Origin: Clostridia bacterium | GTDB lineage: Bacteria; Bacillota; Clostridia; Christensenellales; Borkfalkiaceae | Length of the DNA: 40,220 nucleotides | Assembly (NCBI GenBank): GCA_017408045.1 | Contig: JAFQVL010000046.1 | Coordinates: 1-40,220 of the forward strand | Direction of reading: 5' to 3' | In this document: piece by piece, positions 1-40,220 of the stretch | Layout: each line of letters opens with the position of its first letter | How positions within the stretch are numbered: the stretch's first letter is position 1 | Notes under the pieces: generated by a model | What the model was told of the DNA's origin: nothing | The model's input: the letters and a program-made list of their open reading frames with translations, nothing else | Database searches by the model: none | Position numbers and translations under genes: made by a program

Positions 1-1
1 T

Positions 2-196
2 CCCGATGCGGTGCTGACGGGTGTGGAAACGAGAACGAGTTCCCCCGTGCGCATACAGCGCGACGAAGAGTTGCAATCGGTGTCTGCAAAGGGCTTATTT
101 CCCTGCGGCGAAGGGGCAGGCTATGCAGGGGGGATTACCTCTGCGGCGGCGGACGGTTTGCGTATTGCGGAAAAAATTTATTCCTTGTTTTGTTAA
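2..196 (+). CDS. C-terminal fragment of FAD-dependent dehydrogenase (COG2509-like)
   Basis: This is the last 64 codons of a gene that enters from the left edge. The reading frame is open from base 2 to the TAA at 194-196. The fragment contains VETRTSSPVRI and then LFPCGEGAGYAGGITSAAAD, which is the closing FAD-binding strand and glycine-rich turn of the large flavoprotein group annotated as NAD(P)/FAD-dependent oxidoreductase or uncharacterised FAD-dependent dehydrogenase. The GEGAGYAGGI motif is very characteristic of that family. The substrate is unknown, and the N-terminal dinucleotide-binding motif lies outside the window. The internal GTG at 11 is not a start because the frame continues upstream. 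Confidence 0.85.
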   Translation, partial: PDAVLTGVETRTSSPVRIQRDEELQSVSAKGLFPCGEGAGYAGGITSAAADGLRIAEKIYSLFC

Positions 197-255
197 TCTA
201 TGATTAACAAGTCCTGAAAAACAAACGAGAAAAGTAAAAAATTTCGTTAAAGGTC

Positions 256-284
256 TTTACAAAATGTATACCTTGTGTTATAAT
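256..284 (+). promoter_or_regulatory. Sigma-A promoter
   Basis: TTTACA at 256-261 and TATAAT at 279-284 are separated by exactly 17 bases. Transcription would begin near 291. The next thing downstream is a terminator hairpin at 337-378, not a gene, so the product is a short RNA unless there is read-through. Confidence 0.7.
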
Positions 285-290
285 GACCGT

Positions 291-378
291 AAAGAAATGG
301 ACTATACGAAATTTTTTCATATTCTCTCACTAAGGGTAGGCGGATTGCAATAAGCTTTCCGCCTATTCTCTTTTTTTT
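291..378 (+). ncRNA. Candidate short RNA or orphan leader
   Basis: A promoter at 256-284 is followed within about 90 bases by a terminator, which predicts a transcript of roughly 85 nt. It contains a tiny frame starting at the ATG at 297 that reads MDYTKFFHILSLRVGGLQ and stops just past the first terminator arm. There is no convincing ribosome binding site in front of it. The arrangement resembles an attenuation leader, but the next gene (733) is separated from it by about 330 bases of repeats. It may be an orphaned leader whose gene was displaced, or an independent small RNA. I do not recognise it as a known family. Confidence 0.4.
337..378 (+). terminator. Intrinsic terminator
   Basis: TAGGCGGA (337-344) pairs with TCCGCCTA (358-365), followed by a run of mostly T (366-378). 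Confidence 0.75.
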
Positions 379-388
379 CGCCTTATAT

Positions 389-700
389 GCGGCGCAATGC
401 TGCGTCGAATCTGTGCGCCTTTCAGTCGTGTACGGCATGTACACTCCCGTCAAGGTGCTCGATTTTCCTTGCCTTGCTTGCATCTAAGGCGAAAAAACCT
501 GCCTTGGCCGAGCCTAAAATCATCGCCGCAATGCAGCGTTGCGCTGCGGCAACCCTCGGTCATTTACGCTTAGTAAACTCCCTCGGGCTATTCTCGCGCG
601 CCTCGCCTTGCTTGCATCTAAGGCGAAAAACTCTGCCTTGGACGAGCCAAAAATCATCGCCGCAATGCTGCATTGCCTTTTAGCAAAGACACTTCTTGCA
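389..700. repeat. Hairpin-unit repeat block, locus 1 (two full units and one partial)
   Basis: Units begin at about 391, 525 and 659 with the shared string CGCAATGC, giving a period of about 134 bases. The first unit has a central hairpin GTGTAC-GGCAT-GTACAC near 425-441. The second has a GTTTAC/GTAAAC-type hairpin near 560-580. The third is truncated. Both full units end in the same linker, which includes TTGCTTGCATCTAAGGCGAA. The block is clearly related to the one at 34341-34881, although the linker differs. It fills most of the 535-base gap between the flavoprotein fragment and the amidase-domain gene. Open frames across it are by-products of the repeat. Confidence 0.8.
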
Positions 701-732
701 CGCATTCCCCTCTTTCATGCATACGATGTAGG

Positions 733-1242
733 ATGAAAATAGTTCCGTATAACCGCGCGGCGGCGGTGGAATACGCCGCAGAATGGGCTTATAGCCGCAA
801 CCCCGATTTTTACGATTTCAGCCGTTTGGGCGGCGATTGTACCTCGTTCGCTTCGCAATGTCTGTTTGCGGGCGTTGGCGTGATGAATTATACGCCCGAC
901 CTTGGCTGGTATTATATCAACCAAAATAACCGCGCGGCGGCTTGGTCGGGGGTTGAGTACTTCTATAACTTCTTGATTGGCAACGCTAAGACGCCGATTG
1001 GCGAGGGCGCGGGGCCGTTCGGGGAAGAGGTGGCTCTGCCATTATTGCGGCAGGGCGACTTCGTGCAGCTGGGAAACGAACGGGGCTATTATCATACGCT
1101 GGTTGCGGTGGGCTTTTTGGATAACGGAGTACCTCTAATGGCGGCGCACTCCAACGACGCGTTTTTAAAGCCCTTGTCTGCTTGGACCTTTCAACGCCTG
1201 CGCTGCATTCATATTCTGGCGGCGCGTAGCGTGGAATGGTAG
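733..1242 (+). CDS. Amidase-domain (Amidase_6-like) papain-fold protein
   Basis: This is a 169-residue protein starting at the ATG at 733. The frame can be pushed back to 673, but that runs into repeat DNA. The sequence opens with YNRAAAVEYAAEWAYSRNP and then LGGDCTSFASQCLFAGG-type residues, in which the Cys of GGDCTSF (about residue 35) is the expected nucleophile of the putative amidase domain. A later YYHTLVAV supplies the histidine, and AAHSND may supply the third polar residue. Members of this family are usually parts of secreted cell-wall or lipoprotein-associated proteins, but no signal peptide or membrane segment is visible here. It is therefore probably cytoplasmic or fused elsewhere in relatives. 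It converges with the oxidoreductase gene ending at 1269. The substrate is unknown. Confidence 0.75.
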   Translation: MKIVPYNRAAAVEYAAEWAYSRNPDFYDFSRLGGDCTSFASQCLFAGVGVMNYTPDLGWYYINQNNRAAAWSGVEYFYNFLIGNAKTPIGEGAGPFGEEVALPLLRQGDFVQLGNERGYYHTLVAVGFLDNGVPLMAAHSNDAFLKPLSAWTFQRLRCIHILAARSVEW

Positions 1243-1268
1243 GGCAAAAGCCGCGATATAGATAGCGG

Positions 1269-2774
1269 TTAAACGGGGCGAGGCTTGCGTTTTGCCGAAG
1301 GCAAAAGGGAAGAAATAAAGGCGCGTGCGCGTTCTTTTTTTTCGATAAGGTCGGCGGCTTGCTTGCCTAAGGTAGCGGCGGTGGGCAGACCCCCGGGGGC
1401 TTGTTGCCATTGTGTGGCAAGCAACACGTTTTGCAGACCTGGAATAGCGGTTGGAAGGGGGACGGGCAGTTTATTTTTCGGCAACAAAAAGCTCATAAAC
1501 GCCCCTGCCTCGCTGCCTGTATAGCGGTGGTAGGTGGCAGGCGTCCATACGTCGAGGCATTGCAATTTCCCGCGCATCTGCGGGAATTTTTCGCAAATAG
1601 CGGTGGAAAGCGCCTCTGCAAGCTCTCGTTTTTTCTGCCGATAAGCCGTTTTATTTTCTCGCAAGGCAATCCACTCTCTCGCCGTTTTTTCGTTGCAAAA
1701 GGTCAGCGTTTGCAACACCGTTTTCCCGGCGGGGGCAAAACTTGGCTCGTGCGAAAACTCACGCAAAATTAGATAGGGAGTTTTCAGCAATTTTTGATAT
1801 TGCCAGGGGAGCGGAAACATAAAATCCCCTCGGAAATTTACATCGCTGATATCGCAAGCAAAGGCGGCGTGGTAAGCGGAAAAGAGGGGCATATTCGGGT
1901 CGGCGTACTGTGCGCGCAGGGCGCGAGGCGGCTTTCTGCCAAGCAGTCTATCAAAGGTGATTTTGGTATCGCAGGCGCATACGAAATAATCAGCGGTCTC
2001 CCTCGTTCCGTCGGATAATTCCACCTCGATTGCTTGGTTTTTAAGCGTGTGAATTTTTACCGCTTCCTTTCCAAGCAACAGTTCTCCCCCGAGGCTTTTA
2101 AATCGCTTTGCGATTTTTTTCGCCATTTCAGGGCTGCCACCTTGCGGAATTCCACCGTTCTTTCCGCAGAAAGTCGCCACCGCTACGAGAAAGGCTAACG
2201 AAGTGAATTTTCTTCCCAGCATACACAGCATAAACTTTTGCAAAAGGGGATGGGAGAACCGCTTTGCAAGATCCTGTGTGGACATTCCATAATATTTTAC
2301 AAGGCAAGGAAATTGTGCAAGCATTGTAAGCAAAGAGGCTTTTTGATCGTACTGCTTACCGCCGATGCCCATATACGCTTGTACGGCGCGCACCCCTTTG
2401 GTGAACGCAAAGATTTCCTTTTGGTCGTCGGGGGAAACGGCGAGCATTTCCCGTTCCAGTCGCTCCAAATCGGCGTAGAGGGAGAGCCGCTGTCCCTGCG
2501 CCTCGCAGGTGTAAAGGGAGTTGGGATAATACACTTCATCATCCTCAAAAGCGCCCAAATCCTGCCAAATGCGGTAATGCTCGGTACGGGGGTTCGTCCC
2601 CGTCAGCCAATGGATGCAGTTGTCGATTGTATAACCCTTTCGCTTCCAACCCGTGAGGTTGCCGCCTGCTGTCTTTTGCCGTTCAAATATCATTACCTGA
2701 TGCCCGTTTTTTCTTGCGTGAATGCCTGCGGACAAGCCTGCTACGCCGCCGCCGATGATTACGATTTTTGCCAT
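1269..2774 (-). CDS. Phytoene-desaturase/carotene-isomerase-like FAD oxidoreductase
   Basis: This is a 501-residue flavoprotein. I place the start at the ATG at 2774 because it puts the dinucleotide-binding fold at the N-terminus: KIVIIGGGVAGLSAG (GxGxxG type), followed by an acidic residue in VMIFERQ. The frame could extend to 2840, but the extra 22 residues have no family support, and neither start has a clear ribosome binding site. The C-terminus carries the flavin-contacting stretch GGLPTAATLGKQAADLIEK typical of CrtI-like amine oxidase/desaturase proteins. Clostridial members of this group have no established carotenoid role and are often simply annotated as NAD(P)/FAD-dependent oxidoreductase. 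It is divergent from the M20 gene at 2850, leaving a 75-base shared upstream region. Confidence 0.8.
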   Translation of the reverse strand: MAKIVIIGGGVAGLSAGIHARKNGHQVMIFERQKTAGGNLTGWKRKGYTIDNCIHWLTGTNPRTEHYRIWQDLGAFEDDEVYYPNSLYTCEAQGQRLSLYADLERLEREMLAVSPDDQKEIFAFTKGVRAVQAYMGIGGKQYDQKASLLTMLAQFPCLVKYYGMSTQDLAKRFSHPLLQKFMLCMLGRKFTSLAFLVAVATFCGKNGGIPQGGSPEMAKKIAKRFKSLGGELLLGKEAVKIHTLKNQAIEVELSDGTRETADYFVCACDTKITFDRLLGRKPPRALRAQYADPNMPLFSAYHAAFACDISDVNFRGDFMFPLPWQYQKLLKTPYLILREFSHEPSFAPAGKTVLQTLTFCNEKTAREWIALRENKTAYRQKKRELAEALSTAICEKFPQMRGKLQCLDVWTPATYHRYTGSEAGAFMSFLLPKNKLPVPLPTAIPGLQNVLLATQWQQAPGGLPTAATLGKQAADLIEKKERARAFISSLLPSAKRKPRPV

Positions 2775-2849
2775 AGTATTTACAGTTTGCGGCAAAAGAG
2801 AGATTTTTAATCGAGGAATGGAAAAAACTTCTGTGCCCATACTGCGAAT

Positions 2850-4040
2850 ATGGAACTTTTAAACAGCGCTAAGAGAATGGCGAAGGAGTTGATTGCGGAC
2901 AGACGGTATTTGCATCAAAACGCGGAGGTGGGATTTGCTCTGCCCACGACGAAGGCGTACGTGGAGAAACGTCTGCGTGAAATGGGGTATACGCCAAAGC
3001 CCTGCGGAAAAGCAGGCGTGGTGGCGGAGATCGGGGGAAAGTCTAAGGGGTGCTTTTTGCTGCGCGCGGATATGGACGGCTTGCCTATACGGGAGAGGTC
3101 GGGGGAGGACTTTGCGTGCAAGGCTGGGAATATGCACGCCTGTGGCCACGATATGCATACGGCGATGCTGCTTGGCGCGGCGGCTCTTTTAAAGAAAAGG
3201 CAGAAAAAGTTGCAAGGTAGAGTGCGCCTCTTGTTTCAGCCGGCGGAAGAGCAGCTTGCGGGCGCGGCGGATTGTATCGAAAACGGCGTTTTAAAGGGGG
3301 TATACGGCGGAATGATGCTGCACGTATTGCCGGCGATGCCCTTTCCCGTCGGGACGGCGGTGGTGTCGGCAGGTGGGGTGAGCGCCCCTGCCGCGGATTT
3401 TTTCGATGTTGAAATATCGGGGAAAGGCTGCCACGGCTCTTCTCCTTGGCAGGGGGTGGACGCCCTGATGATCGGGGCAAGGATTGTGGACGGATTGCAG
3501 ACTGTTTCCGCGAGGGAACTATCTCCGCAGAACTACGCAACCCTCACCTTTGGTCGATTTGCCGCAGGGGTTGCGGATAACGTGATTGCGTCGCATGCGA
3601 CGTTGGGAGGCACGCTGCGTGCAACGTCGGAAAGCACGCGTGAGTACCTCAAAAAGCGTCTGGTGGAAATGGCGAGGAGCACGGCAAGAGGCTTGCGCGG
3701 CAGGGCGAGGGTGGTATTCAAAAGCGGCTGTCCCTGCCTCGTCAACGACGAGGGAACGTCGGGGGCGGTGCATGCAATCGGGCGGCAGACGATTGGGGAA
3801 GGGCGTACGTTGCTCTCCTCGCAACTTCCGCAAGGCGGGGTAGGCGGCAGCGAGGACTTTGCCTACATCGCCCAAAAAACCCCTTGTGTGATGGTGGGGC
3901 TTTGCGCAGGCGAGCTGAAAAAGGGATATACTGAGCCGTTGCACAGCCCAAGGGTGCACTTTGACGAAAGGGCTATGCCCTACGGCGCTGCCTTGCTCTG
4001 TGCGGCGGCGGAAGGGCTTGCGGCAAAAAATAAAAAATAA
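2850..4040 (+). CDS. M20 family amidohydrolase (hippurate/N-acyl amino acid hydrolase type)
   Basis: This is a 396-residue metallopeptidase-fold enzyme. Key motifs are LHQNAEVGF near residue 25, RADMDGLPI near 72-80 and MHACGHDMHTAMLL near 92-105, which carries the Cys-Gly-His metal-binding signature of the hippurate hydrolase/IAA-amino-acid hydrolase subgroup. FQPAEEQLAGA carries the catalytic Glu pair, and GGSEDFAY supplies the late metal and substrate residues. The family removes acyl groups from N-acyl amino acids in the cytoplasm using two divalent metals. The length is normal. No ribosome binding site precedes the ATG at 2850, and the later ATG at 2877 is not better. The substrate cannot be read from sequence. 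The gene is monocistronic, since the purine promoter lies just downstream. Confidence 0.9.
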   Translation: MELLNSAKRMAKELIADRRYLHQNAEVGFALPTTKAYVEKRLREMGYTPKPCGKAGVVAEIGGKSKGCFLLRADMDGLPIRERSGEDFACKAGNMHACGHDMHTAMLLGAAALLKKRQKKLQGRVRLLFQPAEEQLAGAADCIENGVLKGVYGGMMLHVLPAMPFPVGTAVVSAGGVSAPAADFFDVEISGKGCHGSSPWQGVDALMIGARIVDGLQTVSARELSPQNYATLTFGRFAAGVADNVIASHATLGGTLRATSESTREYLKKRLVEMARSTARGLRGRARVVFKSGCPCLVNDEGTSGAVHAIGRQTIGEGRTLLSSQLPQGGVGGSEDFAYIAQKTPCVMVGLCAGELKKGYTEPLHSPRVHFDERAMPYGAALLCAAAEGLAAKNKK

Positions 4041-4075
4041 GTCGTAAAATACAGAATAATTTTACTTTCATACAC

Positions 4076-4104
4076 TTGCTTTTTTTGTTCGGGTCTGCTA
4101 TACT
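4076..4104 (+). promoter_or_regulatory. Promoter of the purine operon
   Basis: TTGCTT (4076-4081) and TATACT (4099-4104) have a 17-base spacer. The predicted start is near 4111, giving a leader of about 240 nt before purE. Confidence 0.75.
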
Positions 4105-4110
4105 ATAAAT

Positions 4111-4333
4111 AGTAAGGGAATATGATGTAATGGGGAAAGGATAGGGATAAAGAAAAGCAAGGACAGAAGAGGACGGCGCTGTGAAAAATCGGTTGTGCTT
4201 GAAAGGTGAAAATACTCTTGGTAAGGCGGGTAAGAACCGCGACGGTTTTTTCACGCGCAAAAAAATCCTGGTTTTCCTTATCGGTAAGCAACTATAAAAA
4301 ATACGGAGTGCAACTGCGGTTGCACTCCTTTTT
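4111..4333 (+). promoter_or_regulatory. Structured leader with attenuator upstream of purE
   Basis: The leader has a nested fold visible by eye. Bases 4146-4156 pair with 4272-4282 (10 of 11). Inside that, GCGC 4176-4179 pairs with 4255-4258, and GUGAAAAA 4181-4188 pairs with 4247-4254 around a bulged U. Deeper, CGGUU 4190-4194 pairs with AACCG 4235-4239. A perfect terminator follows at 4305-4333. Its 5' arm, GAGTGCAAC (4306-4314), can alternatively pair with GTTGTGCTT (4192-4200) over nine positions if G-U pairs are allowed. That would be an antiterminator. A riboswitch or protein-controlled attenuator is likely. It does not match the guanine, ZTP, PRPP or THF consensus as I remember them. 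Confidence 0.6.
4305..4333 (+). terminator. Attenuator terminator before purE
   Basis: GGAGTGCAAC (4305-4314) and GTTGCACTCC (4319-4328) form a perfect 10-bp stem with a TGCG loop, followed by TTTTTA. It lies between the operon promoter and the purE ribosome binding site (AAAGGAG, 4341-4347), so it must be bypassed for expression. Confidence 0.85.
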
Positions 4334-4353
4334 ATCAAAAAAAGGAGTAAGTT

Positions 4354-4842
4354 ATGGCAAAAGTTGGTATTTTGATGGGTAGTAAATCGGATTTCGACGT
4401 GGTAAAACCTGCGGTTTCCGTACTCAAAAAGTTTGGCGTAGAGGTAGAGGTTCGCGTCATTTCCGCGCACAGAACGCCCGACGAGGCGCATGCATTTGCG
4501 GCAAGTGCACGCGCGAATGGTATGGAAGTCCTCATCTGCGCGGCAGGGAAAGCGGCACACCTTGGCGGCGTGATTGCGGCGTTGACGACGTTGCCCGTCA
4601 TCGGCTTGCCTGTAAAAACGGATATGATGGGCGGCTTGGACAGTTTACTTTCCATCGTGCAGATGCCTTCGGGAATTCCCGTGGCGACAGTAGGGGTAAA
4701 CGGCGGTGAGAACGCAGGACTGCTTGCATTGCAGATCTTGGGGATTAAGTACCCCGAAATCGAGGCGCAGCTCTCGGCTTACAAGACGGCTATGAGAGAA
4801 AAAATCAACGCAGACGACAAGGCGTTGCAGGAATTACTTTAA
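4354..4842 (+). CDS. purE: 5-(carboxyamino)imidazole ribonucleotide mutase
   Basis: This 162-residue enzyme interconverts N5-CAIR and CAIR, the sixth step of purine synthesis, in the cytoplasm. The N-terminus VGILMGSKSDFDV carries the GSxSD nucleotide-binding motif. SAHRTPDEAHAF contains the catalytic His, and AAGKAAHLGGVIAA and the PVIGLPV/SIVQMPSGIPVATV stretch are typical class I PurE sequences. Class I PurE normally works with PurK, which is not in this window and must be elsewhere. It is the first gene of the operon, 21 bases after the attenuator, with an AAAGGAG ribosome binding site. Confidence 0.97.
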   Translation: MAKVGILMGSKSDFDVVKPAVSVLKKFGVEVEVRVISAHRTPDEAHAFAASARANGMEVLICAAGKAAHLGGVIAALTTLPVIGLPVKTDMMGGLDSLLSIVQMPSGIPVATVGVNGGENAGLLALQILGIKYPEIEAQLSAYKTAMREKINADDKALQELL

Positions 4843-4872
4843 AAAAAATTTTTAAAAACGGAGATCGATATT

Positions 4873-5583
4873 ATGGAAAAGAGAGCGCAAATGTACGAAG
4901 GAAAAGCAAAGAGAGTATATGCAACCGACGACCCCACGATGGTTATCGTATCCTATAAGGACGACGCAACGGCGTTTAACGGCTTGAAGAAGGGTACGAT
5001 TGCAGGCAAGGGCGTCATTAACAACAAGATGAGCAACTTCCTTATGCAGATTTTGGAAAAGGAAGGGGTCAAGACCCATTTTGTGGAAGAGCTTTCCGAA
5101 CGCGAAACCCTCGTAAAAAAGGTGTCTATCGTTCCTTTGGAAGTCATCATTCGCAACATTTCCGCAGGTTCGTTCGCAAAGCGCTACGGCGTAGAGGAAG
5201 GGGTGGTGTTCGACGCGCCCACCATCGAGTTCTCCTATAAGAACGACGACCTTGGCGACCCTCTTTTGAACGAGTACCACGCGTTGGCGTTAAAACTTGC
5301 CACCAAGGCAGAAATCGAACAGATCAAGGCGATGGCGTTCCAAGTAAACGCAACCTTGAAAGAATACTTCAAGAAGCTGAACGTCACCCTTGTAGACTTC
5401 AAGTTGGAATTCGGTAAGACGGTGGAGGGCGAAATCGTACTTGCGGACGAAATCTCCCCCGACACCTGCCGTTTCTGGGATTCGACGACGGGCGAAAAGT
5501 TGGACAAGGACCGCTTCCGTCGCGACCTTGGCGGCGTAGAAGGCGCATATCAGGAGATGATGCGCCGCTTGATGGGGGAATAA
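4873..5583 (+). CDS. purC: SAICAR synthetase
   Basis: This 236-residue enzyme joins CAIR and aspartate using ATP to form SAICAR. The N-terminal [14 protein letters not shown] is the family's ATP-binding opening. [25 protein letters not shown] and [12 protein letters not shown] are the two classical PurC signatures. It is the usual length for bacterial PurC. It lies 30 bases after purE and 4 bases before purF. Confidence 0.97.
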
Positions 5584-5587
5584 TCGA

Positions 5588-6991
5588 ATGGCTGTATTCG
5601 GTATCTTCGGCACGGAAACGGCGGACGTCGCCGCCAGCGTGTATTACGGCTTATATGCGTTGCAGCATCGCGGTCAAGCCTCTTGCGGTATCGTCGTAGG
5701 CGACGACGGGGTATTTCACACCTACAAGGATTCCGGCATCGTCAACGAGGTGTTTACGCCGAGCGTGATGAAAGGCTTGGGCTTGGGACAGATGGCGGTA
5801 GGCAACGTGCGCTATGGTACGAGTGCCACCAAGGAGCGTATCAACGCCGAACCCATCGTCGTCAACCACAGCAAGGGTAGACTGGCAATCTCTATCGACG
5901 GCAAACTCGTTAACGCTGCGCAGTTAAAAGAGAAAATGGAAATGGAAGGCTCTATCTTCCACACGGGCAACGATGCGGAAATCATCTCTGCCGTGATTAT
6001 TAAGGAGCGGATTCAATCCTCTTCGATTGAAGAGGCTGTGTATAGGGCGGTGGAAAAGCTGGAAGGCTCTTTCGCGATGGTGGTCATGTCGCCGCAGAAG
6101 ATGATTGCGGTACGCGACCCTCACGGAATGAAACCCCTCTGCTACGGCCGCCGCGGCGACGGCGAGTACGTCATCTCCAGCGAGAGCTGCGCTTTGACTT
6201 CGGTCGGTGCACAATACGTCCGCGACGTGAAGAAGGGCGAGGTAGTCGTCTTTACGAAAGAGGGGGTACGTACGTTGGACGGGCATTGTGAAAAGTGTCC
6301 GGAAAGGCTGTGCGTATTCGAGTACTTATATACCGCCCGTCCCGATTCTTCGATTGCAGGCTGTTCGGTGCACCTTGCCAGAAAGCGTGCAGGCGCATAC
6401 CTTGCAAAGGCGTACCCCACGGACGCGGACGTCGTTATCGGTGCGCCCGATTCGGGGATTGACGCGGCAATCGGCTACGCCGAAGAGTCAGGGATTCCCT
6501 ACGGCTTGGGCTTGATTAAAAACAAATACATCGGCAGAACGTTCATTGACCCCGGTCAAAACGTACGCGAGGACAAAGTGAAAATCAAGTTGAACCCCGT
6601 CGTGGAAACGGTAAAGGGCAAGCGTGTGATTTTGGTGGACGATTCTATCGTTCGCGGTACGACCTGCGCCAGGGTAGTAAAGCTGCTGAAAGAGGCTGGG
6701 GCAAAGGAAGTACACGTGCGCTCGTCTGCGCCTGCGTTCTTGAATCCTTGCTATTACGGTACGGACATCTCCTCGCGAAAAGCGTTGATTGCTTGCAATC
6801 ATACTCCCGAGGAAATGGCGCAAATCTTCGGTGCGGATTCGGTGGCGTTCCTGCCCTTGGAGGACGTATTTAAGTTGGGCGAAGGGGGTAGTTGTAAGGG
6901 CTACTGCGCGGCGTGCTTTGACGGCAATTATCCAACGGCAGAGCCGGTTGCAATCCCCAACAAATACGACCAGAAAATTTCGGAAAAATAA
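5588..6991 (+). CDS. purF: Amidophosphoribosyltransferase lacking the N-terminal catalytic Cys
   Basis: This 467-residue protein has both PurF domains. The phosphoribosyltransferase half is intact, with the PRPP loop VILVDDSIVRGTT at about 347-359. The four Fe-S ligand positions look kept: Cys242 in CVFEY, Cys388 in NPCYYGTD, and Cys440/Cys443 in YCAACF. The glutaminase half is not normal. The protein begins MAVFGIFG where the family has a cleaved propeptide followed by CG-F-GI. The nucleophilic Cys1 is therefore absent. The HNGN motif that forms the oxyanion hole reads IDGK (103-106). Arg75 and Asp129 remain. No upstream in-frame start exists, because TGA at 5570 blocks the frame with no Cys between. 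It may use free ammonia or an ammonia partner, or be regulatory. It is placed between purC and purM as usual. Confidence 0.9.
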   Translation: MAVFGIFGTETADVAASVYYGLYALQHRGQASCGIVVGDDGVFHTYKDSGIVNEVFTPSVMKGLGLGQMAVGNVRYGTSATKERINAEPIVVNHSKGRLAISIDGKLVNAAQLKEKMEMEGSIFHTGNDAEIISAVIIKERIQSSSIEEAVYRAVEKLEGSFAMVVMSPQKMIAVRDPHGMKPLCYGRRGDGEYVISSESCALTSVGAQYVRDVKKGEVVVFTKEGVRTLDGHCEKCPERLCVFEYLYTARPDSSIAGCSVHLARKRAGAYLAKAYPTDADVVIGAPDSGIDAAIGYAEESGIPYGLGLIKNKYIGRTFIDPGQNVREDKVKIKLNPVVETVKGKRVILVDDSIVRGTTCARVVKLLKEAGAKEVHVRSSAPAFLNPCYYGTDISSRKALIACNHTPEEMAQIFGADSVAFLPLEDVFKLGEGGSCKGYCAACFDGNYPTAEPVAIPNKYDQKISEK

Positions 6992-7005
6992 TGGAGAGGT
7001 AGAAA

Positions 7006-8046
7006 ATGAAAAATTCTAAATCGGAAAGCTACGCAGCGGCAGGCGTGGATATTACCGCCGGCTACAAGGCGGTAGAATTGATGAAATCGCATATTGCAAG
7101 AACGATTATCAAGGGCGCGGATAGCGAAATCGGCGGCTTTGGTGGCTTGTTTGAGTTGGATTTGACGGGTATCACTCGTCCGGTGTTGGTAAGCGGTACG
7201 GACGGCGTTGGTACGAAACTGAAAATTGCTTTCCTGATGGACAAGCACGATACGGTGGGTATCGACTGCGTGGCAATGTGCGCCAACGACATTATCTGCG
7301 CAGGCGCAAAGCCGCAGATTTTCTTAGACTATATCGCGTGCGGTAAGAACGTACCCGAACGCATTGCGGACATTGTTGCAGGCGTAGCCGAGGGCTGTGT
7401 GCAGGCAGGCGCGGCGCTCATCGGCGGCGAAACGGCGGAAATGCCCGGCTTCTATCCCGTAGACGAATACGACCTTGCAGGGTTCTGCGTAGGGATCGTG
7501 GATAAGGCAAAGGTTTTGGACAACTCCAAGATGCAGGCAGGGGACGTTATCATTGCGTTGCCTTCCAGCGGCGTACATTCCAACGGCTTCTCGTTGGTTA
7601 GAAAGGTGTTCGATATCGAGAATGCCGACCTGAAAACGCCGTTAGAGGCGCTTGACGGCAAGAGCCTTGGCGAAACGTTGCTCACGCCGACGAAAATCTA
7701 CGTAAAGCCGATGCTTGCGCTGTTTGAAGAAATCACCGTCAAGGGTGTATCGCATATCACGGGTGGCGGCTTCTACGAGAATATTCCCAGAAGTATTCCC
7801 AAGGGCTTGGGCGCGAAGATTGAAAAGAAGAACGTCCGCGTATTGCCTATCTTTAACCTCTTGCAGCAGGTTGGCAATATCCCTGAAAGAGATATGTATA
7901 ATACCTACAATATGGGCGTGGGTATGAGCGTTGTCGTTGCCAAAGAGGACGCGGAAAAAGCGATAGAAATTTTGAAAGCGAACGGCGAAGACGCCTATCT
8001 CTTGGGTGAAATCGTAGAGAGTGAAGAAGGCGTTATCCTTTTATAA
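7006..8046 (+). CDS. purM: Phosphoribosylformylglycinamidine cyclo-ligase (AIR synthetase)
   Basis: This 346-residue enzyme closes the imidazole ring of FGAM using ATP to make AIR. Sequence signs are [16 protein letters not shown] at the start, [15 protein letters not shown] near 60-75, the [10 protein letters not shown] stretch, [11 protein letters not shown] near 140-150 and the [12 protein letters not shown] segment of the C-terminal domain. The fold is shared with PurL. The length is normal. The ribosome binding site GGAGAGG lies just upstream. It sits 14 bases after purF and 15 before purN. Confidence 0.97.
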
Positions 8047-8061
8047 TCGGAAAGAGGAATT

Positions 8062-8679
8062 ATGAAAAAGATTGCAGTATTCGCATCGGGCGGCGGCACG
8101 GACTTTCAGTCCGTGATCGACGCAAACGAGGCGGACAAGTTTTGTCAGATTGCCTACTTAGTGGCGTCAAAGCCGAACATCGGCGCAATCGACCGCGCGA
8201 ACAAGCACGGGATTGAAACGGTGGTTTACGACAAGGACAGCGGGGAAACGATGGACGAATTTTACGCCCGTTTGACGGTGCTGTTTACGGCGGAAAACAT
8301 CGACTATATCCTGCTTGCAGGTTGGCTGAAAATCATTCCCGAAGGCTTTATTGCCTCGTTTGAGGATAGGATTGTCAACATTCATCCTGCTCTGCTGCCT
8401 GCGTTTGGGGGCAAAGGGTATTATGGCTTGCGCGTGCACGAGGCGGTGCTTGCGTACGGCGCAAAGGTTTCGGGCGCGACGGTGCATTTCGTTAGCGCGG
8501 AAGTGGACGGCGGCGCAATCATTGCACAGGCTTGCGTTCCTGTCAAAAACGACGATACGCCCGAGAGCCTGCAACAGCGTGTGCTTGCGGAAGAACACAA
8601 ATTATTGCCTGCCGTAATGCGGCTCTTGTGCCAAGACAAGGTGCAAAAGGTCGGCAGAACGGTAAAGGTTTTAAGCTGA
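8062..8679 (+). CDS. purN: Phosphoribosylglycinamide formyltransferase
   Basis: This 205-residue enzyme transfers a formyl group from 10-formyltetrahydrofolate to GAR. The catalytic Asn-His-Asp set is present: NIHPALLPAF near residue 108 and DGGAIIAQ near 150. The N-terminal phosphate-binding loop reads ASGGGTDFQS, with Asp where many homologues have Asn. The C-terminus is odd. The TGA stop (8677-8679) and the last codons fall inside a 38-base remnant of the 280-bp repeat element, so the natural tail of the protein may have been replaced by repeat-derived codons. Catalytic residues are far from this point, so the enzyme should be active. Confidence 0.95.
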   Translation: MKKIAVFASGGGTDFQSVIDANEADKFCQIAYLVASKPNIGAIDRANKHGIETVVYDKDSGETMDEFYARLTVLFTAENIDYILLAGWLKIIPEGFIASFEDRIVNIHPALLPAFGGKGYYGLRVHEAVLAYGAKVSGATVHFVSAEVDGGAIIAQACVPVKNDDTPESLQQRVLAEEHKLLPAVMRLLCQDKVQKVGRTVKVLS

Positions 8680-8709
8680 CAAGACTTGAACCTTTCAGAT
8701 TTTGACGGC
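8672..8709. repeat. One-ended remnant of the 280-bp inverted-repeat element
   Basis: Thirty-eight bases starting TAAGCTGACAAGACTTGAAC match the left end of the copy at 26915 at 36 of 38 positions. No interior or right end follows. It supplies the purN stop codon and lies in the 64-base purN-purD gap. Confidence 0.85.
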
Positions 8710-8743
8710 TTAGGCGAAAATACAGAAAAATAAGGAAACAACT

Positions 8744-10018
8744 ATGAACGTTTTGGTCATCGGAAACGGCGGCAGAGAGCACGCCATTATTCAGGCGCTC
8801 AAAAAGTCGCCGAAGGTAGGAAAGATATACGCGATGAAGGGCAACGCAGGGATCGGTATGGACGCCGAGCTTGTGAACGTCGACTTTATGGATAAAGAGG
8901 CGGTTTGCGCGTGGCTCAAATCGCATACGGACGTCGGCTTTACCGTGGTTGCGCCCGACGATCCGCTGTCTATCGGCTTGGTGGATGCGATTGAGGAGTG
9001 CGGCTTTAAGGCGTTCGGCCCGAACAAAGCCGCCGCTATCATCGAGGCGAGCAAAGCCTTCTCCAAGAACTTGATGAAAAAGTATTCTATTCCCACGGCG
9101 GCGTACGAAACCTTTGACGATTACGAAAAGGCAAAGGCGTACGTTGAAAAATGCCCCCTGCCCGTGGTATTAAAGGCGGACGGGCTGGCGCTTGGCAAGG
9201 GCGTACTCATCTGTAAGACGAGGGAAGAGGCGCAAAAGGGCTTGGCGGAAATGATGTTGGAGGCAAAGTTCGGCAAGGCTGGCGCAACCGTCGTCGTGGA
9301 GGAGTTCTTGGAAGGTCCTGAGGTTTCCGTGCTTTCCTTTACGGATGGCAAGACGATCGTGCCGATGATCACGAGCTGCGACCACAAGCGTGCAAAGGAC
9401 AACGACGAGGGCTTGAATACGGGCGGTATGGGTACGTTTTCCCCCGCTCCGTTCTTTGGGGAAAAGTCCTTGCAAGAGGTTATGAAAACGATTATGCTGC
9501 CCACCGTGTCTGCGATGAACGCAGAGGGCAGACCGTTCAAAGGGGTGCTGTATTTCGGCTTGATGAAGACGAAGGACGGGTACAAGGTCATCGAGTACAA
9601 CTCCCGCTTTGGCGACCCCGAAACGCAGGTGGTGTTGCCGATGCTCAAGACCGACCTTATGGAAATCTTTGAGGCGGTGGCGGACGAACGGCTCTCCGAA
9701 GTAAAAATCGAATGGAGAGAGGGGGCTTGCGTATGCTTGGTTTTGGCAAGTGGCGGCTACCCCGAGGCGTATGAAAAAGGCAAAGAAATTACGATCGGTC
9801 AACTGGACGAGGACGTCGTTTTGTGCCATGCAGGTACGGCGATGAAGGACGGAAAGTTGCTGACGGCTGGCGGTCGAGTGCTGGGGGTTTGCGCCCGTGG
9901 CAAGGACATAGAGGACGCCCGTAAAAAGGTGTATGCAAACGCGGAAAAAATCCATTTCGACGGAATGTATTACCGCAAGGACATCGGCATTAAATATCGG
10001 GACGTTGTAAAGGAGTAG
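8744..10018 (+). CDS. purD: Phosphoribosylamine-glycine ligase (GAR synthetase)
   Basis: This 424-residue ATP-grasp enzyme joins phosphoribosylamine and glycine. It opens with VLVIGNGGREHAI, the family N-terminal signature. KKYSIPTAAYETF begins the ATP-grasp domain, PVVLKADGLALGKGV is the ATP-binding loop, EEFLEGPEVSVLSF follows, and IEYNSRFGDPETQ carries the metal-binding residues. The final 90 residues form the C-terminal domain. The length is as usual. GGAAACAACT upstream is a weak ribosome binding site. It follows purN after the repeat remnant. Confidence 0.97.
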   Translation: MNVLVIGNGGREHAIIQALKKSPKVGKIYAMKGNAGIGMDAELVNVDFMDKEAVCAWLKSHTDVGFTVVAPDDPLSIGLVDAIEECGFKAFGPNKAAAIIEASKAFSKNLMKKYSIPTAAYETFDDYEKAKAYVEKCPLPVVLKADGLALGKGVLICKTREEAQKGLAEMMLEAKFGKAGATVVVEEFLEGPEVSVLSFTDGKTIVPMITSCDHKRAKDNDEGLNTGGMGTFSPAPFFGEKSLQEVMKTIMLPTVSAMNAEGRPFKGVLYFGLMKTKDGYKVIEYNSRFGDPETQVVLPMLKTDLMEIFEAVADERLSEVKIEWREGACVCLVLASGGYPEAYEKGKEITIGQLDEDVVLCHAGTAMKDGKLLTAGGRVLGVCARGKDIEDARKKVYANAEKIHFDGMYYRKDIGIKYRDVVKE

Positions 10019-10024
10019 TCATTG

Positions 10025-13000
10025 ATGATTGATAGAATTTTCGTAGAAAAGAAAGATAACGTACAGGCAAGAAAGGAACAGAGCGACGTAAAGACGTTGC
10101 TCGGGTTGCAGACGGAAGATTTCCGTTTGGTGCTCCGCTACGACGTAGAGGGCTTGACGGAAGAGGAACTTGCGGCGGCAATCCCGTCCGTGTTCTCCGA
10201 ACCCCCCGTAGACAACGTGTATTTAGAAACGCTGGAAATCCCCGAGGGGTACAAGGCGTTCGCCGTTAGCTACTTGACGGGGCAATACGACCAACGCGCA
10301 GACAGCGCGGCGCAATGCGTACAGCTCTTGACGAAAAAGACCCGACCCTTGGTCAAATGCGCAAGGGTCTACCTTATCAAGGGGGTTTCGGACGAACAGC
10401 TTGCGGCAATCAAAAAGCACGTCATCAACCCCGTAGAAAGCGAAGAGGTTGGCTTTGAAAAGCCCGAAACGCTGCAAATGGAAATGCCTGAGGGCGCGCC
10501 CGTAGCGACCATCGACGGCTTTATTCGTTGGTCTGATGAAGAGGTTGCGGCGTACCATAAGTCAGTTGGCTTTGCGATGAGCGTTGCCGACCTTGCTTTC
10601 GTGCGCAACTATTTTGCAAGCGAGAAACGCGACCCGACGGAAACGGAATTGAAGGTAATCGACACGTACTGGTCGGACCATTGTCGTCATACCACCTTCT
10701 CTACCGAACTCAAGGACGTTTCTATCACTTCGAAAAACCCTGCGGTAGAAAAGGCTTATCATCTGTATCAGGACTTGTATCAGGAGTTAAACGGCAGCCG
10801 TCCCGACAAGTATCCCTGCCTTATGGATTTGGCGACGATTGCGGCAAAGAAACTGAAAAAGGACGGCAAACTGGATAACCTCGATATTTCGGACGAAATC
10901 AACGCTTGCTCTATCTGCATTGATGCGGAAATTGACGGCAAGATAGAAAAATATCTCGTGATGTTCAAAAACGAAACGCACAACCACCCGACGGAAATCG
11001 AGCCGTTCGGCGGCGCGGCAACCTGTCTTGGCGGCGCAATCCGCGACCCCTTAAGCGGCAGAACGTACGTCTATCAGGCGATGCGTATCACGGGTGCGGC
11101 AGACCCCAGAGAAAAATTAGAGGATACGATGAAGGGCAAATTGCCTCAACGTGTCATCACCCAGCGTGCGGCGGCAGGTTTCTCCTCATACGGCAACCAA
11201 ATCGGTTTGGCTACGGGTATCGTAGACGAAGTCTACCACGAGGGCTACAAGGCAAAGCGCCTGGAAACGGGCTTTGTCGTAGGTGGCGCGCGCAGAGATA
11301 TGGTCTATCGTGAAGCGCCCAAGGCAGGCGACGTGATTATCCTGCTCGGCGGCGAAACGGGTCGCGACGGCTGCGGCGGCGCAACGGGCTCTTCCAAAGC
11401 GCACGACGCGCACTCGGTGGAAAACTGCGGCGCGGAAGTACAAAAGGGCAACGCTTTGACGGAAAGAAAATTGCAACGCTTGTTCTTAAACGGCGAGGCA
11501 ACGCGTAAGATTAAAAAATGCAACGACTTTGGCGCAGGCGGCGTATCGGTAGCCATCGGCGAGCTTGCGGACGGCTTGACCATTTACCTCGACAAAGTGC
11601 CCAAGAAATACGAGGGCTTGACGGGTACGGAGCTTGCAATCTCCGAATCGCAGGAACGTATGGCGGTCGTGGTAGGAGCTAAGGACGTAGACGCGTTCAT
11701 CGCGCTTGCTGCCGAGGAAAACCTTTCTGCAACCCCCGTTGCTACGGTCAGCGACACGGGCAGAATGGTGATGCTGTATAAGGGCAAAGCGATTGTGGAT
11801 ATCTCCCGTGAGTTCTTGAATACGAACGGTGTCAAGCAGGTGGCTGGGGCAGAGCTTGCCGATGAGGCAACCTCTTGGTTTGATAAGAAGTCGGGCTTGG
11901 ATTTTGCGACAGAAACGCAGAGGGTTATCTCCGATTTGAACGTCTGCGCAAAGAAGGGATTGAGCGAAACCTTCGACTCTACCATCGGCGCAAGAACGGT
12001 GTATATGCCTTGGGGGGGCAAGAAACAGCTGACCCCTGCGATTGCCATGGCGGCAAAGATTTGCGGCGGCGAAACGGACGTTTGTACGGTATCGGCGTAC
12101 GGCTATTCTCCCTATCTTATGGAAACCAGTCCGTTCATCGGCGCAATCTATTCGATTGTTGGCTCGGTATCCAAGGTAGCGGCAACGGGCGCAAATTATG
12201 CGGATATTCGCCTGACCTTGCAGGAATTCTTCCAGAGAATGACGAAAGACCCCAAGGTTTGGGGCGTGCCTATGAGCGCGCTCTTGGGCGCAGTATACGC
12301 GCAAATCGGCTTAGGGCTCGGCGCGATCGGTGGCAAGGACAGTATGTCGGGTACGTTCGAGAGTATCCACGTACCGCCCACCCTCATTTCCTTTGCGCTT
12401 GCACCTGCAAAGGCAAGCAAGCTGATTACAAACGTCCTCAAAGGCGGCGAAAAGTTGTATCATATCCCCGTACCCAAGGACGGCTATGCCGTGCCCGATT
12501 TTGCGGCTTTGCAGAAGGTGTACGCACAGGTTTATAAGAATATTGAAAACGGCAACATTACCTTTGCAACGGTCGTAGAAAACGGCGGCGTAGGCGCGGC
12601 GGTCATCAAGTCTGCGCTCGGCAACGAGGTGGGCGTGCAGTTTGCTATGACGGCAGACGAATTGTATACCGAGGGCTACGGCGACTTGGTGGTGGCGTTG
12701 CGGGACGAAAATGCGCTTTGCGGCTGTGTTCAAAGAAAATACGTGGGGCAGGTCTGCGGTGAAGCGTTTGTTTGCGAGGGCAAGTCGGTGGCTTGCAAAG
12801 CGGCAGAAGATGCGTTTGTCGGCACTTTGGACGGCGTGTTTGCGACGACGGCGGCGGCAGAGGGCGCTGCGGAACAATGCGACTACGTGGGCGGCGCGAA
12901 ATATTTGAATATCGCTACAAAAACGGCAAAACCGCGCGTATTTATCCCCGTATTCCCGGGTACGAACTGCGAACTTGACACGGCGCGCGCCTTCCGTTTG

Positions 13001-13726
13001 GCTGGCGCAGAGCCTGAAATCGTCGTGGTGAAAAACCGTTCTGCGGCAGACATTGAGGAGAGCGTGCAGGCAATCGTTGCGGCAATCAAGCGCGCGAACA
13101 TCATCGCCTTCCCCGGCGGTTTCTCGGGCGGCGACGAGCCGGACGGCAGCGGTAAATTTATCGCAACCACCTTCCGCAACCCGTATATTGCAGAGCAGGT
13201 GCAGGAATTATTGAACAACCGCGACGGCTTAGCTCTGGGTATCTGCAACGGTTTCCAAGCGCTGATAAAATTAGGGCTTGTACCTTACGGTGAGGTGCGT
13301 GAAATGACTTCGGAATCCCCGACGCTCACGTTCAACAACATTTCCCGCCACGTATCGACGGTGGTGGACGTAAGGGTCGCATCCAACCTTTCGCCTTGGC
13401 TTTCGGCGTGCAAGGTGGGTGAGGTATACAAAGTAGCGGTTTCGCACGGTGAAGGCAAGATTGTTGCGCCCGCCAAAGCGTTAGAACTGATGAAACAAAA
13501 CGGTCAAATTGCGACGCAGTATGCAGACCTTTCGGGGAACGCAACGATGCTTTCGCCTTTCAACTCGAACGGCTCGATGTGGGCGATTGAGGGTATCACC
13601 TCCCCCGACGGCAGAGTTTTGGGCAAGATGGGACATTCCGAGCGTATCGGCGAAAACTTGTATAAGAACGTCGAAGGCAACTTCGATATGAAGATTTTTG
13701 AAAGTGGCGTAAAATACTTCAAGTAA
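10025..13726 (+). CDS. purL: Phosphoribosylformylglycinamidine synthase, long single-chain form
   Basis: This protein of about 1233 residues performs the fourth purine step, FGAR plus glutamine plus ATP to FGAM. It combines what other bacteria split into PurS, PurL and PurQ. TYWSDHCRHTTF (about 215-226) and FKNETHNHPTEIEPFGGAAT (about 317-336) mark the synthetase core. The C-terminal glutaminase begins at VFIPVFPGTNCELD and has the nucleophile Cys in GICNGFQAL and a catalytic His in VSHGEGK. This glutaminase is intact, unlike the one in PurF. The long form with this architecture is typical of Clostridia and Bacteroides. I choose the ATG at 10025 over the TTG at 10022, because the AAAGGAG at 10009-10015 is then at a normal distance. 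Confidence 0.96.
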   Translation: MIDRIFVEKKDNVQARKEQSDVKTLLGLQTEDFRLVLRYDVEGLTEEELAAAIPSVFSEPPVDNVYLETLEIPEGYKAFAVSYLTGQYDQRADSAAQCVQLLTKKTRPLVKCARVYLIKGVSDEQLAAIKKHVINPVESEEVGFEKPETLQMEMPEGAPVATIDGFIRWSDEEVAAYHKSVGFAMSVADLAFVRNYFASEKRDPTETELKVIDTYWSDHCRHTTFSTELKDVSITSKNPAVEKAYHLYQDLYQELNGSRPDKYPCLMDLATIAAKKLKKDGKLDNLDISDEINACSICIDAEIDGKIEKYLVMFKNETHNHPTEIEPFGGAATCLGGAIRDPLSGRTYVYQAMRITGAADPREKLEDTMKGKLPQRVITQRAAAGFSSYGNQIGLATGIVDEVYHEGYKAKRLETGFVVGGARRDMVYREAPKAGDVIILLGGETGRDGCGGATGSSKAHDAHSVENCGAEVQKGNALTERKLQRLFLNGEATRKIKKCNDFGAGGVSVAIGELADGLTIYLDKVPKKYEGLTGTELAISESQERMAVVVGAKDVDAFIALAAEENLSATPVATVSDTGRMVMLYKGKAIVDISREFLNTNGVKQVAGAELADEATSWFDKKSGLDFATETQRVISDLNVCAKKGLSETFDSTIGARTVYMPWGGKKQLTPAIAMAAKICGGETDVCTVSAYGYSPYLMETSPFIGAIYSIVGSVSKVAATGANYADIRLTLQEFFQRMTKDPKVWGVPMSALLGAVYAQIGLGLGAIGGKDSMSGTFESIHVPPTLISFALAPAKASKLITNVLKGGEKLYHIPVPKDGYAVPDFAALQKVYAQVYKNIENGNITFATVVENGGVGAAVIKSALGNEVGVQFAMTADELYTEGYGDLVVALRDENALCGCVQRKYVGQVCGEAFVCEGKSVACKAAEDAFVGTLDGVFATTAAAEGAAEQCDYVGGAKYLNIATKTAKPRVFIPVFPGTNCELDTARAFRLAGAEPEIVVVKNRSAADIEESVQAIVAAIKRANIIAFPGGFSGGDEPDGSGKFIATTFRNPYIAEQVQELLNNRDGLALGICNGFQALIKLGLVPYGEVREMTSESPTLTFNNISRHVSTVVDVRVASNLSPWLSACKVGEVYKVAVSHGEGKIVAPAKALELMKQNGQIATQYADLSGNATMLSPFNSNGSMWAIEGITSPDGRVLGKMGHSERIGENLYKNVEGNFDMKIFESGVKYFK

Positions 13727-13739
13727 GGAAACAAAATGC

Positions 13740-14489
13740 ATGATTGATTTTCATTCCCACGTCTTAGCGAACCTCGACGACGGCGCAAAGGACTTAGAAA
13801 CGTCGATAAAAATGTTAGAGGAAAGCAAACGGCAGGGCGTAAAAACGGTGGTATGCACACCGCATTATTACGGCAAAAAGCGTGGACCAGAGCAATTTTT
13901 AAACAAGCGAGCGGCGATCATCTCGTCGCTGCATCCCCACGTTCCCGAGGGGATGCAGTTGCGTTTTGGCGCAGAAGTGCATTTCTCGGAGGATACAATG
14001 ACGGCGTTTGAGGACTTGGCTTCGCTGCGTATTGAAAATACTCGGTACATCATGATAGAGTTGCCTTTTACGTCGAGATACAGCGAGAAGCTGTTTGAAA
14101 AAATCGAGGCGTTTATTGCGGAAACGGACTGTATTCCGCTGATTGCGCACGTAGACCGATATTTTGCGATCTATCGAAAGCCTGCGATATTGACCCGCTT
14201 GGCGGAAATGGGCTGCTTATTTCAGGTAAACGTAGAGTCGTTTTTCTTCAAAGGCGTACAAGGCTTGGTGCGCGCTATGCTGAAGAAAGGCATGGTGCAC
14301 GCCGTAGGTTCGGATATGCACAATATGGAGAATAGACGGCCGAATATGCAAGCCTTTGCCGAGTTGCTGCAGCAGATGCCTCCGGAAGTACAGGAGCAGC
14401 TGCGGCAGACGCAAGAGGGTATATTAGAAAACCGCACAATCGTACCGACGGTGCGGAGGGTGAGAAAGATATTTGGAAAATATTTTTAG
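13740..14489 (+). CDS. CpsB/CapC-family PHP-domain protein (YwqE-like)
   Basis: This 249-residue PHP-fold protein begins MIDFHSHVLANLDDGAKD, giving the His-x-His metal pair and acidic cluster of the manganese-dependent CpsB/YwqE tyrosine-phosphatase family. TPHYYG (about 41-46), the Glu of FGAEVHF, IAHVDRYF and VGSDMHN supply the later metal ligands. In Gram-positive bacteria such proteins usually dephosphorylate a bacterial tyrosine kinase that controls polysaccharide export. Here no kinase or capsule gene is near. It is 13 bases after purL with its own weak ribosome binding site and is probably read with the purine operon. Its true substrate is open, since PHP enzymes also include nucleotide and histidinol phosphatases. 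Confidence 0.85.
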   Translation: MIDFHSHVLANLDDGAKDLETSIKMLEESKRQGVKTVVCTPHYYGKKRGPEQFLNKRAAIISSLHPHVPEGMQLRFGAEVHFSEDTMTAFEDLASLRIENTRYIMIELPFTSRYSEKLFEKIEAFIAETDCIPLIAHVDRYFAIYRKPAILTRLAEMGCLFQVNVESFFFKGVQGLVRAMLKKGMVHAVGSDMHNMENRRPNMQAFAELLQQMPPEVQEQLRQTQEGILENRTIVPTVRRVRKIFGKYF

Positions 14490-14498
14490 TAAAAAAAG

Positions 14499-14527
14499 TT
14501 GCATTCTTTTTAGGAATATGCTACAAT
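14499..14527 (+). promoter_or_regulatory. Promoter of the DUF1858 gene
   Basis: TTGCAT (14499-14504) and TACAAT (14522-14527) with a 17-base spacer. Transcription would start near 14534, leaving a very short leader before the ribosome binding site at 14539-14545. Confidence 0.7.
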
Positions 14528-14552
14528 GAAAGAAAAAAAAGGAGAGAATAAC

Positions 14553-14753
14553 ATGGCAAAGATTACGGCAGATACGTTGATTGCAGACGTTTTACAGTTA
14601 AATCCGAACGCACCGGAGATTTTGTTGGCGGCAGGCATGCATTGTTTTGGCTGTGCGTTGGCGCACAATGAAACGGTAGCCGAGGCGGTTGCTGTGCACG
14701 GTGAGGACTTGGATTCCTTGCTTGCAAAGTTAAACGAAGGCTTGGCAGAATAA
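14553..14753 (+). CDS. DUF1858 domain protein (hybrid-cluster-associated redox disulfide)
   Basis: This 66-residue protein starts at the ATG at 14553, behind AAGGAGAG. The frame can be extended to 14526, but that would overlap the -10 box. It reads ITADTLIADVLQLNPNAPEIL followed by GMHCFGCALA, the Cys-x-x-Cys pair of the DUF1858 family found next to hybrid-cluster and related redox proteins. The second half, NETVAEAVAVHGEDLDSLLAKLNEGL, matches the usual helical tail. The pair of Cys probably forms a disulfide or holds a metal or persulfide, but no function is established. It is monocistronic, with its own promoter and terminator. Confidence 0.88.
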   Translation: MAKITADTLIADVLQLNPNAPEILLAAGMHCFGCALAHNETVAEAVAVHGEDLDSLLAKLNEGLAE

Positions 14754-14761
14754 GCGAAAAG

Positions 14762-14794
14762 CGGCGGCAAGGCGAAAAGTCTTACCGCCGTTTT
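14762..14794 (+). terminator. Terminator after DUF1858 gene
   Basis: CGGCGGCAAG (14762-14771) pairs with CTTACCGCCG (14781-14790) with one mismatch, followed by TTTT. Confidence 0.75.
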
Positions 14795-14833
14795 AATTCG
14801 GTGAAAAAACTTGCAAAAACGGCATAAAAACAG

Positions 14834-14862
14834 TTGATATTTTTAGAAAAGTGTGATATAGT
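14834..14862 (+). promoter_or_regulatory. Promoter of tRNA-Glu
   Basis: TTGATA (14834-14839) and TATAGT (14857-14862) with a 17-base spacer, 20 bases before the tRNA. Confidence 0.7.
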
Positions 14863-14881
14863 ATATAGGCAAAACGGATAA

Positions 14882-14956
14882 GGCCTTGTGGTCAAGAGGT
14901 TAAGACGGCGCCCTCTCACGGCGCAATCCCGGGTTCGAGTCCCGGCAAGGTCACCA
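14882..14956 (+). tRNA. tRNA-Glu (anticodon CUC)
   Basis: A complete cloverleaf can be drawn. The acceptor stem is GGCCTTG with CAAGGTC (one G-U pair). The anticodon stem is GCGCC/GGCGC with loop CTCTCAC, so the anticodon is CTC. The T arm is CCGGG/CCCGG around TTCGAGT, and CCA is encoded at 14954-14956. The CUC isoacceptor reads GAG. It has its own promoter and terminator. Confidence 0.95.
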
Positions 14957-14960
14957 AGTA

Positions 14961-14986
14961 ACGTCACCCGAATGGGTGGCGTTTTT
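14961..14986 (+). terminator. Terminator after tRNA-Glu
   Basis: ACGTCACCC (14961-14969) pairs with GGGTGGCGT (14974-14982) around GAAT, followed by TTTTT. Confidence 0.85.
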
Positions 14987-15100
14987 ACTTGGTGACCTTG
15001 CCGTAAGGAATGGGTTCCGCGGTTCGTGCGAGCCGTTAAAAACGGCGACACTCTCCGAGGGGCCCCTGTGGGGTATCGGAGATACCCGGCAAGGTCGTGG
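14987..15100. repeat. Inverted-repeat element derived from the tRNA 3' end
   Basis: ACTTGGTGACCTTGCCG (14987-15003) is the exact reverse complement of the tRNA 3' end plus three bases (14943-14959). CCCGGCAAGGTC (15085-15096) is a direct copy of the tRNA bases 14941-14952. The two ends therefore form a stem (GACCTTGCCG with CGGCAAGGTC) closing a loop of about 80 bases with further hairpins (GCCGTT/AACGGC, TCTCCGA/TCGGAGA). No gene is visible in it. Confidence 0.75.
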
Positions 15101-15109
15101 AACATAATA

Positions 15110-15142
15110 AGAACAGCCCTTTAAGGGCTGTTCTCTCTTTTT
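15110..15142 (+). terminator. Intrinsic terminator
   Basis: AGAACAGCCCT (15110-15120) pairs perfectly with AGGGCTGTTCT (15124-15134) and is followed by CTCTTTTT. Confidence 0.8.
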
Positions 15143-15199
15143 GGCTACTCTTTGTCGAAAATTAACGCAACGATTTGTTGCATAAAAGTATAGGGGAGA

Positions 15200-15257
15200 G
15201 GACCCCTTTGGGTATGGTTTGTATCTACGTATGCAAAATGGCTTGACAAAGGGGTCC
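15200..15257. repeat. Perfect inverted repeat overlapping the antitoxin promoter
   Basis: GGACCCCTTTG (15200-15210) is the exact reverse complement of CAAAGGGGTCC (15247-15257). The right arm overlaps the -35 element and the spacer of the promoter at 15243-15271. On the minus strand it lies after the small toxin-like gene and may form the 3' end stem of its mRNA. Confidence 0.7.
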
Positions 15258-15271
15258 GCTTGTGATATAAT
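15243..15271 (+). promoter_or_regulatory. Consensus promoter for antisense RNA
   Basis: TTGACA (15243-15248) and TATAAT (15266-15271) form a perfect consensus with a 17-base spacer, among the strongest promoters in the window. It points into the minus-strand toxin-like gene, as expected for a type I antitoxin RNA. Confidence 0.8.
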
Positions 15272-15277
15272 TAGAAC

Positions 15278-15390
15278 CCGAAAGGTGGTTAATCGAGTTC
15301 TTTAACGATTAAGATTATCGTATAGATAATTTTAAGTACTATGAGAAGCATTTCGAGAGCGTTCATAGCGATTAACCTCCTTTTTTTATT
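15278..15390 (+). ncRNA. Probable antitoxin antisense RNA
   Basis: The transcript from the promoter at 15243 would be complementary to the whole small minus-strand frame at 15289-15366, including its ribosome binding site. AGGTGGTTAATCG (15283-15295) pairs with CGATTAACCTCCT (15369-15381) with one mismatch, and the second arm runs directly into TTTTTTTATTTT, so this long-range stem can terminate the RNA near 15390. Expected size is about 110 nt. Confidence 0.6.
15289..15366 (-). CDS. Small hydrophobic peptide, probable type I toxin
   Basis: This is a 25-residue frame starting at the ATG at 15366, with an ideal AGGAGG site nine bases upstream (complement of 15376-15381). It begins MNALEMLLIVLKI, continues as an unbroken hydrophobic helix (IIYTIILIV) and ends with charged KELD. 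That makes one membrane-spanning helix, the usual plan of type I toxins. The mRNA 3' region can pair with and hide the ribosome binding site, and a perfect promoter drives RNA from the other strand across it. Both are classical features of such systems. I cannot assign it to a named toxin family. The promoter of the toxin itself is unclear; a TAAAAT on the minus strand near 15391-15396 is weak. Confidence 0.65.
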   Translation of the reverse strand: MNALEMLLIVLKIIYTIILIVKELD

Positions 15391-15429
15391 TTACGGGGGC
15401 TAATTACAAGCGGAATGCTTACAAAAAAG

Positions 15430-15451
15430 GAACAGCCTAAATGGGCTGTTC
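15430..15451 (-). terminator. Terminator hairpin upstream of toxin-like gene
   Basis: GAACAGCC (15430-15437) pairs with GGCTGTTC (15444-15451). On the minus strand it is followed by CCTTTTTTG, so it would stop transcription entering the toxin-like gene from the right. It resembles the hairpin at 15110-15134 on the other side, so similar terminators bracket the locus. The stretch 15460-15600 has two more hairpins (GGCGAC/GTCGCC and AAGGTGGCTA/TGGCTACCTT) and no credible gene. Confidence 0.6.
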
Positions 15452-15607
15452 TCTCGTTAGGTGAACATGATGAGGAGGAGGCGTTCGATGTCGCGGAAAA
15501 TAGAAGTCTTTAGCGAGGGGCGACTATTGGTCGCCTGCACGTTTATTTAAGGTGGCTATGGTTTGGCTACCTTCACGCAAGGGCGGTTTTCCATAAGACA
15601 AAAAGAA

Positions 15608-15638
15608 AATGCGTGGCATTTCGCCACGCATTCTTTTT
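15608..15638. terminator. Bidirectional terminator
   Basis: AATGCGTGGC (15608-15617) and GCCACGCATT (15623-15632) form a perfect stem. T-rich runs flank it on both strands, so it ends the minus-strand secreted-protein operon and anything arriving from the left. Confidence 0.85.
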
Positions 15639-15639
15639 G

Positions 15640-15990
15640 TTAAAAGGGTTGGTCGGGTAATTCCACGCCGCCGCTATTGCCGCTATTGCTGCTGTTATCG
15701 TTGCTGCTATTGCTGCTATTATCGCTGCCGCTGTTACCTGTGGAATTGTCGTCCAATTCTCCGTCCGCGCCGCCGTTTCCGCTGTCCGAGCCGCTTTGCG
15801 TGCTGTCCGTACCGCTTATTGCAGCAGACGGGGTAGAGGAATAGGAAGGCGGAGTAGGGGAAGAGCCTTCAGGCGTTGCATCGGTGCAACCGACAAAGCC
15901 CACGCTCAAGGCGCAAACAAGCGCCATGACCGCAAATACCGTAAAACACCGCTTGCGTATTTTCAAAGCAGGCATTTTTCGTTTAACCAT
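15640..15990 (-). CDS. Small putative lipoprotein with Ser/Asn/Gly-rich tail
   Basis: This is a 116-residue protein. The start at 15990 is chosen because its ATG overlaps the stop of the upstream small gene (ATGGTTAA), which suggests translational coupling. No separate ribosome binding site is seen. A basic N-terminus (VKRKMPALKIRKR) precedes a hydrophobic segment ending in GFVGC, a lipobox-like sequence that would anchor a lipid-modified Cys in the outer face of the membrane. The rest is low complexity, rich in Ser, Asn, Asp, Gly and Thr, like a flexible surface linker with no recognisable domain. Function unknown. It is the last gene of a three-gene operon before a terminator. Confidence 0.65.
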   Translation of the reverse strand: MVKRKMPALKIRKRCFTVFAVMALVCALSVGFVGCTDATPEGSSPTPPSYSSTPSAAISGTDSTQSGSDSGNGGADGELDDNSTGNSGSDNSSNSSNDNSSNSGNSGGVELPDQPF

Positions 15991-16129
15991 TCGTTTCGAA
16001 ACTACCGTCGTTAGGATTGCCGAACTCGTGGTTTTCGCCGTTGAAATTACCGTTGACGGTGCTGGAGGTGACAATGTCCTCATCGAAAGCAACGATGGAG
16101 ATTTTTAATACTTCATAAACGTTTTTCAT
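15983..16129 (-). CDS. Small hypothetical protein of 48 residues
   Basis: This short gene starts at the ATG at 16129, eight bases after a strong AGGAGG on the minus strand, 18 bases after the 999-residue protein ends. It reads MKNVYEVLKISIVAFDEDIV and continues as a Ser/Asn/Gly-rich tail. The opening M-K-x-x-Y-x-x-x-x-I-x-I-x-x-F-D pattern followed by a polar tail resembles small proteins of unknown role seen beside exported proteins in Firmicutes. Its stop overlaps the start of the next gene. The good ribosome binding site and the overlap make it a real gene in my view. I cannot name a function. Confidence 0.65.
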   Translation of the reverse strand: MKNVYEVLKISIVAFDEDIVTSSTVNGNFNGENHEFGNPNDGSFETNG

Positions 16130-16147
16130 ATTGTGTTTCCTCCTTCG

Positions 16148-19147
16148 TTATGCTTGATTGCCAAGCGATGCTACGTACGCTTCCGTGGATACGCCGTAGT
16201 TGTAAAGCGCGCGTGCCAAATCTGCCATAGCGCCTTCTTTGCCTTCCTGACCGAACTGGTAAGCGTAAGCATTTACACTGTAAGTCAAGGTCTGCATCAC
16301 AATTCCATCATACTTCAATACAAAAGTAAACGTATCGTTAAACTGCGTTGCCATCAAGCCGCCGGTGGAGTAGGTCGTGCCGGTAAGCTCTACTTTTTCG
16401 TCGTTTACGTACAATTCCACTTTTTCATCGTAGCTGCTCAATTTTACGTACAAGGTGTTGAGGGAGCTGAAGTTCAAGTTAGCGCCCGTGAAGTAAACGG
16501 GATAGCCGTTTTCAACATCGGGGTTTGCTACCAACGTGAAGTCGGTGCTGGTAGGTACAGCGCCGAGGTTAGAAAGGTCGGCAACAAGGTTATCTGTGTC
16601 ATAGTCCTTGTACATCTGTGCCGCCGCGCCGTATTGAAGCAGAGCGTTCAGAAGGTTGGTCATTTCTTCGCCGGTGGTGTTTTCAAGCTGATAATCAATG
16701 TAATCTTTTACGCAGTATTCAGTCTTGCTTGCCAAGGTTTCGTCGTTCAACGTCAGAACTGCGGAGATATTTTCACCCATGAATTGAGGAGCAACCTGCA
16801 AGGAATAAACGTACAGACCATCTACCTTCGTACCCGTAACGGTGGTGGTGTTGCCTGCCAACGTGAAGGTCATTTCAGCACCTGCGTACGTATCATCCAT
16901 AGCTACCTTGTAGTTCATCGTCAACTCTTCCCCAAGGGTCAAGCCTGCAGAAACGATTTCGGTGTATTCTACAAAGGTAATGTCGCAAATCTGTCCGTTA
17001 CCAGAATAGAACTTTACGTAGTCATACTTAGCGTCTTTATTCATGGAGAAATAGCCGCCGTCTGCGTTGTAGATGTTGTAATATTCTTCGTTTTTAACAA
17101 CGAAAACGTTTTCAGCGCCTTTAGCAAACAGATTGTTGGAAGTACCTTCGTAAATGTTGTAAGTGCCGTCGTCGTTGCGTACCACGCGGAAAAGATAGCT
17201 GCTCAATTCGGTGGTAGGCTTATCATCATACGCAGTGTATCTATCGCTACTCCAAGTGGTCTTTACATACATCGCTACTTCTTCGTCTGCACGGGTAAAG
17301 GTGAAGTAGTAATAACCCGAATAGTCAACGGAAAGGGGATCTACAAATTCGCAAACGCTGCAAACGCCGTCAACGTAGTCGTGGCTGCCGAGTTCACCTT
17401 CTTCCGTTTTGGTTGCATCGCAGCGGCTGCAATCATAGTTGATGACTTCTTTTACTTGGCAAGTGCCAGGAGTGGTGCTTGCGATTTGGTAATCGTGTCC
17501 AAGAGCAGGTGCGGTTTCTACAAATTCCTCGTAACCGCAATCGCAGGTTTTCTGGATTCCGCCTGCGGTGGTGCAGGTTGCTTCAACAGGTGTTTCCGTC
17601 AAAGAATGTACGTGCGCCAAGTTCGTGGTGTAGTAAACCGTCGCCGCGTTTAATTTATAAAGAGTAATTGCTTTTTGGTTTGAAGCATAATAACGGAAAC
17701 GTGCACCACTCCCATTATAGTATTTCAATGCAATGCCACCCTCACCGGTGATTGTCGGCGCGCCGTTGGTCATAGAAATGCTATTAGTATATTGCTGGGA
17801 GGTGCTAGTTTCTAATCCATTCGATGACGAATTTCTACCGATGTAATAACCGCTTTTAGATTTAATGGTGTACATATCTCCACTTTTTGCAATTTCAAAG
17901 GTTGCGGCTTTTGTTGTATCGTTGGCTACAATAGAATTATTGGAAATTTCAATAGTAATATAATTCCCGGCAGCATCCAGAGATGTTAAACCACCATTAA
18001 AGGCAACGTTTCCACCCTCGTAAACAATAAGGTACGTACCCGACCAGTCGACTTGCTCGGACGTTACTTTTTCAAAGTTGCCGCTGCCACCTGCGGAATA
18101 GGAATATACAGCATACAAAGTGGTGTCTGCTGCGCCCATTGTATATTCGTCGCCAGCCTTATACAGCGTGGGGGCGGTGGTGGTTACTTCATCTAACGTT
18201 GCTGCTGCCCAACCTGCAAAGGTGTAGTCGTTATAGTCAACTGCGGAAGGCAATTCACAGGTGTAGCCTTCTGCAACTTCTACGGATGCTACGCTTGCAA
18301 CTACGTCGGGGGTAGAAAAGCTCAACGTATATTTCGTCAGGTTTAATTTCGGAAGGGTTTGAATGGTGTGGTCATAACCACAATCCTTACAAACTTCATA
18401 GATACGACCGTCTGCTGTTTCGGTTGCGGGAATCGTCTGCTCTGCACCATAGTTGCAATCAACGGTGGTGGTCGATACAGTCTTACCACAATCGGCGGCG
18501 GTGCAGGTAACGGTTACGGTATGCGTTCCGTCGTCATTACTGTCGTATGTGGTCGTTGTATTCTCGTGTGCGCAGGTTTCAACTTCCATCTTATAAATAG
18601 AAACGTCATTCTGTCCGCTGCTGTAGCAAGAGAAAATTGAGCTTGAAGTGTTATAACGCAGCCAGTTTTTGGTGTTAGTGCCTTGCGCTTTGATAGTGGC
18701 TACGCCATCGGTAATTGTAATATTCCAAGAACTGTTTGCGCTAAGCGTGGTTTCTGTTCTTAAATAGTTTTTGCTGCTACTTGCTGCAAACAGATAGCCG
18801 CTGCCCGTATTGAAGGCAAACGTTCCGTCTTTAGTACCTGTTTCCAAGGTAAGAACTTGAACGCTGTCATTGATGGTTACAGTCTTGTCGCCTTTCGTAA
18901 CAGCGGTTTGTCCACGGTTGTTGCCGTTTTGCGTGGTGCTAAGAGCAACCGCCGAATCTTTCGCAACAATAACAACTTGGTCGCCGACAGCCAAGGTAGA
19001 TGCGTCCGTGACCAACGTGTAAGCGCCGTCTGCTTTAACGGTCTGCGGGGTGGGCGCAAAGCCGAGAACCGCGCCGATCGTCATCAGTACCGTCAGGCAT
19101 GCCGTTAGAATGGTGAGTAGTGCTTTTTTCACTCTTACATTCAACAT
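16148..19147 (-). CDS. Large secreted multidomain surface protein
   Basis: This is a 999-residue exported protein. AAAGGAG precedes the ATG at 19147. A signal peptide covers about residues 1-39 (basic VRVKKALL, then a hydrophobic stretch, then a likely cut near VKA-DG). Two related beta-rich blocks, around residues 40-185 and 355-500, each end in a SIYK or TLYK motif. Between and after them are Cys-rich CxxCG segments (CKDCGYDH near 255, KTCDCGYEE near 540, CSRCDATK near 575, VCSVCEF near 600). An InlB/Flg_new-type repeat (YTLSFSTPDVV ... FAGWAAATLD ... TLYAVYSY) lies near 275-350. The C-terminal 390 residues are acidic and beta-rich. There is no LPxTG motif, SLH or transmembrane anchor at the end. 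It probably binds carbohydrate or protein outside the cell. No catalytic motif was recognised. Confidence 0.8.
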   Translation of the reverse strand: MLNVRVKKALLTILTACLTVLMTIGAVLGFAPTPQTVKADGAYTLVTDASTLAVGDQVVIVAKDSAVALSTTQNGNNRGQTAVTKGDKTVTINDSVQVLTLETGTKDGTFAFNTGSGYLFAASSSKNYLRTETTLSANSSWNITITDGVATIKAQGTNTKNWLRYNTSSSIFSCYSSGQNDVSIYKMEVETCAHENTTTTYDSNDDGTHTVTVTCTAADCGKTVSTTTVDCNYGAEQTIPATETADGRIYEVCKDCGYDHTIQTLPKLNLTKYTLSFSTPDVVASVASVEVAEGYTCELPSAVDYNDYTFAGWAAATLDEVTTTAPTLYKAGDEYTMGAADTTLYAVYSYSAGGSGNFEKVTSEQVDWSGTYLIVYEGGNVAFNGGLTSLDAAGNYITIEISNNSIVANDTTKAATFEIAKSGDMYTIKSKSGYYIGRNSSSNGLETSTSQQYTNSISMTNGAPTITGEGGIALKYYNGSGARFRYYASNQKAITLYKLNAATVYYTTNLAHVHSLTETPVEATCTTAGGIQKTCDCGYEEFVETAPALGHDYQIASTTPGTCQVKEVINYDCSRCDATKTEEGELGSHDYVDGVCSVCEFVDPLSVDYSGYYYFTFTRADEEVAMYVKTTWSSDRYTAYDDKPTTELSSYLFRVVRNDDGTYNIYEGTSNNLFAKGAENVFVVKNEEYYNIYNADGGYFSMNKDAKYDYVKFYSGNGQICDITFVEYTEIVSAGLTLGEELTMNYKVAMDDTYAGAEMTFTLAGNTTTVTGTKVDGLYVYSLQVAPQFMGENISAVLTLNDETLASKTEYCVKDYIDYQLENTTGEEMTNLLNALLQYGAAAQMYKDYDTDNLVADLSNLGAVPTSTDFTLVANPDVENGYPVYFTGANLNFSSLNTLYVKLSSYDEKVELYVNDEKVELTGTTYSTGGLMATQFNDTFTFVLKYDGIVMQTLTYSVNAYAYQFGQEGKEGAMADLARALYNYGVSTEAYVASLGNQA

Positions 19148-19193
19148 AGGGGTTTCTCCTTTGTAAAAAATATTTTTTGTTTTTTATTTTCCA

Positions 19194-19199
19194 ATTATA
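19194..19199 (-). promoter_or_regulatory. Possible -10 box of the secreted-protein operon
   Basis: TATAAT on the minus strand, 47 bases before the start codon. No good -35 element is found 17 bases upstream (ATGGTT), so activation by another factor is possible. A small GGCGC/GCGCC hairpin lies in the spacer. Confidence 0.4.
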
Positions 19200-19304
19200 A
19201 ACGGGCGCAAGCGCCAAACCATAGTGTGGATAACGCGTATCCAAAACCAGAACGCTATTTTTTTACCACTTCGAAACGAAAACAATTTCTTCTATCAATT
19301 GTTG

Positions 19305-19330
19305 TTAATTGTTGTTAGTACAACAATTAA
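19305..19330. repeat. Perfect palindrome in intergenic region
   Basis: TTAATTGTTGT (19305-19315) and ACAACAATTAA (19320-19330) are exact inverted arms around TAGT. It is followed by AACCCCTAGGGGTT and a T-rich tract (19329-19356), which would make a terminator on the plus strand although no gene precedes it. The palindrome may be an operator for the operon at 19147. The 527-base gap 19148-19674 contains no gene that I can support. Confidence 0.5.
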
Positions 19331-19372
19331 CCCCTAGGGGTTGTTTTTTCTTTTTTATATTATGCCTCAGTA

Positions 19373-19409
19373 TTGTCATTCTGAGGAGCGATAGCGACGT
19401 GAGAATCGC
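19373..19409. repeat. REP-like sequence
   Basis: The stretch containing GTCATTCTGAGGAGCGATAG and ending GAGAATCGC resembles a short repetitive sequence I have seen in many bacterial genomes. CGATAGCG and CGCTAT form inverted arms. Only one copy is in this window. Confidence 0.45.
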
Positions 19410-19582
19410 TATTTCCCTCGTACACTAAATATAGTATCGCGTGTGCATGTGCGCGCACAATATATAGTTAATAACGTTATAGAATAGTTGCGCAGGAATG
19501 TCAACCGTTTTTCGGACGAATTACAAAATATTTATTTTCTTTCGTGTTTGAATAAAAAAACTTGAAAAAAGTGTGTGCGATT

Positions 19583-19619
19583 TTTGTTGGGTAGTCCCTT
19601 ATATTCTCTACCCAACAAA
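19583..19619. repeat. Perfect 12-bp inverted repeat
   Basis: TTTGTTGGGTAG (19583-19594) and CTACCCAACAAA (19608-19619) are exact inverted arms with a 13-base loop. It sits next to the dipeptidase terminator. The role is unknown. Confidence 0.6.
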
Positions 19620-19626
19620 GCAAAAA

Positions 19627-19650
19627 AAATCCCCGATTGTTCGGGGATTT
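19627..19650 (-). terminator. Terminator of the dipeptidase gene
   Basis: AAATCCCCGA and TCGGGGATTT form a perfect stem. On the minus strand it is followed by a run of eight T bases. Confidence 0.85.
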
Positions 19651-19674
19651 TGCTCGGATATAGTTTGTTTGGGT

Positions 19675-21039
19675 TTATTGTCTTCTGATTTTGATCGTCG
19701 CAACACGGTACTTTTCTTCGCAAGCGATGCGAGAAATCGCCTCGTAATACACCTTGTTCATTAGGGCAATACGCTCGAAGGAAACGAACTCGTTGGGTTG
19801 GTGAATGGTGCTGACTTCGCCGGGAACTTCCGGGCCAAAGCCGCACCCGTTTTCCAAGGCGCGCGCGTACGTGCCGCCGCCGATGGCAATCGGTTGACTA
19901 TTTGTGCCCATACATTCGTCGTACACGGATAAGAGAGTGCGAATGAGCTTGCCGTTCGGGTCGTTGTAAAGTGGCGCTTGATAATTTTCCACGGTGTAAG
20001 CAACGCCGCTTTCCGACAACGTATCCAAAATCTCTTCCTTGGTATGCGTCGCAGGGAAACGGATATCCACCGTGATATGCAGCGTGCCGTCCTCGTACTT
20101 GGCAAGGTTGGGGGACATGGTAAGTCTGCCCGTTTCGTCCTGCATATTTCTAAGCCCCAAGCGGTCTAAAAACGCAATCTCGTACGCCTCTTTGCAGTCG
20201 GGATTTACGCCCGCGAAAAACGCCATCATTTTTTCCAAAGCGTTATCGCCTTGGTCGGGGGTGGACGCGTGCGCGGATTTGCCGTAGGTGGTTAAATACC
20301 CCGTCGTGTTGTCGTAGAAACATTCCTCAAACTTTTCGTACAGAGAGAGCTGACTGCCTGCCTCTTTGCTGATGAGCGCGGTGGCTTTGCTGCATACCAT
20401 ATTCACGCGTTCGCCTGCGGTCAAAGTCTTGAAAGGTGCGTTTTCGATAGGGAAGTGCATCGTGAAATGCAAAATCCCTTTTTCCGCATAGATAACGGGG
20501 AAGTCCGCGTCGGGGGTAAAGCCTTCTTTGGGCATTTTAGCCACTTTGTTATAATGCTCGATACATTTCCAGCCGCTTTCCTCGTTGCAACCCAAAATCA
20601 GGCGCAACTGCCGTTTGGGGGTAATCCCCTCGTCCTTCAAGGCTTTCATCGCGTACAGACAGCATACGGCAGGGCCTTTATCGTCCAGCGCGCCTCGACC
20701 CCAAATCTTTTTGCCCTTCACGCCCGTAGACGATTCGTCCTCGTTAATCACGCCGCCAAAGGGGGGATACGTCCAACCGTCTCCGGCGGGTACGACGTCC
20801 AAGTGCGCCAAAATCGCAAACGGCTCGCCTTCACCGAAAATGACTTCGCCGACGTAGTTGTCGTAGTTTCTCGTTTCAAAGCCGAAGCTTTCCGCCTTCG
20901 CCAAAAACGCTTGCAGACAAGCCGCCGCCTCTTTTCCAAACGGAGCGTTTTCCTCTGCCGCTTTCATGGACGAATCATAGCGTAAAATTTCCGCGATAAA
21001 TTCCACGGTTTCATCAAAATAACGTTCGGTTATATGCAT
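19675..21039 (-). CDS. M20 family dipeptidase (PepV/Sapep-like)
   Basis: This 454-residue zinc peptidase belongs to the M20A dipeptidase group. Motifs in order: FAILAHLDVVPAGDGW with the first metal His and the Asp (about 71-87), IWGRGALDDKGPAV with the bridging Asp (about 110-123), GCNEESGWKC with the catalytic and metal Glu pair (about 148-158), DADFPVIYAEKG, and near the end AIGGGTYARALENG. The length matches PepV-like enzymes, which cut dipeptides in the cytoplasm and need an N-terminal amine. The upstream ribosome binding site AGAGGTG is acceptable. It stands alone. Its promoter side adjoins the repeat element at 21060. Confidence 0.92.
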   Translation of the reverse strand: MHITERYFDETVEFIAEILRYDSSMKAAEENAPFGKEAAACLQAFLAKAESFGFETRNYDNYVGEVIFGEGEPFAILAHLDVVPAGDGWTYPPFGGVINEDESSTGVKGKKIWGRGALDDKGPAVCCLYAMKALKDEGITPKRQLRLILGCNEESGWKCIEHYNKVAKMPKEGFTPDADFPVIYAEKGILHFTMHFPIENAPFKTLTAGERVNMVCSKATALISKEAGSQLSLYEKFEECFYDNTTGYLTTYGKSAHASTPDQGDNALEKMMAFFAGVNPDCKEAYEIAFLDRLGLRNMQDETGRLTMSPNLAKYEDGTLHITVDIRFPATHTKEEILDTLSESGVAYTVENYQAPLYNDPNGKLIRTLLSVYDECMGTNSQPIAIGGGTYARALENGCGFGPEVPGEVSTIHQPNEFVSFERIALMNKVYYEAISRIACEEKYRVATIKIRRQ

Positions 21040-21059
21040 AGAACACCTCTTAAATTTCT

Positions 21060-21616
21060 TAAGCTGACATGACTTGAATCATTTAGGTTTTGACGGCGAG
21101 AAATCCCCTAACTGTTCAGGATTTCCTCTTGCAATACGGGCAGTATTCCTGCGCGAAAATCCTTTCATTTAAGAAATTTCGCGCTCGTGAAAACTGCAAA
21201 GCATCTTAGCCGGACAAGAGTAATACAAACCTGCTGCAATGCGCGCCATTTTCTTAACTTTCGGCAAATCCGCACTTGTAGTATTGATATACAACTGCGT
21301 GCGTCTTCACCAAAATTTATCGAAATATTCACGCATTGCAGTACGCAGTAATTCTTAATGTGCTGATTTTGGATAAGACAAGGCGAAACCGCAGGGCAAC
21401 CTAAACGGTTTACCGAGGATTTCAACGCAGTATTTAGACAAAATCAGCCATTAAAAATCAGGCTTGTATTATTCTTGTCTGGCTACAATAGAGATTTTGT
21501 GATGCATTTAGGCGGTGGCGACCGCCGCCGTATCGTTATACTGCAAGGGCGCAACCGTCTTAAAGGCGCGCAAAATAACATTTTAAGACTGAAATGATTC
21601 AAGTCTTGTCAGCTTA
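21060..21616. mobile_element. 280-bp inverted-repeat element, copy A, interrupted by another element
   Basis: The ends TAAGCTGACATGACTTGAAT (from 21060) and the complementary sequence ending CTTGTCAGCTTA at 21616 are inverted repeats of about 25 bases with one mismatch. The interior matches copies B (26915-27193) and C (27787-28066), including the GGCGGTGGCGACCGCCGCC hairpin. Without the nested insert (21207-21485) it is about 278 bp, the same as the others. It encodes nothing. It occupies most of the 749-base gap between the dipeptidase gene and the radC promoter, and acts like a MITE or a structured RNA unit. Confidence 0.85.
21207..21485. mobile_element. Nested insertion element of a second family
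   Basis: This segment is absent from the other two copies of the host element. It has its own imperfect inverted ends: TAGCCGGACAAGAGTAATAC at the left and the complement of TAGCCAGACAAGAATAATAC at the right, about 27 bases with three mismatches. TA may be duplicated at the borders. Inside are further inverted arms such as GCTGATTTTG/CAAAATCAGC. No protein is encoded. It is nearly the same size as the element it interrupts. Confidence 0.75.
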
Positions 21617-21723
21617 CCTATTCTATTTTACCTGAAAACGCCGTTAATTTCCACTCTTTTTCGGGATTTTTTCAAAAAAATATGAAAAAATTTTTTATAG
21701 ACGGTTGTTTTTTTGCTTTGCCT

Positions 21724-21752
21724 TTGACATTTCAAGAAAAGTATGCTAAAAT
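21724..21752 (+). promoter_or_regulatory. Promoter of the radC-kinase operon
   Basis: TTGACA (21724-21729) and TAAAAT (21747-21752) with a 17-base spacer, about 30 bases from the first codon. Confidence 0.75.
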
Positions 21753-21788
21753 ATAGGTATATTTTATACAGGACGGACGAGGTAGCAG

Positions 21789-22511
21789 GTGGAACACGCA
21801 GGACATAGAAAGCGGTTAATTGAAAAGCTTGGCATGGGGAGTTTGCCGGAACACGAGGTTTTGGAGGCTCTGCTCTTTAATGCTGTTCCGAGGATCAACA
21901 CCAACGATTTGGCGCATCGGCTGCTGGCTCGGTTTGGAACTGTGCCTGCCGTGCTTGGCGCACCCTTACGGCAGCTCAAAGAAGTGGAAGGCGTAGGGGA
22001 TTCCCTGGCGTCCTATCTCAGATGTATCGGTACGTTCTGCGAACGGTATTACGCAGAGTATCGCGATCGCTTTCCCAAGACGTACGAGCAATCGGAATTT
22101 TCGGCGTACGTGTATAGGGAGTACGCTTACCTACAAGACGAGGTGCTGGATTGTTTCTTGGTCGAGCGTTCGGGAAAAATTTTGCAACGCAGACGCTTTT
22201 CGGCGAACGCGCAGGATTTCGCGACCGTCAAACCCGAGGATATGACCGCGGTATTGGGTATTCGCGGTGTGGCGGGCGTTGTGTTGGTGCACAACCACCC
22301 CGGCGCAAGGTCTACGCCTTCACAGGCGGATAACGAATTGACCAAGCAAATACAATGGATGTGCAGCTTCCATAACCTGCTGTTTTGCGACCATATCGTT
22401 TGCGGCTACGACGGGGTATATAGCTATTATCAAGACGGTAAACTGGGGGATATCAGCCGTACCTGCTCGATACGGCAGCTGCTTGCGGAGGGGAATTATG
22501 GGAAAGACTAA
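21789..22511 (+). CDS. radC: RadC-family JAB-domain protein
   Basis: This is a 240-residue protein with a GTG start at 21789, chosen because the family opening (HRKRLIEKLG, then LPEHEVLEALLF) begins right there. The N-terminal third has a helix-hairpin-helix-like segment (LKEVEGVGDSLASYLR). The C-terminal half is a JAB/MPN metalloprotease-like fold with its signature HNHPGARSTPSQAD near residues 172-185. Despite the name, RadC has no proven DNA repair role, and members in mobile elements are common. Here it is chromosomal and heads an operon with a sensor kinase, whose start overlaps its last 14 bases. That suggests co-regulation rather than repair. Confidence 0.9.
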   Translation: MEHAGHRKRLIEKLGMGSLPEHEVLEALLFNAVPRINTNDLAHRLLARFGTVPAVLGAPLRQLKEVEGVGDSLASYLRCIGTFCERYYAEYRDRFPKTYEQSEFSAYVYREYAYLQDEVLDCFLVERSGKILQRRRFSANAQDFATVKPEDMTAVLGIRGVAGVVLVHNHPGARSTPSQADNELTKQIQWMCSFHNLLFCDHIVCGYDGVYSYYQDGKLGDISRTCSIRQLLAEGNYGKD

Positions 22512-23805
22512 TCCGCCGACCAACGGTACTTTGACGGAAAAACTCAAACAAAGCAGGTTTTATAAATTCTTCGAAAAGAAAATCGACTGGAAGATGGAAC
22601 GGCAAGTGGCGGTGGTGGTAAACGTGGTAATGTATATCCTGATCGTCATCACGGAAATGCTGCTGTTCGTGGAGCTGTTTTCGCAGCGAAAGCTGCCGAT
22701 AGAGGGTAATAATTTCGGTGGACGCTTGGTGGTGTTGATCATCGCCAGCGGTACTTTGACGATAGGCAATGCCGTGCGCGTGTTCTTTTCCAGCAACTCG
22801 GTTGTCAAGTTCGTATGCTTTATTTTGGAGATGATCGCCTCGGTGGCAATGATTTCGGTGACTGGCTCGAATTACCTCATATTCTTGTATATTATCCTAT
22901 TGACGGAATTCTACATCAGTTCTAAAAAGCCGATGAACGCCTTGGCGGTGTTCATTCTGTCCATTCCCGTATATATCGCTTCGTACTGGGTGGCGATGAG
23001 CCTTTGGCGTGGCGGCACGGAATTGCCTTACGCCGTCGTTATTTCCGACTCTGTATGGGCGCTCGTTGCGTTGGTAGCGCATTTCTTCTTGGTGAATTTT
23101 GCGCTGGGCTTTTATCGACAGTATTTGAAGCTGGATAAGGCGTTGACGGAGCTTGGCGAGAGCCGTAGCGAACTGCAAAAGGCGTATGATTCGCTTGCGG
23201 AGGCGACGGCTTTGGAGGAAAGGCAGCGTATCGCCAAGGAAATTCACGATACCGCAGGACATTCCATCACCACCGTCATTATGCAGACGGAGGCGGCAAA
23301 GCTCGTGATTGATAAAAACCCCGAGGATGCAAAAATGAAGTTGATTGCGGCGAACCTGCAGGCGAAAAACGCTTTGGAGCAGCTACGCGAAAGCGTGCAC
23401 GTGCTTTCGGGTAATACCGCAAAGGGAACGCTGAAAAACGAATTGACCAAGGTGATTGAGGAATCGGCGCAGGGTACGGGGATTTCTATTCGTTATGAAA
23501 TCGAGGATATTACGGTGTCTGCCGCCAAGGACAGAATGTTGTGCAACGCTTTGAAGGAATGTATTTCTAACGGGCTGCGCCACGGCGGCGCGACGGCGTT
23601 TTGGGTGGAACTCAAACCCGAATTTGGGCAGGTAAAACTGCTGATTTCCGACAACGGCTGCGGCGTAGACGTAGGCAATCTGAAGAAGGGCTTTGGCTTG
23701 ACTGCGATGTCGGAAAGTGCAGAGCGTTTGGGCGGTAGCTTGCAACTGAACTCGGAAGAGGGGGACGGCTTAGAGGTTGTGGTACGTTTGCCGATAGAGG
23801 GGTAA
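22498..23805 (+). CDS. Membrane sensor histidine kinase, NarL/DesK type
   Basis: This is a 435-residue kinase. The ATG at 22498 follows GGAGGGG; the frame extends to a TTG at 22483 but that is less likely. The first 220 residues contain about six hydrophobic segments (for example VVVNVVMYILIVITEMLLFV) forming a membrane sensor without an obvious ligand domain. A coiled segment leads to ERQRIAKEIHDTAGHS, the HisKA_3 dimerisation motif with the phosphorylated His at about 250. The HATPase domain carries LISDNGCGVD and KGFGLTAMSESAERLGG. It phosphorylates the response regulator encoded immediately downstream. The signal is unknown. Confidence 0.93.
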   Translation: MGKTNPPTNGTLTEKLKQSRFYKFFEKKIDWKMERQVAVVVNVVMYILIVITEMLLFVELFSQRKLPIEGNNFGGRLVVLIIASGTLTIGNAVRVFFSSNSVVKFVCFILEMIASVAMISVTGSNYLIFLYIILLTEFYISSKKPMNALAVFILSIPVYIASYWVAMSLWRGGTELPYAVVISDSVWALVALVAHFFLVNFALGFYRQYLKLDKALTELGESRSELQKAYDSLAEATALEERQRIAKEIHDTAGHSITTVIMQTEAAKLVIDKNPEDAKMKLIAANLQAKNALEQLRESVHVLSGNTAKGTLKNELTKVIEESAQGTGISIRYEIEDITVSAAKDRMLCNALKECISNGLRHGGATAFWVELKPEFGQVKLLISDNGCGVDVGNLKKGFGLTAMSESAERLGGSLQLNSEEGDGLEVVVRLPIEG

Positions 23806-23839
23806 GCGAAAGGATTGAATCGAAACAGGAGAGGCTGTT

Positions 23840-24484
23840 ATGGGGAAAATTAAAGTGTTGGTCGTGGACGATCAAGAAGTGCTGGCAAAGGAGATTTGCG
23901 GTATTTTGGAAACAGACCCCTGCTTAGAGGTCGTAGGGATTGCAGGCGACGGCTTAGAGGCGGTGGCTTGCTTGGAAAAAAATGTGGCGGACGTCGTGCT
24001 GCTGGATATTCGTATGCCGAATATGAACGGGGTCGTTGCTACGCAACGAATCAAAACGGAATACCCAGATACGAAGGTGGTGATTTTGACGACCTTCGAC
24101 GACAGCGATTATATCCTGAACGCCATCAATAACGGCGCAAGCGGATACCTTTTAAAGGATATTAGCGCGACGTCTCTTATCAATGCGGTCAAGAACGCGC
24201 ACGAGGGAGATACCATTTTGCCTGCCAAAATTGCAAGGCGTATCGCTTCGGCGGCAAAGGACGTGGCGGCGGACAGAGAGATTAAAATGAAGCGCGCTTT
24301 CGGTATGTCCGACAGAGAAGTGGAGATTGCCTTGATGCTGTACGAGGGCTTTACCAACCGCCAGATTTCTGCCGCGCTCAAGCTGACCGAAGGGACGACG
24401 AGAAACTATATATCTGCTATCTACATCAAAACGGGCAGCGAAAACCGTCAGGACGCCATGCGCGCCATAGGGCGGATATTATGA
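23840..24484 (+). CDS. LuxR/NarL-family response regulator
   Basis: This is a 214-residue DNA-binding regulator. The receiver domain (1-120) has VLVVDDQEVLAKEI with the acidic pair, phosphoacceptor Asp in VVLLDIRMPNMNG near residue 55, a Thr in ILTTFDD and Lys in GYLLKD. The LuxR-type helix-turn-helix (150-214) reads MSDREVEIALMLYEGFTNRQ then ISAALKLTEGTTRNYISAIYIKTG, with slightly different wording from the common SxREREVL. Paired with the upstream kinase. The stop overlaps the next start (ATGA). Confidence 0.94.
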   Translation: MGKIKVLVVDDQEVLAKEICGILETDPCLEVVGIAGDGLEAVACLEKNVADVVLLDIRMPNMNGVVATQRIKTEYPDTKVVILTTFDDSDYILNAINNGASGYLLKDISATSLINAVKNAHEGDTILPAKIARRIASAAKDVAADREIKMKRAFGMSDREVEIALMLYEGFTNRQISAALKLTEGTTRNYISAIYIKTGSENRQDAMRAIGRIL

Positions 24485-25131
24485 GGTATTCCGTCGTATT
24501 GTTTGACCTCGACGGAACGCTGCTCAATACGTTGGACGATTTGACCGATGCGGTCAATGTTGCTTTAAAAGAGCAAGATTTGCCCGTATGCACGCGTGAG
24601 GAAGTAAGGGGTTATATCGGCAACGGTGTCGCCACGTTGCTTGCTCGGGCGGCAAAGGGGAAGTCGGGCGAGGTCAACGCAGAAAAAATGCTTGCCGATT
24701 TTAAGAGGTATTACGCGTCGCATTGTCAGGACGAAACCCGTCCGTACGACGGGGTGATGGAGCTCCTCTTAAGGCTGAAAGCCGAGGGCAGAAAAATCGG
24801 TGTGGTTTCCAACAAGGTAGACTTTGCGGTAAAGGGGCTTTGCAAGACGTATTTTGGCAATCTTATCGACGTTGCTATCGGGGAGAACGAAGAGGGCGGC
24901 GTGCGCAAAAAGCCTGCCCCAGACAGCGTTTTAGAGGCGATGCGGATTTTGGGGGTAAGCCCTGCCGACACCGTATACGTAGGGGATTCCGAGGTGGATA
25001 TTCAAACGGCGAAAAACGCAGACTTGGATTGTATTTCCGTGTTGTGGGGCTTTAAGGATAGGGAATTTTTGCTCGAAAACGGCGCGTCCTGTTTGGCGGA
25101 AGACGTAGAGGAGCTGCGGCGTTTTTTGTAA
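24481..25131 (+). CDS. HAD-family hydrolase, phosphoglycolate phosphatase-like
   Basis: This 216-residue phosphatase has the HAD motifs in order: FDLDGTLLNTLDD (nucleophile Asp9, acid Asp11), VVSNKVDFAV (Ser/Thr motif II), KKPAPDSVLEAM (Lys motif III) and YVGDSEVDIQTAKNA (acidic motif IV). A helical cap follows motif I, as in Gph/PgmB-like members. It is the last gene of the radC operon, overlapping the response regulator by four bases. The substrate could be 2-phosphoglycolate, pyrophosphate or a sugar phosphate. No clear terminator follows before the HU promoter. Confidence 0.9.
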   Translation: MRYSVVLFDLDGTLLNTLDDLTDAVNVALKEQDLPVCTREEVRGYIGNGVATLLARAAKGKSGEVNAEKMLADFKRYYASHCQDETRPYDGVMELLLRLKAEGRKIGVVSNKVDFAVKGLCKTYFGNLIDVAIGENEEGGVRKKPAPDSVLEAMRILGVSPADTVYVGDSEVDIQTAKNADLDCISVLWGFKDREFLLENGASCLAEDVEELRRFL

Positions 25132-25221
25132 ACTTTGGATAGGCGGCTCCGTTTTTTCATAAAAAATCGACAAAAAGCCTTTATTTTCAAGGGATTTAGA
25201 CATTTTTTTTGTGTTTACCCC

Positions 25222-25250
25222 TTGACAAGTTTATTCGTATGGGATATAAT
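25222..25250 (+). promoter_or_regulatory. Promoter of the HU gene
   Basis: TTGACA (25222-25227) and TATAAT (25245-25250) are perfect consensus boxes with a 17-base spacer, in keeping with an abundant protein. Confidence 0.85.
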
Positions 25251-25308
25251 TAGGATAAGCTATGGGATTAACCTATAGCAAATAATAATAAAAGGGGATG
25301 AAACTCTT

Positions 25309-25581
25309 ATGAACAAAGGCGAATTGATGAAAGCGGCGGCTAAAAAGGCAGATTTTTCTGTAAAGGATATCACGATTGCGTACGACGCGCTGTTGGACAG
25401 CATTACGGAAGCGTTGAAGAATGGCGAAAAGGTACAGCTTGTTGGCCTTGGCACGATTGAAGTGAAAGAGGTTGCGGCAAAGACTGGTATCAACCCTAAG
25501 ACCAAGGAAGCGGTGGAGATTCCTGCTTGCAAAAAGCCCGTTATGAAATTTGGTAAGGCTTATAAGGATCTGTTCAACTAA
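25309..25581 (+). CDS. HU-family DNA-binding protein
   Basis: This 90-residue histone-like protein is of standard HU length. It begins MNKGELMKAAAKKADFSVKD, the helical dimerisation part, then GEKVQLVGLGTIEVKEVAAK and TGINPKTKEAVEIPACKKPV, the beta arm that inserts in the DNA minor groove (the usual GRNPxTGE reads GINPKTKE). The C-terminus KFGKAYKDLFN differs from the common VKFKAGKxLKDAVN. It compacts the chromosome and bends DNA. Its own strong promoter and terminator make it monocistronic. Confidence 0.93.
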   Translation: MNKGELMKAAAKKADFSVKDITIAYDALLDSITEALKNGEKVQLVGLGTIEVKEVAAKTGINPKTKEAVEIPACKKPVMKFGKAYKDLFN

Positions 25582-25596
25582 AAGAAGCACGAAAAA

Positions 25597-25627
25597 ACGC
25601 CCTGCGCTAAGGCAGGGCGTTTTTTTG
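25597..25627 (+). terminator. Terminator of the HU gene
   Basis: ACGCCCTGC and GCAGGGCGT form a perfect stem around GCTAAG, followed by a run of T. The first repeat of the adjacent palindromic array starts at its end. Confidence 0.9.
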
Positions 25628-25850
25628 TGAAGTTTTTGCTAAAAGCAAAAGTGAAGTTTGGGGCGGTTGCCCCAAGTGAAGTTTGCACCATGTACAAGTG
25701 AAGTTTCGCCTGATGGCGAAATTATGGAAATATTCCACAACGATTGCCAAAGGCAATCAATTCACGAACGGCGTTGCCGTTCAATTCACGCCGTGAGGCA
25801 ATTCACGAAAGCAAAGCTTTCAATTCACTTACCCAAAGGGGAAACTTAGC
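25627..25850. repeat. Palindromic hairpin array A (hybrid motif)
   Basis: The left half has four direct GTGAAGTTT motifs (25627, 25651, 25676, 25698), separated by short inverted repeats such as TTTTGC-TAAAA-GCAAAA, GGGGC-GGTT-GCCCC and TTTCGCC-TGAT-GGCGAAA. After an AT-rich centre (about 25721-25740) the right half has four AATTCAC motifs (25759, 25783, 25800, 25822), separated by GATTGCC-AAA-GGCAATC, GAACGGC-GTT-GCCGTTC, GCC-GTGA-GGC and GAAAGC-AAA-GCTTTC. Every linker hairpin has a different sequence. The array fills the gap between two convergent genes. No frame in it is credible. Confidence 0.9.
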
Positions 25851-25855
25851 ATTTT

Positions 25856-26857
25856 TTACTGTTCGGAAGAATAGAAGCCAAGCCCCAAGACCTGCGAAAC
25901 GTTGCTCATTACGGCGAAGGCATCGGGGTCGATTTCGTGCATCACTCGCTTTAAAATGGGCACTTGTCGACGGCTGACTACACAGACCAGCATGGAATGT
26001 TCAATCTTCGTATACATGCCCTTTGCAGGAATGCTGGTAGTGCCGCGGCTCAGTTCGTTCATCAAGGCGGTTGCCATTTCCTCTGCCTTGTCGGTGATGA
26101 TTCTAAATTCGATTGCCGACTGGAAACCGTTGGTCATGGACTCGTTGGTTTTGCTCTCAATATACGTTTCCAGTACGGCGAGCATAATGGGCAGCAAACG
26201 GTGCGCTAGGTCGCCGTCCACGTCAATGACGAAGAAGGATGCGCCGATGACGATACAGTTCATGGCAAACAAAATCCAAGCAATGCTTGCCGCCGCTAAT
26301 TTCTTTTGTATCAGAACGGCTAAAATATCCGAACCGCCCGTGCTGCCGCCTGCTTTGAAGGCTAAGACGATAGATGCGCCTATCAAAAGCCCTGCCGCCA
26401 CCGCTGCGAAGATACGTTCGGCATCGCCGTCGAAGGCAATTCTAATATCTTCCCCGATATGTTCCAACAGCATCAGCCACAGCGACTGCATAAGGATATT
26501 CAAGGTTGATAGAAATGCGAAACGCTTTTTCACGAAGAAAAAGGCTAAAACGATGAGGGGCACGTTTAGACACAATACGGTGATACTCTGTTGCCATTGT
26601 AAGGGGCTTAATTCTAGCAAAACGGCAACGCCCGTTACGCCGCCGATAGTGAAGTGGTTTGGCGCAATCAACGTATAAGAGGCTACGGCGACCAAAAAGG
26701 AAGATAGTATGGTATATAAGATTGCTCGTGCCCAGCGCAAAAAGCCTCTCCACTTGCCGTTGCCCTGGGGGTGGATATTTTCCTTGGTGATTTTGGGCGG
26801 CAGATTTCCCGCCGTCGGCATCGTTGCCGTGGGTTGTGTTTGTTCTTGATTTTCCAT
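25856..26857 (-). CDS. YitT family membrane protein (DUF2179 C-terminus)
   Basis: This is a protein of about 333 residues. The ATG at 26857 follows AGAGGAAG; the longer frame up to 26989 runs into repeat element B and is rejected. About 50 hydrophilic residues precede a membrane domain of five or so helices with the YitT features NHFTIGGVTGVAVLLE, PLIVLAFFFVKKRF and AFKAGGSTGGSDILAVLIQKK. The last 90 residues form the soluble DUF2179 domain (FRIITDKAEEMATALMNELS). The family's substrate is not established. A second YitT gene lies at 33106. Confidence 0.9.
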   Translation of the reverse strand: MENQEQTQPTATMPTAGNLPPKITKENIHPQGNGKWRGFLRWARAILYTILSSFLVAVASYTLIAPNHFTIGGVTGVAVLLELSPLQWQQSITVLCLNVPLIVLAFFFVKKRFAFLSTLNILMQSLWLMLLEHIGEDIRIAFDGDAERIFAAVAAGLLIGASIVLAFKAGGSTGGSDILAVLIQKKLAAASIAWILFAMNCIVIGASFFVIDVDGDLAHRLLPIMLAVLETYIESKTNESMTNGFQSAIEFRIITDKAEEMATALMNELSRGTTSIPAKGMYTKIEHSMLVCVVSRRQVPILKRVMHEIDPDAFAVMSNVSQVLGLGFYSSEQ

Positions 26858-26914
26858 AAATACTTCCTCTTGATAGTGCGGTGCGACGACGTAGCGTATC
26901 TTGCCGTTCGTCTG

Positions 26915-27193
26915 TAAGCTGACAAGACTTGAACCTTTTAGGTTTTGACGGCGAGAAATCCCCAAATTGTGCAGGATTTCCTCTTGCAATACGGACGGTA
27001 TTCCTGCGCGAAAATCCTTTCATTTAAGAAATTTCGCGCTCGTGAAAACTGCGTAGCATCTTAAAATAGGGATTTTGTGATGGATTTAGGCGGTGGCGAC
27101 CGCCGCCGTATCAGCATACTGCAAGGGCGCAACCGTCTTAAAGGCGCGCAAAATAACATTTTAAGACTGAAAGGTTCAAGTCTTATCAGCTTA
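26915..27193. mobile_element. 280-bp inverted-repeat element, copy B
   Basis: This is a complete, uninterrupted copy of 279 bp. The ends TAAGCTGACAAGACTTGAAC (from 26915) and the sequence ending CTTATCAGCTTA at 27193 pair over about 25 bases. Inner stems: AAGGATTTTCG-type arms around the GCAATAC/GTATT hairpin, TTTAAGA with TCTTAAA, GGCGGT-GGCG-ACCGCC, and GTCTTAAA with TTTAAGAC. No coding capacity. It sits between the yitT start and the rplI terminator. Confidence 0.88.
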
Positions 27194-27211
27194 AGCGTTT
27201 CTTGCAAAATG

Positions 27212-27237
27212 CAACCCCGCTTTGAAAAACGGGGTTG
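27212..27237 (-). terminator. Terminator of rplI
   Basis: CAACCCCG (27212-27219) and CGGGGTTG (27230-27237) form the stem. On the minus strand GCATTTTG follows, a modest T run. Confidence 0.6.
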
Positions 27238-27253
27238 GAAAGGGTTGCCTTGC

Positions 27254-27694
27254 TTACAATGCCTCTACGCTGACGGTGATTTTCGCGGAAACGTTTTCCA
27301 TCAAGCGGATTTCCGCAGGGAACGAGCCGAGCGTCTTGCTTGCTTCCATTTTAATCTTGCGCTTGTCGATGTCAAAGCCCATATCCGCCAAAGCCTGCGC
27401 CACGTGCTGCGAGGTGATCGAGCCGAACACCTTGCCGTTGTCGCTCACCTTGATTTTTACAACGACGGTCTTGCCGTTTAAGGCTGCCGCCAAAGCCTGC
27501 TGCGCTTTCAGTTCTTCCGCCTTGTGGAAAGCGGCTGCCGCTTTTTTTTGGTTGGCTTCGTTGATACCGCTTGCGGTTGCGATTTCCGCCAAGCCTTTCT
27601 TTACTAAAAAGTTTTTCCCGTAGCCGTCCGATACCTCAATAATATCGCCTTTTTTACCGCTGCCTTTTACGTCTGCTTTTAAGATAACTTTCAT
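27254..27694 (-). CDS. rplI: Ribosomal protein bL9
   Basis: This is a 146-residue large-subunit protein of standard length. The N-terminal domain begins MKVILKADVKGSGKKGDIIE and has the family signature GDIIEVSDGYGKNFLVKKGLA (about 16-36). A long connecting helix rich in Ala, Lys and Glu (about 45-75) leads to the C-terminal rRNA-binding domain with KVFGSITSQHVAQAL and a conserved DKRKIKM stretch. It is alone here; the usual partner genes (rpsF, ssb, dnaB) are not adjacent. The upstream AGGAGCG serves as ribosome binding site. Confidence 0.97.
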   Translation of the reverse strand: MKVILKADVKGSGKKGDIIEVSDGYGKNFLVKKGLAEIATASGINEANQKKAAAAFHKAEELKAQQALAAALNGKTVVVKIKVSDNGKVFGSITSQHVAQALADMGFDIDKRKIKMEASKTLGSFPAEIRLMENVSAKITVSVEAL

Positions 27695-27786
27695 AGGTTT
27701 ACGCTCCTTTGTTCATTCTTCTTCTCTATTGTACAAGAAATTTTTGAAAATGTCAATAAAATATCAAAACTTTGGGAATACTATTG

Positions 27787-28066
27787 TTAGCCGTTTCAAA
27801 CCAAGTTGAACCAGCCTTAAAATGTTATTTTCCGCGCCTTAGGGCGTTTGCGCCCTTGCAGTATGTCGATACGGCGGCGGTCGCCACCGCCCAAATCCAT
27901 CGCAAAATCCCTATTTTAAGGTGCTACGCAGTTTTCACGAGCGTAAAAGACCTTAAATGAAAGGATTGTCGCGCAGGAATACCGCCCGTATTGCAAGCGG
28001 AAATCCTGCACAGTTTAGGGGTTTTCCGCCGTTAAAACCTGGTTCAATTTGGCTTGAAACGGCTAA
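27787..28066. mobile_element. 280-bp inverted-repeat element, copy C (opposite orientation)
   Basis: This 280-bp copy lies in reverse orientation to copies A and B. Its ends (TTAGCCGTTTCAAACCAAGT from 27787, and the matching inverted end closing at CTAA 28066) pair at 26 of 28 positions, yet differ strongly from the ends of A and B. The interior is clearly the same, including GGCGGTCGCCACCGCC. Relative to copy B, the inner stem TTTAAGA/TCTTAAA becomes TTTAAGG/CCTTAAA, a compensatory change. It lies directly upstream of the DUF1540 ribosome binding site and fills most of the 395-base gap. Confidence 0.85.
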
Positions 28067-28090
28067 TAATTGGCAAGGAGGATAACGATT

Positions 28091-28252
28091 ATGATCGAAA
28101 GAACTGTAAACAAGGGCGTTGGTTGCAACGTTACCGGCTGCCGTTATAACTACGACGGTAAGAACTGTACCCTTTCTACCATTCACGTAGGGAATACCTG
28201 CGATTGTAATGCAGAACAGTGTACCTGCTGCGACAGCTACGAAAAGAAATAA
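28091..28252 (+). CDS. DUF1540 Cys-rich small protein
   Basis: This 53-residue protein starts at the ATG at 28091, eight bases after AAGGAGG. The longer frame from 28070 starts before the ribosome binding site. It has the DUF1540 pattern VGCNVTGCRYNYDGKNCTLS, then IHVGN and CDCNAEQCTCCDSY, with eight Cys that could bind a metal such as zinc. The family is common in Clostridia and Bacilli, often in multiple copies; no function is known. No promoter is visible between element C and the gene, so transcription probably begins within or before element C. Confidence 0.9.
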   Translation: MIERTVNKGVGCNVTGCRYNYDGKNCTLSTIHVGNTCDCNAEQCTCCDSYEKK

Positions 28253-28277
28253 GTTCGTAGCCACGGCGCAAAGAAAG

Positions 28278-28304
28278 CTCCGTCCTTCGGGACGGAGTTT
28301 TTTT
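28278..28304 (+). terminator. Terminator of the DUF1540 gene
   Basis: CTCCGTCC-TTCG-GGACGGAG is a perfect stem with a UUCG tetraloop, followed by seven T. Confidence 0.92.
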
Positions 28305-28325
28305 GTAAAAAACTTCTTCATTTTC

Positions 28326-28354
28326 TTGCCTTTTTTCTTAGATGGGTTTATAAT
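28326..28354 (+). promoter_or_regulatory. Promoter of the EIIC-like permease gene
   Basis: TTGCCT (28326-28331) and TATAAT (28349-28354) with a 17-base spacer. Confidence 0.75.
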
Positions 28355-28407
28355 AGGGCTAATCAAATCGAGTAGGAAAAACCTGCTTATAAGGAGAGTG
28401 AACGGTT

Positions 28408-29553
28408 ATGGAAACGGTTAGCGAGAAAGAGAAGAACCCTGTTTTGGCGTATTTAAAGGCGTTGCCGAAACGCTTTTTTATCACCGCATTTTCGGGTATG
28501 GCGCAGGGCTTGTTCGTAAGCCTGATTGCAGGCACGATTTTGGCGCAGATTGCAGGCTGGATAGGCGTGGACCACTTTGATGCGGGTGGAAACCTAATCA
28601 AAGGCAACTACGTTGGCAATACCTTGTTATACATAGCGAATATCGCAAAATCTCTAATGGGCGCAGGCATTGGCGTGGGGATTGCGTACGCGCTGGGTAA
28701 GAATAAGTTGCTGATCTTTTCCGCCGCAATCGCGGGTCAGGTCGGCGCGTTTGCCGATAAGTTGATGATAGGGGCGGCAACTCCTTTCGCCTCTTTAACG
28801 TGGGGCACGCCGGGCAATCCTATCGGCGCGTACGTCGTCGTGATGCTCTGTATCGAGTTGGTTTCCCTTTACGCAGGCAAAACCAAGTTGGATATTATCC
28901 TCATTCCGCTTGGAGTGATGGTGCTTGCCCTTGCAGGCGTGTTCGTCGCCTTTCCTTTTATCGAGCTTGTCAAGTTGCTTGGCAACGCCATTGAAAAAGC
29001 GACGGAAATCACCCCCTTCTTTATGGGGATCATCATCGCGGTTGCGATGGGGATTTTGTTGACGATGCCTACGTCTTCGGCGGCGATTTGGCTGTCCTTT
29101 GCCTTAGGCAACGAGTCGAATGCAATGCTGCTGGCGGGTGGCGCGGCGACGGTAGGGTGCGCCTGCCATATGATAGGCTTTGCGGTGGCGAGTTTCCGTG
29201 AAAACGGCATCGGCGGTTTAATTTCGCAGGGGGTAGGTACGAGTATGCTGCAAATCCCCAACGTGATGAAAAAGCCTCAGATTATGCTGCCTATGGTGAT
29301 TTCCAGCGCGATTTGCGGTCCGCTTGCCACCTGTGTCTTTGGGCTGCAATGCGGCGCTTCGGGCGGCGGTATGGGTACGAGTGGACTGGTAGGGGTGTTC
29401 GACCTCTTCAAATACACGCCGATGACGCCGCTGGGGATTGCAGGGATTATCCTTTTGATGTTCGTATTGCCTGCTGCGCTCAACCTGGGAATTTCCGAGT
29501 TCATGCGCGCCAAGGGTTGGATAAAGTCTGGGGATATGAAACTTGCCGATTAA
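28408..29553 (+). CDS. PTS EIIC-like membrane protein (PTS_EIIC_2 family)
   Basis: This 381-residue integral membrane protein has about nine or ten hydrophobic segments. It opens with LKALPKRFFITAFSGMAQGLF, continues with GVGIAYALGKNKLLIFSAAIAG and the Gly-rich GCACHMIGFAVASFRENGIGGL, and has GTSMLQIPNVMKKPQIMLP and CGASGGGMGTSGLVG. These are typical of the predicted membrane proteins grouped as PTS_EIIC_2, sometimes annotated as PTS sugar transporter subunit IIC. No EIIA or EIIB gene is nearby, so phosphotransfer-coupled uptake is uncertain. It has its own promoter and terminator. Confidence 0.8.
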   Translation: METVSEKEKNPVLAYLKALPKRFFITAFSGMAQGLFVSLIAGTILAQIAGWIGVDHFDAGGNLIKGNYVGNTLLYIANIAKSLMGAGIGVGIAYALGKNKLLIFSAAIAGQVGAFADKLMIGAATPFASLTWGTPGNPIGAYVVVMLCIELVSLYAGKTKLDIILIPLGVMVLALAGVFVAFPFIELVKLLGNAIEKATEITPFFMGIIIAVAMGILLTMPTSSAAIWLSFALGNESNAMLLAGGAATVGCACHMIGFAVASFRENGIGGLISQGVGTSMLQIPNVMKKPQIMLPMVISSAICGPLATCVFGLQCGASGGGMGTSGLVGVFDLFKYTPMTPLGIAGIILLMFVLPAALNLGISEFMRAKGWIKSGDMKLAD

Positions 29554-29570
29554 GCGTGTCAAGCAAAAAA

Positions 29571-29602
29571 ATAGCCTTCCAGGCAGGGAAGGCTATTTTT
29601 TT
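29571..29602 (+). terminator. Terminator of the EIIC-like gene
   Basis: ATAGCCTTCC (29571-29580) and GGAAGGCTAT (29587-29596) form a perfect stem, followed by a T run. Confidence 0.9.
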
Positions 29603-29603
29603 A

Positions 29604-29831
29604 GTGAATTGAAATCTTTGATTTCGTAAATTGACGGCTTTGCCGTCGTGAATTGAACGCTAGAAGCGTTCGTGAATTGCAAGGCTGCTGCCTTGCGTTA
29701 TGGAAAAATTATAAATACTGCCGCAACGATTGCCGTAGGCAATCAATTCACGTTTTGCAAAATCAAAACAATTCACGCCGCAGGCAATTCACGCGACAAA
29801 CGTCGCAATTCACGGCAAGGCTGTGCCTTGC
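29604..29831. repeat. Palindromic hairpin array B (GTGAATTG/CAATTCAC motif)
   Basis: The left half has GTGAATTG motifs at 29604, 29625 (as GTAAATTG), 29648 and 29671, separated by AAATC-TTT-GATTTC, ACGGC-TTT-GCCGTC, AACGC-TAGAA-GCGTTC and CAAGGC-TGCT-GCCTTG. The centre (about 29697-29726) is AT-rich. The right half repeats AATTCAC between GATTGCC-GTA-GGCAATC, GTTTTG/CAAAAC, GCC-GCA-GGC, GCGAC/GTCGC and GCAAGGC/GCCTTGC. Like array A it fills a gap between convergent genes and begins directly after a terminator. Confidence 0.9.
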
Positions 29832-29833
29832 GC

Positions 29834-30328
29834 TCAAATTTTTCGTTTCAATTCCTTTATGGCATTAGAAAGGAATTGTTCTGCCGTTGTGCCTTTGCGG
29901 ATGAGTTGCAAGGCCTCCTCAGGAGTGCACCAGCGCGCCTCAGCGATTTCCTCGTTGAGTTTGATAGGTCTGTTTTCCTCTACGACGACGAGGAAATTCA
30001 GCATCAAAATATCCTTGGGCTGGTAATAACGAGAGGACATATATTTGGCTTTTACTACGTCCAAGCCCAATTCCTCTTTGATTTCTCGGGGTACGGTTTT
30101 TTCGGCGTTTTCGCCCTTCTTCACATAGCCTGCAAACAGGATAAAATCCTCGTCTTCGGCGTGCTTAGCCAGTAAAATTTTGTCCTGAGCGCGGTTGACG
30201 ACCACCATGGACACCGCCACGGAAAATTGCGGAAACATATAGTTTTCACAACGGTTGCAATAGGGGACTAACCCCTCGTTCTCACAAAATCTAAGGGATA
30301 ATTTCTCCCCACAGTTTCTACAATACAT
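29834..30328 (-). CDS. Nudix hydrolase with N-terminal zinc ribbon
   Basis: This 164-residue enzyme has a four-Cys ribbon at the N-terminus (YCRNCGEKL near 2-10 and PYCNRCENYMFP near 22-33), then a complete Nudix box GYVKKGENAEKTVPREIKEE followed by LGL, matching Gx5Ex7REUxEExGU. The ribbon plus Nudix order resembles NADH pyrophosphatases (NudC), but the protein is shorter and the SQPWPFPxS motif after the box is replaced by YYQPKDILML, so the substrate may differ. The upstream GAGGGGA is a good ribosome binding site. The stop codon lies just past array B. Confidence 0.9.
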   Translation of the reverse strand: MYCRNCGEKLSLRFCENEGLVPYCNRCENYMFPQFSVAVSMVVVNRAQDKILLAKHAEDEDFILFAGYVKKGENAEKTVPREIKEELGLDVVKAKYMSSRYYQPKDILMLNFLVVVEENRPIKLNEEIAEARWCTPEEALQLIRKGTTAEQFLSNAIKELKRKI

Positions 30329-30461
30329 ACTTTCCCCTCACTTTTTTATCATTTTTCCAATTTAGCGTTTGCACAATGGTATTTTACCCCTTTTGGTGGA
30401 GTTTGTCAAGATGAAAATAAAAAATCTTTTTTATAATTGTTGGGAATAGGGTCGGTTTGGG

Positions 30462-30490
30462 TTGACAGAGTGAAAAAAATGTGCTATCAT
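30462..30490 (+). promoter_or_regulatory. Promoter of purA
   Basis: TTGACA (30462-30467) and TATCAT (30485-30490) with a 17-base spacer. The start site is near 30497, leaving a leader of about 124 nt. Confidence 0.8.
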
Positions 30491-30496
30491 AAGTTG

Positions 30497-30605
30497 CAAC
30501 CTGAGAAAAGCATTTTTTCACTTTGCGGCGAAAAAGTGCTTATTTTTATGTTTGGTTGCTTAACGAACGGAAAAATATACGGCTCTTGTGTACCAACCAA
30601 GGGCA
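30497..30605 (+). promoter_or_regulatory. Structured leader of purA, possible attenuator
   Basis: AAGCATTTTTTC (30508-30519) pairs fully with GAAAAAGTGCTT (30530-30541), one G-U, and is followed by ATTTTTATG, a terminator-like hairpin with an AU-rich stem. It is enclosed by GCAACC (30496-30501) with GGTTGC (30554-30559). The same region, TTGGTT (30552-30557), can instead pair with AACCAA (30595-30600) just before the ribosome binding site. These alternatives suggest a switch. The fold is not obviously the same as the purE leader. Confidence 0.4.
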
Positions 30606-30620
30606 GGGAAGGAGAACGAT

Positions 30621-31895
30621 ATGCTTACTTCGATTTGCGGAATCAACTGGGGCGATGAAGGCAAGGGCAGAATGGTAGACCTGCTTTCGGAAAAATTTGA
30701 CGTCGTTTGCCGTTATCAGGGCGGCAACAACGCAGGTCATACCGTCATCAACGAACGTGGCAAGTTTATTTTAAACTTGTTGCCGTCGGGTATCTTGCGT
30801 GAAGAGGTGGTCAACGTCATGGGGCCTGGTATGGTCATCGACATCAAGCACCTCTGCGGCGAAATTGCAAAGCTGAGAGAGGCTGGCATCAAAATCACCC
30901 CTGAAAACTTGAAAATTTCGGACAGAGCAGTCATCACAATGCCGTACAACGTTTTGCAGGATTGCTTGGAAGAGGATAGACTGGCGGGCAAAAAATTCGG
31001 TTCGACCCGTCGTGGGATTGCGCCCGTATACGCGGATAAGTACTACAAAAAGGCGTTTCGTATGGGCGAACTTCTCAACACGGAAAAATTGTACGCTCGC
31101 GTTGCGGACATCGTAGAATGGAAAAACCTCACCGTGGTGGGCGGCTATCATGCGGAGGCGGTAAAAACCGAGGACATCATCGCCTATTTTGAAGAATTTG
31201 GCAAGCAGCTTGCTCCCTTCGTATGCGACGTTGGTCTGTACTTGACCGAGGCGCACGCGCAGGGCAAGGACATTATGTTCGAGGCGCAGCTCGGTGCGAT
31301 GCGCGATATTGACTTCGGGATTCATCCCTACACCTCGTCGTCTTCGACGATTGCGGCTTACGCGCCCATCGGGGCAGGCGTTCCGCAGTTGCAACTGACG
31401 AACTCTATCGGTATTATGAAAGCGTATTCGACCTGCGTTGGCGAAGGCCCTTTCACGGCAGAATACTTCGGCGAAAAGGCAAAGTTCTTGCGCGACCTCG
31501 GCGGTGAGTACGGTGCGGCAACGGGCAGACCCCGTCGTGTCGGTCCTTTCGACATCGTGGCATCGCGCTACGGCATTCGTTGTCAGGGCGCAACGGAAAT
31601 TGCTTTGACGAAGATGGACATTCTTTCGGGGTATGAAGAAATCGAGGTCTGCGTCGCTTACGAGCTCAACGGCAAAGAAATCCACGAATTCCCCTTCATC
31701 GACGTTTTGGACGATTGCAAGCCGGTGTTCAAGACGGTCAAGGGCTGGAATTGCGACATTTCCTGGTGCAGAAAACCCGAGGATTTACCCAAAGAGGCTC
31801 TGGATTACGTTCGCTACTTAGAAGAGGCGTGCGGCTGCAAAATCAAGTACGTGTCCGTCGGCGCAGAGCGCGATGCGTATATCGAAATGTACTAA
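30621..31895 (+). CDS. purA: Adenylosuccinate synthetase
   Basis: This 424-residue enzyme makes adenylosuccinate from IMP, aspartate and GTP, the branch step to AMP. The ATG at 30621 follows GGAAGGAGA; the frame from the GTG at 30588 is an extension. GINWGDEGKGRMVDLL is the phosphate loop with catalytic Asp, GGNNAGHTVI holds the catalytic His, GSTRRGIAPVYADKYYKKAF is the IMP-binding signature, and TGRPRRVGPFD sits near the guanine and IMP site. The family usually has QWGDEGKGK; here the first residue is Asn. It is monocistronic with its own promoter, leader and terminator. Confidence 0.97.
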   Translation: MLTSICGINWGDEGKGRMVDLLSEKFDVVCRYQGGNNAGHTVINERGKFILNLLPSGILREEVVNVMGPGMVIDIKHLCGEIAKLREAGIKITPENLKISDRAVITMPYNVLQDCLEEDRLAGKKFGSTRRGIAPVYADKYYKKAFRMGELLNTEKLYARVADIVEWKNLTVVGGYHAEAVKTEDIIAYFEEFGKQLAPFVCDVGLYLTEAHAQGKDIMFEAQLGAMRDIDFGIHPYTSSSSTIAAYAPIGAGVPQLQLTNSIGIMKAYSTCVGEGPFTAEYFGEKAKFLRDLGGEYGAATGRPRRVGPFDIVASRYGIRCQGATEIALTKMDILSGYEEIEVCVAYELNGKEIHEFPFIDVLDDCKPVFKTVKGWNCDISWCRKPEDLPKEALDYVRYLEEACGCKIKYVSVGAERDAYIEMY

Positions 31896-31909
31896 ACAAA
31901 ACCAAGATA

Positions 31910-31938
31910 AAAGCCTGCGAGGGATTCGCGGGCTTTTT
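31910..31938 (+). terminator. Terminator of purA
   Basis: AAAGCCTGCGA (31910-31920) pairs with TCGCGGGCTTT (31926-31936), one G-U, followed by T. Confidence 0.88.
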
Positions 31939-32031
31939 ACTTTGTCGAAATTTGCAAAGGGCTACGTGCATCTTAATGCGCTCTTATACCTACTATAAAC
32001 AAATAAAGGGGATTTTTTTTCGTATCAACGC

Positions 32032-32060
32032 TTGATAAATGTGTTTTCATGTGCTATAAT
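32032..32060 (+). promoter_or_regulatory. Promoter of ddh
   Basis: TTGATA (32032-32037) and TATAAT (32055-32060) with a 17-base spacer. Confidence 0.8.
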
Positions 32061-32094
32061 ATAGCCAAAGAAAAAGAACGGTAAAGGTGAGAAG

Positions 32095-33078
32095 ATGGCA
32101 ATTCGTATCGGAATTTACGGCTATGGAAACCTTGGCAGGGGGGTAGAGCTCGCCTGCAAGCAAAACGCAGATATGGAAGTGGTGGGGGTGTTTACTCGCC
32201 GTGATCCTGCGTCGGTAAAAACGCAAACGGGCGTACCCGTGTACGCGGCGAACGACGTTTTTGAAATGAAAGACAAGATTGACGTGATGATTTTGTGCGG
32301 AGGTAGCTCCACCGATTTGCCCAAGCAAACGCCAGAGCTTGCAAAGGCATTTAACGTTGTCGACAGTTTTGACACCCACGCAAACATTCCTACCCACGTG
32401 GCGGCGGTGGATGCGGCGGCGATGCTTTCGAAAAAGACGGCGACCGTATCGGTGGGGTGGGACCCCGGTATGTTCTCGCTGATGCGCGCGTACGCCCTCT
32501 CCGTTTTGCCCGACGGGCAGACGTACACCTTCTGGGGGAAGGGGGTAAGCCAAGGACATTCGGACGCCATTCGTCGTATTGACGGCGTGCAGGATGCCAA
32601 GCAGTACACTATCCCTAAGGAAGAGGCGCTTTCTGCGGTGCGCGCAGGGGACAATCCCGAACTCTCTACCCGTGATAAGCATATCCGCGTTTGCTACGTA
32701 GTAGCAAAGGAGGGCGCTGACAAGGCGAAAATCGAACGTACCATCGTCGAAATGCCCAACTATTTTGCCGATTATGATACCACCGTGCATTTTATTTCGC
32801 AGGAAGAACTGAACCGAGATCATGCAGGTCTGCCGCACGGCGGCTTGGTGATTCGTACGGGCAAGACGGGGGCGGACGGAAAGCATAAGCACGTCGTAGA
32901 ATACCGCTTGCAACTCGATTCCAACGCGGAATTTACCGCTTCCGTTCTGGTGGCGTACGCAAGGGCGACTTATCGCCTCAATCAAGAGGGTGGATACGGC
33001 TGTAAAACGGCGTTGGATATTCCGCCCGTCTATCTGTTTGCAGGGCATAGGGATACGCTGATTGCAGAGTTGTTATAA
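32095..33078 (+). CDS. ddh: meso-Diaminopimelate dehydrogenase
   Basis: This 327-residue NADPH enzyme makes meso-diaminopimelate directly from tetrahydrodipicolinate, feeding lysine and peptidoglycan synthesis. The N-terminal Rossmann loop is IGIYGYGNLGRGVE. DVMILCGGSSTDLP and VVDSFDTHANIPTHV are typical of the family, as is VGWDPGMFSLMRAYA with the substrate loop, and GKGVSQGHSDAIRRIDGV with the conserved dehydrogenase residues. The length fits (320-330). It starts the ddh-yitT-BFD group. The GGTGAGAAG upstream is the ribosome binding site. Confidence 0.96.
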   Translation: MAIRIGIYGYGNLGRGVELACKQNADMEVVGVFTRRDPASVKTQTGVPVYAANDVFEMKDKIDVMILCGGSSTDLPKQTPELAKAFNVVDSFDTHANIPTHVAAVDAAAMLSKKTATVSVGWDPGMFSLMRAYALSVLPDGQTYTFWGKGVSQGHSDAIRRIDGVQDAKQYTIPKEEALSAVRAGDNPELSTRDKHIRVCYVVAKEGADKAKIERTIVEMPNYFADYDTTVHFISQEELNRDHAGLPHGGLVIRTGKTGADGKHKHVVEYRLQLDSNAEFTASVLVAYARATYRLNQEGGYGCKTALDIPPVYLFAGHRDTLIAELL

Positions 33079-33105
33079 GCGTGAATAGACGTATAGGATG
33101 TTTAG

Positions 33106-34089
33106 ATGAAGTTGAAATTAAAACTATTCAATTTTATAGGCTTGACGCTCGCGGGGATCATCAACGCCATAGGCGTTTGCTTGTTCTTGACCCCTTTATA
33201 TATTTATGACGGGGGCTTTTCGGGTACTAGCGTACTATTAAATCGCTATATCGCCTTTTTGCCCCAAGCGGTGTTCTTGTTGGTTCTGAACGTTCCGTTT
33301 TATTTTATCGGCAGAAAAAAGATCGGGTGGGAATTTTTGATTTATTCCCTGTACGCCGTGGCAATTTATGCGTTGGGGTCTTTGGCAATCAACTTGTGGA
33401 TATTCCCGAACGGCTTTTCGGACGGCTCGCCCATCGTTGGCGAGGAAGTGGTGCTTGCTACCATCTTCGGCGGACTTTTGTCGGGCGTGGGCAGCGGCTT
33501 GGTGATTAAATTTGGCGGAGCGCTGGACGGCGTAGAAGTAATGGCGCTGCTATTCCATAAAAAATTGGGCGTTTCCGTGGGTACGTTCGTGATGATGTAT
33601 AACGCCATTTTGTATATCGCGGCAGCGGTGATTGCATCCGTAGCGTCGGGAGAAAACGAATGGACGATTGCCCTCTATTCGGTAGTAGCCTACTACGTAG
33701 GCTTGAAGACGATTGACTTTATCGTTGAGGGTTTAGAAAAGGGCAAGGCGGCGATGATTATCACCGAGAATCCAAGAAAGTTGTCCGAGGCGTTATCCCA
33801 TGAGTTAAAGCGCGGTATCACCCTGTGGGATTCCAAGGGGTATTATTCGGGTTCTGATAAGAAGATGCTGTACGTCGTGGTCAATCGCTTTGAAATTGCA
33901 AAGCTGAAAACACTAGTGTCCGAATTAGACCCCAAAGCCTTCGTGTCGATTATGGAGGTCAGCGAAGTAATGGGAGAGAGCAAACTCTACCGCAAAAAGG
34001 ACAAGAAAAAATCCGTTCGACCCACTCAGTTGTCCCTGCCTATGGAGAGGCTGGATGAGGGAAAAGTCGACACGGACAATCAAGCGTAA
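33106..34089 (+). CDS. YitT family membrane protein, second copy
   Basis: This 327-residue protein has about six membrane helices in the first 200 residues (LFNFIGLTLAGIINAIGVCL; GFSGTSVLLNRY; PFYFIGRKKIGW; GVGSGLVIKFGGALDGVEVM), the YitT repeats with conserved Gly residues, and a soluble DUF2179 domain (residues about 215-290; AAMIITENPRKLSEALSHEL). A charged tail of about 35 residues ends the protein. It is a paralogue of the gene at 25856 but not a near duplicate. Twenty-seven bases after ddh and probably in the same transcript. The transported molecule, if any, is unknown. Confidence 0.9.
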   Translation: MKLKLKLFNFIGLTLAGIINAIGVCLFLTPLYIYDGGFSGTSVLLNRYIAFLPQAVFLLVLNVPFYFIGRKKIGWEFLIYSLYAVAIYALGSLAINLWIFPNGFSDGSPIVGEEVVLATIFGGLLSGVGSGLVIKFGGALDGVEVMALLFHKKLGVSVGTFVMMYNAILYIAAAVIASVASGENEWTIALYSVVAYYVGLKTIDFIVEGLEKGKAAMIITENPRKLSEALSHELKRGITLWDSKGYYSGSDKKMLYVVVNRFEIAKLKTLVSELDPKAFVSIMEVSEVMGESKLYRKKDKKKSVRPTQLSLPMERLDEGKVDTDNQA

Positions 34090-34131
34090 GAAAAATAATA
34101 GGCGTTGCCAAAGGAGATTATTAGGATTATT

Positions 34132-34329
34132 ATGAAAGAAAATTATATGGTATGTAATTGTATGCAGGTTAGTTATAATAGCATTGCTGCCGCTTTGGAA
34201 GGGCACACGAAGTTCGAGGACGTCCTGCAACTGTTTGACGTTGTGCAGGAAATCACGCATTGTTCTACTGGATGCGGCGGATGTCATGATAAGGTGTTGG
34301 AGGTAATCTCCGAAATCATGATGAGCTAA
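34132..34329 (+). CDS. BFD-like [2Fe-2S]-binding small protein
   Basis: This 65-residue protein has the arrangement of bacterioferritin-associated ferredoxin-type domains: VCNCMQVSYNSI near the start and HCSTGCGGCHDKV near residues 43-55, giving four Cys (CxC and CxxC). The remaining helices resemble the Fer2_BFD fold. It probably carries an iron-sulfur cluster and passes electrons or senses iron. The start is uncertain: the ATG at 34132 follows TAGGATTATT, but the ATG at 34147 is also possible, and AAGGAG lies farther upstream near 34110. It is 42 bases after yitT and may be co-transcribed. Confidence 0.75.
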   Translation: MKENYMVCNCMQVSYNSIAAALEGHTKFEDVLQLFDVVQEITHCSTGCGGCHDKVLEVISEIMMS

Positions 34330-34340
34330 TTGCCTACAAA

Positions 34341-34881
34341 ATACGGCGCAATACGGCGTTGCGCTGTGGCAACCTTCGGTCGTTTACTCATAGTAAACTC
34401 CTTCAGGTTTTCCTCGCGCGCCTTGTCTTGCTTGCATTTTTTAACGGCAATGCCTACAAAATACGGCGCAATACTTTGTCGAACTTGCGTTTTCCCTCGC
34501 TCATTTACGTTTGTAAATGCCCCGTCGGGAAAGCCGCGTTCTTCGCGTCTTGCTTGTATTTTGCTACGGCAATCCCTACAAATACGGCGCAATACGGCGT
34601 CGAACCTGTGCGCCTTTCAGTCGTGTACGGGTAGTACACTCCTATCAAGGTGCTCGGTTCTCCTTGTCTTGCTTGCAACTGCAACGCAAAAAAATACACT
34701 ATGGTTGGGCTTTGCATAGGATTTACGGCGCAATACGGCGTTGCGCTGTGGCAACCTTCGGTCGTTTACGCATAGTAAACTCCTTCAGGTTTTCCTCGCG
34801 CGCCTTGTCTTGCTTGCAACTGCAACGCAAAAAATACACTATGGTTAGGCTTTGCGTTGGATTTGCGGCGCAATACGGCGA
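34341..34881. repeat. Hairpin-unit repeat block, locus 2 (four units and a stub)
   Basis: Units begin with TACGGCGCAATAC at 34342, 34462, 34583 and 34724, and a stub starts at 34864, giving periods of 120, 121, 141 and 140. Each carries a central hairpin: GTTTAC-TCATA-GTAAAC in unit 1, CATTTAC-GTTT-GTAAATG in unit 2, GTGTAC-GGGTA-GTACAC in unit 3, and GTTTAC-GCATA-GTAAAC in unit 4. Units 1 and 4 are nearly the same. Each unit contains GTCTTGCTTG. The linker of units 3 and 4 holds CAACGCAAA with a matching TTTGCGTTG (exact in unit 4). No real gene lies here; the region separates the BFD gene from the YwaF-like gene. Confidence 0.9.
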
Positions 34882-34931
34882 GCGCGTGAAAATTGTGATC
34901 TACGATATTTTTTAAAGGATTTATACGAAAG

Positions 34932-35789
34932 ATGTTGGAATTTTTTGGCTTAGCGGATTTTCGTGATGGTCAATTTCATTTTATGCGTGAGGCGGAGGGG
35001 GCTTGGTCTTGGCAGCATATCACCTTCGTTTCAATTTGTCTTGCGGTAATGGTTGCGCTTGCAATCTTTTTTGGTATGCGCAACAAGGATAAGACGGAGC
35101 AGGAAAAGAACAAAGTGTTAATCGTCAGCGCCTTTTTGATTGACGGTTTTGAGATTGTCAAAATCGTCGTGCTGTGTATACGGGCGCAAGACCCGTTGAA
35201 ATGGTTGTACGTTCTGCCCTTATTCCTTTGCAGTATTCAACTGATTGCCATTCCTATGGCGGCGTTTTGCAACGGGAGATTGAAAGAGGCGTGCCTCGAT
35301 TTCGTATTCACCTTCGGGATTTTGGGCGCGATATTCGGTACGGTGGGGGCAACGCAGAATTATGCGGCGTATCCCGTCCTTTCTATGGATAACGTATTTT
35401 CGGGGATTACCCATTCGATTTCGGGTTTTGCCTCGCTGTATATCGGGATTTCGGGAATGCGGAGTATGAAAAGCGAAAACTTCCCGATTACCATTTCCGT
35501 GCTTCTGGGATTTTCAATACTGGCGTACGTTGCCAACAGCGTGCTGGATTATAACTATATGTTCCTGATGTACCACGACGGCACGCCGTACAGCATCTTT
35601 TGGGATATGGTAGGCGGCAGCCCCGTATTCTATCCCTTGACGGTGGTGGGCGCGTTCGTCCTTTACCTCGTGGGGTTCTATGCGGTGGACGGTTGGATAC
35701 AAAAGCGCAAAAAGGCAGCCTCTGCGGCGGCTGTGGAAACGGTCGAGCCGGCGACAGAAACGGTTATCGAAGAAGACATGGCGGCATAA
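34932..35789 (+). CDS. YwaF-like integral membrane protein
   Basis: This 285-residue membrane protein has about seven hydrophobic helices. It reads WSWQHITFVSICLAVMVALA, then LPLFLCSIQLIAIPMAAF, a stretch GATQNYAAYPVL, then NYMFLMYHDGTPYSIFWDM and FYPLTVVGAFVLYLVGFYAV. These match the layout of the YwaF/TMEM164-like group (TIGR02206), which has a conserved LPLxLC and a late GPxPxY-type segment. No enzymatic function is established. The tail (residues 255-285) is rich in Ala, Glu and Thr and probably cytoplasmic. It starts 51 bases after the last repeat stub with a weak AAAGGAT site. Its promoter was not found, so the repeats may form part of its transcript. Confidence 0.65.
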   Translation: MLEFFGLADFRDGQFHFMREAEGAWSWQHITFVSICLAVMVALAIFFGMRNKDKTEQEKNKVLIVSAFLIDGFEIVKIVVLCIRAQDPLKWLYVLPLFLCSIQLIAIPMAAFCNGRLKEACLDFVFTFGILGAIFGTVGATQNYAAYPVLSMDNVFSGITHSISGFASLYIGISGMRSMKSENFPITISVLLGFSILAYVANSVLDYNYMFLMYHDGTPYSIFWDMVGGSPVFYPLTVVGAFVLYLVGFYAVDGWIQKRKKAASAAAVETVEPATETVIEEDMAA

Positions 35790-35802
35790 AGACAAAAACA
35801 AA

Positions 35803-35831
35803 ACGGAGAAGAGAAATCTTCTCCGTTTTTT
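35803..35831. terminator. Bidirectional terminator
   Basis: ACGGAGAAGA (35803-35812) and TCTTCTCCGT (35817-35826) form a perfect stem with T runs on both strands, ending the YwaF-like gene and the minus-strand nuclease gene. Confidence 0.9.
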
Positions 35832-35845
35832 ATATAATATATTTT

Positions 35846-37114
35846 TTAGGTTAAACCTTTTGTTAGATATTCATCGTAAAACATCCAATGAAAGCCAGCT
35901 GCTTGCTGTCTATTTCCCTTGCAGCATTGTCCAATCGAAGAGCCGTTTTTTAAACCAACATATTTTGATGCTTCATCAATCGAATTAAAAATCTTATTTA
36001 ATTCGAGATTTATTACTTTTTTTAAATTTTTATTTTCACCAATATATTTTATTCCTAGTTGGCTTGCGTGCTTGCGTAGGGTGCTTATTGTTCTTCCAGG
36101 GAATTTTTTTAACAATTCGTCGCAAATGCCTAATTTTGGATATAAGGTTTTTAGTAATTTAATCTCTTCATCGCTAAAAACAGGGGGGCGTTTTTTTGTT
36201 TCTTTGCATTCATAAATCTCTTTGTCTGCAAAATAACAAAAATTCAATCCGTTAGATCCTGTTTCTAATCCTTTGCAGCATCTTAATATATGGCATCGGC
36301 TGGCACCAGTTTTTTCATTCGCTTCCTTTGCTGATGAATAAACTGTTTGTGTTTGAAAACAATAGATTTTCTCATTTCTATTAAATTTTACGTCTTGTGG
36401 TTTCCAATCTGCATTATAATTTAATTCGTAACACCAAAAAAATCCGTTTGCTTTTCTTTGTTTTCTTTGACAGCACGATACTATACTACCAAGGCTAAAG
36501 CCTGTGGTTTTAACGCATTCCGTAATGCTGTCGTATTTTTTGATTATATTTAAGTCGTCGTCTATCTGAAAAATAGGCGAAAGCAATGCGTTTCTTTTGG
36601 GCTTCCAGTCTTTAGTATAATTTTTGACATAGCACCAATAAAACCCTTTGCAAGAAGGCTTTAATCCTTCACAGCAACGCCTAATTTGGGAATCGTTTGC
36701 ATGTGAGCCAAATTGTCGTGATGCTTCTGCGGTGCTGGGAAATTCCGCAACAATAGTTAAATCTTTAGATATTTGATAAACTTTATAGCCTAAATGATTG
36801 CCTGTATCACCGCCTAAAGTCATATTATAGCCATTACAATCTTCAAATCCTATGTAACTCCGATAATGGTTTATCCAGTAAACTTCTTTTTCGTTGGCTT
36901 TTGCCAGCGTTTCAATATTTTCTTCTAGGATGGTATGCTCAAAATTGTCCCAGCCATATTTTTTAATTGCGTTAAAAAATACGCAAGAGTTATGATTGGA
37001 ATAGTTTCTATAACCATTGCTGTTTTTCCAACGCGCTTTTGCGGTTTGTTTTGTTTGACCGATATAACATTTACCGTTCAATTTATTTGTATGTTTATAA
37101 ATCAACCAACTCAT
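35846..37114 (-). CDS. GIY-YIG endonuclease with NUMOD-type repeats (homing-endonuclease-like)
   Basis: This is a 422-residue protein. Its N-terminal GIY-YIG domain (1-100) begins IYKHTNKLNGKCYIGQTKQT, has the catalytic Arg in KARWKN and a Glu in NEKEVYWINHY. Four tandem repeats follow, each ending in a C-C-x-G and aromatic motif: IRRCCEGLKPSCKGFYWCY, VSCCQRKQRKANGFFWCY, LRCCKGLETGSNGLNFCY and IGQCCKGNRQQAAGFHWMF. These resemble the NUMOD/IENR modules that position homing endonucleases on DNA. Between the third and fourth is a Myb/SANT-like helix-turn-helix (FSDEEIKLLKTLYPKLGICD). The gene is much more AT-rich than its neighbours, pointing to horizontal transfer. It sits 48 bases after radA; no intron is visible, so it is free-standing. 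Confidence 0.85.
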   Translation of the reverse strand: MSWLIYKHTNKLNGKCYIGQTKQTAKARWKNSNGYRNYSNHNSCVFFNAIKKYGWDNFEHTILEENIETLAKANEKEVYWINHYRSYIGFEDCNGYNMTLGGDTGNHLGYKVYQISKDLTIVAEFPSTAEASRQFGSHANDSQIRRCCEGLKPSCKGFYWCYVKNYTKDWKPKRNALLSPIFQIDDDLNIIKKYDSITECVKTTGFSLGSIVSCCQRKQRKANGFFWCYELNYNADWKPQDVKFNRNEKIYCFQTQTVYSSAKEANEKTGASRCHILRCCKGLETGSNGLNFCYFADKEIYECKETKKRPPVFSDEEIKLLKTLYPKLGICDELLKKFPGRTISTLRKHASQLGIKYIGENKNLKKVINLELNKIFNSIDEASKYVGLKNGSSIGQCCKGNRQQAAGFHWMFYDEYLTKGLT

Positions 37115-37162
37115 AAAAACTCCGATTAAAAAAGTATAACTGGATCAAGGTAGAGTTTTGTG

Positions 37163-38572
37163 TTATTTATGCGTTGTGGTGGGGTTAAACTTGGGACGCA
37201 AGCCAAGCTCCGCAATCATTTGCCCGACGTAGCGAACGGGTACAAGCTCGATTTTATCCCCGTATTTTTCGCAATTTTTCATGGATTTTTGGGGCAAAAT
37301 TACCCGTTTAAAGCCGTTTTTGATACATTCTACCACCCGTTTTTCGGCGTAGACGACGGGGCGAACCTCGCCCGTCAAACCCACTTCGCCAAACAGCGCC
37401 GTGTACTTATCAATCGGGGTGTCCGATGCCGCGCTGGCAAGCGCCGCGCAAACCGCAAGGTCTACGCTCGGTTCGGTTAGGCGAATACCGCCCATGGCGT
37501 TCACGTAAACGTCTGCGCTCCAAAAGGGGATACCGCAACGCTTTTCCAACACCGCAATCAGCACGGCAAGCTTGTTGCCGTCAATCCCTAGCGCCATTCT
37601 GCGCGGCATACCGAACGGCGTTTTGGCAATCAACGTTTGTAGCTCTACGTTGATACAGCGGTTGCCGCTGATGCCGGGGCTTACCGCCGAGCCTGCGGCA
37701 AGTCCTCTCGTGTCCGATAAAAACAGAGCTGAATAATCCTGCACGCTGGAAAGTCCTCGGTCGGTCATTTCAAAAACGCCCACCTCTTGCACCGACCCGA
37801 AACGGTTTTTTACCGCACGCAGCAGCTTGAAGTTGTCCTCTTGCTGTCCCTCGAAATAGAGGACGGTATCCATAATATGCTCCAAAACCTTCGGCCCTGC
37901 AATCGCGCCTTCCTTGTTGACGTGTCCGATGAGGAAGAAAGTAATGTTGTTCGCTTTGGCAATCCGCATTAGTTTAGCGGCGCATTCCCGCACTTGTCCC
38001 ACGCTGCCTGCGGCAGACGAAAGGCTCTCGGTGTAAACGGCTTGAATAGAGTCAATGACGACGAACTTGTTTTCGCCGAGGCTTGCCTCGATGTCCTCAA
38101 GGCAGGTTTCGTTCAAGAGCAGTAGGTCGTTGCCTCCCAAGCCCAAGCGTTCGCAACGCATTTTCACCTGCGAGCAGCTCTCCTCTGCGGAAACGTACAA
38201 AACGGGATATTCCTTGGCAAGGTGCGCGGAAACCTGCGTTAAGAGGGTACTTTTGCCGATGCCCGGGTCGCCGCCGAGCAGCACCAAAGAGCCGGGTACG
38301 ATACCGCCGCCAAGTACCACGTCAAATTCATCGACGCCGCTTTTTACGCGGTGGAACTTGTCGTAGTTGACCTTGGATAAGGGGACGGGGCGGTTGACGC
38401 TCATTCTCGACACCCCTTTATGGGCAGCGGTTGCCGTTTCAGGGGCAACGATTTCCTCTTGCAGAGTGTTATATTCGTTGCAGGCAGGGCATTTTCCAAG
38501 CCATTTTGGGGTGGCGTAGCCGCATTCGGTGCAGACGTATTGCGTTGTAGGGGCTTTGGTTGTCTTCGCCAT
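37163..38572 (-). CDS. radA: DNA repair protein RadA (Sms)
   Basis: This 469-residue ATPase assists recombination by branch migration. The N-terminal zinc finger is CTECGYATPKWLGKCPAC (about 14-31). The RecA-like domain has Walker A GGDPGIGKSTLL near 97 and Walker B FVVIDSIQAVY near 160. The RadA-specific KNRFGS (about 252) is present. The C-terminal domain has the Lon-like peptide FGMPRRMALGID. The length is slightly above the usual 455. GGAGG lies just before the start. It is transcribed toward the AT-rich nuclease gene. Confidence 0.96.
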   Translation of the reverse strand: MAKTTKAPTTQYVCTECGYATPKWLGKCPACNEYNTLQEEIVAPETATAAHKGVSRMSVNRPVPLSKVNYDKFHRVKSGVDEFDVVLGGGIVPGSLVLLGGDPGIGKSTLLTQVSAHLAKEYPVLYVSAEESCSQVKMRCERLGLGGNDLLLLNETCLEDIEASLGENKFVVIDSIQAVYTESLSSAAGSVGQVRECAAKLMRIAKANNITFFLIGHVNKEGAIAGPKVLEHIMDTVLYFEGQQEDNFKLLRAVKNRFGSVQEVGVFEMTDRGLSSVQDYSALFLSDTRGLAAGSAVSPGISGNRCINVELQTLIAKTPFGMPRRMALGIDGNKLAVLIAVLEKRCGIPFWSADVYVNAMGGIRLTEPSVDLAVCAALASAASDTPIDKYTALFGEVGLTGEVRPVVYAEKRVVECIKNGFKRVILPQKSMKNCEKYGDKIELVPVRYVGQMIAELGLRPKFNPTTTHK

Positions 38573-38588
38573 AAAACCTCCTTTGAGA

Positions 38589-38810
38589 GTGAAGTTTTTG
38601 TTTTACAAAAGTGAAGTTTGCGCTTTGCGTAAGTGAAGTTATTTCGTTCAACTCATAGTGAAGTTTTGCTTAAAGCAAAGTTAAGGGATCATTTTATAAA
38701 CCCGTCGATCATTTTTTGCAATGCAAAAAACTTCACTGTCCGCAGGACAACTTCACTTCATAGAAACTTCACCGCCAAAGGCGACTTCACTGTGTTTGCT
38801 TCAGCAACAC
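38589..38810. repeat. Palindromic hairpin array C (GTGAAGTTT/AACTTCAC motif)
   Basis: The left half repeats GTGAAGTT(T) at 38589, 38611, 38633 and 38658 with hairpins including TTTTGT-TTT-ACAAAA and TTTTGC-TTAAA-GCAAAG between them. A centre (about 38679-38713) with ATTTTATAAACCC separates it from the right half, where (A)CTTCAC alternates with TTTTTTGC-AAT-GCAAAAAA, TGTCC-GCA-GGACA, TTC-ATA-GAA, CGCC-AAA-GGCG and a final GTGTT/AACAC hairpin that lies inside the ispDF 3' end. The stop codon of ispDF overlaps the last motif. Unlike arrays A and B it lies between two genes read in the same direction. Confidence 0.9.
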
Positions 38811-39905
38811 ATATGCGTATACGGTTATCCCTTTGCCTTCGCCGACGTAGCCCAACTTTTCGTTCGTGCCTGCCGAAATGCCGATTTTGTCAGAGGACAG
38901 GGAAAGGGCGGTGGAAAGGCTTTGTTGCATAGCGGCGATGTATTTGGCAAGTCGGGGCTTTTCCGCTTGGATTGCCACCGATACGCTGGCAGGCGAAAGC
39001 CCGTCCTCTTTAAGAATACGCAAGACCTCGGCAAGCATCGACATCGAATTCGCGCCCCGCCATTTCTCGTCCGTGTCGGGGAAGTAGTGTCCGATGTCCT
39101 TCTTGCCTGCCGCCGACAGCAGAGCGTCCATCAGCGCGTGTACGGCTACGTCGCCGTCGCTGTGCGCAATCAAGCCGCTTTCAGAGGGAACTTGTACGCC
39201 GCAGAGGGTGATGAAGTTTTGCTCCTTGCCAAAGGCGTGCGTGTCCACGCCAAAGCCCGCGCGGTGGGGGTGTGGTTGGAAATCCTCGGCATAGGTCAAC
39301 TTACGGTTGGCGCGGCTGCCTACAAAGATATGCGGCTTGCCGCAAAATTCTGCGTATACCGAGCCGTCGTCCGTGTACGATTTTTGTCCTCGCAGCGCCT
39401 TTTCATAACATTTGAGCAGCGCTTTTGTGTAAAAGCCTTGCGGTGTCAGTACGTCATAACATTCCGCGCGGCTAGGCACGGCGACGATTTCCTCACCGAT
39501 GACCTGCGCTTGCGTGTTGACGACGGGCACGGCGCAGATGGCGCTATCGTGTGCGCGCACGCACGCTATACAATCTAATATCTCGCGCGTGGAAACGAAG
39601 GGACGAGCGCCGTCGTGTACGAGCACGATTTCCCCCGTTGCCGCCTGCAGAGCGTTATACACCGTTTGGGTACGGACTGCGCCCCCCTCGACCAGCTCGA
39701 TGGGGTACTTCTTTTTGAGGGCAAGCATTTCCGCCTCGTCCTCTTTGTTATAAGCGACGATAAGCTGGGTAATTTCAGGCAACAAAAACGCCGAAATCGT
39801 GCGTTCAATGACGGGAATTCCCTCGTAAAGGGCGAGGATTTTGTTGTTCGAAAAGCCTGCGCGCGTGCCTTTACCTGCCGCGCAAATAATGACGGAAACA
39901 CTCAT
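38787..39905 (-). CDS. ispDF: Bifunctional IspD-IspF enzyme of the MEP pathway
   Basis: This 372-residue fusion performs two steps of isoprenoid precursor synthesis. IspD (1-215) transfers CMP to methylerythritol phosphate: SVIICAAGKGTRAGFSNNKI is its nucleotide loop and VLVHDGARPFVS is conserved. IspF (about 216-372) cyclises the phosphorylated product: GFGVDTHAF gives the metal Asp and His, LCGVQVPSESGLIAHSDGDV is its signature, then HALMDALL and GHYFPDTDEKW. The IspD signature VEPQTP-type region reads VLTPQGFY. The missing IspE step is elsewhere. The last codons and stop overlap array C. The start overlaps the upstream S4 gene (ATGA). Confidence 0.96.
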   Translation of the reverse strand: MSVSVIICAAGKGTRAGFSNNKILALYEGIPVIERTISAFLLPEITQLIVAYNKEDEAEMLALKKKYPIELVEGGAVRTQTVYNALQAATGEIVLVHDGARPFVSTREILDCIACVRAHDSAICAVPVVNTQAQVIGEEIVAVPSRAECYDVLTPQGFYTKALLKCYEKALRGQKSYTDDGSVYAEFCGKPHIFVGSRANRKLTYAEDFQPHPHRAGFGVDTHAFGKEQNFITLCGVQVPSESGLIAHSDGDVAVHALMDALLSAAGKKDIGHYFPDTDEKWRGANSMSMLAEVLRILKEDGLSPASVSVAIQAEKPRLAKYIAAMQQSLSTALSLSSDKIGISAGTNEKLGYVGEGKGITVYAYVLLKQTQ

Positions 39906-40144
39906 GAAATCACCTCGTAAAGAGTCGCTGCCTCTTCCTTTTTTACCGTTTCTTTAATGCCCAGAATGCGGATTTTCAGGCTGCCGCCCGAAAAGCAAAT
40001 CTCTACCTCGTCGCCGATTTTGACGGCGGTGGAGGGCTTTGCCGCCTTGCCGTTAATCAGTACCTTTTCGCCGCTGCACGCCTCTTGCGCGACGGTGCGG
40101 CGCTTTAAAATTCTGGACACCTTTAAAAATTTGTCGATACGCAT
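39902..40144 (-). CDS. rqcP: S4-domain RNA-binding protein (RqcP/YabO-like)
   Basis: This 80-residue protein is a single S4 fold: MRIDKFLKVSRILKRRTVAQ, then the RNA-contacting AACSGEKVLINGKAAKPSTA and KIGDEVEICFSGG. Bacillus YabO (RqcP) works with RqcH to extend stalled nascent chains with alanine. Length and sequence fit that small family. It overlaps ispDF by four bases, so both are read together from a promoter beyond the window. The gene symbol is by similarity only. Confidence 0.85.
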   Translation of the reverse strand: MRIDKFLKVSRILKRRTVAQEACSGEKVLINGKAAKPSTAVKIGDEVEICFSGGSLKIRILGIKETVKKEEAATLYEVIS

Positions 40145-40214
40145 AATTGGTTTCCCTTACATCCCTTTCAAGACAAAAAAATTGCAAAAATTTTCTATTT
40201 TTTTAAAAAATTGC

Positions 40215-40220
40215 TTGACA
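40215..40220 (+). promoter_or_regulatory. Possible -35 box at window edge
   Basis: TTGACA occupies the final six bases. The matching -10 would lie outside the window, so it is only a hint of a promoter for the next plus-strand gene. Confidence 0.25.

Follow-up and report, generated by a model that had tools for sequence, protein, structure and literature searches.

Which system maintains an array of short motifs spaced by hairpins that change from gap to gap? The question is raised by positions 25627-25850 of the window (the whole analysed stretch of 40,220 nucleotides, contig JAFQVL010000046.1 of a Clostridia bacterium), where an array of direct GTGAAGT motifs is joined to an array of AATTCAC motifs in the opposite sense. 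The original prediction ascribed the hairpins either to selection of their shape or to copying by a hairpin-dependent protein, such as a single-strand transposase.

The hybrid element between hup and the yitT-family gene

Two types of elements are referred to below. Type B elements have the plan (GTGAATT-hairpin) x4, GTTRYGGAA, AT-rich centre, TTCCRYAAC, (hairpin-AATTCAC) x4. The heptamer of type C is GTGAAGT, and a frequent end of this type is a degenerate motif with a hairpin (CTAAGTTTGCCC..GGGCAA).

Reading of the sequence confirmed the layout of two inverted half arrays, with all motifs at the positions originally given (Table 1). The hairpins are TTTTGC/GCAAAA, TTGGGGC/GCCCCAA, TTCGCC/GGCGAA, GATTGCC/GGCAATC, GAACGGC/GCCGTTC, GCC/GGC and GAAAGC/GCTTTC; one linker, 25683-25697, contains a mismatch (TTGCACCATGTACAA). 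The element starts in the T tract of the terminator following hup and runs on beyond 25828 with the end hairpin TTACCC-AAAG-GGGGAA-ACTTAG of type C. The position of its central dyad is occupied in other type B elements by GTTRYGGAA and TTCCRYAAC separated by about 12 AT-rich nucleotides.

Since the left half belongs to type C, the right half to type B and the end hairpin again to type C, this element is most readily interpreted as a C element in which type B units have replaced the right half. It had been suggested that two arrays recombined. The assignment of the halves to two array types stands, and a second hybrid (L035) combines a C half with a GTGAAAT half, the junction being likewise at the centre. 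Plain end-to-end joining is not quite right, as type C reappears at the distal end of the right half; conversion within a C element accounts for this better. The hybrid element itself is an ordinary gene-less hybrid copy, and the interest lies in the system behind it.

The hup and yitT genes are in tandem in three relatives (G109, G049, G088), whereas in the source genome hup is inverted and has another 5' neighbour. Thus the hybrid element lies at a rearrangement breakpoint. Because of this difference in the orientation of hup relative to yitT, no empty site could be cleanly read at the hup-yitT locus of the relatives. A different dispersed repeat occupies 26915-27050 of the window (136 bp), with four further copies in the source genome at 97-98% (on contigs C22, C28, C32 and C58).

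Table 1. Features of the hybrid element, its neighbours and the other elements of the window.
Feature	Position	Strand	Remarks
hup, HU-like DNA-binding protein	25309..25581	+	PF00216; left neighbour, no part in the element shown
Intrinsic, bidirectional-looking terminator 3' of hup	25588..25629	.	18-bp inverted repeat, 94% complementary, then T tract
Left half array, type C	25627..25729	+	GTGAAGT at 25627, 25651, 25676, 25698
Left-half hairpins	25634-25650, 25658-25675, 25683-25697, 25705-25720	+	
Fifth, degenerate unit of the left half	25721-25727	+	ATTATGG
Centre, dyad joining the C and B halves	25721..25741	.	ATTATGGAA-ATA-TTCCACAAC
Right half array, type B	25733..25828	-	AATTCAC at 25759, 25783, 25800, 25822; innermost unit GTTGTGG (on -)
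Right-half hairpins	25742-25758, 25766-25782, 25790-25799, 25807-25821	-	
Type C terminal hairpin and degenerate outer unit	25829..25850	-	TTACCC-AAAG-GGGGAA + ACTTAG; end as in C elements L043, L045, L050, L051 (TTGCCC..GGGCAAACTTAG)
YitT-family membrane protein	25856..26989	-	PF02588 and PF10035; right neighbour, no part in the element shown
Second element, type B (GTGAATT)	29604..29813	.	5+5 units; directly after a terminator, 3' of a PTS EIIC gene
Third element, type C (GTGAAGT)	38589..38808	.	Minus strand resembles Gut-1 (40.1 bits, E 1.4e-4), short of the Rfam gathering threshold

The array family in the source genome

The source genome (G000) is a draft of 1.28 Mb in 80 contigs, 81% complete, and the named genomes closest to it are MAGs of uncultured Clostridia, mostly from herbivore guts. 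A pattern search across the genome yielded 125 motif-linker-motif pairs, whereas the reversed pattern, used as a control, yielded none. At the fetched loci, 97 of the 131 linkers between successive GTGAAGT or GTGAATT motifs are fully paired, compared to 0.76 expected after shuffling. The outer linker pairs are Watson-Crick in 93% of cases (29% expected after shuffling), and the folded strand is 8 s.d. stabler than dinucleotide shuffles. The original prediction had been staked on palindromic linkers beyond chance and on motifs elsewhere in the genome, and both were found.

The genome holds about 35 dispersed intergenic elements, each formed by two inverted half arrays and occurring in both orientations. 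Four hairpins with five heptamer-like units are present in 44 of 54 half arrays in this genome and in 12 of 19 in a second array-rich genome (G095), where the count takes in the degenerate innermost unit. The idea that hairpins keep their shape and not their sequence holds for the shape and for the loops, which vary among copies. However, the stems are position-specific within each genome, those of type B being AAATC, GCATAC, GTTTTG and GATTGCC in one half and GCAAGGC, GAACGC, GACGGC and GATTTG in the other.

Constraint on the hairpin shape, as proposed originally, is supported by two-sided stem changes across copies (26 of 57 consensus pairs) and by the residual stem mismatches of the dispersed copies, which on the A[N]TTCAC-sense strand are 19 G-T against 3 A-C (p = 9e-4); in the matching halves of the leaders of IVP genes (see below) they are 8 against 1. 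Such a bias would result if this strand had to fold by itself, in the form of RNA or single-stranded DNA. A ladder model predicted by RNAalifold, with pairing of left and right motifs and stacked four-way junctions, is not favoured, because single-motif changes (such as GTAAATT at 29604 and TATTCAC in L048) are uncompensated in the partner. The near-identical pair of copies at L048 was considered as a candidate for recent transposition; some right flank is common to both copies, and thus the pair may be a segmental duplication.

Divergent gaps are avoided by the elements (3/41 vs 20/55), which often adjoin terminators and convergent gene ends. The genes beside them have no evident common function. 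The centre of one type B element is interrupted by an intrinsic terminator (L039:2560-2620), and at L087 and L195 (SIG406) a TCATTCTGAGCGGAGCGATAG-like repeat lies directly beside type B elements.

Similarity to the Gut-1 RNA

At the gathering threshold, Rfam reports one tRNA in the window and nothing else; a permissive scan was needed to reveal Gut-1 (RF01706, gathering threshold 50 bits), which was described as a noncoding RNA only from human gut metagenomes (PMC2864571). The Rfam consensus of Gut-1 is GUGAAAU-hairpin in tandem. Type C elements of the source genome match the model with 51.8, 50.9 and 50.6 bits, the first and the last of these values being those of L031 and L043. The hybrid element scores 24.1 bits (E 1.6), below the threshold. 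It shares with Gut-1 the architecture of three or more short hairpins between tandem GUGAAAU-like heptamers, but its heptamers are GTGAAGT or GTGAATT instead of GTGAAAT. The Rfam model also represents one half of 77 nt, whereas the elements of the source genome consist of two inverted halves, occur in tens of copies and are associated with IVP genes (see below).

Gut-1 matches were found in 44 of 245 Clostridia genomes, from 33 genera. Their distribution is patchy, with up to at least 18 matches per genome, and they are often adjacent and on opposite strands; canonical GTGAAAT elements likewise have the two-half plan. Elsewhere in Clostridia, type C arrays belong to a longer conserved element of 350-400 bp, which opens with a 13-bp palindrome and includes a strong hairpin resembling a terminator and a conserved 3' part. 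The conserved part ends in CCGCTAAGRACATCACCC in the extended elements L063, L064, L065, L114, L141, L142, L162, L163 and L173. A phage origin was considered and rejected: 35 viral contigs match the three-motif pattern, and clearly palindromic linkers were seen in one of them only (L232). No other contig of the viral collection has clear heptamer-hairpin arrays, and L232 may be a piece of host DNA.

Association with S23/IVP genes

In one type B element of the source genome (L045; C40:93250-93840) a complete ORF of 117 amino acids lies at the exact centre between the two halves, flanked by GTTGAGAA and TTCCACAAC. It encodes a 23S rRNA intervening-sequence protein (IVP; PF05635, 92.6 bits) and no other PF05635 gene was found in this genome. 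Among solved structures the nearest is 2rld (E 1e-30), with 5 chains, and S23p was reported as a homopentamer (PMC4990558). The hybrid element has no PF05635 gene inside or beside it.

Genes of this family were gathered from 45 genomes. In Clostridia, an array adjoins 41 of the 67 IVP loci, usually just upstream of the start codon; among the 26 loci where no hairpin array was detected, some have plain heptamers or arrays missed by the detector. Half arrays are concentrated within 450 bp of IVP genes (65 in 58 kb, compared to 6 in 119 kb farther out, that is, 1.12 vs 0.05 per kb, a 22-fold difference), and none of the 31 control loci from the PF01797 and hup searches has an array. A PF05635 match is present in all 14 Gut-1-rich genomes, one of these matches being weak, and in one of 9 Gut-1-negative genomes. 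A protein partner, as postulated for the hairpin arrays, is likely, and IVP is a candidate for it.

The heptamers at IVP loci are GTGAAAT, GTGAAGT, GTGAATT, GTGATAT, GTTATAT, GCTAAAT, GCGATAT, TCGATAT, ATGAAAT, ATGAATT and ATGATAT. On the IVP tree the heptamer changes 17 times, as compared with 26 times at least and 29.8 on average after shuffling; the host label changes 32 times. One genome can hold several IVP paralogues with differing heptamers, as with GTGATAT and TCGATAT in G190 or G285, and the heptamer difference is 2.2 both for IVP pairs from the same host and for any pair. As far as sequence comparison goes, this shows that the array and the IVP gene travel as one unit and that the heptamer tracks the IVP lineage, not the host. 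Since array and gene are inherited together, the congruence bears on their unity and not on binding.

No PF05635 gene was detected in the array-bearing genomes G095 (93% complete, about 100 motif pairs), G109, G125, G035 and G073. Thus either the protein is dispensable for the persistence of arrays, or the gene resides in unassembled DNA.

Some IVP genes, which encode four-helix bundles, are situated inside defence operons (L386, L388, L392): they are flanked by hsdS and hsdR on a Monoglobus plasmid, by cas2 and cas1 in Anabaena and by csx2 and cas1 in Pseudanabaena.

Period-7 repeats at IVP loci

Among the 26 Clostridia IVP loci in which no hairpin array was detected, exact tandem repeats of period 7 occur beside the gene (11 windows near, 0 far), and no other period is seen. 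In a set of IVP loci from Bacteroidota, cyanobacteria, Acidobacteriota, Verrucomicrobiota, Spirochaetota and other phyla, period-7 repeats occur at most 450 bp from the gene at 20 of 36 loci, as counted from the list. Exact period-7 windows there number 46 near IVP genes and 6 far from them, with almost none of other periods. These are plain tandem heptamers, often inverted across the two sides of the gene. In Coxiella, the intervening sequence has tandem heptamers just upstream of the S23p ORF (PMC4990558). The unit that recurs at IVP loci is thus the heptamer, and arrays with hairpin spacing are an elaborate version of it.

The five-copy stoichiometry was not seen in the plain heptamer runs of the other phyla, which often have more than five copies. 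Given also that the parser accepts a degenerate fifth unit, the match between five units and a pentameric protein may be a coincidence.

The TAACTGA heptamers of Beggiatoaceae and cyanobacteria also form direct repeats in intergenic DNA, and the protein that reads them is unknown (PMC4679880). They differ from the arrays described here, as hairpin spacing and a link to IVP are not discussed for them (PMC4679880), and their relation to IVP is only a lead. Two cyanobacterial IVP genes (L384, L389) are flanked by inverted runs of AATTCGT/AATTACG heptamers, which recall the TAACTGA repeats.

Comparison with known systems and alternative explanations

A close parallel is provided by the S23/IVP intervening sequences, selfish elements with inverted ends around a gene of the same protein family. 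The elements of the source genome differ from them in lying between protein genes instead of inside rRNA genes (the hybrid element between hup and the yitT-family gene, not within a 23S rRNA gene), in the hairpin spacing of the heptamers and in that most copies are gene-less. The arrays are also distinct from CRISPR, which has repeats of at least 20 nt and unrelated spacers: here the repeat is 7 nt long, and the palindromic spacers recur by position.

One alternative is that the array is a structured regulatory RNA and not mobile. When transcribed, it would bind IVP or another factor and control or protect the neighbouring mRNAs, and in the leaders it would autoregulate IVP translation. The filing of Gut-1 as a noncoding RNA and the frequent terminators and convergent gene ends beside the elements agree with such a role. 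So do the arrays that precede many IVP start codons by 15-60 bp and the leader hairpins, which show G-U and not A-C (8 to 1 G-T against A-C mismatches in matching halves of IVP leaders). Moreover, the left end is complementary to the local arm as well as to the centre. This long-range alternative pairing is retained through matching sequence changes: type A has GAAATAAATCC/GGATTTATTTC, type C has TAAGTTTGCCC/GGGCAAACTTA, and one of the variants is TAAGTGTTCCGC/GCGGAACACTTA. On the other hand, no common function is evident among the neighbouring genes, and the elements occur in both orientations, in tens of copies and with patchy presence between species. We thus regard this explanation as rather unlikely.

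The arrays resemble REP/BIME/REPIN sequences in copy number, short dispersed palindromes, inverted pairing and placement by gene ends (PMC3733652). The strand-specific wobble bias would also arise by folding of single-stranded DNA, as in repeats moved by a RAYT-like (HUH) transposase. However, each REP palindrome carries by definition a foot tag, GTAG or CGTC (PMC3733652), whereas the foot in the hybrid element is GTGAAGT or GTGAATT, and the motif and array design are different. The gene next to arrays encodes IVP and not a Y1 protein. The RAYT/Y1 transposase (PF01797), suggested originally as the partner, was searched for in 27 genomes and is missing where arrays are richest: it has no match in the source genome (81% complete), in G095 (93%) and in four more array-bearing genomes (G013, G032, G057, G073). 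Movement by another single-strand transposase of this kind is therefore improbable.

Quasi-palindrome correction at replication could keep stems perfect and homogenise copies with no function involved, which would suit the near-perfect stems and hypervariable loops. It is very improbable, as the best conserved parts are the non-palindromic heptamers between the hairpins, and neither the strand-specific wobble bias nor the association with IVP genes agrees with it. A duplex array for a nucleoid or partition-like protein, with palindromic spacers, would have the short conserved motif, regular direct repeats and dyad centre seen here, but it is hardly credible, since the unit-to-unit spacing of 16 to 25 bp on the duplex (linkers of 9-18 nt) gives no constant helical phase and becomes constant once the hairpins are folded out.

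Proposed mechanism and implications

The hybrid element probably represents the cis-acting array of an S23/IVP element in a copy that lacks the gene, with IVP as the putative reader of the array and selfish spread as its presumed mode of dispersal. An IVP ring, homopentameric in solved relatives, would recognise the heptamers of a single folded strand, most probably A[N]TTCAC-sense RNA. Each subunit would bind about one heptamer, the hairpins being looped out between them. A known analogue is TRAP, a ring that binds repeated triplets. A five-subunit ring on five heptamers would fit the five units per half.

The IVP gene with its array may spread as a selfish element, like the IVP-encoding intervening sequences in 23S rRNA genes. 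Gene-less copies would be non-autonomous or left over, settled mainly 3' of genes, and might be mobilised in trans. The latter possibility is supported by the copy number, patchy presence and intergenic placement off divergent gaps, and by the selfish character of the IVP elements known from rRNA genes. It loses weight because no IVP gene was found in G095 and other array-rich genomes and no clean empty site was seen. Neither an empty site, nor a target duplication, nor a recent transposition was found. The C/B hybrid could have arisen through recombination or conversion between elements at their centres.

More generally, we tentatively propose that S23/IVP proteins and heptamer repeats form a widespread, hitherto unrecognised system, a reading that is somewhat less likely than not. 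A pentameric ring would read heptamer codes on folded single-stranded RNA (or DNA), and each paralogue in a genome would have its own heptamer. Gut-1, and perhaps other orphan heptamer repeats, would be the cis part, and gene-less copies would spread in trans. Gut-1-type arrays and the IVP family are each known, but their link and the heptamer rule appear to be new as far as the open-access literature goes: no report of either was found there, nor anything direct on the motif or on a link between IVP and repeats.

Two orphans of unassigned function would thus meet, the Gut-1 RNA motif and the 23S rRNA intervening-sequence protein. If the ring does read heptamers, a role of IVP outside rRNA genes would be testable by simple binding assays, and for a large class of dispersed bacterial repeats there would be an alternative to RAYT as the candidate partner protein. 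Genomes with several IVP paralogues that differ in their heptamers would then offer a natural specificity code to decipher.

What the first reader, a model, noticed from the sequence alone, without database searches (positions are those of the whole stretch)
29604..29831. Second palindromic array with GTGAATTG motif and nine variable hairpins
Seen: GTGAATTG about every 23 bases, each gap a perfect stem of 5-8 bp with a 3-5 base loop, then the same plan mirrored with CAATTCAC. The first unit right of the centre (GATTGCC-N3-GGCAATC then AATTCAC) is shared with array A, as is the centre fragment TTATGGAAA and CAACGATTGCC. Shared modules amid otherwise different hairpins argue for exchange between arrays. 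Position: immediately after a terminator, between convergent genes.
Basis: seen in the sequence. Interest (0 to 1): 0.8.

Follow-up and report, generated by a model that had tools for sequence, protein, structure and literature searches.

The report
Hairpin-heptamer repeat element linked to S23p
The array is one of about 30 scattered copies of a small repeat element, built of 7-base motifs alternating with tiny hairpins, whose complete copies carry a gene (S23p) long known from insertions in ribosomal RNA; the same gene sits inside 7-base repeats in many bacteria, which offers a testable partner for a common but unexplained kind of bacterial repeat.

Summary
29604-29813 is four units of heptamer GTGAATT plus hairpin, a central hairpin, then four mirrored units ending in AATTCAC. 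It is one of ~30 dispersed copies in this MAG, in two subfamilies (GTGAATT, GTGAAGT); array A is a hybrid of the two. Stems covary and loops are nearly free. Copies sit at species-specific sites, and orthologous empty sites exist. Hairpin modules are swapped, gained and lost.

The key find is elsewhere in the genome: one copy has a 117-codon S23p gene (PF05635, four-helix bundle, known from 23S rRNA intervening sequences) at its centre. That S23p element is at the same locus (fhs-glnS) in five species; four others keep only scars there. Across 108 S23p genes, 72 have tandem heptamers or heptamer-hairpin arrays in their flanks, against 3 of 55 control loci (at least two of those 3 are S23p elements themselves). 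Heptamer sequence follows the S23p tree.

Best reading: a REPIN-like, ORF-less derivative of an S23p element, with the heptamer as S23p's cognate motif (inferred). No Y1 transposase or reverse transcriptase domain was found. How it moves is unproven. The literature held here does not link S23p to heptamer repeats, beyond one description of heptamers in the Coxiella intervening sequence.

The parts
29604..29813 (.). array B: mirrored heptamer-hairpin element, 4 + centre + 4 units
29604..29696 (+). left half: (GTGAATT + hairpin) x4; hairpins 29611-29625, 29633-29647, 29655-29671, 29679-29696; second linker is GTAAATT
   Evidence: sequence; covariation of these stems in 10 copies
29697..29727 (.). 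centre GTTATGGAA...CCGCAAC, imperfect hairpin; the place that holds the S23p gene in the full-length copy L052
29728..29813 (-). right half: (hairpin + AATTCAC) x4; hairpins 29728-29744, 29752-29769, 29777-29785, 29793-29806
   Evidence: sequence
29815..29831 (.). extra distal hairpin GCAAGGC..GCCTTGC outside the last linker
   Evidence: sequence
25627..25828 (.). array A: hybrid element, left half with GTGAAGT linkers, right half with AATTCAC linkers
38589..38790 (.). third array in the window, GTGAAGT subfamily, between two minus-strand genes

Best explanation
The array is an ORF-less, dispersed copy of a small selfish element whose complete form encodes S23p, the four-helix-bundle protein of 23S rRNA intervening sequences. 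The working unit is a heptamer (GTGAATT here) followed by a small hairpin. A half-element is about four such units ending in GTTrnGG; two halves in inverted order form the copy seen here, and full-length copies carry S23p between the halves or beside them. I infer that the heptamer is the recognition motif of S23p, that the mirrored arms fold (as RNA or single-stranded DNA) so that the insertion is tolerated in transcripts, and that S23p, made from one or few conserved loci, helped spread the ORF-less copies in trans, much as a RAYT does for REPINs. Shown: architecture, dispersal, covariation, S23p at the centre, heptamer following the S23p tree, and heptamers around S23p in several phyla. Inferred: binding, trans action and the chemistry of movement.
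For: Dispersal: ~30 copies in G000; no copy of G000 shares both flanking genes with any of the 16 arrays of G034 or the 32 of G022; empty or different orthologous sites between G034 and G022 and at the window's own locus in G071. Structure: 96.6% of cells pair, 14 pairs change on both sides against 6.3 in shuffles, covariation 0.128 against 0.038; loops 48% identical, stems 86%, linkers 95%. S23p: ORF at the centre of L052, PF05635 E 2e-26; the fhs-glnS copy is conserved in five species with pN 0.14-0.27 against pS 0.72-0.87. Association: either repeat form flanks 72 of 108 S23p genes against 3 of 55 controls, p 4e-15; period-7 tandems 40 of 108 against 0 of 55, and 13 of 16 two-sided cases have the same unit inverted. 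Linker labels need 13 changes on the S23p tree (minimum 12, shuffled mean 25.1, 0 of 200). Independent support: three tandem heptamers precede the S23p ORF in the Coxiella intervening sequence (PMC4990558).
Against: S23p is not a known enzyme, so the chemistry of movement is missing. Genomes with GTGAATTG arrays do not have an S23p gene more often than others (4 of 13 against 9 of 24); G034 keeps 16 arrays without one, although a scar at fhs-glnS suggests it once had an array there. No target-site duplication was found. No GTGAAGT-type S23p was found in this 81%-complete MAG. Single-base changes in linkers are not compensated in the opposite half, and hybrid elements exist, so long-range linker pairing is not demonstrated. 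In other classes of the phylum only 12 of 30 S23p genes show repeats at my thresholds.
Confidence: 0.6

Rival explanations
1. A conventional MITE moved by a transposase of the host or of another element, with S23p as a passenger that found a good landing place.
For: Dispersed, intergenic, inverted halves, ORF-less copies. Some S23p elements on other replicons lie within or beside other genes.
Against: No Y1 transposase in G000 or in G034 (93% complete, 92 linker pairs) and no reverse transcriptase in nine array genomes. No transposon-like ends or target duplications seen. A passenger would not be expected to follow the heptamer sequence on its tree or to recur with period-7 repeats in several phyla. 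DDE transposases were not surveyed.
Confidence: 0.18
2. The arrays are host-serving RNA or DNA elements, for example 3' UTR stabilisers, RNase III processing sites or spacers between transcripts, and S23p is their regulator.
For: Stem covariation; copies lie next to terminators or between genes of one direction; BOX repeats of pneumococcus are thought to affect co-transcribed genes (PMC3049150).
Against: Positions are not conserved between species and mixed in gene context: codirectional, convergent and divergent gene pairs all occur. Copies come and go at orthologous sites. The folding-energy test did not separate S23p flanks from control flanks.
Confidence: 0.15
3. Hairpin modules are copied between arrays by recombination or slippage only; there is no mobile element, merely an old repeat family under concerted evolution.
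For: Hybrids, four-gamete combinations and variable unit numbers; a two-hairpin unit is expanded in tandem in L280.
Against: Does not explain species-specific sites, empty orthologous sites, or closely related S23p elements in different families.
Confidence: 0.05
4. A CRISPR-like array or other defence store.
For: Regular spacing; 23S rRNA IVP is listed among genes near CRISPR adaptation modules (PMC10910872).
Against: What lies between the repeats is palindromic and recurs between loci, not foreign spacers; no defence model matches S23p. The cas link can come from S23p elements sitting between cas2 and cas1 on Nostoc and Anabaena plasmids.
Confidence: 0.02

Closest known systems
23S rRNA intervening sequences with an S23p ORF (Coxiella, Leptospira; PMC4990558)
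   Same: S23p in the loop of a stem made by inverted arms; tandem heptamers before the ORF in Coxiella; long suspected to be selfish or mobile
   Different: Not in rRNA; heptamers alternate with hairpins; many ORF-less copies dispersed in intergenic DNA
REPIN-RAYT system (PMC3116915)
   Same: Inverted pairs of hairpin-bearing halves, dispersed extragenic copies, group-specific repeats flanking a gene present in few copies
   Different: No Y1 transposase, no GTAG tag, 8-10 hairpins instead of two REP sequences, S23p instead of RAYT
Tandem heptamer repeats, including cyanobacterial STRR (SPADE survey PMC6344855; the STRR name is from memory)
   Same: 7-base repeat unit, intergenic, widespread, function and origin unexplained
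   Different: Pure tandem there; here the heptamers are separated by hairpins. The S23p link is reported here
Pneumococcal BOX elements (PMC3049150)
   Same: Modular, structured, dispersed, variable number of internal modules
   Different: Different module sequences and structure; no S23p reported
Diversity-generating retroelement Avd protein (PMC10053308)
   Same: Homologous four-helix bundle with a role in nucleic-acid copying
   Different: No reverse transcriptase in nine array genomes

Membership tests
S23p / 23S rRNA intervening-sequence protein family (PF05635, TIGR02436) | Profile match of the encoded protein | tested here: met
   PF05635 E 2e-26, TIGR02436 106 bits against cut-off 24, PDB 2rld E 1e-30; L052 gene, not in the window copy
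23S rRNA intervening sequence | Insertion inside a 23S rRNA gene, cut out by RNase III | tested here: not met
   All copies examined lie between protein genes; RNase III cutting not testable
REPIN-RAYT | Y1 transposase (PF01797) in the genome | tested here: not met
   None in G000 (81% complete) or G034 (93%)
REPIN-RAYT | Inverted doublets of a hairpin-bearing repeat, dispersed between genes | tested here: met
   Paired halves in the genus genomes are always inverted; in G051 they are direct
MITE of a DDE transposon | Target-site duplication and ends shared with a transposase gene | tested here: inconclusive
   No clear duplication at the best empty site; transposase ends not surveyed
Diversity-generating retroelement | Reverse transcriptase (PF00078) | tested here: not met
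   0 of 9 genomes
STRR / tandem heptamer repeats | Contiguous 7-base tandem repeats | tested here: not met
   Linkers are 7 bases but separated by hairpins
CRISPR array | Unique non-palindromic spacers and cas genes | tested here: not met
   Spacers are recurrent palindromes
Rfam RNA families | Match at gathering score | tested here: not met
   Only a tRNA in the window

The most novel reading that the evidence does not exclude
S23p and its cognate heptamer form a general class of mobile element in bacteria, without a conventional transposase or reverse transcriptase, and the abundant unexplained tandem heptamer repeats of bacterial genomes, 23S rRNA intervening sequences and these hairpin arrays are all its products.
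Probability: 0.35. Interest if true: 0.95.

Novelty: new variant of a known kind. Interest (0 to 1): 0.8.

Why it matters
Tandem heptamers were reported as the most abundant intergenic periodic repeats in prokaryotes with no clue to their function (PMC6344855), and S23p has had no known role since its discovery in rRNA insertions (PMC4990558). A specific, co-evolving link between the two turns both questions into simple binding and deletion tests, and suggests a second, RAYT-independent way in which bacteria come to carry families of hairpin repeats.

Tried and rejected
A plain 6-mer count and RNA folding z-scores did not separate S23p flanks from control flanks; the unit-based test did. The linker pattern in viral contigs gave mostly single, chance matches. 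A Y1 transposase and a reverse transcriptase as drivers were rejected. Whole-genome presence of S23p does not predict arrays. I first took the mirrored linkers as proof of stacked four-way junctions; the fold predicts them, but uncompensated linker changes, hybrids, and the directly repeated halves of G051 speak against a strict need. Alignment of occupied and empty sites did not give a clean target duplication. The whole genome was not available as a file, so only stretches were read; the copy number is therefore approximate.

Full report
What is there. The sequence at 29604-29813 reads GTGAATT-hairpin four times, then a central hairpin GTTATGGAA...CAAC, then hairpin-AATTCAC four times, with no unpaired base between units; a ninth perfect hairpin follows to 29831. 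The motif count and the folding energies are far from chance.

A dispersed family. The same plan occurs about 30 times in the genome, which is a 1.28 Mb, 81% complete MAG whose nearest named records are Clostridia and Christensenella-like gut MAGs. There are two subfamilies with linkers GTGAATT and GTGAAGT. Array A of the window has one half of each kind; array C (38589-38790) is of the second kind. Halves mostly end in GTT(A/G)N(G/T)G and, where paired in this genus, always lie inverted; in a genome of another family (G051) they lie in the same direction. The half is therefore the likely building block.

Structure under selection. Ten copies of the GTGAATT kind aligned to the plan pair in 96.6% of cells; 14 pairs change on both sides, and the covariation score is more than three times that of shuffles. 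Loops are almost free (48% identity) while stems (86%) and linkers (95%) are kept. The support is for the small hairpins. Pairing between left and right linkers is predicted by folding but not supported by compensating changes within the subfamily.

Module exchange. In G034 each position holds a small set of stem types; combinations of inner stems {GCATTAC, GCAAGGC} with second stems {GCGCC, GAGAGCC} occur in all four ways, GCAAGGC sits at different positions, and halves have 4 to 6 units. In L280 a two-hairpin unit is repeated in tandem.

Gain and loss of sites. No array of G000 shares both flanking genes with an array of G034 or G022; those two species share two sites with each other. Aligned syntenic stretches show arrays present in one and absent or replaced in the other. 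In relative G071 the window's own gene pair is present with a terminator and no array.

The S23p gene. One element in the same genome (L052, contig C40) has its two halves separated by an ORF of 117 codons that is a clear PF05635 / TIGR02436 protein. A search of the genus gave 28 such genes; most lie within mirrored heptamer-hairpin arrays, each group with its own linker. The GTGAATT-type S23p element sits between fhs and glnS in five species; G034, G071, G035 and G032 keep only a hairpin or linker scar there, and others have a short clean gap. The gene is under strong purifying selection. Thus a conserved S23p copy coexists with scattered ORF-less copies, the pattern described for RAYTs and REPINs. 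No Y1 transposase or reverse transcriptase was found.

Heptamer follows S23p. On a tree of 67 S23p proteins, 13 linker types need 13 changes where 12 is the minimum and shuffles average 25.1. Short proteins leave many forks unresolved, but the clustering is plain. The AGTTATATT type has closely related S23p genes in several families with related arrays, which suggests horizontal transfer.

Beyond this lineage. On plasmids of Nostoc, Anabaena, Gloeocapsa, Dolichospermum and others, and of Bernardetia, Chlorohelix and Treponema, S23p is flanked by perfect tandem heptamers, mostly the same unit inverted on the two sides where both sides have them. Two phage contigs carry S23p with hairpin-interleaved arrays. 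Over 108 S23p genes, 72 have one or the other form against 3 of 55 control loci, and period-7 tandems occur at 40 of 108 against 0 of 55. In S23p genes of other classes and of plasmids other periods are rare. At least two of the three control hits are the S23p element itself, next to glnS. The Coxiella intervening sequence was described with three tandem heptamers before its S23p ORF. A survey found tandem heptamers to be the most abundant intergenic periodic repeats in prokaryotes, with no clue to their function. I found no paper in the library that joins the two; preprints and most subscription journals were not searched.

Interpretation. I take the window array to be a REPIN-like, ORF-less derivative of an S23p element, with the heptamer as the motif S23p recognises. 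The link between S23p and heptamers is strong; binding, trans-mobilisation and the chemistry of movement are inference. Main weaknesses: S23p is not a known enzyme, S23p and arrays do not co-occur genome by genome, and no target duplication was found.

Noticed in passing
L454 and L455 (plasmids NZ_CP040299.1, NC_019772.1): S23p with heptamers sits between cas2 and cas1; this may explain why 23S rRNA IVP was listed among genes near CRISPR adaptation modules.
   Followed up: partly
window 21060-21594, 26915-27172, 27839-28040: Another interspersed repeat family of about 110-200 nt in both orientations, 85-95% identical between copies.
   Followed up: no
window 387-676 and 34330-34880: A further repeat family with tandem-like copies of ~110 nt and ~76 nt.
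   Followed up: no
L413, L416, L421, L422, L428, L431 (fhs-glnS gaps) and L270:3013-3326: A different intergenic repeat with GGTCACGTACG...TACGCTCCC-like sequence occurs where other species have an array or the S23p element.
   Followed up: no
L046 centre (G000:C27, about 4930-5030): An array whose centre holds an extra terminator-like hairpin instead of the usual AT-rich loop.
   Followed up: no
L280 (G065): Right arm of the S23p element expanded as at least five tandem copies of a two-hairpin unit.
   Followed up: no
L443 (Nostoc ATCC 53789 pNsp_c): S23p with CAATTCG arrays lies directly after a short ORF annotated as a DNA cytosine methyltransferase, possibly an interrupted gene.
   Followed up: no

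Follow-up and report, generated by a model that had tools for sequence, protein, structure and literature searches.

A tandem array of hairpin units near one end of a 40,220-nt window (the whole stretch of DNA that was analysed) from a Clostridia bacterium raises the question of what kind of repeat keeps its fold while changing its stems, and how it has come to spread. The first-pass annotation described four tandem units of 120-141 bases, which is correct and even understated: CGGCGCAATAC begins at 34343, 34463, 34584 and 34725 (spacings of 120, 121 and 141), and a fifth, truncated start lies at about 34865. With up to two mismatches, TACGGCGCAATAC has 11 occurrences in the window where 1.5 are expected, and none of 100 shuffles reaches that number; TTGTCTTGCTTG occurs 14 times against 3.9 expected. 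Four complete units (34326-34834) and part of a fifth make up the main array, and the window has two further units at 372-630:

372..498, plus strand: first unit of the second array, outer stem TTCGCCTTA/TAAGGCGAA, core B; covariance model R1, 98.0 bits
506..630, plus strand: second unit of the 372-630 array, core type A; R1, 102.3 bits
21352..21457, minus strand: weak match, 32.7 bits, the sole disagreement with GC skew among 41 matches in the genome
34132..34329, plus strand: host gene of the main array, a 65-codon co-directional ORF read from the sequence, shorter than the 80-aa limit applied to ORFs
34326..34453, plus strand: unit 1, arms of type II (GCCTACAAAAT / ATTTTTTAACGGC), core type A; R1, 120.3 bits
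34446..34575, plus strand: unit 2, arms of type II, core type C (CATTTAC/GTAAATG); R1, 89.2 bits
34567..34694, plus strand: unit 3, a mosaic of 5' arm II and 3' arm Ib, core B (GTGTAC/GTACAC, GAACC/GGTTC); R1, 87.8 bits
34708..34834, plus strand: unit 4, arms of type Ib, core type A; R1, 120.2 bits
34829..34880, plus strand: truncated fifth unit, beginning only, a copy of spacer and 5' arm with 92% identity to 34689-34740; repeat family D3

The TAA of the 65-codon ORF (34327-34329) falls within the first positions of unit 1, and unit 372..498 lies directly 3' of the T-run of an intrinsic terminator. The match at 21352..21457 is possibly a degenerate copy or a chance match. All three annotated central stems (GTTTAC/GTAAAC, CATTTAC/GTAAATG and GTGTAC/GTACAC) were confirmed, together with GAACC/GGTTC of unit 3 and GAATC/GATTT of the unit at 388. 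Simple recent duplication does not explain the four array units, whose cores differ and whose outer arms are mixed. Exchange of central stems, which the annotation had proposed, is real by simple motif classes: in this genome outer arms of classes Ia and II are found with all three cores (A, B and C), class Ib with cores A and C, and class III with core A, in a grouping where 13 of 29 distinct units could not be placed in both classes.

Each unit is one long imperfect hairpin with internal loops between stems, which follow in the order outer stem, ATGC/GCAT, GCAA-T-AC/GT-C-TTGC, GCGC/GCGC, a variable middle stem and the loop stem TTTAC/GTAAA. Pairing was assessed in an alignment (A1) of 49 hand-picked units, aligned with MAFFT without structure and drawn from 85 rows, many of them the same unit read on both strands; model R1 was built from A1. 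In A1, 83.1% of the cells are paired against 68.7% after shuffling, and the covariation score is 0.383 against 0.155; none of 500 shuffles reaches either value. Two weaker measures are two-sided change at 23 pairs against 20.0 (reached by 6 of 500 shuffles) and further pair types, 60 against 57.3 (114 of 500). The source rows of A1 were required to carry the outer motifs, with up to one mismatch each, and the loop-stem pattern; selection therefore favours helices 3 and 6, but not helices 2, 4 and 5. Two-sided changes occur at all four pairs of helix 4 (95.4% of cells paired) and of helix 5 (91.8%), and at three of the four pairs of helix 2 (88.8%). The outer helix is paired in only 49.0% of the A1 cells, partly because of register shifts between copies. 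Alignments A2 and A3 were fitted to R1; in A2, with 97 distinct rows, two-sided changes occur at 28 of 31 pairs, the score is 0.545 against 0.166 after shuffling, and the outer stem is paired in 82.9% of the cells with two-sided changes at all eight pairs, as fitted. This stem provides the terminal inverted repeats expected of a miniature inverted-repeat element (MITE), although its sequence, which a classical inverted end would keep constant, varies from copy to copy. One mismatch, T27.C106, is kept in 49 of 49 A1 units.

Folding of single units as RNA, one of the checks suggested with the annotation, is better than in shuffled sequences for only part of the strands (z from -1.06 to -3.92), and folding energy alone is therefore weak evidence. 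The comparative evidence for preserved pairing is strong, and all stems in the alignments vary with compensation, the supposedly fixed frame included. The annotation's preserved fold is thereby strongly upheld in a much larger set, where pairing is kept despite the changes; its fixed frame holds among the array units of the window but not family-wide, GCAATAC/GTCTTGC being found elsewhere as GAAATAC/GTCTTTC or GCAATGC/GCCTTGC.

Additional loci, on which the idea of an expanding repeat depended, are numerous. Model R1 gives 41 matches in this genome (E <= 0.01) and BLAST gives 22. With up to 28 candidates scored per genome, R1 matches were found in at least 81 of 121 relatives and at least 25 of 60 genera, and at E <= 1e-6 in 16 of 196 genomes drawn from the class, other orders included. 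Gut-type Clostridia carry dozens of copies of this hairpin of about 128 bases. A motif search of genome contigs returned three stretches, two of them in one goat-caecum genome. A search by blastn for a phage or plasmid origin gave no match, and no description of the hairpin element was found in the open-licence full-text literature. Tandem expansion, the annotation's reading of the locus, does occur, since 26 of 111 sites in six genomes are arrays of 2-6 units; the other 85 sites are single units, and the hairpin repeat is therefore mainly a dispersed family.

Some neighbouring observations concern other copies and repeats. Five head-to-tail units with an exact 125-base period lie at G034:C6:277001-277627, where tandem expansion appears to be recent. 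In G254, a 4.07-Mb genome of another order in one contig, R1 matches of 44-58 bits (loci L250-L253) include several that immediately precede 23S and 5S rRNA genes in antisense orientation and recur in several rRNA operons. A second palindrome family at L009 (G000:C9, about 1860-2150) consists of short hairpins with differing stems and constant AATTCAC / GTGAATT linkers, and such linkers also occur in some of the most frequent 14-mer repeats of the contigs examined.

Copies strongly tend to start at the stop codon of a co-directional gene, or else immediately behind a terminator T-run or a preceding unit. Of 99 distinct places, the count leaves out 19 that follow another unit and two whose upstream sequence is too short; among the 78 first-in-array units left, 55 have a co-directional ORF stop between 20 nt inside and 12 nt before the unit start, 6 follow a T-run, 9 lie farther past a stop (up to 130 nt) and 8 are placed otherwise. 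TAA stops lie inside the outer stem at the junctions (TAAAACGAAG ... CTTCGTTTTA), and type I units terminate in CGTTTTA. A co-directional stop is found at the unit start in 52 of 85 cases and at the opposite end, taken as control, in 6 of 85. The upstream gene is co-directional at 63 of 67 sites with a gene call (71 loci); the loci for these stop and gene counts are mostly best-scoring matches rather than a random sample, and gene directions and strand shares come from simple ORF callers. Of 20 host proteins scanned, 19 match a family, and these are housekeeping proteins; host genes include ilvC, asnS, ruvA, tgt, yebC, ffh, queA, prmC, hslU, serS, purM, pheS, lepA, ilvE, rplA, alaS and ilvD.

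The sense bias and the stop-codon anchor favour the main rival to a DNA element, a structured 3'-UTR RNA transcribed with the upstream gene, which would terminate transcription, protect the 3' end or be processed, and whose orientation would simply be that of the gene. The 5' arm starting at the stop codon suits such an RNA, and so does the recurrence of the same host genes across genomes (11 clusters), with queA carrying the element in seven; this recurrence suggests vertical retention or a function there. The six first units behind T-runs, several of which have a terminator hairpin, speak against it, as transcription should already have ended at those places. Taken with the evidence below, the RNA reading is possible but rather doubtful.

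Vertical inheritance at fixed genes was rejected as the sole explanation: units after the same gene in different genomes are just a little more similar (mean 0.636) than others (0.591-0.592), and the site after ffh is often empty. In 30 species the ffh-rpsP spacer (L211-L240) is bare (58-96 nt) in 15 and has the element after the ffh stop in 7 by eye, three of these being scored model matches (G042, G000, G027). The spacer looks as if it were a tolerated landing site. It also holds several unrelated palindromic repeats across species, e.g., GTCATTGCGAGC... and GGTCAAGGG....

Wobble counts bear directly on the choice between RNA and DNA. In RNA, wobble pairs are expected to be far commoner than the mirror A.C combinations. 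With a strand-neutral choice of pairs, and after rows shorter than 115 nt were dropped (90 of 97 kept), the element has 137 G.T and 151 A.C among 3390 cells. At the 23 covarying pairs the counts are 53 and 80, so the preference for wobble on the transcribed strand that marks a structured RNA was not found. Controls gave 27 G.T and 0 A.C in 18 tRNAs of the fetched DNA, where ARAGORN itself may avoid A.C, and 14 G.T and 1 A.C in 30 TPP riboswitches from the same order. The main result against this absence of wobble preference is a minus-strand RNAalifold run on the element, with 83 G.T and 26 A.C; the excess is attributed to the choice of pairs, because the strand-neutral choice gives near-equal numbers. 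The 3'-UTR RNA thus lacks the wobble bias of both controls. Rfam does not help it either: at the gathering threshold nothing in the window matches except a tRNA, the best E over the array is 1.3, and membership in a known RNA family was rejected for want of a match. The most economical reading of these comparisons is that pairing is important in DNA, or that it is equally important for both strands.

Near-equal G.T and A.C would also be left by a palindrome kept paired through mutation alone. In quasipalindrome correction, template switching at replication lets one arm take up the changes of the other, and Watson-Crick compensation would arise without selection. The queA copies fit this, as their 5' arm extends into the coding sequence and the 3' arm varies along with it, mirroring the host's own coding end, which differs between species. 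Such copying would, however, erase the invariant mismatch T27.C106, and it leaves dispersal, stop-codon anchoring and fixed orientation unexplained; as the whole account it is quite improbable.

Orientation is the second feature, besides stop-codon anchoring, that the first-pass annotation missed. Local GC skew and element orientation coincide in this genome for 40 of 41 units, and for 29 of 30 sites. Among the best 150 matches of six genomes, contigs with at least two sites have 93 of their 96 sites on the majority strand, and two sites of one contig share their orientation in 139 of 144 pairs; the evidence includes a P of about 1e-6. Contigs of 374 and 317 kb have units on one strand only, which is G-rich and bears about 80% of the genes. 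On G027:C11 and on G227:C23 both orientations occur, and the orientation changes where the skew reverses. Exceptions are a 41-bit match at G027:C8:11285, which disagrees with skew, part of the matches on G108:C6, which sit where skew is near zero, and one of ten in another skew comparison (the contig of L026). Other repeats of the same DNA, in small control numbers, show no comparable lock, with ratios of 8:11, 12:3, 2:1 and 1:1 relative to skew, against 38:1 for the core pattern of this family and 40:6 for its looser frame pattern, windows with skew under |0.03| being dropped. Replication direction is approximated here by GC skew, which is no more than a proxy and also follows gene direction. 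For a 3'-UTR RNA it is unexpected that sites after lagging-strand genes are nearly missing, though about 20% of the genes are there, and that the element still follows skew in three of four cases where the 5' neighbour is on the opposite strand.

Part of the family is associated with a further kind of element. Ten copies of another leader in this genome mark composite elements with inverted ends GGCTCTGTCACATCACCTGGTTGATTT, which we take to be ISL3-like. The eight measured composites are 181-308 nt long and enclose one or two hairpin units. Both ends are present in all eight inspected, and 8-bp duplications match at 8 of 8 positions in L268 and L273, at 7 of 8 in L271 and at 3-6 of 8 in the other five. 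These are the features of an ISL3-type MITE, and at least part of the family therefore rides in a MITE of the DDE type. Composites L272 and L274 lie directly after promoter-like boxes, a position that would also suit an RNA function. The whole family could accordingly be an ordinary MITE, moved by a cut-and-paste (DDE) transposase and given its orientation afterwards by selection, for which the composites and their duplications speak. Nine of ten composites follow skew, which is unexpected if insertion is random in orientation, and ISL3 transposase (PF01610) is present in 5 of 61 genomes and was not detected in this one. Simple units lack the composite ends and clear target duplications: among 57 single units, direct repeats of 3 to 6 bp do not exceed the shuffled-pair control, and the fixed-position effects are slight both at 2 bp (20 of 57 units, the control reaching 16 at most) and at 8 bp (2 against 1). 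A fixed-length target site duplication was thus not found in simple units. For the family as a whole a DDE MITE is unlikely.

Other routes of mobilisation were also considered. A TA duplication of the Tc1/mariner kind, as seen by eye in TA-AAACG...CGTTT-TA, is weakly supported by the same 2-bp count. Mobilisation by IS200/RAYT was rejected as a general explanation: Y1 transposase (PF01797) was not detected in this 81%-complete genome (G000) and, though found in 34 of 121 relatives, was undetected in 87, several of which have at least 24 matches. Copies behind terminators and the strand lock had pointed to retro-insertion by a group II-type reverse transcriptase; this was set aside, as PF00078 occurs in 8 of 57 genus genomes and was undetected in this one.

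The hairpin, then, forms a multi-copy family with preserved pairing, exchangeable modules and constant orientation relative to GC skew. From this pattern to a mechanism we infer as follows. Taken together, the strand lock and the absence of both wobble preference and target duplication favour the folded lagging-template strand as the active form, and our leading but tentative reading, held at a little below an even chance, is an interspersed non-autonomous DNA element of about 128 bp (REP/MITE-like) acting as a single strand that folds on the lagging-strand template. Exposed there, the folded strand would be the form recognised, and past, maybe ongoing, spread would proceed by its insertion, giving one orientation per replichore and no target duplication. 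Copies would persist where insertion is least harmful, just behind a stop codon. Invariant unpaired or mismatched positions, such as T27.C106, may contact a putative protein. Tandem arrays would be secondary, arising by duplication and by insertion beside an existing hairpin, and cores may be swapped by recombination through the conserved frames. Against a single-strand element stand the failure to find a mobilising enzyme, the fact that neither a precise empty site nor a recent single-copy jump of a simple unit was seen, and the sense-to-gene bias, which also fits an mRNA function. A bolder and improbable version is a functional, replication-polar DNA hairpin on the lagging-strand template, at about 30 sites per genome, read by an undescribed protein of replication, priming, segregation or single-strand insertion. 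KOPS and Chi are short oriented motifs; if this version were true, the family would instead be a chromosome-wide set of orientation-locked structured DNA.

Folded single strands with conserved unpaired bases are the substrate in integron attC sites; the window units, 120-141 bases apart, differ in leaving no room for cassettes. As to ERIC and bcr1 repeats, which occur in different taxa, we know of no report of strand lock or wobble-free covariation. Both resemble the present unit in being intergenic and folded and in length (RU-1 of ERIC, 127 bp), as far as the cited passages describe them (PMC2759123, PMC2267715). Ends of IS200/IS605 elements are likewise folded single strands with conserved unpaired bases serving as substrate, as is proposed here, and passages on IS608 and ISDra2 describe a preference for the lagging-strand template (PMC6006769); no Y1 transposase was detected here. 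REP, BIME and REPIN sequences, moved by TnpA-REP (RAYT), are similar as intergenic hairpins in many copies and clusters, thought in the cited sections to move as single-stranded DNA (PMC3116915, PMC6006769). REPs measure 21-65 nt, have a GT[AG]G foot and are accompanied by a tnpA-REP gene (PMC6006769); in contrast, the unit here has about 128 nt, and the Y1 family is undetected in this genome and many high-copy relatives. Pneumococcal BOX, RUP and SPRITE repeats are alike in being intergenic and folded, and the BOX repeat encodes the 3'-end stop codon in 36 of 58 BOX-overlapping CDSs (PMC3049150).

Good covariation need not mean RNA, and the count of G.T against A.C is a cheap test. In the same account BOX, RUP and SPRITE mirror the coding bias of the genome, with 60.8-63.3% on the leading strand (PMC3049150), whereas nearly all units here follow the leading strand by skew; a family that is leading-strand-locked, stop-anchored and compensated without wobble preference stands in contrast to them. 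It offers a clean handle on the spread and persistence of small hairpin repeats for which no transposase is known.
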